Shown here piece after piece: positions 1 to 64,000 of a DNA stretch of 64,000 bases; the stretch's first letter is position 1; the number at the start of each line of letters is the position of its first letter. Location: contig NZ_PVZF01000009.1 in NCBI RefSeq assembly GCF_003002055.1, forward strand, positions 186,001-250,000. Direction: 5' to 3'. The DNA is from Kineococcus rhizosphaerae (GTDB lineage: Bacteria > Actinomycetota > Actinomycetes > Actinomycetales > Kineococcaceae). Position numbers and translations under genes: made by a program. The notes beneath the pieces were generated by a model. The model was not told where the DNA came from, searched no databases, and saw only the letters and a list, made by a program, of their open reading frames with translations.

Positions 1-785
1 CGAAGGCGCTGGGGTACTACTACATCGCCTGGCGCATCCTCATGCTCGTCACCGAGGTGATGACGGGGGTGATGTCCGCCGTCGCGCTGCCGGTGTTCTC
101 CCGGATGAGCGACGACCGGGAGCTGACCGTCCGGGCCCTGTTCCGGGCCACCAAGCTCTCCGTCTCGCTCGCCGCGCCGATCTTCATCGCCGTCCTGGTG
201 CTGGCTCCCGACCTCGTCCCGGTGGTCTTCGGGTCCCAGTGGCGCGACGCGGTCCCGCTGACCCAGGTCCTGAGCGTGGTCGGCCTGGTGTACTCCGTCA
301 CCTTCTTCGACCGCAGCGTGCTGTACGCCGCGGGACGGCCCGGTCTGGAGCTCATCGTCTCCGCGGCCACCGCGGCGGGGACGGCGGCCGCCGCGTTCGT
401 CGGCTCCCAGTGGAGCCTGATGCTCGTGTGCGTCCTGCTCGCGGTCCGCTCCTACGGCCTGTGGCCGTTGCGCCTGACGTTCCTGCACAAGGTCACCGGG
501 CTGTCCGTCGCGCGGTACCTCCTGCAGTGGGTGCGCCCGGTGCTGGCCACCGCGCCGGCCGCCGGTGCCGGCCTCGCCGTCCGCGCGCTGCTGGACGACA
601 CCTACCCGGTGCTCCGGCTGGTCCTGGCCGGGACGGCGATGGGGGCGGTCTTCCTGCTGGCGCTCCTGGTCATCGACCGCCGCTTCGTGCGCGAGACCGC
701 CTCGATGCTCCGTTCGGCCGGACGGCGTCGGGGCGGCGGCGGTGCCCCGGCCCCGGTGACCGCCCCGGCCGGGGCGGAGGGCTGA
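1..785 (+). CDS. Polysaccharide flippase (Wzx/MATE-like), C-terminal part
   Basis: The reading frame is already open at the window edge, so the N-terminus lies outside. What remains is about 260 residues, largely hydrophobic, with alternating membrane segments and short Arg-rich loops typical of the second half of an oligosaccharide flippase of the polysaccharide-synthase/MurJ-MATE superfamily. Such proteins move lipid-linked sugar units across the cytoplasmic membrane. The tail after about residue 235 is Pro/Ala/Gly-rich and cytoplasmic in character. The stop codon abuts the next gene, a secreted glycosidase-like protein, and a GT2 glycosyltransferase lies 3 kb further on. This supports an exopolysaccharide or cell-wall glycan locus. 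The substrate cannot be told. Confidence 0.75.
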   Translation, partial: KALGYYYIAWRILMLVTEVMTGVMSAVALPVFSRMSDDRELTVRALFRATKLSVSLAAPIFIAVLVLAPDLVPVVFGSQWRDAVPLTQVLSVVGLVYSVTFFDRSVLYAAGRPGLELIVSAATAAGTAAAAFVGSQWSLMLVCVLLAVRSYGLWPLRLTFLHKVTGLSVARYLLQWVRPVLATAPAAGAGLAVRALLDDTYPVLRLVLAGTAMGAVFLLALLVIDRRFVRETASMLRSAGRRRGGGGAPAPVTAPAGAEG

Positions 786-787
786 CC

Positions 788-1816
788 CTGCGCCGCAGGA
801 CCCTGCTGGCCGCCGTCGCCGGGACCGTGGTGCTGGGCAGTGCCGTGACGCTGGCCGTCACCGGGGACGGATCCCCGGAGGCGTCCGTCCGGCCGTCCTC
901 GGAGCGCTCGGGACTGCCGTGGCCGAGCGGCGGGTCGGACGACGCGGGGATCGCCGAGTTCGAGCGCTGGCGCGGCCGGCGGGCGGACGTGCGGGTCATG
1001 TGGAACAGCACGAGCACCTGGGCCGAGGCCGAGCCCGCGCAGGGTCTGCGGGAGGCGCGGGAGCAGGGCGAGCCGCGGCTGATCAGCTACGCCGTCCCCC
1101 TCGTCACCGAGGAGTCCGGGCAGGACCTGCGGGCCTGCGCCGCCGGGGCCAACGACCGGCGCTTCCGCGTCATGGCGCGCAACGTCGTCGACAACGGTTT
1201 CGGCTCGGCGATCGTGCGGATCGGGTGGGAGGGTTCGGCGAGCTGGTACCCGTGGGGGGTCACCAACCCCGTGAACGGCGGGGTGCAGGAGGCGCAGCGC
1301 GCGTTCCGGGAGGGTTTCCGCCGCTGCGCCGCCGCGTTCCGCGAGGTCGCCCCGGACGTGCGCATCGAGCTGAACTACGGCTCGGCCCGCGGCCGGACCA
1401 ACGTCGCCGACGTCTACCCGGGGGACGAGTACGTGGACGTCGTCGGCAACGACGTGTACCTGTCCCCGGACGTCCGCAGCGCCCAGGACTGGCAGCGGGC
1501 CTGCCGCGCCGGGACCGCCGAACGGCCGGTGGGTCTGCAGCGGTACGCGGAGTTCGCGCGCGCGCACGGCAAGCTCTTCGCCGTGGCGGAGTGGGGGCTG
1601 GACACCACCGAGGCCCCGGACGCCGACGCGGTGGCCTACGTCGAGGGCATGGCGCGCCTGTTCCGCGACCACCGCGACGTCCTGGCCTACGAGGGGTACT
1701 ACAACCGCACGAACGACGCGGCGGCACCGTGCAGGTTCCGTCTCGACGAGGGCTGCAACCCCGCGGCGGCGGCCGCCTACCTGCGCCTGTTCGGCGCCGC
1801 GGCCACCGCCGCGTGA
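788..1816 (+). CDS. Secreted GH26-like glycosidase, CTG start
   Basis: About 342 residues. A twin-Arg-like head (RRRTLLAAV) and a hydrophobic stretch give a signal peptide or anchor. The body resembles glycoside hydrolase family 26 (mannanase-type TIM barrel): RIGWEG carries the likely acid/base Glu148 and AVAEWGLD the likely nucleophile Glu268, with YPGDEYVDVVGNDVY between them. No ATG, GTG or TTG lies in frame between the upstream stop and the signal peptide. A CTG at 788 sits 7 nt after GGAGG (776-780), so I chose it; GTG 827 would cut into the signal peptide. It follows the flippase with almost no gap, so the two are probably cotranscribed. A related protein is encoded convergently just downstream. 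Polysaccharide trimming is the inferred role. Confidence 0.7.
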   Translation: MRRRTLLAAVAGTVVLGSAVTLAVTGDGSPEASVRPSSERSGLPWPSGGSDDAGIAEFERWRGRRADVRVMWNSTSTWAEAEPAQGLREAREQGEPRLISYAVPLVTEESGQDLRACAAGANDRRFRVMARNVVDNGFGSAIVRIGWEGSASWYPWGVTNPVNGGVQEAQRAFREGFRRCAAAFREVAPDVRIELNYGSARGRTNVADVYPGDEYVDVVGNDVYLSPDVRSAQDWQRACRAGTAERPVGLQRYAEFARAHGKLFAVAEWGLDTTEAPDADAVAYVEGMARLFRDHRDVLAYEGYYNRTNDAAAPCRFRLDEGCNPAAAAAYLRLFGAAATAA

Positions 1817-1824
1817 CCACGACG

Positions 1825-1858
1825 ACGGCGGTCGCCGGGGTTTCCCGGCGACCGCCGT
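1825..1858. terminator. Bidirectional hairpin terminator
   Basis: A perfect 15-bp inverted repeat (arms 1825-1839 and 1844-1858) with a GTTT loop lies between two convergent glycosidase genes. There is no U-tract, as is usual in very GC-rich actinobacteria. Confidence 0.75.
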
Positions 1859-1965
1859 GGTGGTGCCGCGCCACCGGACCGGGTCCTGGTCAGGAACCCG
1901 CCGGTGACGCCGTGCGCAGCACCCTGTACCGGCGCGTCAGCGTCTGGGCCGGTCCTGCGGCTGGG

Positions 1966-3354
1966 TCAACCTACCGTCGTGCCGCCGACGGTGAAGGTCG
2001 CGGTCTGGGTGATCGAGGGCAGGTTGTAGCGGCTGACGACGACCGTCATCGTGTGCGTGCCGGGCGTCCAGGTGCTGACGTCGGTGGGCAGGGCGGTGGG
2101 GGAGATCGGGGACGTGCCGCCGAAGTCGTAGGGCGCCGTGGACTCCGTCTTGCTGGGGGTCCCGGTCGCCGCCTTGTCCAGGTAGAAGTACACGGCGCGC
2201 GTGGAGCTCTTGGGGACGTTGACGTCGATGTAGTTCGCGCCCTGCAGGTTCGCACCGTTCAGGTCGTACTTGGTGGAGTTCACGTCGGCGTCGACCCGCA
2301 CCCGGATCAGGGTCGTGCTCGTGGCGGCGGTGCCGGTGGTCACCGGCGTTGCCGTGGGGGCGAAACCGCCGACCCACAGCTTCTGGTAGAGCGCGGCGGC
2401 CTTGGGGAAGTTCCCGGTGTTCAGCGCGTGCTTCTCGCAGTCGGTGACGTCCTTGTTGAAGTAGCTCTCGTACGCCACGTCGTTGTTCGCGATGTAGTCG
2501 TGCAGCTTCTGGACGAAGTAGGTGTCGTCCCCGCTGTCCCAGCCGTCGCAGCTCTTGGTCAGGCCCCACTCGGAGAACGCGATCCGCTTGCCGTGCGCCT
2601 TGCCGAACTCCGCCAGCCACTTCAGCCCGCCGGCCTGGTTGTACATGTTGGCCCAGCGCTCGACGTACTGGTCGGGGCGGAAGCTCTGGCTGTGGTCGTA
2701 GAGGGACTGGCCGACGATGTCGACGTAGGCGTCACCGGGGTACGCCGTGGCGGAGTCGAACTGCCCCATGTTGTTGCCGCTGCCGGGCGACCAGTTGAAG
2801 GAGAAGTTCGCGCCGGGGACCGAGCGCATGGTCGTGACGATCTGGCGCCAGTAGGCGATCCAGGAGGCGGGGTCCTTCTTGGCGCTCCACTGGAAGCTGT
2901 CGGAGTTGAACTCCCAGCCGACCCGCAGGATGGCGTTGCCCTGGTTGTTCTTGACCAGCAGTTCGGCGAGCTGCTTGAAGTAGGTGTTGTACTGCCCGGT
3001 CGCCCCCTGCTGGATGGACACCCCGGAGGTCTCGGGCAGCATGGGGACCGCCCAGGCCATGCGGTGGTAGCCGCCGGAGTACAGGCCCACGCCCCACTGC
3101 CAGGAGGAGATGTCGCTCCAGGTCGCGTCGGGCAGGAAGGCGGTCGTCACGGCGACGTCCTTGCCGGTCCACTGGCCCCACTCGGTGACGGGACCGCGCG
3201 AGCCGGTGGAGAACACGCCGGTCTGGACGTCCGCGTAGGCCGAGGCGGACGAGGCGCCGACCGTGGCGGTGGCGACCAGCGTGGCGCCCGCGACGGCGGC
3301 GGCGGCGGCGAGGCTGGTGAGACGGGTGCGACGGGAGGTGCCGTTCCTGCGCAT
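1966..3354 (-). CDS. Secreted GH26-like glycosidase with C-terminal Ig/CBM-like domain
   Basis: 462 residues. It has an Arg-rich N-terminus, a hydrophobic core and an ASA cleavage region near residue 39, so it is secreted. The catalytic domain (about 45-330) has RVGWEFNSD (acid/base Glu148) and FSEWGL (nucleophile Glu262), plus AYPGDAYVDIVGQSLYD, matching the family 26-type barrel. Residues 345-462 form a Thr/Ser/Val-rich beta domain that looks like an Ig-fold or carbohydrate-binding module. ATG 3354 is preceded by GAGAGGA. It is a divergent paralogue of the gene at 788-1816, which lacks the C-terminal module. It is convergent with that gene and divergent from the GT2 gene. Its likely substrate is the polysaccharide made or exported by this locus; the specificity is unknown. 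Confidence 0.75.
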   Translation of the reverse strand: MRRNGTSRRTRLTSLAAAAAVAGATLVATATVGASSASAYADVQTGVFSTGSRGPVTEWGQWTGKDVAVTTAFLPDATWSDISSWQWGVGLYSGGYHRMAWAVPMLPETSGVSIQQGATGQYNTYFKQLAELLVKNNQGNAILRVGWEFNSDSFQWSAKKDPASWIAYWRQIVTTMRSVPGANFSFNWSPGSGNNMGQFDSATAYPGDAYVDIVGQSLYDHSQSFRPDQYVERWANMYNQAGGLKWLAEFGKAHGKRIAFSEWGLTKSCDGWDSGDDTYFVQKLHDYIANNDVAYESYFNKDVTDCEKHALNTGNFPKAAALYQKLWVGGFAPTATPVTTGTAATSTTLIRVRVDADVNSTKYDLNGANLQGANYIDVNVPKSSTRAVYFYLDKAATGTPSKTESTAPYDFGGTSPISPTALPTDVSTWTPGTHTMTVVVSRYNLPSITQTATFTVGGTTVG

Positions 3355-4031
3355 GGGAGGGGTCCTCTCAGGACAAACGGTGCTGGGCGAAGGTGGTGCG
3401 CCGGCCGCCGGGTCAGCAGCTCAGCTCGGTTGCTGATGGAGTTCTCGGGCCCCCTCGGACCGCCCTTGAAGGATCGGTTCGCGTCAGGGCGAGACAAAAC
3501 ACTTTCGGGCGCGTAACGACCACGGGGAGTGACGATCTTCAGTCGTTCCCGCCTCGTCCCCCCACCTGGGAGGGGGTGCCGGTGACGACCCCCGACGGGG
3601 TCGCCGGGACGGGACCGCGGACGGCAGCGGGGCGGACCGGTGGGACACCGCCCCGGGGTGCCGGCCGGCGCGCACCGCGCTGCGCGAGAACGCAGGTCGT
3701 GGCAGGAAGGGCGGACGCCGGCACGTACCGGCGCTTGACGCGCGGGCGATTGCCACTAGAGTTTCTCGACACCGGCTGATTCACTCGATCGGCGGAGGTG
3801 CGACAGCACGTTGTCATCGATCGATGTGGAGCGTCGCGAACCAGTGGCCATCCCTGCGTAGCGCGAGAACCGACAGTCCGCCGAAGAGTGATCGAGCATG
3901 ACGATCCGTCACCACACGACGTCGTCGCTCTCGTGGTGGGGTCCGGGACCCCTCGGCGCCGGTGCGCCGCGGGGATCCAGAGAACAGTCCGTGCGTGGAC
4001 GGGGCCAGCGGGCCTCGACAGAGGAGACACC
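3355..4031. other. 677-bp divergent intergenic region
   Basis: This stretch separates the minus-strand glycosidase from the plus-strand glycosyltransferase. Short open frames in it have poor codon bias, and I accept none as a gene. It holds a plausible promoter for the glycosyltransferase (3735-3762), which implies a leader of about 260 nt. I looked for c-di-GMP and c-di-AMP riboswitch cores and did not recognise one. Confidence 0.5.
3735..3762 (+). promoter_or_regulatory. Putative promoter of the GT2 gene
   Basis: A -35-like TTGACG (3735-3740), a 16-bp spacer and a -10-like TAGAGT (3757-3762). It would start transcription near 3769 and leave a long leader. Confidence 0.45.
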
Positions 4032-5363
4032 GTGGCGATGCCCGTCCGAACGACGTCCAGCGCTGGCGACCGGTCCCCGGGCCGGGTCAGCACCGCCGTG
4101 GCCCTGGGGTGCCTGGCCGTGACGGCCTACACGCACGTGGGGTACCCGGTCCTCGTGCGCCTCGCGGCCCGGTACCGGGGGCAGGCGGCGGCGGACGACG
4201 GGACGGACGCCGTGCTGCCCACCCTGACCGTGGTCGTGCCCGCCCACGACGAGGAGGAGTTCATCGGTCGCAAGATCGAGGACACCCTGGCCCAGGGGTA
4301 CCCCGCCCACCTCCTCGAGGTCCTCGTCGTCGACGACGGCTCGCAGGACGGCACGGCGGACGTCGTGCGTGCCGCCGTCGCCGCGGGCGCGCCGGTCCGC
4401 CTGGTGCAGCAGGCCGTGCGCGGCGGCAAGAGCTCGGCCCTCAACCGCGGCGTGCGCGAGGCCGGCGGTGAGGTCGTCGTCTTCACCGACGCCAACGGCT
4501 CGCTGGTCCCCGGCTCCCTGCGAGCGATCGTGGCGCCCTTCCTCGACCCCCGGGTGGCGGTCGTGTCGGGGGCCAAGAAGCCCGTCGGCGCCGGTGCCCA
4601 CGGTGAGGGCGAGTCGACCTACCAGCGCCTCGAGAGCGGCCTGAAGACCGCGGAGAGCGCCTTCGGCGCCGTGGTCGGCGCGGACGGCGGCATCTTCGCC
4701 GTCCGCCGCAGCACCTACAAGCCGATCCCGCCCGGGGTCTACGCCGACGACTACTGGATCCCGCTGGCCGCCCTGGAGCAGGGCCACCGCGTCGCCCACG
4801 TCTCCCGGGCCTGCGCCGTCGAGGCGGTCTCCCTGACCAAGAGGGACGACTTCGAGCGCCGCACCCGGATCTCGGCCGGCATCTGGCAGGGCACCGTCGC
4901 CAAGGCGCGGCTGGCCGACCCCCGCCGGGGCTGGGTCGCCCTGGCCTTCGTGTCCCACCGCGTCCTGCGCACCGCGGTGGTCCCCCCGCTGCTCGTCGTG
5001 GCCTTCGGGGCCTCCGCCCGCGCCGCCCGGCGCAGCGTCCCGATGCGCGTCCTGTGGGGCGCGCAGGTCCTGGGCTGGTCGGCGGCCGGTGTCGGTGCGG
5101 TGACCAACTCCCGGTCGCTGGCCCTGCCGTACCAGTTCGCGCTGGTGAACGTCGCCGCGGTGCGCGGTGGCCTGCGCCAGCTCCTGGGCCGCCAGAGCGG
5201 GCTGTGGAAGCAGACGAGCCGCGGTGCGTGGTCCGCCCCCGGGGCCGTGGACCAGCCGCAGGCCTCCACCGAGCACGTGGTCATCGACCTCACGGCCGCC
5301 GAGCAGGCGTCCGCCCGCACCGGCCTCGCGCAGGAGGAGACGGTGGACGCGCCGGTCCGCTGA
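4032..5363 (+). CDS. Membrane glycosyltransferase, family 2
   Basis: About 443 residues. After one N-terminal membrane segment comes a GT2 domain: VVVPAHDEEE, the nucleotide-binding VVDDGSQDGT, a DxD-like FTDANG, ADGGIFAVRR and a R..RISAGIWQG acceptor region. Two or three hydrophobic segments follow, then a polar tail. It probably transfers a sugar from an NDP-sugar to a growing polysaccharide at the inner membrane face. GTG 4032 follows AGGAGA by 4-5 nt; ATG 4038 in the same frame is the alternative. The longer open frame upstream has no coding character. It lies with the flippase and two glycosidases and ends at a strong shared terminator. Confidence 0.82.
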   Translation: MAMPVRTTSSAGDRSPGRVSTAVALGCLAVTAYTHVGYPVLVRLAARYRGQAAADDGTDAVLPTLTVVVPAHDEEEFIGRKIEDTLAQGYPAHLLEVLVVDDGSQDGTADVVRAAVAAGAPVRLVQQAVRGGKSSALNRGVREAGGEVVVFTDANGSLVPGSLRAIVAPFLDPRVAVVSGAKKPVGAGAHGEGESTYQRLESGLKTAESAFGAVVGADGGIFAVRRSTYKPIPPGVYADDYWIPLAALEQGHRVAHVSRACAVEAVSLTKRDDFERRTRISAGIWQGTVAKARLADPRRGWVALAFVSHRVLRTAVVPPLLVVAFGASARAARRSVPMRVLWGAQVLGWSAAGVGAVTNSRSLALPYQFALVNVAAVRGGLRQLLGRQSGLWKQTSRGAWSAPGAVDQPQASTEHVVIDLTAAEQASARTGLAQEETVDAPVR

Positions 5364-5388
5364 CGCCGTGACCCGCCGAGCGGGACGT

Positions 5389-5420
5389 CGTCCCCCACCG
5401 ACGACGGTCGGCGGGGGACG
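5389..5420. terminator. Bidirectional terminator between GT2 gene and adk
   Basis: A 14-bp stem with one mismatch (5389-5402 with 5407-5420) and a GACG loop lies between convergent genes. Confidence 0.7.
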
Positions 5421-5426
5421 CGCGGC

Positions 5427-6053
5427 TCAGCCGGCGACGGCGTCCCCGGCCCGGACGTCGTCGAGCCGGATCTCGCGCAGGTCCACGACGGCGTCCAGCG
5501 CCTGCACGAGGCGCTCGGTCACCTCCGCCACCTCGCCGAGGCCGTCGACCGAGCGCAAGACCGCCCGTTCGGAGTAGACCTGCACCAGCGGAGCGGTCTG
5601 TTCGAGGTACACGCGCTGCCGGTTGCGGATGACGTCCTCGGTGTCGTCGGACCGTCCCTGGGCCTGCCCGCGCGCCACGAGGCGGCGCACCAGCTCGTCG
5701 GTGTCGGCCGTGATCTCCAGGACCCGGTCGAGCTGCGCGCCGGACTCGGCGAGCATCCCGTCGAGCTCACGGACCTGCTCGGTGGTCCGCGGGTAGCCGT
5801 CGAGGATGAACCCCGCGGCGGCGTCGGGCTGCTGCAGCCGGTCGCGGACCATGGCGTTGGTCACGCTGTCGGGCACGTACTCCCCCGCGTCGAGGTAGCG
5901 CTTCACGGTGAGACCGAGCTCGGTCTCACCCGCCACGTTGGCGCGGAAGATGTCCCCTGTGGAGATGGCGGGCACGCCCAGCCGCTCGGACAGCAGCGCC
6001 GCCTGGGTGCCCTTGCCGGCGCCCGGCGGGCCGAGGAGGACGAGTCGCGTCAT
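5427..6053 (-). CDS. adk: Adenylate kinase
   Basis: 208 residues, matching the short bacterial type. The P-loop GPPGAGKGT is at residues 8-16, the AMP-binding STGDIFR follows, and then come DGYPRT and RQRVYLEQT. The lid is short, with no zinc-binding cysteines. It catalyses ATP + AMP to 2 ADP in the cytoplasm. It sits 31 bp downstream of ppsA, which generates AMP, with ppsR further upstream on the same strand. In most bacteria adk follows secY in the ribosomal protein operon, so this copy may be a second, dedicated enzyme. I cannot see the rest of the genome to confirm that. Confidence 0.95.
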
Positions 6054-6084
6054 GGCATGAACCCTTCGTCGGTGGTCGAGCTGA

Positions 6085-8241
6085 TCATCTCCGAGTCGTG
6101 CCTCGAGCGAGCGTCAACCAGGTGTCCACCACAGTGTCGGGGTTGAGCGAGACGGTGTCGATCCCCTCCTCGAGCAGCCAGCGGGCCAGGTCGGGGTGGT
6201 CGCTGGGGCCCTGACCGCAGATGCCGACGTACTTCCCGCGCTCCTTGCAGGCCCGGATCGCCGTCGCGATGAGGCTCTTGACGGCCGGGTCGCGCTCGTC
6301 GAAGGAGCCCGCGACGAGGGCGGAGTCGCGGTCCAGGCCCAGCGTCAGCTGGGTGAGGTCGTTGGAGCCGATGGAGAAGCCGTCGAAGTGCTCCAGGAAC
6401 TGCCCGGCCTGCAGGACGTTGGAGGGCAGCTCGCACATCATGACGACCTGCAGCCCGTTCTCGCCGCGGCGCAGCCCGTGCCGGGCCAGCAGGTCGACGA
6501 CACCGCGCGCCTCGGCGACGGTCCGCACGAACGGCACCATGACCTTCACGTTCGTCAGGCCCATCTCGTCGCGCACGAAGCGCAGCGCTTCGCACTCCAT
6601 CGCGAAGCAGTCGGCGAAGTCGGGCGACAGGTAGCGGGAGGCGCCGCGGAACCCCAGCATCGGGTTCTCCTCGTGCGGCTCGTAGCGCTCACCGCCCAGC
6701 AGGTTGGCGTACTCGTTGGACTTGAAGTCCGACAACCGCACGATGACCGGGTGCGGGGCGAACGCCGCCGCGATCGTCGCCACGCCCTCGGCGACGCGGG
6801 AGACGAAGAACTCCCGCGGGCCCGGGTAGGCCGCGGCGCGGGCCAGGACCTGCTCGCGCAGCTCCACCGGCAGGGTGCCGGCCTCCAGCAGCGCCCGCGG
6901 GTGCACACCGATCTGCCGGTTGACGATGAACTCCAGCCGGGCCAGACCGACCCCGCGGTGCGGCAGCGTCGAGAACGCGAACGCCTGCTCGGGGGTCCCG
7001 ACGTTCATCATGACGTCCACGTCGACGGCCGGCATGTCGTCCAGCCGCGTCTGCTCGACCGTGAACTCCAGCACCCCGTCGAGGACGAGACCGGTGTCCC
7101 CCTCGGCGCACGAGACGGTGACCGCGCGGCCGTCGGTCAGCACCGCGGTGGCGTTCCCGGCGCCGACGACGGCGGGGATGCCCAGTTCGCGGGCGATGAT
7201 GGCGGCGTGGCAGGTCCGCCCGCCGCGGTTCGTCACGATGGCCGCCGCGCGTTTCATGACGGGTTCCCAGTCGGGGTCCGTCATGTCCGCCACGAGGACG
7301 TCGCCGGGGGTGAACGCGTGCATCTGCGCGAGGTCGTCGAGGACCCGCACGGGCCCGGCGCCGATGCGCTGCCCGATGGCCCGGCCCTCGACGAGCACGG
7401 TGCGGGGGGTGTCGCCCCGCTCCTGCAGGCGGTACCGCGTCAGCACGGCCCCCTCCGTCCGCGACTGGACGGTCTCGGGACGGGCCTGCACGACGTACAA
7501 CCGGCCGTCGAGACCGTCCTTGGCCCACTCCACGTCCATGGGCCGGCCGTAGTGCTCCTCGATGAGCAGCGCCGTGCGGGCCAGGTCGGTGACCTCGGCG
7601 TCGGTCAGGCTGAACCGGACGCGCTCGTCGGCCGGCACCTCCACCGTCAGGACGCCCGAACCGCTCGCCGGGTAGACCGTCTTGACCGCCTTGGTGCCCA
7701 CCGACCGCCGCAGCAGCGCAGGCCGGCCCGCCCGCGGCGCGGGTTTGTGGACGTAGAACTCGTCGGGGTTCACCGCTCCCCGCACGACCGTCTCGCCCAG
7801 ACCGTACGAGGAGGTGATGAACACCGAGTGGTCCACGCCGGTCTCGGTGTCGATCGCGAACAGCACCCCCGAGGCGGCCAGGTCCGAGCGCACCATGCGC
7901 TGGACGCCGGCGGACAGCGCGACGGCCGCGTGGTCGAAACCCCGGTGGACCCGGTAGGAGATCGCGCGGTCGTTGTACAGGGAGGCGAACACGTCACGGA
8001 CCGCCTGCAGCACGGCGTCGATCCCCCGCACGTTGAGGAACGTCTCCTGCTGCCCCGCGAACGAGGCGTCGGGCAGGTCCTCGGCCGTCGCGCTGGACCG
8101 CACCGCCACGGAGGCCTCCTCGCCCAGCCCGTGCACGAGGTCGGCGTACGCCGCGCGGACGTCGGCCTCGAGGTCGGCCGGGAACGGCTGGCGGGCCACG
8201 GCGTCACGGATCCGCTTGCCCACCAGCGTCAGGGCCTGCAC
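6085..8241 (-). CDS. ppsA: Phosphoenolpyruvate synthase, N-terminus apparently missing
   Basis: Pyruvate, water dikinase (pyruvate + ATP + water to PEP + AMP + Pi). From the first usable in-frame start (GTG 8241) the protein is 718 residues. The family is about 760-800. The ATP-grasp part ([14 protein letters not shown]), the phosphohistidine loop [10 protein letters not shown] (His about 345) and the PEP-binding barrel ([28 protein letters not shown]) are intact. Clear family sequence ([13 protein letters not shown]) continues in frame upstream of 8241 to about 8320, where no start codon exists. The expected GGKNASLGE motif of roughly the first 50 residues is absent, because ppsR ends at 8354. 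GTG 8332-8330, which has a good GGAGG, is one frame out. Either the gene is damaged or the sequence has a deletion or frameshift here. Confidence 0.85.
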
Positions 8242-8353
8242 GTCGTCGGCGTCCAGGGCCGCGAGCTCGGCCTCGACGAAACCGGCCAGCCCGTCGTGGG
8301 CGACGAACCGGCGGAACGCGACGGGGACACGGGGACCTCCGGGGGTGGGTTCG

Positions 8354-9199
8354 TCAGGAAGGACGGCGGGCGAGGTGCTGCAGGACGACGGTGGACATCT
8401 CCTCCACCGACGTCGTGGAGGAGTCGAGGACGGGCAACCCGTGGGCGGCGTACAACCGGCCCGCGCGGGACAGTTCCCACGAGCACTGCTCCCGGGTGCT
8501 GTAGCGGGAGCCGGGGCGACGTTCGGCTCGGACCTGGCTGAGCCGCAGCGGGGTCGTCGTGATGCCGAAGCAGCGCGACCCCAGGTCCCGCACCGGGCGG
8601 GGCAGGTCGGTGGTCTCGAGGTCCTCGGTCAGCAGGGGGTAGTTCGCGACGAGCACCCCGTGCTGCAGGGCGAGGTGCATCGTCGTGGGCGTCTTGCCGC
8701 AGCGCGACGGTGCCAGCAGCACGACGTCGGCCTTGTCCAGGGCCCGCAGGCTGCCGCCGTCGTCGTGCTCGATCGCGTACTCGACGGCCTGCGTGCGGGC
8801 GTTGTAGCGGCGGACGTCGCCGACCCCGTGCAACCGCAGCGGCCGGCGCACGCCGCTGGTCCCCAGGAGCTGCTCGACCCGGCTCAGGTGCAGGTCGAAG
8901 AAGTCGATGAGCGGGCACGCGCTCGTGTGCAGGATCTCGCAGATCGGGGCGAGCGCGGTCGTCGTGAACGCCAGCGGCCGCACGGGCCCGCGCACCGCCT
9001 CGTCGAGGACGGCGACCGCGGCGCGCGCGTCGGCCTCGGTGGCGGTGAACGGGATGAGCGTGCGCTCGAAGTGCAGGCCGGGGAACTGCAGGAGCAGTGC
9101 GTCGCCCATCGTCTCGGCGCTGATCCCGGTCGAGTCGGACAGGAAGAACACCGGCACGACCGAGGACCCGGCGGTGACGGTCGCGGTTCCTCCCGGCAT
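8354..9199 (-). CDS. ppsR: PEP synthase regulatory kinase/pyrophosphorylase
   Basis: 281 residues of the PSRP (former DUF299) family. [16 protein letters not shown] opens the fold, and the P-loop [14 protein letters not shown] is the diagnostic nucleotide-binding motif. These enzymes phosphorylate a PEP synthase threonine using ADP, releasing AMP, and also catalyse the Pi-dependent reversal, so they switch PEP synthase off and on. ATG 9199 gives an N-terminus close to the family's usual start; the longer open frame upstream lacks coding character. Its stop precedes the ppsA homology directly, consistent with one ppsR-ppsA-adk transcript. Confidence 0.9.
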
Positions 9200-9582
9200 C
9201 GACGCGGCGACCGGTCGCACACCAGGGAACTGTTCCCGGTCCCCGGTGCGGGCACAACGACCGCGTCGGGTGAAGTTCGAGGGTCCTTCACGCGGACCGA
9301 CGGTTGCGGGCGGCGGCCACGGCCGCACCGCCCCGTCCCGGGCCCGTCGAAACCCCGGAAGTTCCGGAGGGGTCAGCTTCGCACCACGCTCCGCCGGACC
9401 GCGCCGCGGGTTCCGGGGCCGGGTCCCTGCACCGTCGCACGTCGTGCGCAACCCGGGGAGGGCCCACCCGGACCCGTCCGGATGAACCTCCGTCCCGGGC
9501 GGGCGCGAGCGGTCGCCGTCCCCTAGCTTCGCGGGACCGGTGGCGGTGCCGCCCCGGACCGCCGCGACCCGAGGACCACACC
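9200..9582. other. Divergent intergenic region ppsR / cell-wall protein
   Basis: 383 bp without a convincing gene. A -10-like TAGCTT at 9524-9529 would start transcription about 47 nt before the plus-strand ATG 9583, which has GAGGA at 9571-9575. I do not see a clear promoter for ppsR or a named regulatory site. Confidence 0.45.
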
Positions 9583-10611
9583 ATGCGTCTCACCCGTCGT
9601 TCCACCCTGCCCGCGCTCGCCGCGGCGACCCTGCTGGTGGGTTTCACCGGCAGCGCCGCCCAGGCGGCGACGCCCGTGCCGAAGGTGGGCACCCCGTTCC
9701 CCTACGTGGGGCTGGTGCGGGCCGCGGGCGCGGACCGGTACGAGACGGCCGCGGTCATCTCGCAGGGGTCCTTCCAGCCGTCGGCGGGCTCCTCGGTGTT
9801 CGTCACCAGCGGCGAGGCCCCCGCCGACGCCCTGACGGCCGGCCCGGCCGCCGCGAGCCTGGACGCCCCGCTGCTGCTGACCCGGGCCGGCGACCTGCCC
9901 GCCCCGACCGCCGCCGAACTGGCCCGGCTCAAGCCCACGACCGTCTACGTCGTCGGGGGCACCGACCGCGTCTCCGACGCGACGCTGACCGCGATCGGCG
10001 CCGCCGCCCCCGGTTCGACCGTCGAGCGCATCGCGGGCGCGGACCGGTACGCGACCGCCGTGGCCGTGGCCGACGCGTTCTTCCCGAACCCAGAGGGTGT
10101 CGTCCTGACCCGTGGCGACACCTTCCCCGACGCCCTGTCCGGCGGGGCGGCCGCCGCGTCCAGCGGGGTCCCGGTGATGATCACCGAACCCGGGCAGCTG
10201 CCCGCCCCGGTGGCGTCCTGGATGGCCGCGCACACCTTCGCCGCCAGCCTCGTCGTCGGCGGCCCCGACTCGGTCAGCCCCGACGTCGCCACGGCGCTGG
10301 CCGCCCGCACGACGGGGTCGGCCCCGACCCGCATCGCGGGCGCCGACCGGTACGACACCTCCTCGGCGGTCGCCGCGAAGGTCTTCCCGAAGGCGACCAC
10401 GGTGGTCCTGGCCACGGGCGACAACTTCCCCGACGCCCTCGCCGGGGTCCCCGCCGCCGCCGTCAACGCGGCGCCGATCCTGCTGCTGCCCCAGACGTGC
10501 TTCCCGGCCTCGACGTTCGACTACCTCAGCACGTTCACCGAGGGCGTCAGCGAGATCATCCTCGGCGGCCCGACCGCGGTCACCCCGGAGGCGCTCAGCG
10601 TCGACTGCTGA
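9583..10611 (+). CDS. Secreted protein with three cell-wall-binding repeats
   Basis: 342 residues. The signal peptide has an RLTRRS head, a hydrophobic core and a probable cut after AQA near residue 28. The rest is three copies of the cell-wall-binding repeat 2 family (PF04122 type), each opened by an R(I/A)AGADRY(E/A/D)T(A/S) motif and containing (A/S)xGxxxPDAL and VVGGxxxVS. Such repeats anchor proteins to secondary wall polymers in Gram-positive bacteria. No catalytic domain is present, so this is a repeat-only wall protein. Start ATG 9583 has GAGGA 7 nt upstream. It ends in a strong hairpin and stands alone between divergent or unrelated genes. Confidence 0.85.
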   Translation: MRLTRRSTLPALAAATLLVGFTGSAAQAATPVPKVGTPFPYVGLVRAAGADRYETAAVISQGSFQPSAGSSVFVTSGEAPADALTAGPAAASLDAPLLLTRAGDLPAPTAAELARLKPTTVYVVGGTDRVSDATLTAIGAAAPGSTVERIAGADRYATAVAVADAFFPNPEGVVLTRGDTFPDALSGGAAAASSGVPVMITEPGQLPAPVASWMAAHTFAASLVVGGPDSVSPDVATALAARTTGSAPTRIAGADRYDTSSAVAAKVFPKATTVVLATGDNFPDALAGVPAAAVNAAPILLLPQTCFPASTFDYLSTFTEGVSEIILGGPTAVTPEALSVDC

Positions 10612-10619
10612 CGCGCAGC

Positions 10620-10657
10620 GGACCGACGGGCGCCGGGACCGTGGCGCCCGTCAGTCC
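10620..10657 (+). terminator. Terminator after wall-repeat gene
   Basis: A perfect 10-bp stem (10625-10634 with 10643-10652) is extended by a further 4 bp beyond one mismatch. It lies directly after the stop codon. Confidence 0.65.
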
Positions 10658-10841
10658 GTCTCGGGGCCGCGGCAGTAGGGGCAGTCCTCCCCGCACCCCG
10701 CACCGGCCCCACCCGCGTCCCGGACCCCGTCCCGGACCCCGTACGAGGCCGGGGGACGCCACCCCCGGGCCTCGGGTTCGCGCACCACGGTTCCAGCTCC
10801 TGCACCAGTTCCTGCATCCACCACGCGTTCCACTGTGGCAC
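10651..10841 (-). pseudogene. Small Cys-containing protein gene split by a one-base frameshift
   Basis: Two minus-strand frames look coding by codon use but meet out of phase. The upstream half starts at GTG 10841 and reads PQWNAWWMQELVQELEPWC, with G/C third bases and A/T-rich second bases. The downstream half reads REPEARGWRPPASYG... and ends CGEDCPYCRGPETD at 10651, with a C-x3-C-x2-C cluster. Adding one base near 10775-10785 would join them into a protein of about 63 residues with a metal-binding-like C-terminus. The 3' end overlaps the convergent terminator. I do not recognise the family. The break could be real decay or a sequencing error in a GC-rich tract. Confidence 0.45.
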
Positions 10842-10973
10842 CGCACCCCGCACCGACCGCCGCGACGCGCGGAGCCCGCACGACCTCCCCCACGGACGTC
10901 CGCCGTCCCTGCGCCGATCCACCACGCTCCGCCGGGCGAGGGGCGATCGGGAGCTCCGCGGGCACCCACCCGG

Positions 10974-10979
10974 TAGCTT
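10974..10979 (+). promoter_or_regulatory. -10 element of leaderless promoter
   Basis: TAGCTT ends 6 nt before GTG 10986, placing the expected transcription start at the start codon. There is no Shine-Dalgarno sequence. Confidence 0.45.
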
Positions 10980-10985
10980 CTCGGC

Positions 10986-13316
10986 GTGAGCAGCCACCCC
11001 GCAGACCAGCACGCAGACCTCCACCGCGGGCTGCTGGCCGTCCTGCGCGGCGGCCCGGCCGGCGGCGCGGTCGACGGCCGGGCCCCCGAGCCCGGCCCGG
11101 CGCCCGCCACCGTCTCCCTCGTCCCGCGGACCGCGACGTCGCGCCACCAGCTGGCCGTCGACACCGTCCTGGGCGGCGCACCGGTCCTCGTCGACGTGGG
11201 CGCTCAGGGCCCCGTCCTGCTCGTGGGCCTGCTGACCGCCCTCGCCGCGGCGGGCCGCCGGGTGCGGCTGCTGCCCGGGGCCTCCACGGAGGCGGCCCGC
11301 GAGGAGCTGGGCCGGCTCGGCCTGGCCCACCTGCTGGCCGGCACCGCGGAGGACGTCGCACGCCGCGGCGCGGACCTGCCGCCGACCGACCCGAACCGCT
11401 GGCTGAACCTGCTGCGCGACCTGGACGCGCGCAACCGGTCCTGGTTCACGGCCCGCGAGGGTGCTCCCAGCCGGTTCGAGGCCCTCGCGGGGCTCGCAGC
11501 GCTGCGGGCCGAGCACCTGCACCCGCCGCTGCTGCCCGCGGCGGCGGCGTGGACGGCGGCCGACCGCGCCCGCGTCGTCACGCTCCTGGACCGGGGCCCG
11601 GCCGGGCCGGGCGCCGGCCCCGACCCGCTGGCCGGGGCGTCCGACGAGCAGGTCGCCGCCGTCGCCGACGCGCTGGAGACCCTGCCCGGGCTGCTGGAGC
11701 GGACCGCCGGGTTCGTGGAGCGGCTCCAGCGCCTCGGGTGGCGCGGGCCGGACACCGTGGACGGGCTCGACGTCGCGGTCGCGGTGCTCGCCCGCGTCGA
11801 GGACGTCCAGCGGACCTACGTGGCGGCGGCCCTGCACACCGACCTCGACCAGGCCCGCGCGATCCTGGCCCGCCAGCCGCGGTCCCTGCTGTCGGGCGAG
11901 GAGCGCGAGCGCCGCCGCGAGCTGAAGCGGTTGTCGGCGCTGCGCCACGACGGGGGGTCCTTCGGGACCGCCGACGTCGACGCGCTGGCGGCGGTGCACT
12001 GGGCGTGGGGCGAGCACGCGAACGGCACCCCGGCGGTGCTGCCGGACCGCGCCGACCTCGTCGCGCTGCTGGCGTCGCTGCGCCGCGACCTCGGCCGGGT
12101 GCGTGAGGTCCTCGACGTCCCCGCCGACCCGCCGGTCGCGCACCTGGCGGAGCTGGCCGGGACCGTCCGGGCGGCCGCGGCGGCGGCGCGGGCCCGGCAG
12201 GACCGGGCGGCGGTGGCGGTCGACGGCCTGGACGACCTCGCGGCCGCCGTCCCCTCGGGGGCGACGACGGACGAGGTCGCCCGGCTCGTCGAGGGCACGA
12301 CGTGGCGGGCCGTCGGGGAGGCCCCCGAGCCGGGCGGCGGGTCCGTGGAGGACCTGGCCGAGGAGTTCCGCCGGCTCGACGACCTGCGCCGGGCGCGGGC
12401 CGTGCGGGAGCTGCAGCTGGCGCTGTCGGGGGCGCGGGCGCACGCCGTCCTCGTCGGCGACGACGCGGGCCAGGACGCGGGCCCGGACGCGGGTCCCGCC
12501 GACGTCCCGGTCGACGTCCTCGTGGTGGACGACGCGCACCGGGCGGACGCGGCCCGCCTCGCGCAGCTGGCCGAGGGGGCCCGGCAGGTCGTGCTGCTCG
12601 GGTCCGGCGACGGGGCGCCGGACGCGGCGTGGGCCCGGGCCCGGCAGCTGCTGCCCGTCGTGTCCCTGGAGCTGCCGCTGCGCCGCTCGGCGCTGCACGA
12701 CACCGTCGCCGAGGCCCTGCGCGCCGCCGGGCCCGCCGTCGGGGACGACCCGGCGTCCGGGCTCGTCCTGACCGAGGGCGACACCCGGCTGCGGGTGGAC
12801 GTCGAGGACGCGCTCGCGGCGCTGCGCGTGCAGGACCGGGAGGTGGCGCTGCCGGCCCTGCGCCGGGCCGAGGGCGTCCCGTACCGGGTGCTGCGGGTCG
12901 CGGACTGGTTCGGCGACCACCGGGGCACGACGCGGCGAGTCGTGGAGGCCTTCCGCGCCCTCGAGCCGGCCGCCCCGGCGGGACCGGTCGCGCCGGTCGT
13001 CCCGCCCGCCCCGGTGGACACCTTCCCCCGGGGCCTGGGCTCGGCCGAGGACGCCCACCGCGCCGTGTCGGAGTTCCTGACGGCCCTGGGCGGGGGGAAC
13101 CCGAACATCGACCAGACCCCCGTCGCGGTGGTGGACGCGGCGATCGCGCTGAGCTACGCCGACCTCGGGACGCAGGCCGGCGACCAGGCCGTCCTCGACG
13201 CGGCGATGGACCTGCTGACCTACCGCCGGCGCGGGGTGAAGGTGCTGCGGGCCTTCAAGGACTCGTTGCAGCGCAGCAAGAAGCGGATGCGCGGAGCGGG
13301 CGTCAAGGTCTCCTGA
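10986..13316 (+). CDS. Degenerate superfamily 1 helicase-like protein with nuclease-like C-terminus
   Basis: 776 residues, cytoplasmic. The order resembles large DNA2/NAM7-type helicases: a P-loop-position segment (APVLVDVGAQGPVLLVGLL, about 60-80), a long Ala/Arg-rich helical insert with LLRDLDARNRSW, a Walker-B-position segment VDVLVVDDAHRAD (about 510-525), and a C-terminal stretch with YRVLRVADWFGDHRG reminiscent of the Vsr-like MTES_1575 nuclease domain that ends some of these helicases. The Walker A GxGK(T/S) is gone and DExx reads DDAH, so ATP hydrolysis is unlikely. A final 75-residue helical segment ends in a Lys/Arg-rich tail. The start follows a -10 at 10974, with no ribosome site. 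The assignment rests on motif order and is tentative. Confidence 0.55.
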   Translation: MSSHPADQHADLHRGLLAVLRGGPAGGAVDGRAPEPGPAPATVSLVPRTATSRHQLAVDTVLGGAPVLVDVGAQGPVLLVGLLTALAAAGRRVRLLPGASTEAAREELGRLGLAHLLAGTAEDVARRGADLPPTDPNRWLNLLRDLDARNRSWFTAREGAPSRFEALAGLAALRAEHLHPPLLPAAAAWTAADRARVVTLLDRGPAGPGAGPDPLAGASDEQVAAVADALETLPGLLERTAGFVERLQRLGWRGPDTVDGLDVAVAVLARVEDVQRTYVAAALHTDLDQARAILARQPRSLLSGEERERRRELKRLSALRHDGGSFGTADVDALAAVHWAWGEHANGTPAVLPDRADLVALLASLRRDLGRVREVLDVPADPPVAHLAELAGTVRAAAAAARARQDRAAVAVDGLDDLAAAVPSGATTDEVARLVEGTTWRAVGEAPEPGGGSVEDLAEEFRRLDDLRRARAVRELQLALSGARAHAVLVGDDAGQDAGPDAGPADVPVDVLVVDDAHRADAARLAQLAEGARQVVLLGSGDGAPDAAWARARQLLPVVSLELPLRRSALHDTVAEALRAAGPAVGDDPASGLVLTEGDTRLRVDVEDALAALRVQDREVALPALRRAEGVPYRVLRVADWFGDHRGTTRRVVEAFRALEPAAPAGPVAPVVPPAPVDTFPRGLGSAEDAHRAVSEFLTALGGGNPNIDQTPVAVVDAAIALSYADLGTQAGDQAVLDAAMDLLTYRRRGVKVLRAFKDSLQRSKKRMRGAGVKVS

Positions 13317-13347
13317 CCACCCGTCACCTCCCCCTCCCCCGCGCAAC

Positions 13348-13445
13348 GCGCACCTCGCGCCCTCCCCGCGCCTCCCCGCGGGTCCGAGGCACACCTCGCG
13401 CCCTCGGAACGCCCCCGGCAGGGCGCGAGGTGCGCCTCGCGCCCT
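13348..13445. repeat. Intergenic cluster of direct and inverted GCGCACCTCGCGCCCT repeats
   Basis: A 16-bp unit at 13348-13363 recurs as a perfect inverted copy at 13420-13435. The latter also forms a perfect 11-bp hairpin with 13435-13445 (loop TGCG, 13431-13434). A third, imperfect direct copy lies near 13391-13405. The inner hairpin probably terminates the helicase-like gene; the extra copies suggest a small dispersed repeat. Confidence 0.6.
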
Positions 13446-13472
13446 CGACGCGGGCGCGCGATGATCGCGTCC

Positions 13473-14591
13473 GTGACCCGCGAGGTGGACGTCGTGGTGC
13501 TGGGGGCCGGCGCGGCCGGGCTGGCCACGGCGGCCTGCCTGCGCCGCCGCGGGCTCGATCCCGTGGTCCTCGACCGCGGGGACCACGTCGGGCAGGTCTG
13601 GCACGAGCGCTACGACCGCTTGCACCTGCACACCCCGCGGGTCCAGTCGGCGCTGCCCGGGCTCCGGCTGCCGGCGGGCGCCGGCCGGTGGGTCGCGCGC
13701 GACGACTTCGCGGCGTACCTGGCCGGGTACGCGCAGGTGCACCGGATCCGGCCGCAGTTCGGGCACGACGTCGAGCGCGTCGTCCGCCGCGGTGGCCGGT
13801 GGGACGTGCGGACGTCGGCGGGGTCCTTCCGGGTGCGCGAGCTGGTGGTGGCGACCGGGCACGCGAACTCGCCCGCGCTCCCGGACTGGGGCCGGGGCTC
13901 GGTGCGGGTCGTGCACTCGGCGGCGTACCGGAACCCGGGGCGCCTGGGAGCACGGTCGGTGCTGGTGGCGGGGGCCGGGAACTCGGGCGCGGAGATCGTC
14001 GTCGACCTCCTCGAGCACGGGGTCGCCGACGTGCTGTGGTCGGTCCGCACGCCGCCCCCGGTCGTGCCGCGGTCGCTGGGGCCCGTGCCGGCGACGCTGC
14101 TGACGATCGTGCAGCAACCGTTCCCGACGGCCCTCGTGGATCCGCTGAGCCGCTGGGCCGCGGCCCGTTCGGTCGGTGACCTGAGCGCCCACGGCCTGCC
14201 CCCGGCCCGGATCGGCCCGGTGGCGCGGACGCGCACGACCGGGGAACCGCCGGTCATCGACGTGGGGATCGTCGCGGCCCTGCGCGCCGGCCGGGTGCGC
14301 GTGGTGCCCGCGGTGACGCGGCTGGAGGGGGCCGACGTGGTGCTGGCCGAAGGTTCCCGGCACCGGCCGGACGTCGTGGTCGCCGCGACGGGGTTCAGCC
14401 CCGCGCTGGGGTTCCTCGAGCACCCGGACCTGCTGGACCGCTCCGGGCGGCCCCGGACCCACGGCGGCGCGAGCACCCCCGGCGCCCCGGGGCTGCGCTT
14501 CGTCGGCTTCCGGGTCCCGGCCCGGGGTGCGTTGTTCGAGGCCGGCCGCGACGCCCGCGCCGCGGCCCGCGCGATCACCCGGCGGGCGTAG
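13473..14591 (+). CDS. Flavin-dependent monooxygenase-like oxidoreductase
   Basis: About 372 residues. The FAD-binding Rossmann motif VVVLGAGAAGLATA opens the protein, and a second dinucleotide motif VLVAGAGNSGAE (about 175) binds NADPH. VVATGHANSP and VVAATGFSP are the linking ATG motifs of the flavin-containing monooxygenase/CzcO/YUCCA-like group. HVGQVWHERYDRLHLHT is also typical. The substrate is unknown. GTG 13473 lies 7 nt behind a GATGAT -10-like hexamer; ATG 13461, four codons earlier in the same frame, is the alternative. It stands alone between repeat-rich intergenic DNA and the symporter pair. Confidence 0.8.
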   Translation: MTREVDVVVLGAGAAGLATAACLRRRGLDPVVLDRGDHVGQVWHERYDRLHLHTPRVQSALPGLRLPAGAGRWVARDDFAAYLAGYAQVHRIRPQFGHDVERVVRRGGRWDVRTSAGSFRVRELVVATGHANSPALPDWGRGSVRVVHSAAYRNPGRLGARSVLVAGAGNSGAEIVVDLLEHGVADVLWSVRTPPPVVPRSLGPVPATLLTIVQQPFPTALVDPLSRWAAARSVGDLSAHGLPPARIGPVARTRTTGEPPVIDVGIVAALRAGRVRVVPAVTRLEGADVVLAEGSRHRPDVVVAATGFSPALGFLEHPDLLDRSGRPRTHGGASTPGAPGLRFVGFRVPARGALFEAGRDARAAARAITRRA

Positions 14592-14748
14592 GTCCCGCCC
14601 GGCCGGCGGGGCCGCCCGGCCGGACGGGGCATCACCCGGACGCCTCCTCCGGGGGAACAGGACGGTCGACGACCGGGTTCGCCTCGAGGCGGAAGTTGCC
14701 CCATGCAATAGTTGCCGCCGCCCGTACCGTCGCTCTGGAGTTGTCACC

Positions 14749-15099
14749 GTGTCCGCACGACCACCCTCGTCCTCCCCGTCCGACCCCGCCCAGCCGGACC
14801 CCGCCTCGTCGCACCGCAGCGACGTCTTCTTCGACATCCGCACCGTCATCGGCGGTCTGTTCGCCGTCTACGGCGTCGTCTGCCTCGTCTGGGGCCTGGT
14901 CTCCTTCACCGCGGCCGACCGCGCCAAGACCGGGGACGTCAACCTCAACCTCTGGACGGGGATCGGCATGCTCGTCCTGGCCGCCTTCTTCGTCGGCTGG
15001 ACCCTGCTGCGCCCCCTGCACCCGGCCGAGCAGCCCGCCGCCCAGTCCTCCGCGCAGTCCTCGGCGCAGTCCTCCGAGCAGCCGGAGGCGGGCCGGTGA
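14749..15099 (+). CDS. Small two-TM membrane protein upstream of symporter
   Basis: 116 residues. A Pro/Ser-rich N-terminus is followed by a hydrophobic hairpin (FFDIRTVIGGLFAVYGVVC and a second segment at about 65-88) and a Gln/Ser-rich tail with an AQSS repeat. GTG 14749 is 8 nt after GGAG. Its TGA overlaps the GTG of the sodium:solute symporter by GTGA, so the two are translationally coupled. It may be an accessory subunit, as small membrane partners are known for some symporters of this class. I do not recognise a named family. Confidence 0.7.
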   Translation: MSARPPSSSPSDPAQPDPASSHRSDVFFDIRTVIGGLFAVYGVVCLVWGLVSFTAADRAKTGDVNLNLWTGIGMLVLAAFFVGWTLLRPLHPAEQPAAQSSAQSSAQSSEQPEAGR

Positions 15100-16775
15100 T
15101 CGCCCTCGCCGCCGCGGCGCCGCAGCGCATCGACGCCCACCTCGTCGACTACCTGCTCGTCGCCTTCTACTTCGTCGTGGTCCTCGGCATCGGCCTCATC
15201 GCCCGCCGCAGCGTCTCCTCCAGCCTCGACTTCCTGCTGTCCGGCCGCAGCCTGCCCGCGTGGGTGACCGGCCTCGCGTTCGTCTCGGCCAACCTCGGCG
15301 CCACCGAACTGCTCGGGCAGGCCGCCAACGGGGCGCAGTTCGGTGAGCAGGCGTTCCACTACTACTGGATCGGCGCGATCCCGGCGATGGTGTTCCTCGC
15401 CCTGGTGATGATGCCGTTCTACTACGGCTCCAAGGTGCGCTCGGTCCCGGAGTTCCTCGGGCGCCGCTTCGACGCCAAGACGCAGCGCCTGCAGGGGTTG
15501 CTGTTCGCCATCGCCTCCGTCCTGCTGGCCGGGGTCAACCTCTACGCCATGGCCATCGTCGTCAACGCCCTGCTGGGGTGGCCGACGTGGCTGGCGATCG
15601 TCGTGGCAGGCATCATCGTCCTGGCCTACACGTTCCTCGGCGGTCTGTCGGCCGCGATCTACAACGAGGTCCTGCAGTTCTTCGTCATCGTCGTGACGAT
15701 GGTGCCCATCACCCTCGTCGGCCTGCACCGCGTCGGCGGCTGGGACGGGCTGGTCGCGAAGCTGACCGCCAACGGCGACACGAACATGCTGCAGGCGTTC
15801 CCCGCCCAGGACCTCACCGGCATCGGGTCCTCCATCGGCTCGACGTTCGGGGTCGTCCTCGGCCTCGGCTTCGTGACGAGCTTCGGGTACTGGACGACGA
15901 ACTTCACCGAGGTCCAGCGCGCCTTCTCGGCGCGCAACGCCGCTGCGGCGCAACGGACCCCGCTCATCGCGGCGATCCCCAAGGTGCTCATCGCCCTGGT
16001 CATCATCGTCCCCGGCATGATCGCCGCCGTCCTCATCCCCGGCATCGAGAGCCTCAAGCGGGGGCTGCCGAGCGACGTCACCTACAACGACGCCGTCCCG
16101 CTGCTGCTGCGCGAACTGCTGCCCAGCGGTTTCCTCGGCGTCGCCCTCGCGGGTCTGCTGGCCGCGTTCATGGCCGGCATGGCCGCCAACGTCAGCTCCT
16201 TCAACACCGTCTTCACCTACGACCTGTGGCAGGACTGGCTGCGACCGGGCCGCGACGACGCCCACTACCTCAAGGTCGGGCGCCTGGTCACCGTCGTCGG
16301 CACCGCGCTGGCCATCGGCACGGCGTTCATCGCCGCCGGGTTCTCGAACATCATGGACTACATCCAGACGTTGTTCTCGTTCTTCAACGTCCCACTGTTC
16401 GCCGTCTTCGCCTTCGGGCTGTTCTGGAAGAAGCTCACCGGCTCCGGGGGTTTCTGGGGCCTGCTGTCCGGCACGGTCAGCGCGATCGTCGTGTTCGTCA
16501 TGAACCAGGTCGGGGTCCTGTCCCTGTCCGGGCAGGGTTCCAGCTTCCTCGGCGGCGCCGTCGCGACGGTCGTCGCGGTCCTCGTCGGCCTCGTCGTCTC
16601 CCGCGGCGGGACCCCCCGCCCCGAGGCCGACCTGCGCGGCCTGGTCTGGACCCTCACCCCGGCCGAGGTGCGGGCCGTCCCGCGCGAGGCCGGCTGGTAC
16701 CGCTCCCCGGTGGTCCTGTCGGTGATCGTGCTGGTGCTGGCCGTCGGCGGCTACGTGCTGTTCGCGGTGATCTGA
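15096..16775 (+). CDS. Sodium:solute symporter (SSS family)
   Basis: 559 residues and about 13 hydrophobic segments. Family signatures include FLLSGRSLPAWVTGLAFVSANLGATE in the first helices (unwound sodium site), GGLSAAIYNEVLQFF, and GLLAAFMAGMAANVSSFNT near residue 355. The order and spacing match the SGLT/PutP superfamily of secondary importers. The substrate could be a sugar, inositol or another organic solute; the YYWIGAIPAM and GYWTTNFTEVQRAFSA segments favour the SGLT-like branch, but I would not name one. The start overlaps the preceding small membrane protein by 4 nt, with GGAGG upstream. Confidence 0.88.
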   Translation: MIALAAAAPQRIDAHLVDYLLVAFYFVVVLGIGLIARRSVSSSLDFLLSGRSLPAWVTGLAFVSANLGATELLGQAANGAQFGEQAFHYYWIGAIPAMVFLALVMMPFYYGSKVRSVPEFLGRRFDAKTQRLQGLLFAIASVLLAGVNLYAMAIVVNALLGWPTWLAIVVAGIIVLAYTFLGGLSAAIYNEVLQFFVIVVTMVPITLVGLHRVGGWDGLVAKLTANGDTNMLQAFPAQDLTGIGSSIGSTFGVVLGLGFVTSFGYWTTNFTEVQRAFSARNAAAAQRTPLIAAIPKVLIALVIIVPGMIAAVLIPGIESLKRGLPSDVTYNDAVPLLLRELLPSGFLGVALAGLLAAFMAGMAANVSSFNTVFTYDLWQDWLRPGRDDAHYLKVGRLVTVVGTALAIGTAFIAAGFSNIMDYIQTLFSFFNVPLFAVFAFGLFWKKLTGSGGFWGLLSGTVSAIVVFVMNQVGVLSLSGQGSSFLGGAVATVVAVLVGLVVSRGGTPRPEADLRGLVWTLTPAEVRAVPREAGWYRSPVVLSVIVLVLAVGGYVLFAVI

Positions 16776-16796
16776 GAGGTTCGGCAGGATGCAGCG

Positions 16797-17294
16797 GTGA
16801 GCACCGAACCGCTGCGCGTCATGACCGTCTGCACCGGCAACATCTGCCGGTCCCCCATGGCCGAGGTGGTCCTGCGCGACCGCCTCGACCGGGCAGGCCT
16901 GGGCGACCGGGTCGTCGTGGACTCCTCGGGCATCTCCGAGGAGGAGCACGGCAACCCGGTCGACCGGCGCGCTGCCTCCGTCCTGCGCGAGCACGGCTAC
17001 GACGTCCCGGCGCACGCGGCGCACCGCGCCACCCGTGAGGAGCTGGCCGGGCGCGACCTGCTGCTGGCCATGACGTCCCGGCACGCGCAGTGGCTGCGGG
17101 CCCAGGCCCCCGCCGGCGCCGACGTCCGGATGTACCGCTCCTTCGACCCCGCCGCCCCGCGGACGTCGCGCGAGGCCGACCTCGACATCGACGACCCGTG
17201 GTACGGGGACCGGTCTGACTTCGAGCGGACCCTGGAGCAGGTCGAAGCCGCCGCCGACGCGATCGTCGACCACCTGCGGACCCGCCTGCCCTGA
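16797..17294 (+). CDS. Low-molecular-weight protein-tyrosine phosphatase
   Basis: 165 residues. The P-loop VCTGNICRSP (Cys-x5-Arg, with the following Ser) is near residue 11, and the general-acid region DIDDPWYG lies near 138. Length and order match the LMW-PTP family. It hydrolyses phosphotyrosine or related low-mass phosphates in the cytoplasm. GTG 16797 follows a CAGGAT -10-like hexamer by 6 nt and lacks a ribosome site, so it may be leaderless and independent of the symporter. The gene is convergent with the methyltransferase, with a nested inverted repeat between. Confidence 0.92.
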   Translation: MSTEPLRVMTVCTGNICRSPMAEVVLRDRLDRAGLGDRVVVDSSGISEEEHGNPVDRRAASVLREHGYDVPAHAAHRATREELAGRDLLLAMTSRHAQWLRAQAPAGADVRMYRSFDPAAPRTSREADLDIDDPWYGDRSDFERTLEQVEAAADAIVDHLRTRLP

Positions 17295-17300
17295 CCCCGG

Positions 17301-17381
17301 CGATCAAGGAACCACCCGTGGCGATCAAGGAACCTCCTCGTACGGAGGGTCCTTGATCGCGGTCCGGGATTCCTTGATCGC
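17301..17381. repeat. Nested inverted repeat (ATCAAGGA family), probable bidirectional terminator
   Basis: GCGATCAAGGAACCTCC (17321-17337) pairs with 17344-17360 with one mismatch and a TCGTAC loop. An outer pair, CGATCAAGGAA (17301-17311) with TTCCTTGATCG (17370-17380), encloses it. That gives four copies of the ATCAAGGA core, two in each orientation, between convergent genes. Confidence 0.65.
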
Positions 17382-17386
17382 GGTGG

Positions 17387-17878
17387 TCAGAAGAGGCGGC
17401 CGGCCTCGTCGGCGGCGGGCTCCTCCAGGTCGAGCAGGAACCGCTTGCGCCACAACCCGCCCGCGTAGCCGACGAGGGCGCCGTCGTGCCCGACGACCCG
17501 GTGGCAGGGCACGACGATGGACAGCGGGTTGCGGCCGTTGGCCACCCCCACCGCCTGCGCGTGCCCGACCCCACCCAGGTCGCGGGCCAGGTCCCCGTAC
17601 GTCGACGTGGTGCCGTAGGGGATGCGCGTCAGCGCGTCCCAGACCCGGCGCGCGAAGACGTCGCCGCGCGGGGCCAGCGGCAGCTCGAACGTGCGCCGCG
17701 CACCGGCGAAGTACTCCCCCAGCTGCTCGCGGACGTCGTCGAAGGCCGCGTCGTCACGGTCGCCGAGGGTCTCGCTCGGCCCGCCGCGGTGGTCGGCGAA
17801 CCACACCCCGGCCAGGCCCGCGTCGGTGCGGGCGACGGTGAGGTCCCCCACGGGCGAGCCCAGGACCGTCCAGCGCAT
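17387..17878 (-). CDS. ogt: Methylated-DNA-protein-cysteine methyltransferase
   Basis: 163 residues. The active-site motif SIVVPCHRVVG (Cys near 131) and the downstream GALVGYAGGLWRKRFLL are diagnostic; IPYGTTSTYGDLAR is the helix-turn-helix entry. It repairs O6-alkylguanine by irreversible transfer to its own cysteine. ATG 17878 has GAGAGG about 7 nt upstream, which favours it over an ATG 12 codons earlier. It is divergent from the PPOX gene, with about 50 bp between the starts. No Ada-type N-terminal domain is present, so it is the Ogt/MGT form. Confidence 0.93.
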   Translation of the reverse strand: MRWTVLGSPVGDLTVARTDAGLAGVWFADHRGGPSETLGDRDDAAFDDVREQLGEYFAGARRTFELPLAPRGDVFARRVWDALTRIPYGTTSTYGDLARDLGGVGHAQAVGVANGRNPLSIVVPCHRVVGHDGALVGYAGGLWRKRFLLDLEEPAADEAGRLF

Positions 17879-17931
17879 CGGAACCCCTCTCGGTAGCGTT
17901 CCCCAGGATCGCACCGACCAGGAGGTACCCC

Positions 17932-18336
17932 GTGCCCAAGCCCCCGCTGACCCCCGACGCCGCCGCGCTGTTCGCCGAGCCCAACCCAGCCGTCATGGCC
18001 ACGGTCCACCCCGACGGCCACCCCGTCACCGTCGCGACCTGGTACCTGTTCGAGGACGGCCGGCTCGTGCTGAACCTCGACGGGAGCCGCGCCCGGCTCA
18101 AGCACCTGCGGGCGAACCCCGCCGTCTCGCTCACGGCACTGGCCGAGGGCGACTGGTACACGCACGTCTCCGTGCAGGGCCGGGTCGTCGAGATCCGCGA
18201 CGACGAGGGCCTGGCCGACATCGACCGCGTCTCCCGGCACTACACAGGATCGGCCTACCCGAACCGCGAGTCCCCGCGCGTCACCGTCGTCGTCGAGATC
18301 GAGCACTGGCACGGCTGGGGCGCGGTCGCGAAGTAG
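17932..18336 (+). CDS. PPOX/F420-type flavin-split-barrel oxidoreductase
   Basis: 134 residues. The split-barrel pattern is clear: AVMATVHPDGHPVTVATWY, a basic LVLNLDGSRARLKHLRANP strand-helix, DWYTHVSVQGRVVEI and a C-terminal RVTVVVEIEHWHGWG. These features match the pyridoxamine-phosphate-oxidase-like proteins of actinobacteria, many of which bind F420. Length and motifs fit the TIGR03618-type subgroup, from memory. The substrate is unknown. GTG 17932 has AGGAGG 6 nt upstream. Confidence 0.8.
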   Translation: MPKPPLTPDAAALFAEPNPAVMATVHPDGHPVTVATWYLFEDGRLVLNLDGSRARLKHLRANPAVSLTALAEGDWYTHVSVQGRVVEIRDDEGLADIDRVSRHYTGSAYPNRESPRVTVVVEIEHWHGWGAVAK

Positions 18337-18347
18337 TCCACCGGCGC

Positions 18348-18788
18348 TCAGGCCGACAGAGCCGCCACGACCTTCTCCACGCGCCGGACCCGGGTCGCCT
18401 CGGCCTTGGCGCCCTCCACCGCGGTCACGTGGGCCTTGCGCTGCGAGGGCGCCAGCGCGTCGAAGGCGGCGCGCAGCCCCGCCGCCTCCAGGGCGGCGGC
18501 GAGGTCGGCAGGGACCTCGACGACGCGCGGGGCGGTGTCGAGCTCCAGGACCACGTCCAGGACGTCGCCGGCGGCGACACCCGAGGCGGCCCGCACCTGC
18601 GCGGTGACGGGGATCAGGGCGCGGCCGCCCATCGACCCCACCGTCGTGCGGAAGCTGTAGCCGGCGAACGTCACGGTCACCGCCGGCCGCCTGCCTCCGC
18701 CGAGCTGCTCCAGCACCTCCGCGGGGACCTCCAGCCCCGTCGCGGTCGTGCGGTGCAGCTCCAGCGTCGCCGTGAACTCGACCGGCAT
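18348..18788 (-). CDS. DUF1905/YdeI-type protein
   Basis: 146 residues. The N-terminal beta-barrel part (FTATLELHRTTATGLEVPAEV, FRTTVGSMGGRALIPV) matches DUF1905. The C-terminal helical part (DLAAALEAAGLRAAFDALAPSQRKAHV) matches the bacteriocin-protection/YdeI-like domain. The function is unproven; related proteins have been called OmpD-associated or bacteriocin-protection proteins. ATG 18788 follows AAGGG and was chosen over an upstream ATG because homologous sequence begins at PVEFTATLEL. It is convergent with the PPOX gene, 11 bp away. Confidence 0.75.
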   Translation of the reverse strand: MPVEFTATLELHRTTATGLEVPAEVLEQLGGGRRPAVTVTFAGYSFRTTVGSMGGRALIPVTAQVRAASGVAAGDVLDVVLELDTAPRVVEVPADLAAALEAAGLRAAFDALAPSQRKAHVTAVEGAKAEATRVRRVEKVVAALSA

Positions 18789-18845
18789 GGACCCTTCCCT
18801 CCGTCGCGGTGCAGGACACGTCACCCCATGGTGACCCGTCCCGCA

Positions 18846-18869
18846 CCCGACGGGGAGTTCCCGGTCGGG
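18846..18869 (-). terminator. Terminator after mqo
   Basis: CCCGAC pairs with GTCGGG, and the stem continues GGG/CCC after one mismatch. It lies immediately downstream of the mqo stop codon. Confidence 0.5.
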
Positions 18870-18870
18870 C

Positions 18871-20334
18871 TCAGGCGGCGAGCTTGAGGACGTCGGCCGT
18901 GCGGGCCATCGTCGTCGTCAGCAGCTCGTGGTCGTCGGACAGCTTCGTGCCGTAGGACGGGACCATGGCCTTGAGCCGGTCGCGCCAGAGGTCCTGGTGC
19001 GCAGGGAAGCACTGCGCGAGCAGGCGCAGCATGACGTCGACGGCCGTCGAGGCCCCCGGCGAGGCGCCCAGCAGGGCCGCGACGGACCCGTCGGCGGCGT
19101 GCACGAGCTCGGTGCCGAACTGCAGGACGCCGCCGCGCGGGCCCTTCTTGATGACCTGCACGCGCTGACCGGCGGTCAGCAGCTCCCAGTCCTGCGCCTT
19201 CGCGTCGGGGTAGAACACGCGCAGCGCCTCGAGGCGCTGGTCCATGGACTGCACGATCTGCTTGCCCAGGTACGTCATGAGCGAGACGTTGTCCCGGGCG
19301 ACGGCCAGCATCGGGAGCAGGTTGTGCGGGCGCACCGACAGCGGCAGGTCCAGGAACGAGCCCTGCTTGAGGAACTTCGGGGAGAACCCGGCGTAGGGGC
19401 CGAACATGAGGGCCTTCTGCCCGTGGGAGTACCGGGTGTCCAGGTGCGGGACAGACATCGGCGGGGCACCGACCTCGGCCTGGCCGTAGACCTTCGCCGA
19501 GTGCCGCTCGATCACCTCGGGGTTCGTGCAGCGCAGCCACTGCCCGCTGACGGGGAACCCGCCGAAACCCTCCCCCTCGGGGATCCCGCTGCGCTGCAGC
19601 AGGTGCAGGGCGCCACCACCGGAGCCCACGAAGACGAACGGGGTGGCGACGGCGAAACTGCCCTCCGAGCTCTCCCCGACGACCGTCCAGCCCGACCCGC
19701 GGCGGCGCAGGTCCTTGACGGTGTGCCCCGTCAGGAGCTCCACGCCCTCCGTGGCCGCCCCGGCGAACAGCTGCTTGGTGAGCGCACCGAAGTCGACGTC
19801 GGTGCCGTGGTTCGAGCGCGTCGCGGCGACCTTCTCGCCCGGGGCGCGGCCGGCCTCGAGCAGCGGGGCCCACTCGGCGATCCGCGCGTGGTCGTCGGCC
19901 CACTCCATCTCCGCGAACAGCGGGTGCTGCGACAGGGCCTCGTAGCGGGCGCGCAGGAACTCCACGTCGCCGCCGCGCACGAAGCTCATGTGCGGGACGG
20001 CGTTGATGAAGTCGCCCGGCGAGGCCAGCACGCCCTTCTCGACCTGGTGGGCCCAGAACTGCCGGCTCGCCTGGAACTGTTCGTTGATCGCGACGGCCTT
20101 GGCGATGTCGATGGTGCCGTCGGGCCGCGCGGGCGTGTAGTTCAGCTCGCACAGGGCCGAGTGGCCCGTCCCGGCGTTGTTCCACATGTCCGAGCTCTCG
20201 GCCCCGACGGTGTCGAGCTTCTCCAGGACGAGGACGGACCAGTCGGGCTCCAGCTCGGCCAGCATGGTCGCGAGCGTCGCGCTCATGACCCCGCCGCCGA
20301 TCAGTACGGCGTCGTAGCGGTTCGCTGCGGGCAC
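18871..20334 (-). CDS. mqo: Malate:quinone oxidoreductase
   Basis: 487 residues. The FAD-binding VLIGGGVMSATLATML is at the N-terminus, followed by family motifs NNAGTGHSALCELNYTP, FINAVPHMSFV, FVFVGSGGGALHLLQRSGI and the C-terminal MVPSYGTKL. It oxidises malate to oxaloacetate and passes electrons to the quinone pool at the membrane, replacing or aiding soluble malate dehydrogenase in the TCA cycle. The start is GTG 20334. It is monocistronic as far as can be seen, with terminators on both sides (the GT39 terminator upstream, its own downstream). Confidence 0.96.
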   Translation of the reverse strand: MPAANRYDAVLIGGGVMSATLATMLAELEPDWSVLVLEKLDTVGAESSDMWNNAGTGHSALCELNYTPARPDGTIDIAKAVAINEQFQASRQFWAHQVEKGVLASPGDFINAVPHMSFVRGGDVEFLRARYEALSQHPLFAEMEWADDHARIAEWAPLLEAGRAPGEKVAATRSNHGTDVDFGALTKQLFAGAATEGVELLTGHTVKDLRRRGSGWTVVGESSEGSFAVATPFVFVGSGGGALHLLQRSGIPEGEGFGGFPVSGQWLRCTNPEVIERHSAKVYGQAEVGAPPMSVPHLDTRYSHGQKALMFGPYAGFSPKFLKQGSFLDLPLSVRPHNLLPMLAVARDNVSLMTYLGKQIVQSMDQRLEALRVFYPDAKAQDWELLTAGQRVQVIKKGPRGGVLQFGTELVHAADGSVAALLGASPGASTAVDVMLRLLAQCFPAHQDLWRDRLKAMVPSYGTKLSDDHELLTTTMARTADVLKLAA

Positions 20335-20391
20335 GGGCTCACCCTCGTTCGTCGTCGATTCGCGGACCCTGGAAGGTTACGACCTGGACGC

Positions 20392-20429
20392 GGTGGGGCA
20401 CCGCCCGGGATGCCGGACGGTGCCCCACC
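20392..20429 (-). terminator. Terminator after the GT39 gene
   Basis: A perfect 12-bp inverted repeat (20392-20403 with 20418-20429) with a 14-nt loop sits between the GT39 stop and the mqo start on the same strand. Confidence 0.7.
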
Positions 20430-20447
20430 TCACACGTGAGCTGCGTC

Positions 20448-22541
20448 TCAGCTCGTCGTGCCGCTGCTCGTGCTGCTGCTCGTGCCGGTGGAGCTCAGCG
20501 GCTGCGTGAGGTCGTACACGGTCGTGCCCCCCACGGTCAGCTCGGCGTAGTTCGCCGCGACCCACTCCTGGACCTTCGCGGCGTCGGAGTCGCTGCCGCC
20601 CCGGCCACCGCCCATCCCGCCGCCGCTGATGAGGTAGTGCACCTCACCGGCCGCCACGTACTGCTGGAACTGCGCCAGCGTCGGCGTCGGGTCGTCGCTC
20701 CAGCCGCCCATCGCCATGATCGCGGTGCCGGTGGCGAGCTCGTAGGAGGCCGCCGACTGCGAGCCGGAGACGGCCGCCGCCCACCTCGTGCCGGCGTTCT
20801 GCAGCAGCGTCGTCAGCTCGGTGTTCGTGCTCGCCCCCTCGCCGAACCCGCCGCCACCGGTCGGCGCCTGGCCCGTGGCGTCACCCGCGGGTGCCTCGCC
20901 GGTCGGGGCCTGGGCCGAGGAGGTGGACCCGTCGTCGGTCGTCCCCGGGAAGCCCTGCGGGGCCCCGTCCCGGGTCTGCGTCCCGTCCTGGGACGGGACG
21001 GTCCCGCGCGCCCCGCCGAACCCCCCGCCACCGAAACCGCCCATCCCGCTGCCGGCCGCGGCGCCCGCCGGGCCGACCGTCGGGATGGACCCGGTGTGCG
21101 GGGTGGCCGCCGTCGCGACGGCGTAGGAGGCCGTCCCGGAGAACCCGACGACCGTCGCCGAGAGCACCAGCACGATCGCGAGCCGGCGCAGCCGGGCGGG
21201 CGTGACGACGAACCCGGTCGACAGGGCCACGCTCACCAGCATCAGGACCCAGCCGGCCCAGACCCAGGTGCCGTTGCGGTGCAGCAGGACGAAGGCCCAG
21301 ACGCCCGCCGAGGCGAGGACGAGCGCCAGCCCGACGCGGGCCAGGACCTGCGCCCGGCGCGTCCACAGCACCTGCCCCCCACCGGCCGCGAGCGCCGCGA
21401 CCGCCGGCGCGAGCGCGACCGTGTAGTAAGGGTGGACGGTGCCCTCCATGTAGGCGAACGTCGCGCCGGAGACCAGCAGCCAGCCGCCCCACAGGACCAG
21501 CGACGCGCGGGCCCGGTCGGTGCGCGGGGCCCGGCCGCGGGCGATCAGGCCGAGGACCAGCGCGAGCAGCGCGGCCGGCAGCAGCCAGGAGATCTCGTTG
21601 CCGAACTCGGAGGAGAACAGCCGCCGCCAGGTGGCCTCCCCGCCGAAGCTGGACCCGGCCGTCCCGCCGGACATCCCCCCGCCCCCGCCGCCGTTGCCGC
21701 TGGAGCCGAGGATGCGGCCCAGGCCGTTGTAGCCGAGGACGAGGTTCATGACGGTGCCGTCGGTGGAGCCGCCGATGTAGGGCTTCTCACCGGGCCAGAA
21801 GGTGACGGCCAGGACCCACCAGCCCGCCGAGACGACGACGGCGAGGCCCGCGCCGAGCAGGTGCAGGACGCGCTTGCCGAGGCCCGTCGGGGCGGCCCAC
21901 AGGTGGACCAGGGCCAGGCCGGGCAGGACGAGGAAGCCCTGCAGCATCTTGGTGAGGAAGGCGAAACCGATCGCGACACCGGCCCAGGCCAGCCACCGCC
22001 ACGACGCCTTCTCGGTGGCGCGGACGGTGCAGTACGCGGCCAGGGTCATGAGCAGGACGAGCAGCGCGTCGGGGTTGTCGAACCGGAAGATGAGGGCCGC
22101 GGCCGGGGTGAGCGCGAGCGCCGCGCCCGCGACCAGGCCGGCGACGGGCCCGTGCCAGCGGCGGACGGCGGCGGTCAGCAGCCACACCGCGCCCACGCCC
22201 TCCAGGGCCTGCGGGACGAGCAGCGTCCAGGAGCTGAAGCCGAAGGCGCGCGCGGCGAGGCCGCTGACCCACAGCGACGCCGGGGGCTTGTCGACGGTGA
22301 TGAAGCTCTGCGTGTCCAGGGAGCCGAAGAACCACGCCTTCCAGCTCTGCGACCCGGCCTGCACGGCGGCGGCGTAGAAGCTGTTCGCGTAGCCGGAGGC
22401 CGACAGGTCGACGACGTACAGGACGGCCGTGGCGGCCAGGAGGGCGACGGTCGCCCAGCGCACCCGGTGCGGGTACCGCGCCCGGCCGGTGGGAGCGGTG
22501 GGCCCCGTGTCCGCCGCGCGCGCGGCTGTCGTGGTGGTCAT
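20448..22541 (-). CDS. Membrane glycosyltransferase, family 39 (ArnT/mannosyltransferase-like)
   Basis: 697 residues. About 11-12 hydrophobic segments cover residues 28-475. The first outer loop holds ITVDKPPASLWVSGL, the catalytic-loop signature of lipid-phosphate-sugar-dependent transferases, and RFDNPDALLVLL follows. A Gly/Ser-rich low-complexity loop (about 290-320) and a long Gly/Thr/Pro-rich stretch (about 495-590) precede an extracytoplasmic C-terminal globular domain (ASYELATGTAIMAMGGWSDD, VHYLISGGGMGG). This is the layout of the actinobacterial YkcA/B-like mannosyltransferases. Substrate and acceptor are unknown. ATG 22541 was chosen for the MTTTT start just before the first membrane segment. 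Confidence 0.85.
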   Translation of the reverse strand: MTTTTAARAADTGPTAPTGRARYPHRVRWATVALLAATAVLYVVDLSASGYANSFYAAAVQAGSQSWKAWFFGSLDTQSFITVDKPPASLWVSGLAARAFGFSSWTLLVPQALEGVGAVWLLTAAVRRWHGPVAGLVAGAALALTPAAALIFRFDNPDALLVLLMTLAAYCTVRATEKASWRWLAWAGVAIGFAFLTKMLQGFLVLPGLALVHLWAAPTGLGKRVLHLLGAGLAVVVSAGWWVLAVTFWPGEKPYIGGSTDGTVMNLVLGYNGLGRILGSSGNGGGGGGMSGGTAGSSFGGEATWRRLFSSEFGNEISWLLPAALLALVLGLIARGRAPRTDRARASLVLWGGWLLVSGATFAYMEGTVHPYYTVALAPAVAALAAGGGQVLWTRRAQVLARVGLALVLASAGVWAFVLLHRNGTWVWAGWVLMLVSVALSTGFVVTPARLRRLAIVLVLSATVVGFSGTASYAVATAATPHTGSIPTVGPAGAAAGSGMGGFGGGGFGGARGTVPSQDGTQTRDGAPQGFPGTTDDGSTSSAQAPTGEAPAGDATGQAPTGGGGFGEGASTNTELTTLLQNAGTRWAAAVSGSQSAASYELATGTAIMAMGGWSDDPTPTLAQFQQYVAAGEVHYLISGGGMGGGRGGSDSDAAKVQEWVAANYAELTVGGTTVYDLTQPLSSTGTSSSTSSGTTS

Positions 22542-22581
22542 GGCCCCAGGGTCGACGGCGAACCCGCCACGCCGCCCAGGA

Positions 22582-22596
22582 CCGGCTGTGAGCCGG
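22582..22596. repeat. Short hairpin in the GT39 leader
   Basis: CCGGCT and AGCCGG with a GTG loop. It lies between the cloverleaf-like repeat and the GT39 start codon, so it would be in the 5' leader of that gene. Confidence 0.4.
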
Positions 22597-22613
22597 CCAT
22601 GACCCTGCGTGGT

Positions 22614-22705
22614 CCGGGGTACCGGCACGTTGACTCCCCGGTCCCGTTCAACGGGACCGAGGATGGAGCCGGCGCGCAGCGCCGGACAACGTGCCGGTAC
22701 CCCGG
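22614..22705. repeat. Cloverleaf-like nested inverted repeat
   Basis: The outer arms are a perfect 19-bp inverted repeat (22614-22632 with 22687-22705). Inside lie two separate perfect hairpins: a 9-bp stem with loop TCA (22639-22647/22651-22659) and a 7-bp stem with loop GCA (22669-22675/22679-22685). Folded as RNA or extruded DNA it would make a three-way junction. It sits between the prsW-like stop (22713) and the GT39 start (22541), both on the minus strand. No reading frame explains it. It may be a terminator, a structured leader or ncRNA, or a small mobile repeat. Confidence 0.7.
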
Positions 22706-22712
22706 GCGCCCC

Positions 22713-23807
22713 TCAGGGCAGGAGGGTCAGCACCTCGCGCCGCTGGGCGGCGAGCTGCTCCAGCAGCGCCACCTCCTCCTCCGGCCCGGACTGCACCGTG
22801 CCGCGGCGCATCCGGTCACGGCGGAAGGCCAGCTCGGTGGCGGTCTTCTGGAAGTCGCGCACCGAGCGCGCCGCCGCGCGACCACCCCGGGCGGCGGCCG
22901 CCGCGCGAGCCCGGCGACGGCCGCGGGAGGAGGCGAGCATGGCGACCTCGGCCTCCCCCAGCCACCCGGTGCGGGCGTACACCTGCAGGTGGCGGCCGAT
23001 GAGGCGCGCCTCGCGGGCCCGGGCGACGAGCGCCACCGCGACGGCCGCGGCGAACACGGGGACCTGCAGCAGCAGGAACAGCTCGAAGAACGTCGTGATC
23101 CCCGAGGCGGCGGAGGCGTTCCACAGCGCGTGCAGGACGACGGCCACGACGAGGCCCAGGACGGGGGCGCCGACGCGGTGCAGCGGCCGGTGCGACCGGG
23201 CCGCCAGTCCCAGTCCGACGCCGACGGCCATCGTGAACAGGGGGTGGGCGAACGGGGAGACGAGGCAGCGCAGCACGAAGACCGCGACGAGGGAGGCGGG
23301 CTGGTCGTCGCCGAGGGCCCGGCCCAGGTAGAGGACGTTCTCGAGGTAGGCGAACCCGACGCCGACGAACGCGGCGTAGACGACGCCGTCGACGACGCCG
23401 TCGAACTGCTTGCGCTGCTTGAGCAGGAGCAGCAGGACCCCGAGCCCCTTGAGCCCCTCCTCGACCAGCGGCGCGACGACGACGGAGGTGTTGGTGACGT
23501 CGCCGACGGAGTTCTGCAGGAGCCGGGCCGCCCCGGTGTTGAGGACGAGCGCGCCCAGGCTGGCGACGCAGGCCCCCCAGCCGAAGGCGAAGGCGAGCAG
23601 GTGCGGGGGTTCGGCCTCGTGCCGGTCGAGCCACAGGACGGTGGCCAGGACGGGGCCGACGGGCACGGCCGCCAGCGCGAGGCCGGGCAGCAACCCCCGC
23701 CAGCCGACCTCCATGGCGACGGCCGTCAGGCTCAGCGCGCCGCAGACGGTGAGGACGATCACGGCGAGGGGGGCCAGCGCGGACGCGCGGACGCGCGGGG
23801 CCGGCAT
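22713..23807 (-). CDS. PrsW-family intramembrane metalloprotease
   Basis: 364 residues with about eight membrane segments. The catalytic motifs are present: VVVAPLVEEGLKG (Glu-Glu), FAHPLFTMAVG and VVLHALWNAS (metal-binding His). WLDRHEAEPPHLLAFAFGWG is a further family signature. Members cleave membrane-bound substrates, for example anti-sigma factors in Bacillus. The last 90 residues form a basic cytoplasmic tail. ATG 23807 starts just before the first membrane segment. It is divergent from orn with about 80 bp between. Confidence 0.88.
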   Translation of the reverse strand: MPAPRVRASALAPLAVIVLTVCGALSLTAVAMEVGWRGLLPGLALAAVPVGPVLATVLWLDRHEAEPPHLLAFAFGWGACVASLGALVLNTGAARLLQNSVGDVTNTSVVVAPLVEEGLKGLGVLLLLLKQRKQFDGVVDGVVYAAFVGVGFAYLENVLYLGRALGDDQPASLVAVFVLRCLVSPFAHPLFTMAVGVGLGLAARSHRPLHRVGAPVLGLVVAVVLHALWNASAASGITTFFELFLLLQVPVFAAAVAVALVARAREARLIGRHLQVYARTGWLGEAEVAMLASSRGRRRARAAAAARGGRAAARSVRDFQKTATELAFRRDRMRRGTVQSGPEEEVALLEQLAAQRREVLTLLP

Positions 23808-23873
23808 GGGTCCGAGGGTACGGGCTGGGCCGCGGCGGGCACCTCGTGCACCCGCCGGTGCTGCCGCTCCCTC

Positions 23874-23879
23874 TACGCT
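23874..23879 (+). promoter_or_regulatory. -10 element of leaderless orn promoter
   Basis: TACGCT lies exactly 6 nt before GTG 23886. No ribosome site is visible. Confidence 0.45.
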
Positions 23880-23885
23880 GAGCCG

Positions 23886-24506
23886 GTGAGCAACGACAAG
23901 GTCACCGAGCGCATCGTCTGGATCGACTGCGAGATGACCGGGCTGAGCCTGGCCGACGACGCCCTCGTCGAGGTGGCGGTCCTGGTCACCGACGCCGACC
24001 TCAACGTCCTCGGCGACGGCGTCGACGTCGTCATCAAACCCCCGGCGGAGTCGTTGCAGGACATGGACCCCGTCGTCGTGGACATGCACACGACGTCGGG
24101 GCTGCTGGCCGAGCTGCCCGGCGGGGTGACGCTGGCCGAGGCCGAGCGGACCGTCCTGGAGTACGTGCGGCAGTGGGTGCCCGAGCCGCGCAAGGCGCCT
24201 CTGGCGGGCAGCTCGGTGCACACCGACCGCGCGTTCCTGGCCCGGGACATGCCGGAGCTGACCGACCACCTGCACTACCGGCTCATCGACGTGTCGTCCC
24301 TGAAGGAGCTCGCCAAGCGCTGGTTCCCGCGGGTGTACTTCAACACCCCGAAGAAGCACGGCGGTCACCGGGCGCTGGCGGACATCCGCGAGAGCATCCA
24401 GGAGCTGAAGTACTACCGGGAGGTGCTGTTCGTGGCCGACCCGGGCCCGGACTCCGAGACGGCCAGGGCGGCGGGCGCCAAGCACGAGCTGAAGCCGCAG
24501 GCCTGA
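23886..24506 (+). CDS. orn: Oligoribonuclease
   Basis: 206 residues. A DEDDh 3'-5' exonuclease: IVWIDCEMTGL (first D and E), a central Asp in SSVHTDRAFLARDMPEL, and HGGHRALADIRESI (His and Asp). SLKELAKRWFPRVYF and YYREVLF are orn-specific. It degrades 2-5 nt RNAs, including pGpG from c-di-GMP turnover, and is essential in many bacteria. GTG 23886 begins directly behind the -10 hexamer, so the mRNA is probably leaderless. A tRNA-His gene follows downstream. Confidence 0.96.
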   Translation: MSNDKVTERIVWIDCEMTGLSLADDALVEVAVLVTDADLNVLGDGVDVVIKPPAESLQDMDPVVVDMHTTSGLLAELPGGVTLAEAERTVLEYVRQWVPEPRKAPLAGSSVHTDRAFLARDMPELTDHLHYRLIDVSSLKELAKRWFPRVYFNTPKKHGGHRALADIRESIQELKYYREVLFVADPGPDSETARAAGAKHELKPQA

Positions 24507-24615
24507 GCCCGCGGCGGGCACCGGGGTGACACCGGGGTGAAACGTGTGCCGGAGGACTCCGGTGCGCGTGTATCCTCGTCCCGTCACCTGCGCTGCGGCG
24601 TCGGTGGTGCACGTG

Positions 24616-24691
24616 GTGGGTGTAGCTCAGCTGGTAGAGCACCTGGTTGTGGTCCAGGAAGTCGCGGGTTCAAGTCCCGTCACTCACCCCA
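24616..24691 (+). tRNA. tRNA-His (GTG anticodon)
   Basis: A full cloverleaf with anticodon GTG in CTGGTTGTGGTCCAG, a GTGGGTG acceptor arm pairing with CACTCAC (one G-T), T-loop GGTTCAAGTCC and discriminator C73. The G at 24615 would serve as the -1 guanosine typical of tRNA-His. CCA is encoded. A TATCCT -10-like hexamer lies near 24570. Confidence 0.95.
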
Positions 24692-24695
24692 CACC

Positions 24696-24728
24696 GAAGG
24701 GGCGGTTCCGACGCGGAACCGCCCCTTC
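24696..24728. terminator. Bidirectional terminator after tRNA-His
   Basis: A perfect 15-bp stem (24696-24710 with 24714-24728) and a 3-nt loop lie between the tRNA and a convergent gene. Confidence 0.8.
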
Positions 24729-24737
24729 GTCGCGTCC

Positions 24738-25367
24738 TCAGGTGTTCTGCTCCTCGCTGCGGGCGATCCGGGTGCGCCCGATCTGCACGAGCTGCTCGCG
24801 CAGCCACGCCAGGTAGGCGTCCCGGTCGGCCCGCAGGCCCAGGGAGATGACGGGCTGCCCCACCACGTCCCAGTGCCCGGTGCCGGCGACCGGCAGCACG
24901 ACGATCCGCAGCGAGAAGGGCCGGATCCGCCAGCCGAGCTGCCGTTCGACGGCGGTGACGAGGTTGGTCTCGAACAGGGCGCTGGGGGCGCGGGCGACGA
25001 CCCGCTTCTCGATCTCGCGGGCGCGCGCGCACCAGGTGACGGCGTCGTCCATGCCGAGCTCGGCCAGCCCGCGCAGCTCGGTGCGCCCGGTCAGTCCCGG
25101 GTAGCGCGGCGGCAGGATCGAGGTGAGGGCGTCGGCGCCGCCTGGGAAGTGCTCCACCCACCAGGACGCCCACTGCTGGCCGGCGGCCTCGAGCCCGGCC
25201 AGGCCGCCCGCGGCGCGCAGGGGCCGGACGGCGGGGTCCAGGGGCGGCAGGTCGGGCAGGACGGGTGAGGTGGGCGGGTCCAGGCCGGCCGCGTCGCGCA
25301 GGTGCAGGGCCAGCAGCAGCGACTGAGGCATCGTGAGGTCGATCCCCCAGGCTCCGACGTCCTGCAT
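24738..25367 (-). CDS. Hypothetical protein
   Basis: 209 residues, soluble, with no signal peptide or membrane segment. Notable stretches are GIDLTMPQSLLLALHLRDA, WASWWVEHFPGG, a helical ARAREIEKRVVARAPSALFE and a C-terminal beta/alpha segment GHWDVVGQPVISLGLRADRD then AYLAWLREQLVQIGR. Codon use is strongly coding. ATG 25367 was chosen because the longer open frame upstream is Pro/Arg-rich with no coding character. It is convergent with tRNA-His. I do not recognise a family; it could be a house-keeping actinobacterial protein. Confidence 0.65.
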   Translation of the reverse strand: MQDVGAWGIDLTMPQSLLLALHLRDAAGLDPPTSPVLPDLPPLDPAVRPLRAAGGLAGLEAAGQQWASWWVEHFPGGADALTSILPPRYPGLTGRTELRGLAELGMDDAVTWCARAREIEKRVVARAPSALFETNLVTAVERQLGWRIRPFSLRIVVLPVAGTGHWDVVGQPVISLGLRADRDAYLAWLREQLVQIGRTRIARSEEQNT

Positions 25368-25518
25368 CGCTCCACTGTCCTCGGTGGGGAACGCCTCGTC
25401 CACCCGGATCGCGCTCGAGGGGTGCCCGCCCCACCCGTCACGTCCTCCCCAGGGGTGAGGTGCGGGTCGTGCTCGTGAGGGATGTGGAGGTGGGGACCGC
25501 CTCCCTAGGGTCGTGACC

Positions 25519-25692
25519 ATGGCCGTCCCGGTGCTGACCCGCTACCCGCTCGCCACCTCCGCCGCCCGGCGCCGACGACGGCGGATCGCCGCGGTGGTGG
25601 CCGTGCGGCGCGAGCAGTCCGGGCGCTCCGGCACCGGCCGCCGGAGCCGGGCGGTGGACGACCGCAGGGGGTCCGCCGACCACGCCGGGTGA
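25519..25692 (+). CDS. Small Arg-rich protein (uncertain)
   Basis: 57 residues: a short MAVPVLTRYPLATSA head, then an Arg cluster and a basic tail. ATG 25519 is 7 nt behind a TAGGGT -10-like hexamer (25506-25511), the leaderless arrangement used by several neighbours, which is the main reason to accept it. AGGG could also act as a weak ribosome site. The function is unknown; nucleic-acid binding is conceivable from the charge alone. Confidence 0.35.
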   Translation: MAVPVLTRYPLATSAARRRRRRIAAVVAVRREQSGRSGTGRRSRAVDDRRGSADHAG

Positions 25693-25783
25693 CCGCGCGG
25701 GCCCGGCGCGCGCCGCGAGTGCTCCGGACGGGTCGTGCCGGGGGCCGCGTCTCAAGGAACGCGGCGCGGGCGACGACGTTGTG

Positions 25784-25832
25784 TGCATCCCCTGCTCGCG
25801 GGGGCCGTTGGAAGTCCTCGGGAGGATGCATG
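25784..25832 (+). promoter_or_regulatory. Hairpin covering the ribosome site and start of the next gene
   Basis: TGCATCC (25784-25790) pairs with GGATGCA (25824-25830), which contains half of the GGAGG ribosome site and the A of the ATG. A nested CCCC/GGGG stem lies in the loop. It could limit translation of the 58-residue protein. Confidence 0.35.
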
Positions 25833-26006
25833 ACGCACGAGAAGACGACGTCCGCCGACAGCGCCGGCGAACCGGTGATGGAGATGCTCTCCGAGCACAT
25901 CCCGCTGTCGCTGATCATGGACATGGCCTCGCCGGACGGTCCGCACTCCGCGGAGCTGCTGGCCGCGGAGGGGCTGCCCGACGAGGAGTGGTGGAACCAG
26001 GGCTGA
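25830..26006 (+). CDS. Small conserved-looking acidic protein
   Basis: 58 residues. The sequence is amphipathic and acidic: EPVMEMLSEHIPLSLIMDMA, then GPHSAELLAAEGLPDEEWW. Codon use is clearly coding. ATG 25830 has GGAGG 4 nt upstream. The paired Trp near the C-terminus and the SLIMDMASPDGPHS core suggest a real conserved family, but I cannot name it. It ends at a hairpin terminator before tRNA-Lys. Confidence 0.6.
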   Translation: MTHEKTTSADSAGEPVMEMLSEHIPLSLIMDMASPDGPHSAELLAAEGLPDEEWWNQG

Positions 26007-26037
26007 GCGGCCCGGCCGCCCGCACGGCGGGTCCGGA

Positions 26038-26071
26038 CCCGCGGGGAGCTACCCCTCTCGTTCCCCGCGGG
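26038..26071 (+). terminator. Terminator after small acidic protein gene
   Basis: A perfect 10-bp stem (26038-26047 with 26062-26071) with a 14-nt loop. Confidence 0.55.
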
Positions 26072-26120
26072 GCCGGATTTCGCCGCTGCGCAGCCCCTCT
26101 GCTACGGTTCCACCCGTTCC

Positions 26121-26193
<73 letters not shown>

Positions 26194-26198
26194 CTCCT

Positions 26199-26232
26199 CA
26201 GGCCCCGCGACGGTTCTCCGTCGCGGGGCCTG
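26199..26232. terminator. Terminator after tRNA-Lys copy 1
   Basis: A perfect 15-bp stem (26199-26213 with 26218-26232) with a TTCT loop, shared with the convergent TetR gene. Confidence 0.8.
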
Positions 26233-26276
26233 CTGCGTTCACGGACCCTCCGCCGCACCCTCCGGTCCGGGACTGC

Positions 26277-26915
26277 TCACGGGCCCGCCAGCACGGCCTG
26301 GACGGCCGGGGCGGCCAGCCGGACGAGGTCCTCGCGGCCGGCGGCCGCCAGCGTCGGCACCTGCACGACGTGCCGGCCGAGCACCAGCCCCACGAGCATC
26401 GACGCGGCCACCCCCGCGCGCAGGGCGGCAGCGCCCTCGGCCCCGGCACCACCACGTCCCCGTCGACGGACGCCGTCCTGCAGCCGCGCTTCGATGAAGC
26501 CGCGCAACTGCTCGCGGGCCAGGTCGTTGGCCACGGCGCTGCGCAGCACCGCCATGAGCGGTTCGGACTGGGCGGGAACGCCTTCCCACACGTCCAGGAA
26601 GGCCCGCACGACGCGCTCGCCGAGGTCCTCGTCCGGGCCGCGGAAGACCTCGTCGAAGCGTTCGAGCACGCTCGCCGGGACCTGCACGACCGCCGCGAAC
26701 AGACCCTGCTTGGAGCCGAAGAACTGCATGACGAGCGAGGCGTCGACGCCGGCCTCGGCGGCGACGGCGCGGACGGTCGTGGCGCTGAAGCCGTCCCGGG
26801 CGAACAGGGCCCGGGCCGCGTCCAGGACGCGGCCGCGGGTGTCGTGGGTCCCCGGGCGCCGGCCTCGCCTCGGCTCCCCCACCCCGCCCGTCGTCGCGTC
26901 GCCGTCGGCCGTCAC
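26277..26915 (-). CDS. TetR-family transcriptional regulator
   Basis: About 212 residues. The N-terminal helix-turn-helix reads RGRVLDAARALFARDGFSATTVRAVAAEAGVDASLVMQFFGSKQGLF in continuous TetR style, followed by an alpha-helical ligand domain with a TetR_C-like tail. GTG 26915 lies 6 nt behind the -10 TACCGT, with a -35 TTGAGA at 17 bp, so the message is probably leaderless. A palindrome overlaps the -35 of this gene and that of the divergent hydrolase, suggesting autoregulation and control of the hydrolase. The ligand is unknown. Confidence 0.88.
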   Translation of the reverse strand: MTADGDATTGGVGEPRRGRRPGTHDTRGRVLDAARALFARDGFSATTVRAVAAEAGVDASLVMQFFGSKQGLFAAVVQVPASVLERFDEVFRGPDEDLGERVVRAFLDVWEGVPAQSEPLMAVLRSAVANDLAREQLRGFIEARLQDGVRRRGRGGAGAEGAAALRAGVAASMLVGLVLGRHVVQVPTLAAAGREDLVRLAAPAVQAVLAGP

Positions 26916-26921
26916 GGGGCC

Positions 26922-26950
26922 ACGGTAGAGGCTCACCCGAAGGATCTCAA
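26922..26950 (-). promoter_or_regulatory. Promoter of the TetR gene
   Basis: -35 TTGAGA (26950-26945), 17-bp spacer, -10 TACCGT (26927-26922), then 6 nt to the GTG start. Near-consensus sigma-70 spacing. Confidence 0.6.
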
Positions 26951-26960
26951 CGCTCGTTGA
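26947..26960. promoter_or_regulatory. Putative TetR operator palindrome
   Basis: TCAACG and CGTTGA with a 2-bp centre. It overlaps the -35 elements of both divergent promoters, the classic position for a TetR repressor site. Confidence 0.5.
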
Positions 26961-26986
26961 CATCACAGGGAACGGACACCTAGCGT
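26957..26986 (+). promoter_or_regulatory. Promoter of the CocE/NonD hydrolase gene
   Basis: A consensus -35 TTGACA (26957-26962), an 18-bp spacer and -10 TAGCGT (26981-26986), giving a leader of about 65 nt that ends in an AGAGGAG ribosome site. Confidence 0.6.
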
Positions 26987-27057
26987 CACGGGGACGAGCC
27001 GACCGGCACCGCGGACCCTCCGATCCGCCGGTTCGCGACCCGAGCAGAGGAGCTCCC

Positions 27058-28812
27058 GTGAGCCAGGACCCGAAGACCTACACCGCCTCCTCCCCGCTGC
27101 CGCCCGGGCGCACCGGGGTGCTGACACCCTTCGAGCCCGGCACCCGCACGCTGCCCGCCGGGTTCCAGGTCGCCCCCCAGTTCAAGGCCCTGCCCGTCGA
27201 CGTCGTGCTCGACAGGGACGTGCCCGTCACCTTGCGCGACGGGGTGACCATCCGCGTCGACGTGTTCCGCCCCGCCGGGACCGAGACGGGTGAGCAAGTG
27301 CCGGTGATCGTGGCGTGGAGCCCCTACGGCAAGGGGCAGGGCACCTCGCCCAGCGTCATGGGCGTCTTCGGCCTGGTCGGTCTGCCCAACAGCGTCGTGT
27401 CCGGGCTGGAGAAGTTCGAGGCGCCCGACCCGGCGTACTGGTGCGCCCACGGCTACGCCGTCGCCAACCCCGACGTCCGCGGCGTCGTGGACTCCGAGGG
27501 CGACAGCGTCCTGTGGGACCGCCAGGAGGGCCGCGACTGCCACGACCTGGTGGAGTTCCTGGCCGCCCAGGACTGGTGCGACGGCAAGGTCGCGATGTCC
27601 GGGACCTCCTACCTCGCCGTGGCGCAGTGGTTCACCGCGGCCGAGCAGCCCCCGCACCTGGTGGCCATCAACCCCTGGGAGGGCGTCAGCGACGTCTACC
27701 GCGACCTCGTCAAGCGCGGCGGGATGCCCGACACCGGTTTTGCGCGGCAACTGCAGGAGGGCAGCTTCTTCGGGCGCAACCGCAAGGAGGACGTCCTGGC
27801 CGAGGTCGAGACCCACCCGCTGTTCGACGAGCTGTGGGCCGACAAGGTCCCCGACTTCGAGAAGATCACCGTGCCCGCCTACGTGGTGGCCAGCTACTCC
27901 AACACCCTGCACACCGCCGGCACCTTCCGCGCCTGGCGCCGGATGGCCTCGCAGCGCAAGTGGCTGCGGATCCACGACACCCAGGAGTGGCCGGACTACT
28001 ACGACCCGGCCCACGTGGAGGACCTGCGCCGCTTCTTCGACCACGTGGTCAAGGGCGTGGACAACGGCTGGGACCAGACCCCGCCGGTGCGCTACTCGGT
28101 CCTCGACCTCGCCGGTGGGGACCTGGTCGACGTCGCGGCCGAGTCCTTCCCGCCGCCCGGGGCGGTCTCGACGAGGTTCTACCTCGACGGCGCCACCCGC
28201 ACCCTGACCCCGACGGCGCCCGCGGCGGCGGTGGAGGCCGCCTACGCGGTGGGCGTCAACCCCGACCGCGTCTCCTTCACCACCCGCTTCGAGGCCGAGA
28301 CCGTGCTGACCGGCTACCCCAAGGCCCACCTGTGGGTCGAAGCCCGGGGCGCAGCCGACATGGACCTGTTCGTGCTGGTGCAGAAGCTGGACGCCCACGG
28401 CACCCCGCTGGCGGCGTTCACCACCCCGAACACCTCCGCGCGGATCCACGACCTGACCGACCACGGCGCGACGATCCTGAAGTACAAGGGCTCGGACGGG
28501 CGCCTGCGCGTCTCGGCGCGCCACCTGGACCCCGAACTGTCCACCGGTGACGTCCCGGCCCACACCTTCGACAGGGTCGAGCCGTTGGAGGCGGGTCAGG
28601 TCGTCGACGTGGAGATCGACCTGCTGCCCCTCGGGCTGGTGTTCCGGCCCGGGGAGCAGCTGCGGTTCGTCGTCAGCTCCGCGAACCTCCTGGGCACCCT
28701 GATGCCCGGGATCGCCGAGTACGTCGGGGCGAACGCCGGGGTGCACGTCATCCACACCGGCGGAGAGCGCGCGTCCTACCTGCAGCTGCCCGTGCAGGCG
28801 GCGACCGCCTGA
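27058..28812 (+). CDS. CocE/NonD-family hydrolase (X-Pro dipeptidyl-peptidase-like)
   Basis: 584 residues, no signal peptide. The alpha/beta-hydrolase part (about 45-350) has VPVTLRDGVTIRVDVFRP, the oxyanion-region IVAWSPYGKGQG, DVRGVVDSEGD and the nucleophile elbow KVAMSGTSYLAVA (Ser near 182). A C-terminal jelly-roll domain (about 375-580) ends the protein, as in PepX_C. Family members cleave acyl esters or peptides, for example cocaine esterase and glutaryl-acylase. The substrate is unknown. GTG 27058 has AGAGGAG upstream. Regulation by the divergent TetR is likely. It is convergent with the next gene, 10 bp away. Confidence 0.88.
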   Translation: MSQDPKTYTASSPLPPGRTGVLTPFEPGTRTLPAGFQVAPQFKALPVDVVLDRDVPVTLRDGVTIRVDVFRPAGTETGEQVPVIVAWSPYGKGQGTSPSVMGVFGLVGLPNSVVSGLEKFEAPDPAYWCAHGYAVANPDVRGVVDSEGDSVLWDRQEGRDCHDLVEFLAAQDWCDGKVAMSGTSYLAVAQWFTAAEQPPHLVAINPWEGVSDVYRDLVKRGGMPDTGFARQLQEGSFFGRNRKEDVLAEVETHPLFDELWADKVPDFEKITVPAYVVASYSNTLHTAGTFRAWRRMASQRKWLRIHDTQEWPDYYDPAHVEDLRRFFDHVVKGVDNGWDQTPPVRYSVLDLAGGDLVDVAAESFPPPGAVSTRFYLDGATRTLTPTAPAAAVEAAYAVGVNPDRVSFTTRFEAETVLTGYPKAHLWVEARGAADMDLFVLVQKLDAHGTPLAAFTTPNTSARIHDLTDHGATILKYKGSDGRLRVSARHLDPELSTGDVPAHTFDRVEPLEAGQVVDVEIDLLPLGLVFRPGEQLRFVVSSANLLGTLMPGIAEYVGANAGVHVIHTGGERASYLQLPVQAATA

Positions 28813-28822
28813 CCGCAGCCGT

Positions 28823-29872
28823 TCACAGTAGGCCTTCGAGCTCCAGCGCCCAGTCGTCCCCGGCGGGACCGTTCAGGGCGCTGGAGGCCCGCGGCTCGAA
28901 CCAGACCGTCTTGCCCGGTCCGGACCCCGCCGGCAGGTCACGCACCCCCCAGCGGGCGCACACCGAGGCCACCAGCCGCAGGCCCCGCCCCGTCGTGGAC
29001 GTCGCCGCGAAGGACCGGGGCTGCAGCGGGACCGGGGAGGAGTCGGTGACCTCCACCCGCACGCCGCCGTCCGCGGTGGCGTGCACGGACACCGTGAACG
29101 CGGTGCGGGCGTGCAGCACGGCGTTGGTGACCAGCTCCGAGACGGCGAGCTCGGCGGCCTCCTCGAACGCCTCCGCGTCGAGGTCGCGCAGGACGCCCCG
29201 CACGTACCGGCGCGCCGCGGTGACGCTGCTGGCCAGCGACTCCAGCACCAGGGGCGGGGCCGCCGACCGCGGTTCCCCGCCCGGACCCGGGCCGGACGTC
29301 TCGAGGGGGGCGGCGACCTCCGGGGGCGCGGCGGCTTCCGGGTGCGGGGGTCCGGGGTCCGCCGCGGGGACGACCCGCCACGGGCGCGGGGCCTCCCCGG
29401 CGAGCTGGCGCTGGGACTCCGCCACGAACCACCGCCGGTAGGCCACGACCTCCTCCGAGGCCGGCAGGATGAGCAGGTGCTGCCGGCTGCGGCAGAAGTC
29501 GTCCGCCTCGTCCAGGACCGTCCCCAGGCGCAGCAGGAAGGGACCGACGGTGGGCGGCACGGTGTACGTGACGTCGCAGAAGTCCTGCCCGGCCGCCAGC
29601 GCGGCCTGCACCGCGGCGTCGGGGGCGCTGCGGAACGCGGCGTAGGGGCCGTTGAGCTCGGCCGCGATCTCCAGCACCCGCGGCGGCAGGGACTCCCCCA
29701 GCCCGTGGCCCACCCCGATCTGCAGCAGGGACAGCTCCCGCGTCAGGTCCTGCAGGTGCTGGCTGAACAGCAGGCGCGACTGCACGGGGGTGCCCAGGAG
29801 CTGCACCTGCCGGAGTCCCCCCTCGTCACCCACCGGTCGAGTGTCACACACAGTCACAGTCCGATGATGCAC
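28823..29872 (-). CDS. Anti-sigma-factor-like ATPase with N-terminal sensor-like domain
   Basis: 349 residues. Residues about 215-335 are an HATPase_c_2 domain of the RsbW/SpoIIAB type: ELAVSELVTNAVLHA (N box), VRVEVTDSSPVPL (G1), TTGRGLRLVASVCARWGV (G2) and GKTVWFE. The N-terminal 170 residues form an alpha-helical domain (LLGTPVQSRLLFSQHLQDL) seen fused to such ATPases in actinobacteria; I do not know its ligand. A Pro/Ala linker joins them. GTG 29872 overlaps a TACTGT -10-like hexamer, so the true start may be a later GTG (for example the one encoding VGDEGG). No sigma or anti-anti-sigma gene is adjacent. Confidence 0.78.
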   Translation of the reverse strand: MHHRTVTVCDTRPVGDEGGLRQVQLLGTPVQSRLLFSQHLQDLTRELSLLQIGVGHGLGESLPPRVLEIAAELNGPYAAFRSAPDAAVQAALAAGQDFCDVTYTVPPTVGPFLLRLGTVLDEADDFCRSRQHLLILPASEEVVAYRRWFVAESQRQLAGEAPRPWRVVPAADPGPPHPEAAAPPEVAAPLETSGPGPGGEPRSAAPPLVLESLASSVTAARRYVRGVLRDLDAEAFEEAAELAVSELVTNAVLHARTAFTVSVHATADGGVRVEVTDSSPVPLQPRSFAATSTTGRGLRLVASVCARWGVRDLPAGSGPGKTVWFEPRASSALNGPAGDDWALELEGLL

Positions 29873-29905
29873 AGTAGCGAGGGCCGGGAGGAAGGCCCCG
29901 CGACG

Positions 29906-30304
29906 TCACACCGAGCGCAGCTCGTCGCGCAGCACGGGGAACAGGTCCCCCCAGCACCGCACGATCCTGCCGCCGGCGAAGCGGTAGACCACCAGCTCCT
30001 GCACGGTGACCGTGCGCCCGGTCGGGGCGATCCCGCTGAAGGTCCCGGTGTGCGTCCCGCGGCCGAGCAGCCGCACGCAGACCGTGTCCCCCTGCACGAC
30101 CACCTGCTGCGGTTCCCAGCGGTAGTCGGGGAAGGCCCTGATCACGGCGGCGACGCCCTCGACGTACGCGGCCAGCCCGTCGACCGGCCCGGACCCGCTG
30201 ACGTCCTCGGCCACGAACCCGCCGAGGTCGTCGAGCCGGTGCTCGTTGCAGCAGGCCAGGTAGCGCTCGTAGAGGGCCAGCACGTCCGGGGAGTCAGAGG
30301 TCAC
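29906..30304 (-). CDS. SnoaL-like/ester cyclase family protein
   Basis: 132 residues of the NTF2-like fold: ALYERYLACCNEHRLDDLGG, a central FPDYRWEPQQVVVQGD and C-terminal VQELVVYRFAGGRIVRCW. The motif GTFSGIAPTGR is typical of SnoaL-type proteins. These are small enzymes or binding proteins with varied substrates. GTG 30304 overlaps the stop of the upstream regulator by GTGA, so both are probably cotranscribed and translationally coupled. Confidence 0.85.
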   Translation of the reverse strand: MTSDSPDVLALYERYLACCNEHRLDDLGGFVAEDVSGSGPVDGLAAYVEGVAAVIRAFPDYRWEPQQVVVQGDTVCVRLLGRGTHTGTFSGIAPTGRTVTVQELVVYRFAGGRIVRCWGDLFPVLRDELRSV

Positions 30305-31206
30305 GCACCGATGCCACCAGCACCGTCGCGGCCGCGCACCCGCAGGCTCCCCCGACCGTCGTGGGCACCGGGCGGCTCCAGCGCCCACCCGGCCAGCACC
30401 GGCAGCACGCGCGCCGTCGGCGAGTCCGGTTCGACGGTGTAGACGACCAGCCGCTGGTCGGGGTCGTGCGGCCCGACGACGGACTCGATGCCGAACTCCA
30501 GCGGCCCCGCGACCGGGTGGTCGACCTGCTTGCGCACCGACGTGCGGAAGGTGACCCGCTGGTCGTCCCACCACCGCGCGACGTCGGGGTCGGCGCGGCG
30601 CAGCTCGGCGATCAGCCCGGCCAGCCGCCGGTCCTCGGGGCAGCGCCCCGACTCGAAGCGCAGCGCCCCGACGGCCGAGGCGGCGAAGTCGGCCCAGTTC
30701 ACGATCCGCCGCCGCGCCGCGGGGTCCAGGAACAGCCAGCAGACGAACGACGAGCCGGGCTCCATCGCGTCGCCGAGGACGGCGGTCAGCAACCCGTTGC
30801 GCGCCAGCACTTCCGAGCGCCGGCCGAGCAGCAGCACGGGGACGTGGTCCAGGGCCGTGGCCAGGCGCAGCATCCCGGGGTCGGGGCGTTGCGGCGCCTG
30901 CGGCCCGCTGCGGCGGCGCCGCGAGGAGGGGGCGGCGAGGTCGCGCAGGTGCGCGCTCTCCACCTCGTCCAGCTGCAGCGCCCGCGACAGCGCCGCGACC
31001 ACGTCGTCGCTGACGGTGGGCTGCCGGCCCTGCTCCAGCCGGCTGTAGTGGTCCGGGCTCAGCCCGGCCAGGACGGCCAGCTCCTCCTTGCGCAGCCCGG
31101 GGACCCGGCGGGGTCCCGGGAAGGCGGTGATGCCCGCCTGCGCCGGGGTCAGCCGGTCGCGCCGGGAACGCAGGAAGGCACCCAGGGCGGCGCGGTCGGC
31201 AGGCAC
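30301..31206 (-). CDS. XRE/MmyB-type helix-turn-helix regulator
   Basis: 301 residues. The N-terminal HTH contains RRVPGLRKEELAVLAGLSPDHYSRLEQGR, and the C-terminal part (about 110-270) matches the MmyB-like ligand-binding PAS-type domain (NGLLTAVLGD, WADFAASAVGALRFESGRCP). Such regulators usually control an adjacent divergent short-chain dehydrogenase, as found here. GTG 31206 follows a TACGCT -10-like hexamer by 6 nt (leaderless pattern). A 7-bp inverted repeat at 31240-31260 may be its operator. The SnoaL-like gene overlaps its end. Confidence 0.88.
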   Translation of the reverse strand: MPADRAALGAFLRSRRDRLTPAQAGITAFPGPRRVPGLRKEELAVLAGLSPDHYSRLEQGRQPTVSDDVVAALSRALQLDEVESAHLRDLAAPSSRRRRSGPQAPQRPDPGMLRLATALDHVPVLLLGRRSEVLARNGLLTAVLGDAMEPGSSFVCWLFLDPAARRRIVNWADFAASAVGALRFESGRCPEDRRLAGLIAELRRADPDVARWWDDQRVTFRTSVRKQVDHPVAGPLEFGIESVVGPHDPDQRLVVYTVEPDSPTARVLPVLAGWALEPPGAHDGRGSLRVRGRDGAGGIGA

Positions 31207-31239
31207 GACGCCAGCGTAGGAGCGCACCCGTCGCGTGGA

Positions 31240-31260
31240 CCTGGTCGTCCCGTGACCAGG
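31240..31260. promoter_or_regulatory. Candidate operator between regulator and SDR
   Basis: CCTGGTC and GACCAGG separated by 7 nt, in the 101-bp gap between two divergent start codons. Confidence 0.4.
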
Positions 31261-31307
31261 CAGGACGCACCCTGGCCGCCCACCGCGCCCGCGGGTCGGA
31301 TGGCCGC

Positions 31308-32081
31308 ATGACCACCGCACCGAGCGGGGCCGACAGCCCCCGCACCGTCCTGATCACCGGATCCACCAGCGGCATCGGCGCCGCCACCGCCCGCACGCTG
31401 GCCCGCGACGGCTGGCACGTCGTCGTCACCGGGCGCGACGAGGCCCGGGGCGCGTCCGTCGTCGCCGCGGTCGAGGCCGACGGCGGCCGGGCCGTCTTCA
31501 CGCCCTCGGACCTCACCGGCCCGCCGGACTCCCTGCGCCGGTTCGCCGCGGCGGCCACCGCCGCGGCCGGGGGCCACCTCGACGCCGTCGTCCACAACGC
31601 CGCCCTGTGCCCGGCGGTCGACACCGTGTCCCTGTCCGACGCCGACCTCGAGGCGACGCTGGCGGTCAACGTCCGCGCCCCGCACGTCCTGACCGCCGCG
31701 CTGGCCCCGGCCATGGCCGGGCGCGGCCGGGGCGCGATCGTCGTGATCGGTTCCTGGATGGCGCACGTCGGGCACCCGTTCGTCGGGCTCTACTCGGCCA
31801 CCAAGGCCGCCGAGATCCAGCTCGCGCGCAGCTGGGCAGCCGAGTTCGGGCCCCGCGGGGTGCGGGTCAACACCGTCTCCCCCGGCGCCACCCGCACGCC
31901 GGTCAACGCCGCCGACGGCGACGTCGTCGCGCACATGACCGCCGGAACCCCGGCCGGGCGCCCGGGCACCCCCGAGGAGGTCGCCGACGCCGTGGCCTGG
32001 GTGCTCTCGCCGCGCGCCGGGTACGTGCACGGCGCCGAACTCGCCGTCGACGGCGGGATCACGGCGACCCGCGGCGTCTGA
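31308..32081 (+). CDS. Short-chain dehydrogenase/reductase
   Basis: 257 residues. Classical SDR motifs: VLITGSTSGIGAAT (cofactor binding), HNAALC (NNAG position), an active-site Ser in VVIGSWMA, YSATKAA (Tyr-x3-Lys) and VNTVSPGATRTP. VTGRDEA after beta-2 favours NADP(H). The substrate is unknown. ATG 31308 lacks a strong ribosome site. It is divergent from the MmyB-type regulator that probably controls it and precedes a DoxX-like membrane gene on the same strand. Confidence 0.92.
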   Translation: MTTAPSGADSPRTVLITGSTSGIGAATARTLARDGWHVVVTGRDEARGASVVAAVEADGGRAVFTPSDLTGPPDSLRRFAAAATAAAGGHLDAVVHNAALCPAVDTVSLSDADLEATLAVNVRAPHVLTAALAPAMAGRGRGAIVVIGSWMAHVGHPFVGLYSATKAAEIQLARSWAAEFGPRGVRVNTVSPGATRTPVNAADGDVVAHMTAGTPAGRPGTPEEVADAVAWVLSPRAGYVHGAELAVDGGITATRGV

Positions 32082-32146
32082 GCGACGGGCCGGGGGCGGG
32101 GCGTCCACGACGCGCGGGCCGGGCGGGACGCGCGCAGGCTGGGACT

Positions 32147-32569
32147 GTGCAGCCTCCCGCCCGCCCGGTCTCCCGCACCCGCACCGCCGCCCGCTGGGCC
32201 CTCGGCGGGGTGCTGGTCTTCGCCGGCACCTCGCACCTGACCTTCGCGCGCGGGCCGTTCGCCGCCCAGGTGCCGCCCTGGGCGGTGAAGGCCTCGCCCT
32301 TCTCCGCCGACGACATCGTGCTCATGTCCGGCGTCGCCGAGATCGCCCTGGGCAGCGGGCTGGTGCTGATGAGGGAGGACCAGCGGAAGGTGGGCGCCCT
32401 GGCGGCGGCGTTCTTCACGGCGATCTTCCCCGGGAACGTCGCGCAGTACACCGAGCACCGCGACTCCTTCGGTCTGGACACCGACCGCAAGCGCGCGCTC
32501 CGGCTGCTGGGTCAGCCGGTGCTCGTGGCCTGGGCGTGGTGGTCGACGCACCCCGGACCCCGCGGCTGA
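32147..32569 (+). CDS. DoxX-like membrane protein
   Basis: 140 residues with four hydrophobic segments. WALGGVLVFAGTSHLTFAR and the later LMSGVAEIALGSGLVLM and FFTAIFPGNVAQYTEHRDSFGLD match the DoxX/MauE-like superfamily. The role is unknown; family members are tied to quinone or sulfur redox chemistry. GTG 32147 lies 6 nt behind a CAGGCT hexamer (32135-32140), the local leaderless pattern. It may be expressed with or without the SDR gene 65 bp upstream. Confidence 0.75.
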   Translation: MQPPARPVSRTRTAARWALGGVLVFAGTSHLTFARGPFAAQVPPWAVKASPFSADDIVLMSGVAEIALGSGLVLMREDQRKVGALAAAFFTAIFPGNVAQYTEHRDSFGLDTDRKRALRLLGQPVLVAWAWWSTHPGPRG

Positions 32570-32747
32570 GGGCGGGGTCCACCGCTGCACGGCGTGCTCC
32601 ACGGGGTTCCAGAGCGCCGACCGCCGCTCGAGCGTGCAAGGTGGTGGACGAGGTCGCGCGAGGGTCCGGAACACCCCGCGCGCCGTCGCCGGTGCCCGCC
32701 GCAGCGGGACGGCCGGCGCCACCGTCAACGACACCGAGGAGTTCCCC

Positions 32748-33902
<1,155 letters not shown>

Positions 33903-33914
33903 CCCCCGGACCAC

Positions 33915-33955
33915 GACCGGCGGCCCGTCCCCCACGAGGGGACGGGCCGCCGGTC
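33915..33955. terminator. Strong bidirectional terminator
   Basis: A perfect 18-bp stem (33915-33932 with 33938-33955) with a CACGA loop, between convergent genes. Confidence 0.85.
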
Positions 33956-33964
33956 CGGTGGGGA

Positions 33965-34672
33965 TCACATCGGGGGCATGAGCACCGAGTCGACGAGGTA
34001 GACGGTGGCGTTGGCCGTCTGGACGTTCCCGCAGATGACCTTGGTGGACCCGTTGACGGTCATCGCGTCCGGGGTCCCGGCGACCTTGAGCGAACCCCCC
34101 TCGACGGTGGGCACGGTCCCGGCGTCGATGAGCTGCTGCGGCGTCATGCGGCCCTGGACCACGTGGTAGGTCAGGACGGTGGTGAGCGTCTTGGCGCCCT
34201 CGGGGGTCTTCAGCGAGTTCACCGTGTCCGCGGGCAGGGCCTGGAAGGCGGTGTCGACGGGGGCGAAGACCGTGAACTGCCCGCCGTTGAGGGTGTCGAC
34301 GAGGTTCACCTGCGGGTTCAGCTTGCCCGAGACCGCAGCGGTCAGCTGCGTCAGCAGCGGGTTGTTCGACGCGGCGGTGGTCACGTTGTCCTGGGCCATG
34401 CCCTGGACGGACCCGGCGCCGGAGGGGACCTTGGCGGCGTAGTCGGCGCACCCCGAGCCCACGGGGGTGGTGTCGGCCATCGCCGAGCTGGAGGTCATCG
34501 TGTCGCTGGGGCTGGACGAGGTCGTCGAGCTCGAGCTGGACGAGCTCGACATCGAGCTGCTCGGGGCGCTGCCGGCGCTGTCGTCGGAGCCGCCGCAGGC
34601 CGAGACTCCGAGGCCGAGCGCTCCGGCCAGGGCCAGGGCGGAGAAGGTGCGCTTGCGGGTCGCGGTCATCAT
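33965..34672 (-). CDS. Fasciclin-domain lipoprotein
   Basis: 235 residues. A lipoprotein signal peptide ends in LGVSAC, followed by a Ser/Thr/Met-rich linker (about 35-70) and a fasciclin (FAS1) domain: [50 protein letters not shown]. It is similar to the mycobacterial MPT83/MPT70 type. It would be anchored to the outer face of the membrane and may mediate adhesion or structural roles. Two adjacent ATG codons lie at 34672 and 34669, with GAGGAG about 10 nt upstream. It lies 184 bp downstream of the sulfite-oxidase-family gene on the same strand. Confidence 0.9.
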
Positions 34673-34856
34673 CTCGTGCTCACTCCTCAGTGCTGGTGGT
34701 GCACCCCCGGACGACGTTCGCCCGGGAGACGGGTCTGGTTCGGCGTCGTCCCGTTCCGGGGTTCGGTCTCCGGAGCGGTTGCGGTGCCGTCGATCTGCAT
34801 TCGCAGCCGCGCCCGCTGCGGTTTGGTGGGACCTGCGGAACTTCTCCGGCAGCCGG

Positions 34857-36449
34857 TCAGGTGACGGTGAAGAACTTGCTGGGCCAGCCTGAGGAACCGT
34901 CGGGGATCGGTTTCACCACGTCCTGGGTCTGCAGCTGCCCGGTGCCGTCGGTGGCCCGGGCGCGCACGGTGTGGTTCCCGGGTTCGGCGCCGTCCCACGC
35001 GTACGTCCACTGCACCCAGGTGCTGGGGTTCACCGTGGGCACGAGGGTGGCCTCGACCCACTCCCCGTCGTCGACGCTGACCTCGACCCTGCTGATGCCG
35101 CGGGTCTGGGCCCAGGCCACCCCGGCGACGGGGACGGTGCGCCCGGAGGCGACCTTGGCGAAGGAGGCCGGGACGTCGATGCGGGTGGCGGTCTTGATCG
35201 GCGCCTGCGGCGCCCACCCGCGATCGGTCCAGTAGGCCGTCTTCGCGTCGAAGCGGGTGACCTCGACGTCGGTGATCCACTTGCAGGCCGAGACGAACCC
35301 GTACAGGCCGGGCACGATCATCCGGGCGGGGAAACCGTGCACGTCGGTGAGCGGTTCCCCGTCCATCCCGATCGCGATCATCGAGTCCCGGCCGTCGGTG
35401 GCCTCGGCGAGGGGGGTGGAGACGGTGAACCCGTCGACGGAGGTCGAGAACAGCATGTCCGCCCCGTCCGCGATCCCCGCCCGGTCCAGCAGCGTGGTCA
35501 GCGGCACACCGAGCCAGCGGGCGTTGCCGGCCAGGTTCCCGCCGACCTCGTTGGACACGCAGGTCATGGTCATCCACCGCTCGTGCAGGTCCTCGCCCAG
35601 CAGGTCCTCGAAGGTGACGGTGACCTCGCGCTCGACCATCCCGTGGATGCGCAGCGACCACGTCGACACGTCGACCTGCGGGACGGACAGCGCGGTGTCG
35701 ACGCGGTAGAAGTCCTTCGCGCTCGTCACGTACGGCGTGATGCCCTCGGTCGGGTCCACCCCCGCCGGCAGAGCGGCGGCCGGGGACGCGGGGGCCGGCA
35801 GCCGGATGCCGGCGCGCGTGGCCGCCACCGAGTGCGACCGGTTCACGACCGTGCCCGCGCCGGCGGTCACGGCCGCGGTCCCGGCGACCGCGCCGAACAG
35901 CACCGACCGGCGGGACAGCGACCGCGTTCCCCGGCCCCCGGCGGCCCCCCGCCGCACCGCGCGGACGAGCAGGACGAGGGCGGCGGCGCCGGCCAGGGTG
36001 CCCACCGTGGAGGGCACCCAGCTCAGCGCGGTGGCGTCGGGGCGGTGGGCCGTGGCCCCGATCGCTGCGGCCCCCAGCACGGCCACCAGGACCAGAGCGG
36101 CGCGCAACCACCGCACGGCCACCAGGCCGACGACGGCGAAGAGGACGACGAGGGTGGCGTACAGGCTGCCCAGCAGCACGGCCTTGTCGGACTGGCCGAA
36201 CTGACGGATCGCCCACTCCTTCAGCCACTCCGGCGTGCGGGCGATGAACTCCTGCCCGACGCCGAGCACCGGGTCGGCCGAGCGGGTCACGAAGGAGGCG
36301 AGCAGCGTCCCGACCCCGAGGGTCAGGCCCCCCGAGAGCAGTCCGGCCAGCAGACCGCGCAGTGCCGTCGGGGGAACCTCGGGGCGCCGGGGCGGGCGCC
36401 CCCGCCCCGGCCGACGGGCGCGGGCGGTGGGGTCGGGTCGGCGTCGCAC
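34857..36449 (-). CDS. Membrane-anchored molybdopterin oxidoreductase (sulfite-oxidase family)
   Basis: 530 residues. About four membrane segments occupy residues 25-165. A twin-Arg-like [19 protein letters not shown] precedes the extracytoplasmic part. The oxidoreductase-molybdopterin domain (about 235-405) has [20 protein letters not shown], where the Cys is the molybdenum ligand, and [20 protein letters not shown]. The C-terminal Mo-co dimerisation Ig-like domain (about 420-530) ends FFTVT. The substrate is unknown; known relatives oxidise sulfite or reduce oxidised methionine. GTG 36449 has GAGGAG upstream. The tat-like motif after internal membrane helices is an unusual layout, common in actinobacteria. 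Confidence 0.9.
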
Positions 36450-36563
36450 GGGGCTCCTCGGTCGCTCGGGCGGACCGTCGGGCGGGCCCGGTCCACCTCT
36501 GCCTTCGGAGCCGCCGCCGTCGTGGATGCGTCCCGGTCGCCCCCTCGGTGGCGGTGGGTGCCG

Positions 36564-36980
36564 TCAACCGTCCTCGTCGGCGGGGCGGCCCGGGAAGCCG
36601 GTGCCCGCGGCGCAGCTGAACCAGACGACCTTCCCGGACCCGTCCGGGCGCGGGTGGACCCCCCAGTCCTTGGCCAGCAGGTCCACCAGCGCCACCCCGC
36701 GCCCGCCGGTGGCCTCCGGCGCGACCTCGCGCCGCTGGGGCCGGTCGCCGCTGCCGTCGCCGACCTCGACCCGCACCTGCCCCGGTTCGCTCGTGACCGC
36801 GACGGTCACGGGAGGGCTGCCGTGCAGGACGGCGTTCGCGACGAGTTCGCTGGTCAGCAGCTCCAGGACCTGCTGGGAAGCGGCGTCGGGGAGGTGGACC
36901 CGGCAGGCGTCGAGCACCCAGCGGCGGGCGACACCGACCGCCGACCGCCGGAAGGGCAGGTCCAGCACCACGTACGTCAC
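36564..36980 (-). CDS. RsbW-like anti-sigma/serine kinase ATPase
   Basis: 138 residues, a stand-alone HATPase_c_2 domain: LELLTSELVANAVLHG (N box), VRVEVGDGSGDRP (G1), TGGRGVALVDLLAKDWGV (G2) and KVVWFSC. Such proteins bind sigma factors or phosphorylate STAS-domain antagonists. GTG 36980 begins 213 bp from the divergent SpoIIE-type phosphatase, which is its logical partner in a switching module. No STAS protein or cognate sigma gene is adjacent, so the output is unknown. Confidence 0.88.
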   Translation of the reverse strand: MTYVVLDLPFRRSAVGVARRWVLDACRVHLPDAASQQVLELLTSELVANAVLHGSPPVTVAVTSEPGQVRVEVGDGSGDRPQRREVAPEATGGRGVALVDLLAKDWGVHPRPDGSGKVVWFSCAAGTGFPGRPADEDG

Positions 36981-37194
36981 ACCACGACTCCCTGCTCACG
37001 CCAGGAGCCGAGTGGTTTCAGCCGCTGTTCGCACACCCCGCCGAGCGCAGGGGCCACCACTGGTGGCAGTTCGCACACTGGTGCGAGTCCAGCTCCTGTG
37101 CAAGTGGAGCCCGGCGGCCGTGCCGTCGGCGATGATGGACGCCGCCTCGTCGCGCAACCCCTCGCGGCCCGGACCCGACCTCGGAGACCGCCAC

Positions 37195-39801
37195 GTGACC
37201 CCCTGGACCCCGCGACCGCCGCACGAGCCGCGGTCCGCGACCACCGTCGAGGCCGGCGACGCCGACGGCGGACCGGCCCGGCGCCCGCTGCCGGCCACGG
37301 GCGACGCCGGCCTGCGGGCCGTCGCGGCGCTCGCCGCCCGCCTGCTGTCCGCCCACGCCGCCGAGGTCTGCCTGGTCGGCGGGACGCGCACGATCGTCGC
37401 CGGCGCGGCGGCGGCCGCGGGGAGCACCGGCGGACCGACGTCCCCCGAGGAGGCGCTGTGCACCCTCGTCGCCCGCGGGGGCGTGCCTTCGAGCGTCGAG
37501 GACGCCGGTGCCGACGTGCGGGTCGCCCACCTGGGCCCGGTGACCCGCGGCGAGGTGGGCGCCTACCTGGGGGTGCCCCTGGTCGGCGACGACGGACAGG
37601 TCGTCGGGGCCCTGTGCGTCCTCGAGAGGTCCCCCCGCCGCTGGAGCACGACCGACCACGACCTGCTGCAGCACCTGGCCCCCGCCGTGGCGGCCCAGCT
37701 GCAGATCGCGGCCCTGGACGCGGGCGTGGCCCACGCAGACCGCCGGGAGGTGCTGGCCGGGGCGGCGCACGCGGCCGGCATCGGCTCCTTCACGTGGGAC
37801 GTCGGCGACGACGTCCTGGTGTGGGACGGCCCGCTGCTCGAGGTCTTCGGCTACGACGAGACCACTTTCTCCGGCACCATCGACGCCTTCAGCGCCCGTC
37901 TGCACCCCGACGACGCGGAACCGGTCGACGCGGCTCTGCGGGCGGCGATCGGACGGCTCGGCGAGTACGCCGCGGACTTCCGCGTGGTCCGCCCCGACGG
38001 CACCACCCGCTGGCTGTCGGCCCGCGGACGCGCCCACCGCGACCCCGCGGGGCGGACGCACGTGCTGGGAGCCGTCACCGACGTCACCGCGCTGCGCGAG
38101 CAGGAGGCCCGGGTCGCCGCGGTCCTGGAGGCCATGCCGGTCGGCTACCTCGGCCTGGACGCGGACTGGCGGATCGCCTACGTCAACGCCGAGACCGAAC
38201 GGGTCGCCGGTGCCCCCCGGCGCGACCTCGTCGGGCGCGACTTCTGGCGCACCTTCCCCGCCACCGTCGGCACGGTCTTCGAGGACAGCTACCGCCGCGC
38301 CGTGCGGGAGCGGGTCGACGTCGTGTTCGACGCGTACTACCCGGCGCCGCTGGACGTGTGGGTGGAGGTCCGGGCCGTCCCCCGCGACGACGGGCTGGCC
38401 CTCTACTTCGTCGACGTCACCGACCGCCGGCGCGCCCTGGAGGACCGGGACCTGGCCGCCCGGCGGCTGCGGCGGACAGCGCACTTCGCCCTGGCCCTGG
38501 GCCGGGTCGCGACGATCGACGACCTCGTGCGCACCGTCGCCGAGGACGGGCTGGCCGAGCTGGGCTGCAACGGCGGGTCGGTCGCCGCACCCGACCCCGA
38601 AGACCCCAGCACGCTGGTCTCGCTCCTGGCGAGCAGCTACGGCGCCCAGGCCCAGCAGGAGTACGGCCGGCTGGACCTGCACGCGGACCTGCCGGTGGCC
38701 GCCGCCGCCCGGACCGGGCGGGCCGTGCTGGTCGCCGACCGCGACGCCTGCCTGGCCTACTCCCCCGAGATGGGGCACGTGCTGGAGGTGACCGGCTCGG
38801 TCGCCTTCGCCAGCCTGCCGCTGCGGGTGGAGGACCGGACCATCGGCGTCGTCACCGCCGGCTGGGACGCCCCGCAGACCTTCGACGAGCACCAGCTCGA
38901 CCTGCTGGAGACGTTCGCGGCGCAGGTCGCGCAGGCGCTGGGGCGCCTGCAGGCGCTCGACGCCGAACGCGCCGCGGCCGCCGAGGTCGCGGGCCTGTCC
39001 GCAGCCCTGCAGCGCTCCCTGCTGACCGAGCTGCCCGAACCCGACCACCTCGAGCTCGTGGCCCGCTACGTCCCGGCCGCGGACGCGGCTCAGGTCGGGG
39101 GTGACTGGTACGACGCGTTCACCGTCCGCGACGGGTCGACGTGCCTCGTCGTCGGGGACGTCACCGGCCACGACCGTGCCGCCGCGGTGCAGATGGCCCA
39201 GGTCCGCAACCTGCTGCGCGGCACCGCCCACGCCCTCGTCGAACCCCCGGCCGCGGTCCTGGGCGCCCTCGACGGGGCCATGCGGGACCTGGCCGTCGGT
39301 GCGCTGGCCACCGCCGTCCTGGCGAGGGTGGAGCAGGGCGCCGACGCCGCCGCCCGCGGGCTGCGCACCCTGCGCTGGTCCAACGCCGGGCACCCGCCGC
39401 CGCTGCTGCTGACCGCGGACGGTCACGCCGAGTTCCTGCGCCGGCCCAGCGACCTGCTCCTGGGCCTGGGGCTGGACATCGAGCGCCACGACCACACCCG
39501 CGAACTGCCGCCCGGCTCGACGGTGCTGCTGTTCACCGACGGGCTCGTCGAACGACGCGGTGAGGACCTCGACCACGGGCTGGAGCGGCTCCGGCGGACC
39601 GCGGCCCCGTTGGGTCACCTGCCGCTGCAGGAGCTGTGCGACGAGCTCCTGCAGCGGCTCGCGGGCGACAGCGAGGACGACGTGGCGCTGCTCGCCCTGC
39701 GCGCCCACCCCGAGGACCGGCCGCGCCCGGCCGAGGCGGGGCCGGGGAAGGGACCCGCCGACCTGGTCGGCGACGCGCCCGGCCCGTTGCCACCGGGCTG
39801 A
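37195..39801 (+). CDS. GAF-PAS-PAS-GAF-SpoIIE protein phosphatase
   Basis: About 868 residues. In order: a GAF domain (about 40-175, ending VAAQLQIAAL), a PAS/PAC pair (AGIGSFTWDVGDD, FRVVRPDGTTRWLSARGR), a second PAS (LEAMPVGYLGLDADWRIAYVN), a second GAF (about 415-570) and a C-terminal PP2C/SpoIIE domain with QVGGDWYDAF, VVGDVTGHDRAAA, WSNAGHPPPLLL and LLFTDGLVERR. The metal-binding aspartates are present. It should dephosphorylate a STAS-type antagonist in response to small-molecule or light/redox signals. GTG 37195 follows GGAG by 9 nt; ATG 37132/37135 in the same frame are alternatives. It is divergent from an RsbW-like gene. Confidence 0.9.
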   Translation: MTPWTPRPPHEPRSATTVEAGDADGGPARRPLPATGDAGLRAVAALAARLLSAHAAEVCLVGGTRTIVAGAAAAAGSTGGPTSPEEALCTLVARGGVPSSVEDAGADVRVAHLGPVTRGEVGAYLGVPLVGDDGQVVGALCVLERSPRRWSTTDHDLLQHLAPAVAAQLQIAALDAGVAHADRREVLAGAAHAAGIGSFTWDVGDDVLVWDGPLLEVFGYDETTFSGTIDAFSARLHPDDAEPVDAALRAAIGRLGEYAADFRVVRPDGTTRWLSARGRAHRDPAGRTHVLGAVTDVTALREQEARVAAVLEAMPVGYLGLDADWRIAYVNAETERVAGAPRRDLVGRDFWRTFPATVGTVFEDSYRRAVRERVDVVFDAYYPAPLDVWVEVRAVPRDDGLALYFVDVTDRRRALEDRDLAARRLRRTAHFALALGRVATIDDLVRTVAEDGLAELGCNGGSVAAPDPEDPSTLVSLLASSYGAQAQQEYGRLDLHADLPVAAAARTGRAVLVADRDACLAYSPEMGHVLEVTGSVAFASLPLRVEDRTIGVVTAGWDAPQTFDEHQLDLLETFAAQVAQALGRLQALDAERAAAAEVAGLSAALQRSLLTELPEPDHLELVARYVPAADAAQVGGDWYDAFTVRDGSTCLVVGDVTGHDRAAAVQMAQVRNLLRGTAHALVEPPAAVLGALDGAMRDLAVGALATAVLARVEQGADAAARGLRTLRWSNAGHPPPLLLTADGHAEFLRRPSDLLLGLGLDIERHDHTRELPPGSTVLLFTDGLVERRGEDLDHGLERLRRTAAPLGHLPLQELCDELLQRLAGDSEDDVALLALRAHPEDRPRPAEAGPGKGPADLVGDAPGPLPPG

Positions 39802-39949
39802 GCGGGCCGGGCACCGGCACCGGTCCGGTCGCGGGGCGCCCGGTGGTCGCGCCGCTCCGGGGTGCGCTCCAGCACCACCGACGCGACAGTGAGGCTCACA
39901 CCTGGACGTCGAGCACCCGTGCGTTCACCACGACGAGGACGGGCGGAGC

Positions 39950-40471
39950 ATGCACATCAGCGCAGCGAAGGACCTGGCGACGAAGGCGGCGGCCGCCGCG
40001 GGGAACGTGGTCCTGCGCCACGGCGGCCCGTCCGGTCCGCGGCAGCAGACGCTCACGGTGACGCGTCCGGTGGAGAACGTCCTGCGCGCGTGCCAGGACG
40101 CCGACGTGCTGGCGGCGGTGGTCGGACCGGCCGGTGGGGTCGTCCGGCAGGACCCCGACCGGTTCACCTGGCACCTGGCCGGCCGGACGGTCGTCACCGA
40201 CCTCGTGGCCGAACCGAACCGCGTGGTGTTCCGCACGGCCGGTCCCGAGCCGGCCGAGGCCCTCGTGGTGGAGGCCTGGCCCGCTCCCCGCGAGGGCGGG
40301 GCGGAGGTGGTCGTGCGACTGGACCTGCCCCTGGCGGGTGAGCTGGGCGAGGGCGCGGCGGCGTTCACGTTCGCCTACCGGCTGCGGGCCCTGCTGCAGA
40401 CGGGCGAGGTCCCGACCCTCGGCGACGTCCCCAGCGGCCGCTCCGGGCAGAACTCCGGGGAGGAGCGCTGA
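39950..40471 (+). CDS. SRPBCC-family protein
   Basis: 173 residues of the START/Bet v1-like fold: RQQTLTVTRPVENVLRACQD at the first strand and helix, FTWHLAGRTVVTDLVAEPNRVVFRT, then AEVVVRLDLPL and a long C-terminal helix FTFAYRLRALLQTGEVPTLGD. Members bind hydrophobic ligands or act as cyclases; some serve as toxins of MT0933-type pairs. ATG 39950 follows GGCGGAG. Its TGA overlaps the ATG of the dehydrogenase that follows (TGATG), so the two form an operon. Confidence 0.85.
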   Translation: MHISAAKDLATKAAAAAGNVVLRHGGPSGPRQQTLTVTRPVENVLRACQDADVLAAVVGPAGGVVRQDPDRFTWHLAGRTVVTDLVAEPNRVVFRTAGPEPAEALVVEAWPAPREGGAEVVVRLDLPLAGELGEGAAAFTFAYRLRALLQTGEVPTLGDVPSGRSGQNSGEER

Positions 40472-41661
40472 TGCGCGCCCTGTGCTGGAACGGCCCGAAC
40501 GACCTGGCCGTGGAGACCGTCCCCGACGCGAGGCTCGTCAACCCGCGCGACGTGGTCCTGGAGGTGACGTTGAGCAGCGTGTGCGGTTCGGACCTGCACA
40601 TCGTCGACGGGTACCTGCCGGGCGCGTTGCCCGGCGACGTCATCGGGCACGAGTTCACGGGCCGGGTCGTGGAGGTCGGCCCGGAGGTGTCCCGGGTCCG
40701 CGTCGGGGACCGCGTGGTCGTGCCGAGCTTCATCGCCTGCGGGAACTGCTGGTACTGCGAGCGCGAGCTGTACTCGTTGTGCGACACGACGAACCCGCAC
40801 GCCGCGACCCAGCAGCCGCTGCTCGGGTACCCCAGCGGCGGGATCTACGGCTACACCCAGCCCTTCGGCGGGTACGCGGGATCGCACGCGCAGTTCGTCC
40901 GGGTGCCGTTCGGCGACGTGAACTGCTTCACCGTCCCGGACGCCCTCGACGACACCTCGGCCCTGTTCGCCTCCGACGCCCTGCCGACGGGGTTCATGGG
41001 CGCCGACCTGTGCGGCATCACGCCCGGGGACACGGTGGCGGTGTTCGGCGCGGGCGCCGTCGGGCTCATGGCGGCCGCCTCGGCGAAGCTGATGGGCGCC
41101 GACCGCGTCCTGGTCGTCGACCGGGTCCCCGAACGCCTGCACCTGGCGCGCACGCGGGTGGGCGCCGAGACCGTCGACTACTCCGAGGTCGACAGCGTCC
41201 AGGAGTTCCTGCGCGAGACGACCGGTGGGCGCGGACCGGACGCCGTGATCGAGGCCGTCGGCATGGAGGCGCACGGCACAGGCGTCCAGCACGTCGTGGA
41301 CCGCGCGAAGCAGGCCCTGCGGCTGGAGACCGACCGGGCGACGCCGCTGCGCGAGGCGGTGCTCGCGGTCCGCAAGGCGGGGACGGTCGTGGTGCTCGGC
41401 GTGTACGGGCTGACGGACAGCTTCCCCACCGGCGTCGTCCTCAACAAGGGCCTGACGATCCGCTCGGCCCAGCAGCACGGGCAGCGGTACGTGCCGCGCC
41501 TGCTCGAGCACCTCGTCGCCGGGGAACTGCAGACGAGTTTCCTGGCCACCCACCCGATGTCCCTGGAGGACGGGGTGCGCGGCTATGAGATGTTCAAGGA
41601 CAAGACCGACGGGTGCGTGCGGGCGGTGTTCGCCCCCGGCGGGGTCACGACACCCGCCTGA
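40471..41661 (+). CDS. Zinc-dependent alcohol dehydrogenase, formaldehyde dehydrogenase-like
   Basis: 396 residues. SVCGSDLHIVDGYLPG (catalytic Cys), GHEFTGRVVEVG, the structural-zinc cluster CGNCWYCERELYSLC and VAVFGAGAVGLMAA are present. The YPSGGIYGYTQPFGGYAGSHAQ and SALFASDALPTGFMGAD segments place it in the FdhA-like branch of the MDR superfamily. The substrate is uncertain; formaldehyde or another aldehyde/alcohol is possible. It is translationally coupled to an SRPBCC protein by TGATG, a pairing that hints the latter delivers or modifies a hydrophobic substrate. It is followed by a strong terminator. Confidence 0.88.
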   Translation: MRALCWNGPNDLAVETVPDARLVNPRDVVLEVTLSSVCGSDLHIVDGYLPGALPGDVIGHEFTGRVVEVGPEVSRVRVGDRVVVPSFIACGNCWYCERELYSLCDTTNPHAATQQPLLGYPSGGIYGYTQPFGGYAGSHAQFVRVPFGDVNCFTVPDALDDTSALFASDALPTGFMGADLCGITPGDTVAVFGAGAVGLMAAASAKLMGADRVLVVDRVPERLHLARTRVGAETVDYSEVDSVQEFLRETTGGRGPDAVIEAVGMEAHGTGVQHVVDRAKQALRLETDRATPLREAVLAVRKAGTVVVLGVYGLTDSFPTGVVLNKGLTIRSAQQHGQRYVPRLLEHLVAGELQTSFLATHPMSLEDGVRGYEMFKDKTDGCVRAVFAPGGVTTPA

Positions 41662-41682
41662 GCGTCCGGGCCCCGGCACGAC

Positions 41683-41714
41683 GAGAGCCCCCGGCCGTTC
41701 GGCCGGGGGCTCTC
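41683..41714. terminator. Bidirectional terminator
   Basis: A perfect 14-bp stem (41683-41696 with 41701-41714) with a GTTC loop, between the dehydrogenase gene and the convergent small antitoxin-like gene. Confidence 0.8.
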
Positions 41715-41727
41715 GGGGAGGTCGCGG

Positions 41728-41874
41728 TCAGTCGCCGATCTTCTGGTCGGCCGCTTCCTGCGCCTTGTCGATCTGCTCGTCGTGCTTCCCGCCGGTCTTC
41801 TCGTCGACCGCGTCACCGGCCTTCTCGATGCCGGCGTCGCTGGCCTTCTCGGTGATGTCGCCGAAGTCGGGCAT
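41728..41874 (-). CDS. MT0933/Rv0909-type antitoxin-like small protein
   Basis: 48 residues: MPDFGDITEKASDAGIEKAG then DAVDEKTGGKHDEQIDKAQE, a charged helical repeat that matches the MT0933-type antitoxin family as I know it. ATG 41874 has GGAG 8 nt upstream. In Mycobacterium tuberculosis the family member Rv0909 pairs with an SRPBCC toxin, Rv0910. Here no toxin lies directly beside it, but an SRPBCC gene is 1.3 kb away on the other strand. An alternative is an unrelated stress-induced helical protein of similar composition. Confidence 0.7.
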   Translation of the reverse strand: MPDFGDITEKASDAGIEKAGDAVDEKTGGKHDEQIDKAQEAADQKIGD

Positions 41875-42044
41875 GCGTCAACTCCTCTGAACGGTCGTGC
41901 GGCCCACCGCCCGGGCGGGCCGTCGGTGCCTCAAGCCTGGTCCCGCTGCGATCGGTCCGCCACCCGGAACGGCCCCGCAGGTGGCGTCAGCGGTCGCGCC
42001 GGAACGTTCCCGGTGGGCGCCCCGGGTGAACCCCGCCTGGCGCC

Positions 42045-43262
42045 TCAGACCTTCCCGCGCAGCAGCCGCCGGAAGTAGACCTGCGGCAGGACGTAGCGGT
42101 CGAACGCCCACGCCGAGCGGCGCGGCGCGAACGGGGCCGGCAGCGGCAGCGGCCGGGGGCCCCGCCGGTCGGCCTGCACGAGCATCAGTTCGTGCCGGCT
42201 CGTGGTCACCGGCATGACGGTGTACCCGTCGTAGGACCGCAGCCGGCGCCCCTTCGCGGCGGCGGACAGGTTGCGTGCCAGCACCTTCACCTGCTTGCGC
42301 AGCGCCCCGCCGGAGGAGCGGGTCTGCAGCGCGGCGACGTCCCCGATCGCCCAGACGTCGGGGTGGTGGCGTGAGCGCAGGGTGCCCGGGTCGATGTCGA
42401 CGAGCCCGGCCGGCGACCCGTCCCCCAGGCCGCTGCGGGTGATCCACTCCGGGGCGCGGTAGTGCGGCACGGCGTGGGCGTAGGCGAGGTGGTCCACGCG
42501 CCACGGGCCGTCCGGCGTGGCGATCTCCACCGACCGCAGCACCGGGTCGACGCCGGTCAGCCGGGCCCGGCGCAGCACCCGCACGCCGTAGGACCGCAGG
42601 GCGGCCTCGAGGTGCTCGTCGGCGCCGTCGACCCCCAGCGGCCGCTCCTGCGGCAGGACCACCGTGACGTCGAGGTCGGCCAGCACGCCCGTCCGGCGCC
42701 AGTGGTCGCAGGCCATCAGGGCCGGTTTGAGGGCGGTGGGCGCGCACGGCGCGGGCTCGGGCGGGACGGTGAACACGACGGCGCCCTCGCGCACGCCGCG
42801 CAGCGCCGGCCACACCAGGGGCGCCGAGCTCGGCACGTAGGTCGAGCCGGCCCAGCCGGCGGTGTAGGCGTCCTGCAGCCCGGGGGTGGCGTCCCAGTCC
42901 TCGCGCAGCCCGGGGCACACGACGAGCGTGCCGTAGCCGATGGTGCGCCCCAGGCGCGTGCGGACGGCGTGCCGCCCGGCGTCGACGACCTCGACGGCGT
43001 CCTGGACCCAGCGGCACCCGTCCGGGATCACCGACCCCGTCGGGCGCTCGACGGCGGCGGGCCTGGCCTGGCCCGCGCCGACGTAGTTGAGCAGGGGCCG
43101 GTAGCGGTGGACCGGGGACGGCTCGACGATCGCGACGTCCCGGGCTCCGTCGCGCAACAGCTTGGCGGCCAACGAGATCCCCGCGTTGCCCGCGCCCACG
43201 ACGAGGACCTCGGCGTGGGCGGGCGAGGTGCTGGGCTGCGCGGTGCGGGTGGGGGTGGGCAC
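42045..43262 (-). CDS. Sulfide:quinone oxidoreductase-like flavoprotein
   Basis: About 405 residues. EVLVVGAGNAGISLAAKLLR is the FAD Rossmann motif, PVHRYRPLLNYVGAG and TLVVCPGLREDWD match the SQR/FCSD group, PPEPAPCAPTALKPAL carries the redox Cys position, and WAIGDVAALQTRSSGGALRKQ is the C-terminal FAD motif. The paired third catalytic Cys of classical SQR is not clear, so sulfide may not be the substrate; a peripheral membrane NAD(P)H or sulfide quinone reductase is likely. GTG 43262 was chosen since the upstream extension is Pro/Gly-rich and lacks coding signal. Confidence 0.82.
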   Translation of the reverse strand: MPTPTRTAQPSTSPAHAEVLVVGAGNAGISLAAKLLRDGARDVAIVEPSPVHRYRPLLNYVGAGQARPAAVERPTGSVIPDGCRWVQDAVEVVDAGRHAVRTRLGRTIGYGTLVVCPGLREDWDATPGLQDAYTAGWAGSTYVPSSAPLVWPALRGVREGAVVFTVPPEPAPCAPTALKPALMACDHWRRTGVLADLDVTVVLPQERPLGVDGADEHLEAALRSYGVRVLRRARLTGVDPVLRSVEIATPDGPWRVDHLAYAHAVPHYRAPEWITRSGLGDGSPAGLVDIDPGTLRSRHHPDVWAIGDVAALQTRSSGGALRKQVKVLARNLSAAAKGRRLRSYDGYTVMPVTTSRHELMLVQADRRGPRPLPLPAPFAPRRSAWAFDRYVLPQVYFRRLLRGKV

Positions 43263-43398
43263 CGGGCCACCCTCATCCGCCCCGGTGACCCCCGCCACTC
43301 GGACCGTCGGGCCCGTCGTGGCGGGTGCGCCGGACGGGTGGGCGACGCCGGCCGTGGCCCGGAGCACCCCACCGGCCCTGGTACCGTTGTCCACGCAA

Positions 43399-43471
<73 letters not shown>

Positions 43472-43481
43472 CCCTTCACGA

Positions 43482-43512
43482 CCAGCACCCCCGTCGCCGT
43501 CGCGACGCCGGG
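43482..43512 (+). terminator. Imperfect hairpin after tRNA-Lys copy 2
   Basis: CGTCGC pairs with GCGACG, and outer C and G runs add to the stem across a bulge. It is weaker than the terminator after copy 1. Confidence 0.35.
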
Positions 43513-43538
43513 GTCGCAGCACGAGAGGGACGGGCCCG

Positions 43539-43760
43539 ATGCGTCTGACCGGCCTCGAACGGGCCGTCCTCGAAGCCGCCGAGCAGTCCCACGTCCTGGT
43601 CGAACCCGAGTCCGCCGAGGCGGTCGGCGCCGTCTACCTGCGGTTGAACCGCGACGGCTTCCTCGACGTCGAGTGGTGGCCCGGCGACCCCCTGCCCCTC
43701 CTGGTGGCCATCACCGGCACCGGCCGCACCGTCCTGGCCCTGCAGCGGGACCTGGGGTGA
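43539..43760 (+). CDS. Small hypothetical protein upstream of PAP2-like gene
   Basis: 73 residues: MRLTGLERAVLEAAEQSHVL, a strand-rich centre (AVYLRLNRDGFLDVEWWPG) and PLPLLVAITGTGRTVLALQRD. It is soluble, with clear coding bias. ATG 43539 has AGAGGGA about 8 nt upstream. Its stop overlaps the GTG of the next gene by GTGA, so it is coupled to the PAP2-like membrane protein. I do not recognise a family. Confidence 0.6.
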   Translation: MRLTGLERAVLEAAEQSHVLVEPESAEAVGAVYLRLNRDGFLDVEWWPGDPLPLLVAITGTGRTVLALQRDLG

Positions 43761-44347
43761 GCACCGGCGCCGGGCCGCGCTGGGCGCGGCTGGCCAGTGA
43801 GCTCCTCGCCCCGTGGGTGCTCGCCGCCGTCATGCCGGTGCTGGTCTCGGCGCTCACGACGCGACCGGCGTGGCGCGGCGCCCTCCTCGGGCTCGTCGTC
43901 ACCACGACCTGCGCCGCCGTCCCCTACGCCGTCGTCGCGGTGGGGGTGCGGCGCGGGCGCTACGAGTCGCACCACGTCCGGCGCCGCGAGGACCGGCCGC
44001 CGCTGCTGGCCCTGGTCGCCGGGCTGACGGTGCTGACCGCCGTCCTGCTCGTCGCGCTGGGCGCCACGGCGACGTCGCTGACCTACCTGGGGTTGATGAC
44101 CGCCTGCGTCGGGGTGGGCCTGGTCGTGTCGCGGTTCTGGAAGATCTCGCTGCACTGCCTGGTCCTCACCGCGTCGGTGGTGGTGCTGACGGGCCTGCGA
44201 CCGTGGGCGTTCCCGGTCCTGGCGACCGTCGCCTGGGTCGGGGCCGCCCGCGTGCGGCTCGGGGCGCACACGCCGGCGCAGGTGGCCGCCGGGACCGTCG
44301 CGGGCGCCGTCCTGGCCGGGGCCGCTCTGGTGCTCGCCCCGGCCTGA
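43757..44347 (+). CDS. PAP2-like membrane phosphatase family protein
   Basis: 196 residues and about six hydrophobic segments. SRFWKISLHCLVLTA and ARVRLGAHTPAQVAAGTVAG correspond to the second and third motifs of phosphatidate-phosphatase-type PAP2 proteins (His in each). The first motif, KxxxxxxRP, is not evident, so activity is uncertain. The likely role is lipid phosphate metabolism at the membrane. GTG 43757 overlaps the upstream stop by four bases. It is convergent with the Dabb gene, 22 bp away. Confidence 0.75.
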   Translation: MSTGAGPRWARLASELLAPWVLAAVMPVLVSALTTRPAWRGALLGLVVTTTCAAVPYAVVAVGVRRGRYESHHVRRREDRPPLLALVAGLTVLTAVLLVALGATATSLTYLGLMTACVGVGLVVSRFWKISLHCLVLTASVVVLTGLRPWAFPVLATVAWVGAARVRLGAHTPAQVAAGTVAGAVLAGAALVLAPA

Positions 44348-44369
44348 GCCCCGGCCGCGCGGCCCCTCG

Positions 44370-44711
44370 TCAGCCCAGGTCGTCCACCGCGACGAAGTCG
44401 TACTCGTGGAACTCGGCGACCTCGGGCACCCAGCGGTCCGCGACGAACGCGCGGTGGGCCGGGTGCGCGTCGTAGGCGGCGTAGGCGTCCTGGTCGGCGA
44501 ACGTCATGGAGAACCGCCAGTCGCCGGAGCTCTCGGCGCTCACCTGCCGGTGCACGGCGAACCCGCCGACACCCTCGATCGCGGCCAGGACGCGGTGGGC
44601 GGTCCGCAGGAAGTCGCGTTCGGCGGCCGAGCCCGCCGGGTGGACCAGGCGGAAGACGACCGTGTGCTGGATCGGGTGCTGCATCGGGTGCTGGGTCTGG
44701 TGCTCGCTCAC
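44370..44711 (-). CDS. Dabb-family (stress-responsive A/B barrel) protein
   Basis: 113 residues. A His/Gln-rich head (HQTQHPMQHPIQH) precedes a dimeric alpha/beta barrel domain: TVVFRLVHPAGSAAERDFL, DWRFSMTFADQDAYAAYDAHPAH and VAEFHEYDFVAV. The fold is used by varied small enzymes and stress proteins. GTG 44711 includes a direct repeat (QHPMQHPIQH) that may be metal-binding or simply repetitive. It follows the MFS gene on the same strand, 52 bp downstream. Confidence 0.82.
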   Translation of the reverse strand: MSEHQTQHPMQHPIQHTVVFRLVHPAGSAAERDFLRTAHRVLAAIEGVGGFAVHRQVSAESSGDWRFSMTFADQDAYAAYDAHPAHRAFVADRWVPEVAEFHEYDFVAVDDLG

Positions 44712-44763
44712 GCACGGGGAACTGCGCGCGGGCGGCCCCGGTTCCCGCTGCAGCGCCGCGGCG

Positions 44764-45978
44764 TCAGGTCCTGGTCGTCCGCAGCAGCAGGGCGAACGAG
44801 ACCACCTGCAGGACGACGAGGAGGACCACGACCGCTGTCGTGGAGACCTCCAGGAGCACGCCCACCGCGGCGCCCCCGAGCAGGGCCGCCGCGCCCTGGA
44901 TCGCGGCGAAGACCCCGTAGGCGCTCCCGCGCCGGTTCCCCGGGACGAGGGAGGCGACGAGGGCCTTGACGGTGGAGTCCTGCACCCCGCCGGCCGCGCC
45001 CCACAGCAGGGCACCCGCGACGAGCGCGACGACGTCCGGGGACAGGGCCAGCACCGCCGCTCCCGTCCCCAGCAGGGGCAGCGCCAGCAGGACCCGCCCG
45101 TGCCAGCGGTCGAAGGCGAAACCCGTCGCGAGGGCGGCGACGGCGGCTGCGGCCATCGCCGCGGCGTACAGCAGCGGGGCCTGGGCGAGGCTCAGCGTCC
45201 CGTTCGCCGTGGCGTGGAACGACAGGACGCCGAACGTCAGCAACCCCGCCGTCGCGGCGGCCGCGGCCGCGGCGAAGACGAAGAACTCCCGGGGCAGGTC
45301 CAGGCCGAGCCGGTCGCGCCAGGTCGGGCGGACCGGTTGCGGCGCAGCCCTTCCCGGAACCTCGGACGCAGGTTCGAGTGCGGGTTCGGGTGCTCGGCGG
45401 CGCAGCAGCAGGAGCAGCAGGATCGAGGCGGCGCCGGGGACGGCGAGCACCGCGAACGCGGGCGCCGTGGTCCCGGCGGCGGCCACGACGGCGGCCACGA
45501 CGAGGGGCCCGGCGAAGGCGCCGACCTGGTCGAGCGCCTGCTGGACGGCGAAACCCCGGCCCAGTCCGGTGCCCGTGGCGGCGCGGGCCAGCAGCACGGA
45601 CTTGGCGGGGCTGCGGACGGCCTTGCCGGTGCGTTCGGCCAGGACCAGGACGACGGCGAGCGCGAGACCGGCGGACCCGAGCGCCGGGGCGAGGGCGAGG
45701 AGCGGGACGCAGACCGCGGTGAGGGCGTACCCGAGCAGGGTCAGCGACCAGTACCGGCCGGTGCGGTCGGCGAGGGGCCCGGACACCAGGCGCAGCAGCA
45801 GGGCCGCGGCCTCGCCGGCCCCCGAGACGACGGCGACGAGCAGGGCCGAGGCGCCCAGGGAACCGAGGAAGGGCCCGGTGATCGAGCGGGCGCCCTCGTA
45901 GACCATGTCGGCGCTCAGGCTGACGACGCCGAAGCCGACGACGAGTCGCCAGGGGGTCCAGACGGGACGGGCGGTCAC
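44764..45978 (-). CDS. MFS transporter
   Basis: 404 residues and 12 predicted membrane segments in two halves joined by a charged loop (about 205-235). VVSLSADMVYEGARSITGPFLG near the start and SGPLADRTGRYWS (motif A-like) are typical of a YfmO/drug-exporter-like MFS group. RSPAKSVLLARAA and STVKALVASLVPGNRRGSAYG mark the two repeats. The substrate is unknown. GTG 45978. It may be cotranscribed with the small HTH gene just upstream (98 bp). Confidence 0.85.
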   Translation of the reverse strand: MTARPVWTPWRLVVGFGVVSLSADMVYEGARSITGPFLGSLGASALLVAVVSGAGEAAALLLRLVSGPLADRTGRYWSLTLLGYALTAVCVPLLALAPALGSAGLALAVVLVLAERTGKAVRSPAKSVLLARAATGTGLGRGFAVQQALDQVGAFAGPLVVAAVVAAAGTTAPAFAVLAVPGAASILLLLLLRRRAPEPALEPASEVPGRAAPQPVRPTWRDRLGLDLPREFFVFAAAAAAATAGLLTFGVLSFHATANGTLSLAQAPLLYAAAMAAAAVAALATGFAFDRWHGRVLLALPLLGTGAAVLALSPDVVALVAGALLWGAAGGVQDSTVKALVASLVPGNRRGSAYGVFAAIQGAAALLGGAAVGVLLEVSTTAVVVLLVVLQVVSFALLLRTTRT

Positions 45979-46075
45979 TCGGGCTCCCGGTGGCGGGCGT
46001 GGCGGGCGGGGTCGTCACCGTCGTACCACGCACCCCGGCGGTGGACGCCCGGACCGGGCCGGCCCGCAGCGCCCG

Positions 46076-46294
46076 TCAGCGCTGGGACCGGTAGTGCTCC
46101 AGCACCTCCCGGGTGCTGGTGACGCCGTAGCGGGCCCGCAAAGCGGTCAGCCGCCGGGCCACCTCGGCCAGGGGGACCCCCAGTCCCTCGGCGGCCCCCG
46201 TCGCGCTGGTGCCGGCCCCGAGGAGGTCGAGCAGGTGCCGGTCGTCCCGGTCCAGTTCGACGTGGTCGGGTCCGGTCCTCTCGCACACGGTCAT
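46076..46294 (-). CDS. Small LuxR-type helix-turn-helix protein
   Basis: 72 residues. LDRDDRHLLDLLGAGTSATG, followed by AAEGLGVPLAEVARRLTALR and YGVTSTREVLEHY, follows the pattern of GerE/LuxR DNA-binding domains, without any receiver or sensor part. Stand-alone GerE-type domains can act as regulators. ATG 46294. It lies between the AmaP-like gene (36 bp upstream) and the MFS gene, so it may belong to either unit. Confidence 0.7.
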   Translation of the reverse strand: MTVCERTGPDHVELDRDDRHLLDLLGAGTSATGAAEGLGVPLAEVARRLTALRARYGVTSTREVLEHYRSQR

Positions 46295-46330
46295 CGGCCT
46301 CCTCCGCCGGGTCGTTCGGTCACGGGCGCG

Positions 46331-46900
46331 TCAGTGGACGCGCCGGGTCTTGTCGTTGCGGGCCACGGACAACCGGACCCGGCCCCGGACGTCGTCGCGG
46401 CCCAGGACCTGCCGCAGCTGGGCGCTGACCTCCTGCGAGGCCGCCGCGACGGTGCGCAGGTCGGCGGTGGGTTCGACGACGGCGCGGAACTCGACGAGCA
46501 GCTCCCCGCGGTCGGAGATCGTGCGGCCCGAGGCGCTGCGCACCCCGGGGGTCAGCGCGAACTCCTCCGCGGCAGCGTCGACGGGACCGGAGGCGGTGAG
46601 CCTGGACTGCCCGCCGGGCCCCGAACCGGGCAGCGACAGCGTGCCGACCGACCGACGGGGCACGTGGGCCAGGAGCCACCACAGGGCCAGGACGGCGAGC
46701 ACCACGGCGGCGACGGCCGCGGCCGCGGCGAACCAGGACTCCTTCGTGACGTCGGCGACCGCCAACCGCGCGGGGGCACCCGGCCACCACTGCCGCAGCC
46801 ACCCAGCGGCCCAGACGACGGCCGCCGCTCCCCCGGCGAGCAGGACGAGCCCCAGCAGGACCGCGACCACCCGGTCGAGTCCCAGCACGCGCCGGCTCAC
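46331..46900 (-). CDS. AmaP-like membrane protein of the Asp23/Gls24 locus
   Basis: 189 residues. Two membrane segments (about 11-33 and 57-80) anchor the protein; residues 85-185 form a soluble Asp23/alkaline-shock-like domain (FALTPGVRSASGRTISDRGE, LLVEFRAVVEPTADLRTV, VRGRVRLSVAR). This matches alkaline shock response membrane anchors, which hold Asp23 proteins at the membrane. ATG/GTG 46900 overlaps the stop of the upstream gene by GTGA. It is the last clear member of the minus-strand cluster. Confidence 0.78.
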   Translation of the reverse strand: MSRRVLGLDRVVAVLLGLVLLAGGAAAVVWAAGWLRQWWPGAPARLAVADVTKESWFAAAAAVAAVVLAVLALWWLLAHVPRRSVGTLSLPGSGPGGQSRLTASGPVDAAAEEFALTPGVRSASGRTISDRGELLVEFRAVVEPTADLRTVAAASQEVSAQLRQVLGRDDVRGRVRLSVARNDKTRRVH

Positions 46901-47499
46901 GACGCCACCTCCTTCGTCCCGTCCGTGGATCCGTGCGTGGTGCCCGGCCCCGCGGGCGAGGACGCCGAGGACGGGGCCTGGACGCGCACCCGCACCCGCG
47001 GCGCGGGGTCGAGGCCGTCGAGGGCCCGGCCCACGGCGTGCTCGACGGCGGAGCGCACGCTCGCGCTGGTCGCCTCGACCTGCACGTCGACGCTGCGGCG
47101 ACCGGCCCGCGTCGAGGCGGACAGCACACCGTCCTGCTGCCGCGCGGCGCCGGCGGCGAGCCGGGCGACGTCACGGGTCGACAGGGTCGTGTGCGGGGCC
47201 CCCTGGACCCGGACCGTCCGGCGCGAGCGCCGGGAGAACCCGGTCACGACGAACCAGAGCCCGAGCAGGACCGCGACGGCACCGCCGACCAGGACGGCGG
47301 TCGTGGGGGTGGCGCCGTCGGCGGCGCGCAGCAGGGGGGCCAGCCACGACGTGCCGGACACCGAACCCCGGGCGACGAGGGCCTCACGGCCGAACCCGAC
47401 CGCCAGCACCAGCAGGAGCACCGCGAGCAGCGGACCGACGACGCCGATGCGGCCGGCCCCGGTGGGCGCCTTCGCGGGAGGCAGGGGTGCGCCGCTCAC
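46897..47499 (-). CDS. DUF6286-like two-TM protein of the Asp23 locus
   Basis: 200 residues. Two membrane segments (about 17-38 and 65-87) flank a short outer loop. The cytoplasmic part (about 92-180) contains LSTRDVARLAAGAARQQDGV and SVRSAVEHAVGRALDGLDPAPRVRVRV, an Asp23-like alpha/beta pattern. The tail is Ser/Thr/Gly-rich. Overlaps on both sides place it firmly in the operon. It is probably another envelope-anchoring subunit. Confidence 0.75.
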   Translation of the reverse strand: MSGAPLPPAKAPTGAGRIGVVGPLLAVLLLVLAVGFGREALVARGSVSGTSWLAPLLRAADGATPTTAVLVGGAVAVLLGLWFVVTGFSRRSRRTVRVQGAPHTTLSTRDVARLAAGAARQQDGVLSASTRAGRRSVDVQVEATSASVRSAVEHAVGRALDGLDPAPRVRVRVQAPSSASSPAGPGTTHGSTDGTKEVAS

Positions 47500-47879
47500 T
47501 GCACCCTCCGCATGTCGGGGGCCTGGCGCACGTACTCGGCGACGGTGACGTCGCAGGCGTCGACGACGACGGCGGCGAGCCGGGACAGCTCCGCCACGAC
47601 GCTGGTGCGCACGCGGTCGGCGAGGGCGGGGGCCGGGGTGGGCCAGCGGGCCGCGACCTGGACGTCCAGGCGCACGCGGTTGCCGGCCCGGGTGCAGGCC
47701 GCCGTCGGGTAGGCGCGGTTCAGGACCGTGTCGACCGCCTGCCCCAGGCCCGCGCGGGGCCGGGAGGTGCGGACGCTGCCCTCGACCGCACCGGCTGCGG
47801 CGCGGGCGATCCGCGTCAGGGCGCGGTCGGCGACGACGAGCGTCCCCCGGTCCTCGGGGGCCGGGAGCGTCTCAGCCAC
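47496..47879 (-). CDS. Asp23-like soluble protein
   Basis: 127 residues. TLVVADRALTRIARAAAGAV then RLDVQVAARWPTPAPALADR and RTSVVAELSRLAAVVV show the helix-strand-helix order of Asp23/Gls24 proteins, in a degenerate form. GTG 47879 overlaps the end of the small membrane gene by 8 bp, and its own end overlaps the next gene. The function is unknown beyond the locus. Confidence 0.7.
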   Translation of the reverse strand: MAETLPAPEDRGTLVVADRALTRIARAAAGAVEGSVRTSRPRAGLGQAVDTVLNRAYPTAACTRAGNRVRLDVQVAARWPTPAPALADRVRTSVVAELSRLAAVVVDACDVTVAEYVRQAPDMRRVQ

Positions 47880-48051
47880 GGCTGCGTCCGGGCAGCAGGG
47901 AGAGCAGGTCGACGCGTCCTTCCAGGTGCGCGCCGACGAGGTAGCCGATGGCGGCGAACAGCAGCGCCAGCAGGAACCAGCCGAGACCTGCGACACCACC
48001 GATCAGGGCGAGCAGGAGACCGGCGAACAGGCCGGTCGTGGACGAGGACAC
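47872..48051 (-). CDS. Small two-TM DUF2273-like protein
   Basis: 59 residues: two hydrophobic helices, TTGLFAGLLLALIGGVAGLG and FLLALLFAAIGYLVGAHL, and a short basic tail. This matches the small membrane protein (DUF2273) that accompanies Asp23 genes in Gram-positive bacteria. GTG 48051 follows GAGAGAACCC. It is too short to be found by length alone; context makes it convincing. Confidence 0.75.
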   Translation of the reverse strand: MSSSTTGLFAGLLLALIGGVAGLGWFLLALLFAAIGYLVGAHLEGRVDLLSLLPGRSRG

Positions 48052-48094
48052 GGGTTCTCTCCGAGGTGGGTGGGTGGACGGGGGGTGGTGGTGC

Positions 48095-48448
48095 TCAGAG
48101 CGCCGGCTCGGCGGGGGCCACGTCCTCGACGTGGACCAGGACGTCCGCGGTGGTGCCGTGCAGCGCGAGTTCCTGCGCCACGCGGGCGTGCACGTCGCGC
48201 GCGGTGAGGCGCACCGGGACGCCGGGGACGACCACGACGTGGACCTCCAGGGGCGCGCGGCCGGCCAGGACGTCCTCGCTGACCCGGACCCCGCCGACGC
48301 GGCGTCCGGGCAGGTAGGTGCCGAGCTCACCGAGGACCCCGGCGTGCAACCGGACCACGCCGGGGACGGTGAGCACGGCGGCGGCCACGTCGTCGGCGAG
48401 CGATTCGACCGTGACCGGCTGCGCGGCACCGGTGTCGGAGGTGCTCAC
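48095..48448 (-). CDS. Asp23/Gls24-family protein (second copy)
   Basis: 117 residues. SLADDVAAAVLTVPGVVRLH, then PLEVHVVVVPGVPVRLTARD and VHARVAQELALHG, follow the Asp23 domain. GTG 48448 lies immediately after the stop of the first copy at 48450. It probably heteromerises with its neighbours. Confidence 0.78.
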   Translation of the reverse strand: MSTSDTGAAQPVTVESLADDVAAAVLTVPGVVRLHAGVLGELGTYLPGRRVGGVRVSEDVLAGRAPLEVHVVVVPGVPVRLTARDVHARVAQELALHGTTADVLVHVEDVAPAEPAL

Positions 48449-48449
48449 G

Positions 48450-48914
48450 TCACTGGACGCGGGTGGTGCGGACCTCGGGCTCGTCGTCGTCCTCCTCGGG
48501 CAGGTGGACGTCGGAGACCTCGAGGTTGACCTCGGTGACCTCGAGCCCGGTCATGCGCTCGACGGAGGCGATGACGTTGCGCCGCACGGCGGAGGCGAGG
48601 TCGCTGATGGCCACCCCGTACTCGGCGATGAGTTCGATGTCGACGGCGGCCTGGCGCTCGCCGACCTCGACGGAGACGCCCTGGGAGTGGTTGACGCGGC
48701 CGCCGGGGATGCGCTCGCGCAGGGCGCCGACGGCGCGGGCGGCACCGCCGCCGAGGGCGTGGACGCCGGAGACGTCCCGGGCGGCGATGCCGGCGATCTT
48801 GGAGACGACGGTGTCGGCGATGGTCGTCACGCCGTGCTCGCTGGACAGGCCCGAGGGGGCGACGGCGGCGGTCCCGAGGCCGGTGACGGGCTTGGTGGTG
48901 GTGGTCTCGCTCAC
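48450..48914 (-). CDS. Asp23/Gls24-family envelope stress protein
   Basis: 154 residues and the best-preserved member: GVTTIADTVVSKIAGIAARD, VSGVHALGGG, VSVEVGERQAAVDIELIAEY, AVRRNVIASVERMTGLEVTE, VNLEVSDVHLP. Acidic tail. Asp23 proteins of staphylococci respond to alkaline shock and cell-wall stress and bind a membrane anchor. GTG 48914 has AGGAGG 5 nt upstream, a strong site fitting the first gene of the operon. It is divergent from the ECF sigma gene, with a CRP-like site between. Confidence 0.9.
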   Translation of the reverse strand: MSETTTTKPVTGLGTAAVAPSGLSSEHGVTTIADTVVSKIAGIAARDVSGVHALGGGAARAVGALRERIPGGRVNHSQGVSVEVGERQAAVDIELIAEYGVAISDLASAVRRNVIASVERMTGLEVTEVNLEVSDVHLPEEDDDEPEVRTTRVQ

Positions 48915-49010
48915 TGTTCCTCCTGGTGTGGTCCGGTCGCCGGGCGACCGGAGCGGGTGCGTACGGAGGGTTGGAGTGCCGCAGCCGCGGATCGTCACGG
49001 AGCTTCGAGA

Positions 49011-49024
49011 GTGATCTGGGTCAC
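49011..49024. promoter_or_regulatory. CRP/GlxR-like site in divergent Asp23/sigma region
   Basis: GTGA-N6-TCAC at 49011-49024, identical to the core of cyclic-AMP receptor sites. It lies about 97 bp from the Asp23 start and 83 bp from the sigma start. Confidence 0.45.
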
Positions 49025-49106
49025 ACTCCGCCGTCGTTCCGGTCGCGCCGCCGCACGGCGCGTGCTGCGATCACCTGGCCCTGACCGACCGGACCTGGAG
49101 ACACCG

Positions 49107-49715
49107 TTGAGGCGACCCGCCCCCGACGAGGGCTCCGGACCGCACGCCGACCCGCACGCCGACCCGCGTTCCGACGAGGTCCTCGCCCGGCGGGCCGGCC
49201 TCGGCGACCGCGAGGCGTTCGCCGCGATCGTCGACCGGCACGGCCCGGCCCTGGCCCGCTACGCCGGTCGTCTCCTCGACGACGCCCACCAGGTCGAGGA
49301 CTGCCTGCAGGACACCTTCCTCGCCTCCTGGCGCGGGCTGCCCGCCTTCCGCGGCGACGCGAGCCTGCGGACGTGGCTGTTCACCCTGACCCGGCACGCG
49401 GCCTTCGCGCGGTTGCAGCGCTGGCCGCGGTCGGGGTCGCGCCCCCACGTCCCCGTCGAGGAGGTCGCCGACCGGCTGCGCGACTTGCGCGAGGACCCGG
49501 AGCGATCCAGCGTGGAGGGCGCGCTCCGGGAGGCCCTCGACGTGGCCCTGCGCCTGCTGCCGCCACGGCAACGCACCGCGTGGCTGTTGCGCGAGGTGGA
49601 GGGTCTGGGTTACCCAGAGATCGCGGTCGTGCTGGGATCGAGCAGCACGGCCGTCCGGGGACTGCTCGAACGGGCCCGCACGACACTGGCGAACACCTTG
49701 GAGGAGTGGCGGTGA
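49107..49715 (+). CDS. ECF-type RNA polymerase sigma factor, TTG start
   Basis: 202 residues. Region 2: AFAAIVDRHGPALARYAGRL, HQVEDCLQDTFLASWRGLPAF and ASLRTWLFTLTRHAA. Region 4: ALRLLPPRQRTAWLLREVEG, then YPEIAVVLGSSSTAVRGLLERAR. The head contains an HADP repeat. TTG 49107 is the start: GGAG lies 6 nt upstream and no ATG/GTG is suitably placed. Its TGA overlaps the GTG of an Asp23-like gene (GTGA), where an anti-sigma gene normally sits. It probably directs transcription of the divergent Asp23 operon or its own. Confidence 0.9.
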   Translation: MRRPAPDEGSGPHADPHADPRSDEVLARRAGLGDREAFAAIVDRHGPALARYAGRLLDDAHQVEDCLQDTFLASWRGLPAFRGDASLRTWLFTLTRHAAFARLQRWPRSGSRPHVPVEEVADRLRDLREDPERSSVEGALREALDVALRLLPPRQRTAWLLREVEGLGYPEIAVVLGSSSTAVRGLLERARTTLANTLEEWR

Positions 49716-50215
49716 GCACCCGAGCGGACTCGACGGACGAGGCGGTGGCCGGTGAGCGGCCCACGGGCCAGGGGGCGCGCGTCCTGGCCGAGGCGACCGC
49801 CGCCCTGCGCCGCTACACCCCCGCGGGGTGGCAGGACGTGCGGACCGATCTGCTGGCCCTGGCCCGCCGCGCCCACCGCCCCTCGGCGCCCGTCCGCGGG
49901 CGCCACGACCTGGGCGACTTCCTGCTGGCCACCGACGTCCTCGTCGGCGCCCTGCGCGCGGCCGTCGACCCGGTGCCCGACGTCACCGTCGCCGCCGTGC
50001 ACTGCGTCACCGGTGACGGCGAGCGCCTCACCGGGGTCACGGTCGAGGTCGCCGCCCTCTTCGGGACCCACCTGCCCACGGCGGCCGACACCGTGCACGA
50101 CACCGTCGACCGCGCCCTCGGCGACCTGCTGGGGGTCCTGCGGCCGCCGTCGGACGCCGTCGACGTCCACGTGCACGTCGCCGACGTGGTCACCGACCGG
50201 ACCGCCGTGGACTGA
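49712..50215 (+). CDS. Asp23-like protein coupled to the sigma factor
   Basis: 167 residues. RVLAEATAALRRYTPAGWQD, VRTDLLALARRAHRPS, DFLLATDVLVGALRAAVDPV, then LTGVTVEVAALFGTHLPTAA and DTVHDTVDRALGDLLG: the strand-helix pattern of Asp23/Gls24 with an extra N-terminal helix. It lacks the zinc-binding His-x3-Cys-x2-Cys of common anti-sigma factors. The four-base overlap with the sigma gene suggests stoichiometric synthesis, and it may act as the sigma's regulator. It is followed by the convergent ppk2 gene. Confidence 0.75.
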   Translation: MSTRADSTDEAVAGERPTGQGARVLAEATAALRRYTPAGWQDVRTDLLALARRAHRPSAPVRGRHDLGDFLLATDVLVGALRAAVDPVPDVTVAAVHCVTGDGERLTGVTVEVAALFGTHLPTAADTVHDTVDRALGDLLGVLRPPSDAVDVHVHVADVVTDRTAVD

Positions 50216-50245
50216 CCCCTCGGGAGCCGGGGCGCGCCGGAGGGC

Positions 50246-51079
50246 TCAGGACGGTCGCAGCTCCGAGGCGACGTCCGGCACGTACCGGTACGCCTCGCGC
50301 GGCGGCCGGACGTACTTGCCCGCCGCCGGCCGGCGCCCCAGGGTGAGCTTGCGGGGTTCGAGCTCGGAGTACGGGACCTGCCCCAGCACGTGCGACAGGC
50401 AGTTCAGCCGCGCGGCCCGCTTGTCGTCGGCCTCCACCACCCACCACGGGGCGAACGGCGTGTCGCAGCGGGCGAACATCTCGTCCTTGGCCCGGGAGAA
50501 GTCCACCCAGCGCCGCCGGGCCTCGATGTCCATCTCCGACAGCTTCCAGCGCCGCATGGGGTCGTCGAGCCGGGACCGCAGGCGTTTCTCCTGCTCGGTG
50601 TCGCTCACCGAGAACCAGTACTTCAGCAGGACGATCCCGTCGTCGACGAGCATCCGCTCGAACTCCGGCGCCTGCGTCAGGAACGTCTCCAGCTCCCCCG
50701 GCGTGCAGAAACCCATGACGCGCTCCACCCCGGCCCGGTTGTACCAGGACCGGTCGAACAGCACGATCTCCCCCGCCGTCGGCAGGTGCTGGACGTACCG
50801 CTGGAAGTACCACTGCCCCTTCTCGCGTTCACTGGGCGCCGGCAGCGCCACGACGCGCGCGGTCCGCGGGTTCAGGTACTCCGTGAGCCGTTTGATCGCC
50901 CCGCCCTTGCCCGCGGCGTCACGGCCCTCGAAGAGGATCGCGACGCGGGCGCCGGTCCGCACCACCCAGTCCTGCAGGACGACGAGTTCGCGCTGCAGTT
51001 CCAGCAGCCGCGCCTCGTAGGCCCCGCGCGGGACCTTTCCGGCGCCGCCGTCCTCCGGGTCGCGTCGCTTCTTCGCCAT
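50246..51079 (-). CDS. ppk2: Polyphosphate kinase 2
   Basis: 277 residues. Walker A FEGRDAAGKGGAIKRL, the lid FDRSWYNRAGVERVMGFCT and the catalytic LLKYWFSVSDTEQEKRL with RSRLDDPMRRWKLSEMD identify PPK2. It uses polyphosphate to phosphorylate GDP/ADP or the reverse. The family's short class I form fits the length. ATG 51079. It is divergent from the APC permease and convergent with the Asp23-like gene. Confidence 0.95.
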   Translation of the reverse strand: MAKKRRDPEDGGAGKVPRGAYEARLLELQRELVVLQDWVVRTGARVAILFEGRDAAGKGGAIKRLTEYLNPRTARVVALPAPSEREKGQWYFQRYVQHLPTAGEIVLFDRSWYNRAGVERVMGFCTPGELETFLTQAPEFERMLVDDGIVLLKYWFSVSDTEQEKRLRSRLDDPMRRWKLSEMDIEARRRWVDFSRAKDEMFARCDTPFAPWWVVEADDKRAARLNCLSHVLGQVPYSELEPRKLTLGRRPAAGKYVRPPREAYRYVPDVASELRPS

Positions 51080-51211
51080 CGTCCGTCCCCTCCCGTGCCC
51101 ACCGGCGCTCCGCCGTGATCACCGATCCTGTCCCCGCACCGGGCGGGGTGCCAGTCGCTCGCGGTGGACGCCCCCGCCGTGCGGGCCGGGACCCCGCGGG
51201 ATGATCGCGCG

Positions 51212-52480
51212 GTGACCGCCTCCGCGCCGCTCGCCCGCCGCCTCGGCCGCGCCGACGCCGTCGTCATCGGCCTCGGGTCCATGCTCGGCGCCGGCGTCTT
51301 CGCCGCCTTCACCCCCGCCGCGGCCGCCGCGGGTCCCGGTCTGCTGCTCGGCCTCGTCCTGGCCGCGGTCGTCGCCTGGTGCAACGCGACCGCCACCGCG
51401 CAGCTCGCCGCCGCCCACCCCAGTTCCGGCGGCGCCTACCTCTACGGCCGCGAGCGCCTGGGCGAGCGCTGGGGTTTCCTCGCCGGCTGGGGCTTCGTCG
51501 TGGGCAAGACCGCCAGCTGCGCCGCCATGGCCACGACCTTCGCCGCGCACGTCGTGCCCGGCCCCTGGCAGCGTCCCGCGGCGGCGCTGGCCGTGGTGGC
51601 GCTGGCCGTCGTGAACCACCGCGGGATCACCCGCACGGCGCGCCTGACCCGGGTCCTGCTGGCGGTGACCCTGAGCGCGCTGGCGGTCGTCGTCGTCGCC
51701 TCCCTGGTGGGGGCCTTCGCGGGGGACGGCGCCCCGCGGGCCGCGCTGGACCTCACCCCCCTGGACGTCCCGGGCGTCCTGCAGTCGGCCGGGCTGCTGT
51801 TCTTCGCCTTCGCCGGGTACGCGCGCGTGGCCACGCTGGGCGAGGAGGTCCGCGACCCGGCCCGCACGATCCCGTGGGCGGTGACGGTGGCCCTGGCCTG
51901 CGCCGTCGTCGTCTACGCCCTGGTCGGCGTCGCCGTCCTGGCGGCCCTGGGTGCGGACCGGCTGGCGACGCAGGACGCTCCCCTGGTCGCCGCGGCCGGG
52001 ACCGCCGGCTGGGGCTGGACGTCACCGCTGGTCCGCGCCGGTGCGGCGGCCGCCGCGCTCGGGGCCCTGCTGGGGCTCGTCGCCGGCGTCGGCCGGACGA
52101 GCCTGGCGGTGGCCCGCAACGGCGACCTGCCCCGGGCGCTGGCCGCGGTGCACCCCCGGTACGCCGTCCCGCACCGCGCGCAGGCGCTCGTCGCGGTCGT
52201 CGTGGGCGCCCTCGTCCTCAGCGTCGACCTGCGCTCGGCGATCGGGTTCTCCTCCTTCGGGGTGCTCGTCTACTACCTCGTCGCCAACGTGGCCGCGTGG
52301 ACGCAACCGCGCGAACAGCGCCGCTTCCCCCGCGCGCTGCAGGTGATCGGGGCGGCCGGGTGCGTCGCCCTGGTCGCCGCGCTGCCGGCCCGCTCGGTGG
52401 CGGCCGGGATCCTGGTGTTCGCGGTCGGGTTCGGCTACCGGTCGGTGCACGCCCGGTCCGCGCGCCGGCGCCGCGGCTGA
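51212..52480 (+). CDS. APC-family amino acid permease
   Basis: 422 residues and about 12 membrane segments. RRLGRADAVVIGLGSMLGAG is the first helix motif of the APC superfamily, with unwound substrate-binding GLGSMLGAGVF. ATAQLAAAHPSSGGAYLYGRE, WGFVVGKTASCAAM and GYARVATLGEEVRDPARTIPW are also typical. It imports amino acids or polyamines. GTG 51212 lies 6 nt behind a GATGAT -10-like hexamer, without a ribosome site. It is convergent with the DUF2156 gene, 11 bp away. Confidence 0.9.
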   Translation: MTASAPLARRLGRADAVVIGLGSMLGAGVFAAFTPAAAAAGPGLLLGLVLAAVVAWCNATATAQLAAAHPSSGGAYLYGRERLGERWGFLAGWGFVVGKTASCAAMATTFAAHVVPGPWQRPAAALAVVALAVVNHRGITRTARLTRVLLAVTLSALAVVVVASLVGAFAGDGAPRAALDLTPLDVPGVLQSAGLLFFAFAGYARVATLGEEVRDPARTIPWAVTVALACAVVVYALVGVAVLAALGADRLATQDAPLVAAAGTAGWGWTSPLVRAGAAAAALGALLGLVAGVGRTSLAVARNGDLPRALAAVHPRYAVPHRAQALVAVVVGALVLSVDLRSAIGFSSFGVLVYYLVANVAAWTQPREQRRFPRALQVIGAAGCVALVAALPARSVAAGILVFAVGFGYRSVHARSARRRRG

Positions 52481-52491
52481 GGGCGGGTGGG

Positions 52492-54237
52492 TCAGCCGCG
52501 CCGGGAGGGCAGGAACTGCTCGACGCGGGCCACGGCCAGCCCGATGCGCGGCAGGTCCGACGTGCGCTCGAAGCACAGGAAGCGCGGGACCCAGCGCGGC
52601 TGGTACTTGGCGTTGCTGCGGTAGAGCTGTTCGAGCTGCCACGTCCGCGAGAACACGACGAGCACCCGGTACCACAGCCGCAGCACCGGCCCGGCCCCCA
52701 GCCGCGAACCCCGGTCGAACACCGACCGGAACACGGCGAAGTTCAGCGAGATGCGCTGCAGGGCCGCGCTCCTGGCGTGGGCGACGACGTCGGTGACGAC
52801 GAGTTCCACCGTGCCGTTGGGCGCCTGCGGGTTGCGGCGCATGAGGTCGAGCGAGACCCCGTGCACCCCCCACGGCACGAACGTCAGCACCGCCAGCAGC
52901 TCACCCTCGGCGGTGCGCGCGGTGGCGACGAGCAGGTCCGGGTCGGCCGGGTCCCCCAACCGGCCCAGGGCCATCGAGAAACCCCGTTCCTGCCCCTCGC
53001 GCCAGGTCACCGCGGCCGAGGCGATCTCCAGGAGCTCCGAGTCCGGGACGTCCTGCTGACGCCGGACGCCGACCTGCGTGCCCCCGCGCCGGGCCCGGTT
53101 CACGGCCTGCCGCAGACCCCGGACGGCCCGGCCCTCCAGGCTGAACGCGTCGACGTCCAGGACCGCCTCGTCGCCGACCTCCAGGACCTGCAGCCCCGCC
53201 CGGTGGTAGACGGCGGCCCCGGCCTCGGAGGCACCGACGACGGCGGGACGCCAGGCGTGCGCGGCCAGCTGCTCGCGCCACGCCTCGACGGCCGCGGGCC
53301 ACGACGTCTCGTTCCCGACGGGGTCGCCGCTGGCGACGCTGACGCCCCCGACGACGCGGTGGACGACCGCGGCGCGCCCGTTCGGGGCGAACACGGCCGT
53401 CTTGTCCCGGCGCAGGTTGAAGTACCCCAGGGCGTCGCCCTCGCCCTCGGTGGCCAGCAGCCGGCGCAGGGGTTCCTCCGCCGCGCCCAGGGCCGCGGGA
53501 TCGGCGGCGGGACGGAACAGGAACCACGTGACGAGGAGCACCAGGACGGTCCCGGCGGAGTTCAGGACGACGTCGACCCAGCCGGGCACGAGGACCCCGT
53601 CGGGGAAGATGACGAAGGTGTCGACGGACACGAGGGTTCCCGCGGCGGCGTACCAGAGCCGGCTCAGGACGTTCCCGGCGCTCTCCTGCGTCGCGACCAC
53701 GAACCCCGTGCCGATCGCCAGCCAGACCAGGCTCGCCCCGCCGCCGATCCGCAGGGCCTGGCGCACCCCCAGCCGCGACGGCAGGACCGTGAACTCGCGC
53801 CGGGACACCACCAGGAGCACGAGGAGCAGGCACTGCACGGTGAGGAACCCGTGCGCGGGGAACGCGTCGACCAGGCTCCACACGACGTTGCAGACGGCGT
53901 TCAGGCCGGTCACGACGACCGCCGTCCACCAGGCCGCCCGCTTGCGCTGCGCGAGGGAGTGCGCCAGCAGCAGCAGGACCGTCCCGTAGCCGAAGCTGGG
54001 CCAGCTCGTGGCGAAGACGACGTCGGCCACCAGCGGCGGCGCCGACTGCGCGCGGTCGGACAGGGGCGCGTGGACCGCCATCGCGATGGACGCCAGTCCC
54101 GACAGCAGGAAGACCCACGTGCCGGCCGAGGCCAGGAGGCGGGGCAGCCGGCCGCCGCGGGGCTCCGGCTCGTGGCCCGTCCGGGTCCGCACCGGCTCCG
54201 CCGATCGCACCACGCCCACGTTCCCGCCCACGGCCAC
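52492..54237 (-). CDS. DUF2156/phosphatidylglycerol lysyltransferase-like membrane protein
   Basis: 581 residues. Seven or so membrane segments (about 35-250) precede a soluble GNAT-like DUF2156 domain (about 265-570): ALGYFNLRRDKTAVFAPNGRAAV, SVASGDPVGNETSW, GDEAVLDVDAFSLEGRAVRG, LRQAVNRARRGG and a C-terminal RWVPRFLCFERTSDLPR. This matches MprF/LysX-type enzymes that add amino acids to phosphatidylglycerol and reduce susceptibility to cationic peptides. The LysX tRNA-synthetase domain is absent. GTG 54237. It follows rpiA on the same strand after a hairpin. Confidence 0.85.
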   Translation of the reverse strand: MAVGGNVGVVRSAEPVRTRTGHEPEPRGGRLPRLLASAGTWVFLLSGLASIAMAVHAPLSDRAQSAPPLVADVVFATSWPSFGYGTVLLLLAHSLAQRKRAAWWTAVVVTGLNAVCNVVWSLVDAFPAHGFLTVQCLLLVLLVVSRREFTVLPSRLGVRQALRIGGGASLVWLAIGTGFVVATQESAGNVLSRLWYAAAGTLVSVDTFVIFPDGVLVPGWVDVVLNSAGTVLVLLVTWFLFRPAADPAALGAAEEPLRRLLATEGEGDALGYFNLRRDKTAVFAPNGRAAVVHRVVGGVSVASGDPVGNETSWPAAVEAWREQLAAHAWRPAVVGASEAGAAVYHRAGLQVLEVGDEAVLDVDAFSLEGRAVRGLRQAVNRARRGGTQVGVRRQQDVPDSELLEIASAAVTWREGQERGFSMALGRLGDPADPDLLVATARTAEGELLAVLTFVPWGVHGVSLDLMRRNPQAPNGTVELVVTDVVAHARSAALQRISLNFAVFRSVFDRGSRLGAGPVLRLWYRVLVVFSRTWQLEQLYRSNAKYQPRWVPRFLCFERTSDLPRIGLAVARVEQFLPSRRG

Positions 54238-54375
54238 CGTCTCCTCGCGCTCCCGTGAGGACGCCCGGCGGCGACCTCCGGTACCCGATCGTGCCGGTCA
54301 CGACCCACGGCGGGCATCCGCCCGCGGTACCGGACGACGACGTGCGCCACCCCTACCCACGGAGGTCGCAGGTCA

Positions 54376-54396
54376 TCCCGGGGTAGTACCCCGGGA
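54376..54396 (-). terminator. Hairpin after rpiA
   Basis: A perfect 9-bp stem (54376-54384 with 54388-54396) with a 3-nt loop, just downstream of the rpiA stop. Confidence 0.5.
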
Positions 54397-54401
54397 GGGG
54401 G

Positions 54402-55124
54402 TCAGGCGCCCGCGCGCAGCTCGCGCAGGTCGGCCGTGCCGTCGGAACGGCCCACGACGACGGCGTCGGCCATCTGCACGAACAGCCCGTTCTCCACGAC
54501 GCCGGGGATCTGGTTGAGCGCCAGCGCCAGCGCCGGCGCGTCCCGGACGGCCCCCAGCTCGACGTCCAGCAGGTAGTTGCCGGAGTCGGTGAGCACGAGC
54601 TCCCCGTCGCGCCGGCGCCGCTCGAGGTCGGCGACCTCGTACCCGTGCTCCCGCAGCAGGCGGGCCACGAGCCGCGTCGTGCTCGACCAGCCGAAGGGCA
54701 GGACCTCGATCGGCAGGGGGAACCGGCCAAGCGTGGTCACGATCTTGCTCTCGTCGGTGACGATCACCGTGCGGCGCGAGGCGCGGGAGATGATCTTCTC
54801 TCGCAGCAGGGCCGCGCCGCCGCCCTTGATCATGTCGCCGTTCCCGTCCAGCTCGTCGGCGCCGTCGACCGTGAGGTCCAGCTCGGGGTCGGTCTCCAGG
54901 TCGGTGAGCCGCACCCCCACGCTCAGGGCGAGGTCGCGCGTGGACGTCGACGTGGGGACCCCCACGACGTCGAGGCCGTCGGCGACGCGCTCGGCCAGGG
55001 CCCGGACGAAGAAGTGCGCGGTCGAGCCCGACCCCAGCCCCAGCGTCATCCCGTCCCGGCACAGCTCGACGGCCCGGCGGGCGGCGGCCTGCTTGGCCAG
55101 GTCCTGGGCGCTGGTGGTGGTCAT
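54402..55124 (-). CDS. rpiA: Ribose-5-phosphate isomerase A
   Basis: 240 residues. GLGSGSTAHFFVRAL, LTVDGADELDGNGDMIKGGGAALLREKI and VLPFGWSSTTRL identify RpiA; Asp and Lys of the DGADE and KGGG motifs form the active site. It interconverts ribose-5-phosphate and ribulose-5-phosphate in the pentose phosphate pathway. ATG 55124 has GGAGGG 5 nt upstream. It is divergent from a TIM-barrel isomerase gene, with about 130 bp between. Confidence 0.96.
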   Translation of the reverse strand: MTTTSAQDLAKQAAARRAVELCRDGMTLGLGSGSTAHFFVRALAERVADGLDVVGVPTSTSTRDLALSVGVRLTDLETDPELDLTVDGADELDGNGDMIKGGGAALLREKIISRASRRTVIVTDESKIVTTLGRFPLPIEVLPFGWSSTTRLVARLLREHGYEVADLERRRRDGELVLTDSGNYLLDVELGAVRDAPALALALNQIPGVVENGLFVQMADAVVVGRSDGTADLRELRAGA

Positions 55125-55255
55125 GCGGTCCCTCCGAGGTGGTCGGCAGCTCGACACGGCAGCGGGCACCGCCCGGTCGGCTCCATGGTCCACGGTTCAC
55201 CGCGCGCACCGCGCACGGGGGGTCGCCCGCGCAGGCCCCGCGTAGGGTCGCCCGG

Positions 55256-56095
55256 ATGACCGCACCCGCTCTCGTGGCCACCTGCTGGACGACCGCCGGC
55301 ACGGCCCGCCCGCTGGACGCCTCTGAGGTGGCGTCGTACTCCCCCCTCGAACGCGTCCGTGCCGTGGCCGACGGCGGCTGGACGGGGCTGGGGTTCGCCC
55401 ACGAGGACCTCGAGCGGATCCGCGCGACGACGGGTTTCGCGGTCATCGCCGCGGCCGCCCGGGACGCCGGCCTCACCCACGTCGAGGTCGAACTGGTGAC
55501 GGACTGGTGGAAGCCGGAGGAGTCCTGGCGGCCCCGCTGGGAACTGCTGCTGGAGGCCGCGCAGGCGTTCGGTTCGCCCTTCGTCAAGGCGGGCACGGAG
55601 TTCAGCGCCCCGTGGGCTGACCTGTCGCCGCTGGTGGACCCGTTGCGCCGCCTGGCGATCGAGGCCGCCGACCACGGGACGCGGGTCGCGCTGGAACCCC
55701 TGCCGTTCTCGATGGTCGGCTCGGTCCCCGCCGGGGCCGACCTCGTGCGCGCCGTCGACCACCCCGGCGCCGGGCTGGCCGTGGACCTGTGGCACGTGGT
55801 CCGCGCGGGCACCACGCTGGCCGAGCTCGAGCAGTGCCTGACGGCCGACCTGGTCGCGGCCGTGGAACTCGACGACGCCGACGCCGACCCCGTGGGCACG
55901 CTGTTCGAGGACACCCGGGACCGCCGGCGCTACTGCGGCGAGGGCGCGCAGGACGTCCGCGGTTTCGTCGAGGTCCTGCGCCGGCTGGGTTTCCCGGGCC
56001 CGTGGGGCGTGGAGATCCTGTCCGACGAGCACCGCGGCCTGGACCTGACGGCAGGGCTGGCCCGCGCCCGGCGGACGGCGCTGAGCTGCTTCTAG
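55256..56095 (+). CDS. Sugar phosphate isomerase/epimerase-like TIM-barrel protein
   Basis: 279 residues of the xylose-isomerase-like (AP endonuclease 2) family: GGWTGLGFAHEDLERI, THVEVELVTDWW (Glu metal ligand), PFVKAGTEF, VALEPLPFSMVGSV (Glu), GLAVDLWHVVRAG (Asp, His) and WGVEILSDEHRG (Glu). The substrate is unknown; sugars, inositol derivatives or hydroxypyruvate are precedents. ATG 55256 lies 7 nt behind TAGGGT (55243-55248), the leaderless pattern. The TAG stop shares CTAG with the TAG of the convergent gene. Confidence 0.85.
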   Translation: MTAPALVATCWTTAGTARPLDASEVASYSPLERVRAVADGGWTGLGFAHEDLERIRATTGFAVIAAAARDAGLTHVEVELVTDWWKPEESWRPRWELLLEAAQAFGSPFVKAGTEFSAPWADLSPLVDPLRRLAIEAADHGTRVALEPLPFSMVGSVPAGADLVRAVDHPGAGLAVDLWHVVRAGTTLAELEQCLTADLVAAVELDDADADPVGTLFEDTRDRRRYCGEGAQDVRGFVEVLRRLGFPGPWGVEILSDEHRGLDLTAGLARARRTALSCF

Positions 56096-56385
56096 GGCTC
56101 GCGCCAGCCCTGGCCCCAGACCCGGGCCGCGCGCAGGAACTCCTGCAGCACCGGCGGCTGGGCGTACACCGCGTAGGTGTTGCGGCCCAGCGTGAGCGCC
56201 ACGGCGACGTCCGGCACGTCCACCGCGAAGGCCCGCAGGTCCCGGACGAGGTGCTCGGGGAGGAACTCGGCCGGGCCCAGGGTGAGGAGGTCCTCGCGGA
56301 GGGCGGGGGCGAGCTGACGCCACCAGGACGCCACGGCGTCTGTCTGTTGCTGCACACCAAGGGTCTCGACCGGTCCGCACCGCAC
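56092..56385 (-). CDS. Small hypothetical protein
   Basis: 97 residues: DAVASWWRQLAPALREDLLT, LPEHLVRDLRAFAVDVPDVA and VALTLGRNTYAVYAQPPVLQEFL. It is soluble, mixed alpha with a strand, with good coding bias from about residue 12. The start could be GTG 56385 or a later GTG (VQQQTDAV). It lies 138 bp downstream of the dehydratase-like operon on the same strand. The stop codon TAG overlaps that of the convergent gene (CTAG). I do not recognise a family. Confidence 0.55.
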   Translation of the reverse strand: MRCGPVETLGVQQQTDAVASWWRQLAPALREDLLTLGPAEFLPEHLVRDLRAFAVDVPDVAVALTLGRNTYAVYAQPPVLQEFLRAARVWGQGWREP

Positions 56386-56522
56386 CTCGACCGCTCGTCA
56401 CCCGGCTGGGGGTAGTGCACCACCCACCTGGCCCGCCCACCGCACCCGGCACCGGCCCGCCCGGGTCCGCCCGGTGCGCGAGGGCCTCCGGTCCCGTCCC
56501 GGCACGCAGACCGCCGCTCTCC

Positions 56523-57782
56523 CTACCCCCCGCCGCGCTGCCCCGCCAGCTCCTGCACGAACCGGGCGATGGACCCGTCCAGGTCGGCGCGCTCGAGCGC
56601 GCGCGGGTCCGCGTTGCTGGCCCGCACCTCCAGCACGGGGATCCCCTGCTCCTGCAGCGCCAGGGTGATGAACCGGGCCCCGGCGACGTCGTCGGCCACC
56701 AGGTGCACGACGCCGTCGACGCCGTGGGTGCGCGCCTCCCGCACGTACCACTGCGGGGCCAGCAGCGGGGAGTACAGCAGGTCGGTCACGCCGACGAACC
56801 GGGCCGCGAGCGCCTCGACCGGGTCGTCGCCGTAGCGGACGTAGCCGTCGGCGGCGATGGCCAGGTACATCGACCACACGAAGACCGCGCCGAACTCCTC
56901 CTCGAACCGGCGGTAGAGCGCGGTATCGCCCCACAGGCCGCGCCCGACCCACATGAGCCGGACCCGCTCGTCGGGCACGACGGCGGTGCCCGCCGCGACG
57001 AGGGCCTCGACCTCGTCGTGCAGGGCCCGGGCGGCGTCGCGGCCCCAGGGGCTGCCCCGGTGCCACTGCGGGACCATGACGGCGGGGATGGTGTCGCTGA
57101 CCCGGACCGGCGTGGGCCGGGCCTGGGCGATCAGGTCGCGGGTGCGCATGTTCCACTCCTCCTGCTCGTTGACGAGGTCCATCACCTCCCGCAGCCGGTC
57201 CAGGTCGAAGGTGCGGCCGGTGCGTTCCTCCAGGAAGGCGATGAGCTGACGGTTCTCCTCGGCCATGAGCGCGATCCGGTCGGCGCCGAAGACGCGCTCC
57301 CAGTCGTGGGCCACGAGGTCCCACCAGCGCTCGGGGGCCGGGACGGCGGCGGTGCGCTCGTACGGGAAGAACGCCGTGCCGGGCTCGTCGGTCCACGCCT
57401 CGAACGCCTTGCCGGTGGCGTCACCGCTCAGCTCGGCGATGACGATGCCCGGCTTCGGCAGCCCGCCCCACAGGGCGTCCTGGTCGGCGACGCCGCGCGA
57501 GCCGAGCGCGAGGACGTCGTACTGGCGGCTGTCGTCGGGGTGGCCCAGCCCGGCCACCACCGCCAGGCTCTCCTGCGCGAGCTGCTTGGCGGTGACGATC
57601 GAGGCCCACCACTGGTTCACGACGTAGGGCACGTCCATCGCGCGCAGGACCTCCTGCGGGGCGTCGGCGTTGACCAGGGCGACGGCCTCCCCGGCGGCGG
57701 CACGCTCGCGCAGGTCGGCGAACCACGCGCGCTGGTGGGCGAGGGCAGCGGTGGTCGCCGCGAGCCGGCCCGCCCCGCTCAC
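56523..57782 (-). CDS. 2-hydroxyacyl-CoA dehydratase-like subunit without cysteines (A)
   Basis: 419 residues of the HgdB/BadD-type fold: AVALVNADAPQEVLRAMDVP, then a long helical mid-section, an activator-like core (VMVPQWHRGSPWGRDAA, RLMWVGRGLWGDTALYRRFE) and a C-terminal VDGVVHLVADDVAGARFITL with QEQGIPVLEVRASNADPRALE. Known members hold a [4Fe-4S] cluster through three Cys, but this protein has no Cys anywhere: the usual GxxC and CK positions read NADAP and ADDVA. GTG 57782 overlaps the upstream stop by GTGA. It is paired with subunit B and a CoA-transferase. The reaction is unknown; radical dehydration as in Clostridium cannot be assumed. Confidence 0.8.
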   Translation of the reverse strand: MSGAGRLAATTAALAHQRAWFADLRERAAAGEAVALVNADAPQEVLRAMDVPYVVNQWWASIVTAKQLAQESLAVVAGLGHPDDSRQYDVLALGSRGVADQDALWGGLPKPGIVIAELSGDATGKAFEAWTDEPGTAFFPYERTAAVPAPERWWDLVAHDWERVFGADRIALMAEENRQLIAFLEERTGRTFDLDRLREVMDLVNEQEEWNMRTRDLIAQARPTPVRVSDTIPAVMVPQWHRGSPWGRDAARALHDEVEALVAAGTAVVPDERVRLMWVGRGLWGDTALYRRFEEEFGAVFVWSMYLAIAADGYVRYGDDPVEALAARFVGVTDLLYSPLLAPQWYVREARTHGVDGVVHLVADDVAGARFITLALQEQGIPVLEVRASNADPRALERADLDGSIARFVQELAGQRGGG

Positions 57783-58930
57783 GCCGACCGCCGGAGCACG
57801 GCGAGGGCGTCGAGCACCGCCTGCGGGTCGTCGGCGGCCGCACCCCGCACGAGCGCGGCGGGCACCCCGGCCGCGGCCCGCTGGCGCGAGTAGTCCCACG
57901 CGGGGGCGTCGTCGTGCTCGCGGACGACGGCCAGCAGCGCCCGGGCGCCGGTGCGCGCGACGCCGGCGGCGGTCGCCGCGGCGCGGGCGGCCATGGTCGA
58001 GGTGGCGGCGGCGGGGGCGCCGACGAGGCGGGCGCGGACGGCGACCTCGGCGGCGGCCTCTCGGGTGCGCGGCGCCGGGCCCGCCGGCGCGTCGGTGAGG
58101 ACCGGGTCGCCCCAGTCGTGGTCCTCCCCGACCACGACGGCACCCGCGGACTCCAGGAGGCGGTAGAGGTCGTCGCCGACCGGTGCGCTGCCGGTCAGCC
58201 AGAGCGGCAGGCCGTCCGCGCGGCGCGGGACGGGCCGGGCCAGCGCGGCCTCGATCGCGGGGAGGGCCTCGGCCCCGGGGGCGCCTGCGGCGAGGCCGTA
58301 GGCGTGCAGGGCCACGGTGCCGCCGGGTCCGGCCGGGTGCGGGCGCCGGTCGTGCAGGTCCCGCAGGACGGCCGTGGTGCGCTGCTGCTGCGCCCACGCG
58401 TCCGCCAGGCTCCCCTCGTCGACCGCGCCGCCGGTCCAGGCCTCCACGGTCCGCAGCATCGAGAGCACCTGCTGCACGTTGAAGCGCACGGTGCTCTCGC
58501 GCGGCAGGTGGACCTGGTCGACCAGGTGGACCGGCAGGGTGGTCCGCCCGCGCCGGTGCAGCTCGTGCAGGACCGCGTGCAGGCGGACGGACCCCTCGCC
58601 GTCGTGGGCGATCAGCAGGCCGCGCAGGGGGTCCAGCTCCCCGGCGAGCACCGCGGCCGCGACGAGCAGCGCGGCGCGGTCGACCGCGCCGCCGAGGTGC
58701 TCGGCGGCCACGGCCACCTCGGCGGCCGCGCGCTCGCGCGGCGGGACCCGGAACGGTTCCCCGCCGGCCGCGGCGACGAGCGCGGCCGGCACGTCGCGGC
58801 CGACGACGCCGACGACCGGTGCGCCGCCCGCGGCCCGCTGCAGCGCGGCGGAGGTGCGGGTGGCGTAGCGCGCGGCGAGTCCGGTGAGGCCCCCGGGGGC
58901 GTCCACCGTGGAGCCGGGAGCGGCGTTCAC
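57779..58930 (-). CDS. 2-hydroxyacyl-CoA dehydratase-like subunit without cysteines (B)
   Basis: 383 residues. GAPVVGVVGRDVPAALVAAA then GGEPFRVPP aligns with the HgdB N-terminal motif GxxCxxxPxExxxAxGxxPxR, lacking the Cys. GLLIAHDGEGSVRLHAVLHE, FNVQQVLSMLRTVEAWTG, PVPRRADGLPLWLTGSAPVG and the C-terminal ALLAVVREHDDAPAWDYSRQ follow the family order. No cysteine occurs in the whole protein. GTG 58930 overlaps the CoA-transferase stop, and its own stop overlaps subunit A. The two subunits probably form a heterodimer. Confidence 0.8.
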   Translation of the reverse strand: MNAAPGSTVDAPGGLTGLAARYATRTSAALQRAAGGAPVVGVVGRDVPAALVAAAGGEPFRVPPRERAAAEVAVAAEHLGGAVDRAALLVAAAVLAGELDPLRGLLIAHDGEGSVRLHAVLHELHRRGRTTLPVHLVDQVHLPRESTVRFNVQQVLSMLRTVEAWTGGAVDEGSLADAWAQQQRTTAVLRDLHDRRPHPAGPGGTVALHAYGLAAGAPGAEALPAIEAALARPVPRRADGLPLWLTGSAPVGDDLYRLLESAGAVVVGEDHDWGDPVLTDAPAGPAPRTREAAAEVAVRARLVGAPAAATSTMAARAAATAAGVARTGARALLAVVREHDDAPAWDYSRQRAAAGVPAALVRGAAADDPQAVLDALAVLRRSA

Positions 58931-60201
58931 AGGGCGCCTGCGGCGCGCAGGGCGGCGATCCGCTCGACGTCGTAGCCCAGGAGTTCGGACAGCACGCTGT
59001 CGGTGTGCTCGCCCAGCCAGGGCGCGGGCCGGTCCAGGGAGGTGCTGCTGCCGGACAGGACGATGGGCACGCCCGAGCCGTACAGCTCCGGCGCGACGCC
59101 GTACACGGGGTGCCGCAGCACCTCCACCTCCCCGCGCTGCAGGACCAGCGGGTCGCGGACGGCCTCGCCGGTGTCGCGCACGACCGCCGCGGGCACGCCC
59201 CGGGCCTCCAGCCTCGCCACGGCGTCGGCGACGTCCAGGCCGGCCGCCCAGTCGCGGATCAGGGCGTGCAGCTCGTCGGCGTGCCGCACCCGCATGTCCC
59301 GCACGGAGAAGCGGGGGTCGTCGGCGAGTTCGGGACGCCCGACGGCGGTGAGCAGGTTCCGGCTGAAGGCGTCGGTCGGCCCGCACAGCGCGAACCAGCC
59401 GTCGGTGCCCTCGAAGACCCCGAACGGCGCGAGCCGGGGCACGTAGGACCCGGTGCGCAGCGGCATGCCGACCTTCTCGAACGCGTCGAAGGGTTCGCAG
59501 GCGACCAGGGACGTCAGCGCGCCCAGCATCGAGACGTCGACGTGCTGACCCCGACCGGTGCGGTCGGCCTCCAGCAGCGCCGACAGCACGCCGATGACGC
59601 CGAACAGCGGCGCGACGAGGTCGGCGATGGGCAGCCCGAACCGGACCGGCGGGTCGCCCGGTTCGCCGGCGGTGAGCATGGTGCCGCTGAGGGCCTGGAT
59701 GATGGTGTCCATCGCCTTGCCGCCGCCGGGCACGCCCTGGGCGCCGAAACCGCTGATGGAGGCGTAGACCAGGCGCGGGTTCAGCTCGTGCACGACGGGG
59801 AAGTCGATGCCGAGGCGGTGCGTCACCCCGGCGCTGAAGTTCTCGACGAGCACGTCGGCCTTCGTCACGAGTTCGCGGAACACGCGGGCCCCCTCGGGGG
59901 TCTTCAGGTTCAGCGTGACGCTCTCCTTGTTCCTGCCCCGCAGCATCATCGAGACCGACATGTCCTTGTCGCTGGTCCGCTGCGCCTGCAACCCCTCGGC
60001 GGAGTAGTAAGGGGCGTTGTTGCGGGAGCTGTCGCCACCGAGCTCGGGGTTCTCGACCTTGATGACCCGCGCGCCGAGCCCGGCCAGCAGCAGGGTCGCG
60101 TAGGGGCCGGACAGGGCCGTGGTGAGGTCCACGACGGTCTTGCCGGCCAGCGGGTGGGCCGTGTCGGGACGGTCGCTGCCGGGACGGTCGGTGTCGGTCA
60201 T
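58927..60201 (-). CDS. Family III CoA-transferase (CaiB/BaiF type)
   Basis: 424 residues. GKTVVDLTTALSGPYATLLL, ARVIKVENPELGGDSSRNNA, a hairpin RNKESVTLNLKTPEGARVF, DVLVENFSAGVTHRLGID and the catalytic RFGLPIADLVAPLFGVI (Asp near 190) are family III signatures. It moves CoA from an acyl-CoA donor to a carboxylic acid. ATG 60201 overlaps the CapA-like stop by ATGA. The neighbouring dehydratase-like subunits would act on the CoA ester formed. Confidence 0.93.
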   Translation of the reverse strand: MTDTDRPGSDRPDTAHPLAGKTVVDLTTALSGPYATLLLAGLGARVIKVENPELGGDSSRNNAPYYSAEGLQAQRTSDKDMSVSMMLRGRNKESVTLNLKTPEGARVFRELVTKADVLVENFSAGVTHRLGIDFPVVHELNPRLVYASISGFGAQGVPGGGKAMDTIIQALSGTMLTAGEPGDPPVRFGLPIADLVAPLFGVIGVLSALLEADRTGRGQHVDVSMLGALTSLVACEPFDAFEKVGMPLRTGSYVPRLAPFGVFEGTDGWFALCGPTDAFSRNLLTAVGRPELADDPRFSVRDMRVRHADELHALIRDWAAGLDVADAVARLEARGVPAAVVRDTGEAVRDPLVLQRGEVEVLRHPVYGVAPELYGSGVPIVLSGSSTSLDRPAPWLGEHTDSVLSELLGYDVERIAALRAAGAL

Positions 60202-61391
60202 CGGGTGGCTCCTCGCTCGTACGGGACGTGCTGCTCGTCCTGCTCGTTCTGCTGGTGCGGTTCGCCCGGTCCGACGCGGACGACGTCGCCGTCGACGGTG
60301 AAACCGGTCGCGAAACCCTCGGCCCGCGTGGTGCGCCGGAGGTACTCCAGGACCGCCCGGCCGTCATCGGCCCCGCCCCACGGCACGGGTCGGGCCCGGC
60401 GGTCGATCCAGCAGGGCACGAACCCGGCGACCACGCGCCCGTCGTCGTGCACGTCGAGGACGGCGATGAGCGTGTTCCGGCTCTCGGGGTGGAACGGGTA
60501 CCACGACGGCAGGTCGGGATCGGGCTCGAAACCGAACAGCCGGCGGCGCCGCAGGGCCCACCGGCGCTGCTCGGCCACGTCCCCGGCGGCGGGGGTGAGG
60601 GCGTCGGTGACGGTGACGAAGTTCCCGAGCCCGTGGAAGATCGGACGGCCCCGGTGCAGCTCGATCCCGCGCGCGACGTGGGCGTGGTGCCCGACGACGG
60701 CCGCGGCGCCCGCGTCCACCGCCGCGTGCGCGACCTCGGTCTCGTAGGCCGCGAGGTCGACGGGGGTGTGCACGAGGCCCTTGTGCAGGGCGACGACGAG
60801 GACGTCGACGGTGGCGGCGACCCGGCGGACCGTCTCCCGCATCCGCGCCAGGGTCTCCGCGTCGGCCCAGGTGTGCACGCTGGGCGGTCCGCCGGGGTTC
60901 GCCCCGACGGGTTCGTAGTGGGTGAGGACCCGTACGTACGCCGCGCCGGGGCGACGGCTGGTCGCCCAGCTGTCGGTGGGGCCCACGCAGTTGAAGGACA
61001 GCACCCCGACGGTGAGGCCGCCGACGCGGGCCAGGGCCGGGACCAGGGCGGCGTCGAGGTCGCCGCCCGCGCCGGTGGTCCGCATCCCGTGCTCGTGCGC
61101 GGCGGCGAGGGTCTGGGCGATGCCCTCGCCGCCGGCGTCGGCGATGTGGTTGCCCGCCAGGGTGAGGACGTCGAACCCTGCGCGGCGCACCGCGCCCAGG
61201 TGCGCCGGGTCCGCCGGTGGTGCCGGGACGTCCACGGTGGCGACGGTGGTCGTCCTGGCGTGCGGCACCTCCAGCTGGCCGACGGTGAGGTCGGCCGCGC
61301 GCAGGAACTCCCGGGCGGGGTCGAAGAAACCGTCGGGGTCGGGCCGGTCGACGACGAGGTCCCCGGTGAGGGCGATGCGGACCGGGCTCAC
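60198..61391 (-). CDS. CapA-like metallophosphoesterase
   Basis: 397 residues. RIALTGDLVVDRPDPDGFFD (first metal Asp), VGQLEVPHA, DVLTLAGNHIADAGGEGI (Asn-His), VLSFNCVGPTDSW, VHTWADAETLARMRETV, VVALHKGL, AVVGHHAHVARGIE (His-x-His) and GLGNFV follow the CapA/PgsA fold. Known members serve poly-gamma-glutamate synthesis or release. There is no membrane anchor or signal peptide, so this is a cytoplasmic variant. GTG 61391 overlaps the hydrolase stop. The C-terminal tail is Gln/Glu-rich. Hydrolysis of a phospho or peptide intermediate is conceivable, but that is inference. Confidence 0.85.
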   Translation of the reverse strand: MSPVRIALTGDLVVDRPDPDGFFDPAREFLRAADLTVGQLEVPHARTTTVATVDVPAPPADPAHLGAVRRAGFDVLTLAGNHIADAGGEGIAQTLAAAHEHGMRTTGAGGDLDAALVPALARVGGLTVGVLSFNCVGPTDSWATSRRPGAAYVRVLTHYEPVGANPGGPPSVHTWADAETLARMRETVRRVAATVDVLVVALHKGLVHTPVDLAAYETEVAHAAVDAGAAAVVGHHAHVARGIELHRGRPIFHGLGNFVTVTDALTPAAGDVAEQRRWALRRRRLFGFEPDPDLPSWYPFHPESRNTLIAVLDVHDDGRVVAGFVPCWIDRRARPVPWGGADDGRAVLEYLRRTTRAEGFATGFTVDGDVVRVGPGEPHQQNEQDEQHVPYERGATR

Positions 61392-62239
61392 GCGCGCACC
61401 GGGGGTTCGGCGACCCCGTTGAGCTCGTCGACGAACACCCGCACCTCGCGCACGAGCCGGTCGGCGGACTCGTCGCCCACCATGTGCCCCTCGTCCTCGA
61501 ACAGGACGGCCTTGGCGCCGCGCACGTGCATGGCGGCGCGCAGCGCCGACTCCGGGGAGATGACCCCGTCTCGCATCCCGGCCAGGACCAGGACGGGCAG
61601 ACGCAGGCCGCGGTAGACCTCGGCGAGTTCTTCGTCGGTCCGCGCCTCGGGGAACGGTTTGCCCTGGTTGATGCTCGCCTCGTCCTCGGGCCGGTCGGCG
61701 GCCTCCTGCGCAGCTTGGGCGAACCGCGCGCGCCGCGACTCCAGCCGGGCCGGGTCGTCGGTCCAGCCCGCGAGCTTCTCGAGCAGGGACGTGACGACCG
61801 CGGGGTCGTGGCGTTCGGCGATGAACCGGCGGCGGCCCTCGGAGGACTCCGTGCCCCCGGCCCGGTCGTGGGGGGTTCCGACGACGGACACGAGCGCCTT
61901 CAGCCGCTGCGGGTGGCGGCGGGCGAGGTGCCAGCCGATCCCGGCGCCGTGCGAGACACCGGTGTACAGGAACCGGTCGAGGCCGAGGCGGTCGGCGACG
62001 GCGCAGACGTCGTCGGCCCACTGGTCCAGCCAGCCGATCGCGGGGGGTTCGGCCGGGTGGGTGGACCGGCCGAAACCCCGGGCCTGGATCGTGTAGACGT
62101 GGTACCCGGTGGGCGGGTCGGCGAGGACCTGCGGGTAGGCCCCGGCCGTGAAACCCATGGCGCAGGACAGCACCACCTCGTCCCCGGAGCCGAACTCCTC
62201 GTACCACAGCTCACCGTCGCCGACGTCGATCGTGGGCAT
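61388..62239 (-). CDS. Alpha/beta hydrolase
   Basis: 283 residues. VVLSCAMGFTAGAYPQVLAD, YTIQARGFGRSTHPAEPPAI and the nucleophile elbow LYTGVSHGAGIGWHLARRHP (Ser near 96) lead to Asp in VLAGMRDGVISPE and His in EDEGHMVGDES. It is a typical epoxide-hydrolase/esterase-like enzyme. ATG 62239 follows the ABC gene by only a few bases. It may open or cleave the substrate taken up by the neighbouring transporter. Confidence 0.9.
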   Translation of the reverse strand: MPTIDVGDGELWYEEFGSGDEVVLSCAMGFTAGAYPQVLADPPTGYHVYTIQARGFGRSTHPAEPPAIGWLDQWADDVCAVADRLGLDRFLYTGVSHGAGIGWHLARRHPQRLKALVSVVGTPHDRAGGTESSEGRRRFIAERHDPAVVTSLLEKLAGWTDDPARLESRRARFAQAAQEAADRPEDEASINQGKPFPEARTDEELAEVYRGLRLPVLVLAGMRDGVISPESALRAAMHVRGAKAVLFEDEGHMVGDESADRLVREVRVFVDELNGVAEPPVRA

Positions 62240-62242
62240 TCC

Positions 62243-63120
<878 letters not shown>

Positions 63121-63124
<4 letters not shown>

Positions 63125-64000
63125 GAGGCGCTCACCGCCACCCGGTCGACGTGGACGCAACGGCTGGTCCGGTCGGCCCCCACCTCCAGCACCGGGACCG
63201 GCGCCGAGCGGCACCGGTCGGTGGCGAACGCGCAGCGCGCGGCGAAGCGGCACCCGACGGGCCACTGCCGCGGGGGCGGGACGACCCCGCCGATGGTGGG
63301 CAGCGGCCGGCCGGGGACGGCGTCGTGCGGGTTGGAGCGCAGCAGCGCCAGCGTGTACGGGTGGCGCGGGGCCGTGAAGGTCGCCCGGACGGGGGCGGAC
63401 TCCACGACCTGCCCGGCGTACATCACGACGGCGCGCCCGCACAGGTCGGCGATGACGCCCCAGTCGTGGCTGACGAGCACGACCGCGGTCCCGGTGCGCT
63501 GCTGCAGGCTGCGCAGCAGGTCGAGGACCTCGGCCTGGACGGTGACGTCGAGCGCGGTGGTCGGCTCGTCGGCGATGAGCAGGCGGGGTTCACCGGCCAG
63601 GGCGATGGCGATGGCGACGCGCTGGGCCATGCCGCCGGAGATCTCGTGCGGGAACCGGCGCGCCACGGCGGGGTCGAGGCGGACGGCGCGCAGCAGGTCG
63701 GCCACCCGCTCCCGCACCTGCGGCCGGCTCAGGCGCCGGTGCGCGCGGGCCGCCTCGGCGATCTGGGCACCGACGCGGAACGAGGGGTCCAGGGAGACCA
63801 TCGGCTCCTGGGAGATCATCGCGATGCCCGCGCCGCGGACCTCGCGCAGTTCCCGGTGCGACAGCCCGACGAGTTCGCGGCCCGCGAACCGGACGGACCC
63901 GGCCAGGACGCGCCCGTTCGCCCCGAGCAGGCCGAGCAGGGCCAGGGCGGTGACGGTCTTGCCGCTGCCGGACTCCCCCACGAGGCCGACGACCTCACCG
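63121..64000 (-). CDS. Oligopeptide-type ABC transporter ATP-binding protein (OppD-like), partial
   Basis: The gene runs off the window edge; about 290 residues are visible. Walker A GLVGESGSGKTVTALALLGL, Q-loop MISQEPMVSLDPSFRVG, signature ISGGMAQRVAIAIALAGEPR, Walker B LLIADEPTTALDVTVQAE and LVSHDWGVIADLC are intact. The C-terminal Cys-rich oligo_HPY region (VGCRFAARCAFATDRCRSAP) supports a peptide/nickel-type system and may bind a Fe-S cluster. Its permeases and binding protein presumably lie outside the window. It heads the visible part of the operon. Confidence 0.93.

Follow-up and report, generated by a model that had tools for sequence, protein, structure and literature searches.

Gene organization of the locus

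The window, by which we mean the whole stretch of 64,000 nucleotides of Kineococcus rhizosphaerae DNA that was analyzed, carries on its minus strand two adjacent genes of the HGD-D family (PF06050), here called P1 and P2, together with several neighbors:

56523..57782, minus strand: P2, HadB/BzdO-type HGD-D subunit; GTG start, 419 aa, no Cys
57779..58930, minus strand: P1, HadC/BzdN-type HGD-D subunit; GTG start, 383 aa, no Cys
58927..60201, minus strand: class III (CaiB/BaiF-type) CoA-transferase, 424 aa; PF02515 (CoA_transf_3), 350.1 bits
60198..61391, minus strand: CapA/PGA_cap-like protein, 397 aa, same operon; match below cut-off to the MslH lasso-peptide epimerase model
61388..62239, minus strand: alpha/beta hydrolase, 283 aa, same operon; nearest NCBIfam models are enol-lactonases, below cut-off
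62243..63442, minus strand: open reading frame with the ATPase of an oligopeptide-type ABC transporter, a family call made by eye on the sequence

The frames of P1 and P2 overlap by 4 bases, as do those of the CoA-transferase and P1; 4-base overlaps are also recorded at the CapA-like gene in the same operon, and transporter genes continue upstream past the window edge. The two adjacent Cys-free frames that a first-pass annotation had described are confirmed at these positions.

Family, fold, and selection

The assignment of both proteins to HGD-D, also made in that annotation, holds well: they score 53.5 and 120.4 bits against a Pfam cut-off of 28.4, and their overall fold matches that of solved family members. 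They represent two distinct subunit types, HadC/BzdN-like and HadB/BzdO-like, whose profiles match each other weakly (probability 21.9). NCBIfam yields nothing for P1 and only matches below cut-off for P2, and a phmmer search of the PDB with P1 alone returned just two weak and unrelated matches; BzdN was recovered when the P1 profile was used. P1 and P2 form one open frame in three genomes (G075, G258, and L017), and these natural fusions lend indirect support to a physical complex, in keeping with which P1P2 is probably a heterodimer in K. rhizosphaerae.

Homologues were taken as the best 80 of 324 found with P2, with start codons assigned by a simple rule. Frames are open in nearly all of these loci, and gene order is conserved across many genera. 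Relative to the nearest relative, dN/dS is 0.138 for P2, 0.408 for P1, and 0.177 for the CoA-transferase, and mean column identity is 64% for P2 and 36% for P1, so that P2 is the strongly conserved subunit and P1 its faster-evolving partner; P2 is also the presumed binder of the CoA ester. Related frames in 80 other loci, and these dN/dS values, disfavor a sequencing error or pseudogene, and another fold is rejected by the comparison with solved HGD-D members; neither of the two outcomes that the first-pass annotation had named against its own reading (a different fold, or a correction restoring Cys codons) was borne out. That the genes are degenerate and heading for loss might be argued from their patchy occurrence, a P2 match above 660 bits being found in 5 of 246 genomes of the class, K. 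rhizosphaerae included, and from the split P1 of one relative (L082). However, with open frames in nearly all loci, dN/dS well below 1, and gene order kept across many genera, we consider degeneration extremely unlikely.

Loss of the cluster ligands

The positions of the six cluster-ligand Cys residues of class I benzoyl-CoA reductase BzdNO (PDB 8s02), namely Cys95, Cys128, and Cys380 of BzdO and Cys73, Cys100, and Cys327 of BzdN, are all occupied by other residues in the K. rhizosphaerae pair:

57525..57527, minus strand: P2 R86, in place of BzdO Cys95, a catalytic-cluster ligand (BzdO alignment; hhalign gives Q87)
57423..57425, minus strand: P2 G120, in place of BzdO ligand Cys128 (BzdO alignment and hhalign; D121 in one alignment)
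56685..56687, minus strand: P2 V366, in place of BzdO ligand Cys380 (BzdO alignment and hhalign)
58679..58681, minus strand: P1 D84, in place of BzdN Cys73 (BzdN alignment and hhalign); Asp in 69/69 rows
58598..58600, minus strand: P1 G111, in place of BzdN Cys100 (BzdN alignment and hhalign); Cys in 40/69 rows
57911..57913, minus strand: P1 D340, in place of BzdN Cys327 (BzdN alignment and hhalign); Asp in 69/69 rows

Row counts refer to alignments that include the window sequence, with 76 rows for P2 (alignment A1, leaving aside 5 of 80 homologues for length) and 69 for P1 (alignment A2, leaving aside 11 of 79, 8 for length and 3 others). In P2, Cys occurs in 0/76 rows at positions 85-88, 119-122, and 364-367, where the ligand sites hold mainly E/R/L/Q, G, and A/T/V/P, respectively, and actinobacterial rows are free of Cys both at the three sites and at the residues immediately flanking them. 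In P1, Cys occurs in 0/69 rows at two of the three columns; position 111 speaks against full ligand loss, since the Cys there leaves most relatives with one ligand site intact. Among the Cys-bearing reference subunits, Cys is invariant at three columns (26/26); this set is Cys-rich by choice, its members having been drawn from 30 frames that each had six Cys or more, of which 26 remained after a profile match. MAFFT shifts the Cys128 column to the next residue relative to the BzdO alignment, which is why Cys appears in just 1/21 reference rows at MAFFT column 120.

These counts separate two parts of the original observation. The absence of cluster-ligand Cys stands, and the complete absence of Cys, although true of this pair, is incidental in the family: among the best 80 of 324 homologues, 11/80 P2 and 1/79 P1 proteins contain no Cys, so that "no Cys" is rejected as a defining trait. 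The conserved feature is Cys loss at the ligand columns, and zero Cys overall is a trait of this genome. In trees of both subunits, built from sampled homologues before the fused proteins were found, and in which several reference branches are long and some rows have an atypical composition, the ligand-poor proteins fall on one side of a branch (support 100/100 and 100/99). The carriers named are actinobacteria, which we take to be aerobic.

Judged from these columns, P1P2 is probably cluster-free. A different metal could nevertheless act as a Lewis acid at the old cluster sites, either mononuclear Mg, Mn, Zn, or Fe held by carboxylates and His or, in sphingomonads, a metal held by four Cys. 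P1 has invariant or near-invariant D84, D110, D340, E269 (66/69), D270 (68/69), and H271 (68/69), residues that could bind metal, and two of these are the Cys-to-Asp replacements; Asp at the D340 column is also found in 7/7 aligned members of other branches. The sphingomonad P2 proteins keep Cys at two ligand sites and have two extra Cys, giving CxxC and CxC, and might accommodate a metal or cluster. Yet the Asp sites lie in P1, whereas P2 is the presumed substrate-binding subunit with the residues listed above at its own sites, and E269-D270-H271 is absent from the sphingomonad and fusion rows; we regard such a metal site as improbable.

Putative substrate-pocket residues of P2

According to PMC11971306, BzdO Tyr97, Tyr298, and Gln274 bind the thioester oxygen, and a cluster-adjacent Glu has an acid/base role in class I benzoyl-CoA reductase. 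The corresponding positions in P2 are as follows:

57519..57521, minus strand: P2 Y88, in place of BzdO Tyr97 (BzdO alignment); Tyr in 76/76 rows
56865..56867, minus strand: P2 Y306, in place of BzdO Tyr298 (BzdO alignment); Tyr in 76/76 rows
56940..56942, minus strand: P2 R281, in place of BzdO Gln274 (BzdO alignment); Arg in 76/76 rows
57612..57614, minus strand: P2 Q57, in place of the acid/base Glu (alignments); Gln in 76/76 rows

The Q57 column, where MbdO and the Cys-bearing reference rows have Glu and which is taken as that of BzdO Glu65, has Glu in 21/21 Cys-bearing rows and 0/19 clade rows. The column of His131 in the BzdNO comparison is mostly T/S/A. The Tyr88 and Tyr306 columns, by contrast with the lost cluster residues, are each Tyr in 19/19 clade rows and in 19/21 Cys-bearing rows. 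Arg281 is not retained in alphaproteobacterial rows or in the second Nocardia copy. A change from BzdO Ser44 to P2 Ala39 was dropped as a signal, because Ser occurs in just 11/21 Cys-bearing rows and BzdO itself could not be placed in the column.

Since the cluster residues are gone and the substrate-gripping residues are kept, P1P2 probably acts on the same type of molecule by another reaction, one that needs no iron. The first-pass annotation had likewise proposed different chemistry, perhaps that of a redox-free lyase, or else a substrate-binding complex; different, non-reductive chemistry is retained here as the likely case, and neither of these two options is singled out, although an enzyme is favored because P2 is strongly conserved and keeps the thioester-binding Tyr pair.

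Activases and cysteine-bearing pairs

Ketyl-radical dehydratases and benzoyl-CoA reductases depend on a low-potential iron-sulfur cluster to which electrons are delivered at the cost of ATP, and they need surroundings free of O2. The model of the ATP-dependent activase (TIGR00241) has no match in the K. rhizosphaerae genome (estimated completeness 99.99%); the same model gave matches in 6 of 14 control genomes, over cut-off in 5. It exceeds the cut-off in 2/48 carrier genomes, both of which also have extra HGD-D pairs, and exactly two HGD-D matches are found in 44/48; in six further genomes with P2, which may overlap the 48, the activase model found nothing.

Cys-bearing pairs do occur near activases, on plasmids of Rhodococcus ruber, Sphingopyxis, Azoarcus, and Rhizobium leguminosarum and also in R. 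jostii and Citricoccus, and these fall apart from the P1P2 clade in both trees. The four plasmid pairs share the fold of P1P2, and three of the four records hold a CoA-transferase in the same stretch; unlike P1P2, they are accompanied by an activase and have Cys at each of the six ligand positions. Retention of the fold, of one ligand Cys in 40/69 P1 rows, and of two others in sphingomonads might suggest that P1P2 is still a reductive dehydratase, with its cluster on non-Cys ligands and another reductase serving it. However, six non-Cys sites in a genome where no activase was found, loss of the acid/base Glu, and Cys at all six sites in 4/4 HGD-D pairs with a nearby activase make this very unlikely.

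CoA-transferase and other neighbors

The CoA-transferase has D165 aligned with an Asp of YfdE (PDB alignment), which we take to be the catalytic Asp, and the residue is conserved in at least 95% of 78 rows. A CoA-transferase is found together with the two HGD-D genes, an FldABC-type gene set, in 75/75 full-length loci and lies directly upstream of P1 in 69, and the CapA-like gene is found in 66/75; a gene was counted as present if its query hit any part of the locus, one of the four CapA queries had been cut wrongly and contained an internal stop, and the figures hold for close relatives because the loci were drawn from the best 80 of 324 homologues. With the fused genes, a CoA-transferase lies about 5.6 kb away in G075, and the opening 9 kb of the G258 contig yielded none.

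Transporters vary by lineage (amino-acid-type ABC, oligopeptide-type ABC, and TRAP, some read by eye), and hydrolases, MFS proteins, and PaaX and MarR regulators recur, as do MmgE/PrpD proteins near alphaproteobacterial pairs; these neighbor clusters were drawn up with an approximate ORF caller that picks up antisense frames as well, and families were named from L025 and L045 as representative loci. The neighbors point to carboxylic acids derived from esters, lactones, or amides, with no single compound fixed.

This constant company of the CoA-transferase could also be expected if P1P2 bound CoA esters without catalysis, serving the transferase as a scaffold, a chaperone, or an allosteric subunit and capturing its product. 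The gene set is comparable to the CoA-transferase and two-subunit dehydratase of phenyllactate dehydration, the catalytic Glu and ligands are gone, and P1 evolves fast. On the other hand, selection constrains P2 no less than the CoA-transferase, and the invariant polar residues of P2 (N38, D40, Q57, D121, R242, and R281), which on the alignments probably line the pocket, exceed what a scaffold would need. We therefore regard a purely binding role as rather unlikely.

Proposed function and comparison with known systems

The reading that we favor, with confidence a little above even, is a cluster-less HGD-D heterodimer working as a polar acyl-CoA enzyme alongside the CoA-transferase. P1P2 would pair two subunits of the 2-hydroxyacyl-CoA dehydratase/benzoyl-CoA reductase fold in a heterodimer from which the iron-sulfur clusters have been lost. 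The class III CoA-transferase would convert an imported carboxylic acid to its CoA thioester, and P2 would take this into the old pocket, where Tyr88 and Tyr306 may hold the carbonyl, with Arg281 probably assisting in this branch. P2 would then perform a polar reaction of the acid-base, enolate type, such as an elimination, addition, or isomerization, that would require no electrons, ATP, or activase. P1, the former electron-relay subunit, would now be a structural or regulatory partner, possibly contributing its invariant carboxylates D84 and D340.

Such a protein would depart from several known systems. Relative to (R)-2-hydroxyisocaproyl-CoA dehydratase HadBC (PDB 3o3m), P1P2 has no ligand Cys, has Gln at the Glu column, as it does relative to BzdNO, and is encoded in a genome without the activase. 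The double-cubane cluster protein DCCP (PDB 6eno, 7yyl) shares the fold but differs in that P1P2 has no cluster ligands, two different subunit genes, and no activase-type reductase found in the genome. Phenyllactate dehydratase FldABC/FldI combines a class III CoA-transferase with two HGD-D subunits; the P1P2 operon is alike in gene set but lacks an FldI-type activase and the ligand Cys. A literature search, covering the openly available part of the record, returned no description of ligand-free HGD-D members and no biochemistry for any clade member; this is weak evidence of absence, because most matches were off target and subscription papers lay outside the search.

More broadly, it is about an even question whether these proteins constitute a widespread, undescribed family of aerobes in which the radical dehydratase fold, without clusters or activase, serves as an O2-tolerant polar acyl-CoA enzyme with a CoA-transferase, the sphingomonad proteins being a half-stripped intermediate. 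If so, the clade would exhibit a retooling for life in air, in which the fold and thioester-binding residues were kept and the needs of electron chemistry were lost, and the question of what this pocket can do without a cluster becomes testable. In aerobes, the annotation "2-hydroxyacyl-CoA dehydratase" should be taken as a statement of activity only where both the ligand Cys and an activase exist.

Putative operon and conserved neighborhood

Two adjacent minus-strand frames without Cys, reported by the first-pass annotation as 2-hydroxyacyl-CoA dehydratase-like subunits, were recovered at the coordinates given there, and these are the only matches to the HGD-D fold family PF06050 in the K. 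rhizosphaerae genome. The 4-base overlaps between successive genes suggest that P2, P1, CoA-transferase, CapA-like, and hydrolase genes form a single coupled operon.

Genes of the putative operon and its upstream flank
56523-57782, minus strand: P2, HadB/BzdO-type HGD-D subunit, no Cys; 4-base overlap with P1
57779-58930, minus strand: P1, HadC/BzdN-type HGD-D subunit, no Cys
58927-60201, minus strand: class III CoA-transferase; 4-base overlap with P1
60198-61391, minus strand: CapA-like gene; 4-base overlap with the CoA-transferase gene
61388-62239, minus strand: alpha/beta hydrolase; 4-base overlap with the CapA-like gene
Ending 3 bases before the hydrolase gene: oligopeptide-type transporter ATPase gene (family read by eye)

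More transporter genes lie upstream of the ATPase gene, past the window edge (by eye). Neighbors were counted at 75 of the 80 best P2 loci, those of at least 17 kb, with families defined from two representative loci. CoA-transferase, P1, and P2 all match at 75/75; by a coordinate rule, the CoA-transferase gene is immediately upstream of P1 in 69 and P1 immediately upstream of P2 in 73, and an MFS gene is interposed at loci L056 and L067. Other matches are CapA-like (66), amino-acid-type permease (61), SBP_bac_3-type binding protein (60), PaaX (49), MFS (41), MarR (22), and CocE (17). By eye, oligopeptide-type permeases replace the amino-acid-type binding protein both in the window and at the four loci closest to it (L003, L004, L005, L019). 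Measured against Amnibacterium (L003), dN/dS is 0.138 for P2, 0.177 for the CoA-transferase, and 0.408 for P1; constraint on P2 is as tight as that on the CoA-transferase, and that on P1 is looser.

The CapA-like gene is a near-constant neighbor in this putative CoA-ester operon; in NCBIfam, the window's CapA/PGA_cap protein matches a single model, that of a lasso-peptide epimerase, with a score under the cut-off. Cytochrome P450-like proteins (by eye) recur near the operon (L056, L025, L158).

Loss of cluster ligands

Complete lack of Cys is a local trait, since only 11 of 80 P2 homologues (the best 80 of 324 relatives found) and one of 79 P1 homologues are Cys-free; 69 and 70, respectively, have one to four. 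The zero-Cys claim thus holds for this pair and not as a general trait, and the ligand columns are more informative. In a reference set of 26 Cys-bearing subunits (13 pairs from same-phylum genomes, chosen for at least six Cys), three columns have Cys in 50% or more of the rows, and each of the three is Cys in 26/26.

PMC11971306, on the class I benzoyl-CoA reductase BzdNO, gives BzdO Cys95, Cys128, and Cys380 as catalytic-cluster ligands, the same coordination for the dehydratase subunit HadB, and Cys36/73/100/263/293/327 for the BzdN double cubane. Profile alignments to BzdO and BzdN, with residues counted by hand, place BzdO Cys95/128/380 at P2 R86/G120/V366 and BzdN Cys73/100/327 at P1 D84/G111/D340, so that all six sites are non-Cys in the window pair; an independent profile-profile alignment agrees to within one residue. 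The three P2 columns and neighboring positions have Cys in 0/76 rows each. P1 columns 84 and 340 have Cys in 0/69 and Asp in 69/69, and column 111 has Cys in 40/69. Overall, the P1/P2 pattern is real, conserved, and functionally informative.

The P2 pocket

The same paper (PMC11971306) describes BzdO Glu65 as an acid/base group next to the water on the cluster and attributes binding of the thioester oxygen to Tyr97, Tyr298, and Gln274. Glu65 corresponds to P2 Gln57 (Gln in 76/76), Tyr97 and Tyr298 to Tyr88 and Tyr306 (Tyr in 76/76 at each), and Gln274 to Arg281 (Arg in 76/76). In a wider alignment, column 57 is Glu in 21/21 Cys-bearing rows and 0/19 rows of the ligand-poor clade, and each Tyr is present in 19/19 clade and 19/21 Cys-bearing rows; Arg281 is replaced (A, T, or N) in alphaproteobacterial rows and a second Nocardia copy. 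BzdO His131 falls at P2 position 123, mainly T, S, or A, and HadB, according to PMC11971306, is likewise without it.

Judged from these columns, P2 has lost the electron machinery and the acid/base Glu and retains the thioester hold, which is the main reason to expect P1P2 to be an acyl-CoA enzyme with polar chemistry. That P1P2 is a pure scaffold is a main rival explanation. For the polar enzyme, an acid taken up by import would be converted by the CoA-transferase to its CoA ester, which P1P2 would then process without electrons. The proposal of non-reductive chemistry in the first-pass annotation agrees with the absence of ligands, acid/base Glu, and activase alike; the kind of reaction is what we infer. 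P1/P2 is a new variant inside a known fold family, falling outside the functional family by its defining tests.

Activases and Cys-bearing pairs

TIGR00241, the ATP-dependent activase model, has no match in the K. rhizosphaerae genome or in six further P2-carrying genomes; it exceeds cut-off in 2/48 carrier genomes, with weak matches only (E <= 0.001) in two more. PF06050 matches number exactly two in 44/48 carriers and 3, 4, 6, and 6 in the remainder. Both activase-positive carriers, Rhodococcus jostii (L011) and Citricoccus (L020), have extra HGD-D pairs, for which the Cys-bearing profile gives far higher scores than do the profiles of P1 and P2. Plasmid pairs with a nearby activase (Rhizobium leguminosarum, Sphingopyxis, Rhodococcus ruber, Azoarcus) have Cys at all six ligand columns (4/4).

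Activases and Cys-bearing pairs occur in all six of these bacteria (L137-L140, L147-L154), which are generally regarded as aerobic or facultative, and their machinery is apparently oxygen-sensitive. Several such pairs sit amid acyl-CoA dehydrogenase or enoyl-CoA hydratase genes.

Distribution and related branches

All 17 ligand-poor proteins fall on one side of a branch in the P2 tree (42 rows; support 100/100) and all 15 in the P1 tree (40 rows; 100/99), with rows of the other subunit type on the far side in both. The clade is patchily distributed: the P2 profile has any match in 7/246 genomes of the class, its own included (>660 bits in 5), and the clade is found in 2/32 same-phylum genomes picked for weak PF06050 matches. 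All six ligand Cys are also missing in Rhizobium SSA_523 (L136), the second Nocardia carnea copy (L150), and the fused proteins of two same-phylum genomes (G075, G258).

Sphingomonad plasmids encode P2 (38-39% identical), a double CoA-transferase, CapA, hydrolases, and a TRAP transporter, and three (ES2-1, Croceicoccus, PP1Y) a shortened P1-like protein without Cys at any of three ligand sites; no activase is listed in the annotated 25 kb stretches, whose gene table is incomplete. The double CoA-transferase (694-700 aa; L133:9758-11845, L134:9743-11845, L135:9776-11860) comprises two CoA-transferase-like halves, the first incomplete. Sphingomonad P2 (L133, L134, L135, ~11842-13143) retains the ligand Cys of the first and second sites and not that of the third, with one extra Cys near each retained site (CxxC and CxC motifs), possibly an intermediate or different metal site. 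For P1P2 itself, a substituted metal center is the other main rival to polar chemistry.

A single open frame spans P1 and P2 in two same-phylum genomes (768 codons between stops in one and 821 in the other, where the frame is open at the contig start) and in Microbacterium elymi (L017:7038-9239; 733 codons from the chosen start). These natural fusions support a probable P1:P2 complex. A CoA-transferase gene is ~5.6 kb from the fused gene in genome G075; in G258, a search of the initial 9 kb of the corresponding contig yielded no such gene. The M. elymi fusion falls inside the window's own branch.

In Saccharomonospora iraqiensis (L082; genome G563, contig 76, ~202300-207393), two PF06050 pieces of P1 lie >4 kb apart, and the gene appears split, as though by insertion. 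The diverged second P1, P2, and CoA-transferase copy of N. carnea (L150:761-4686) adjoins an amino-acid-type ABC transporter (by eye).
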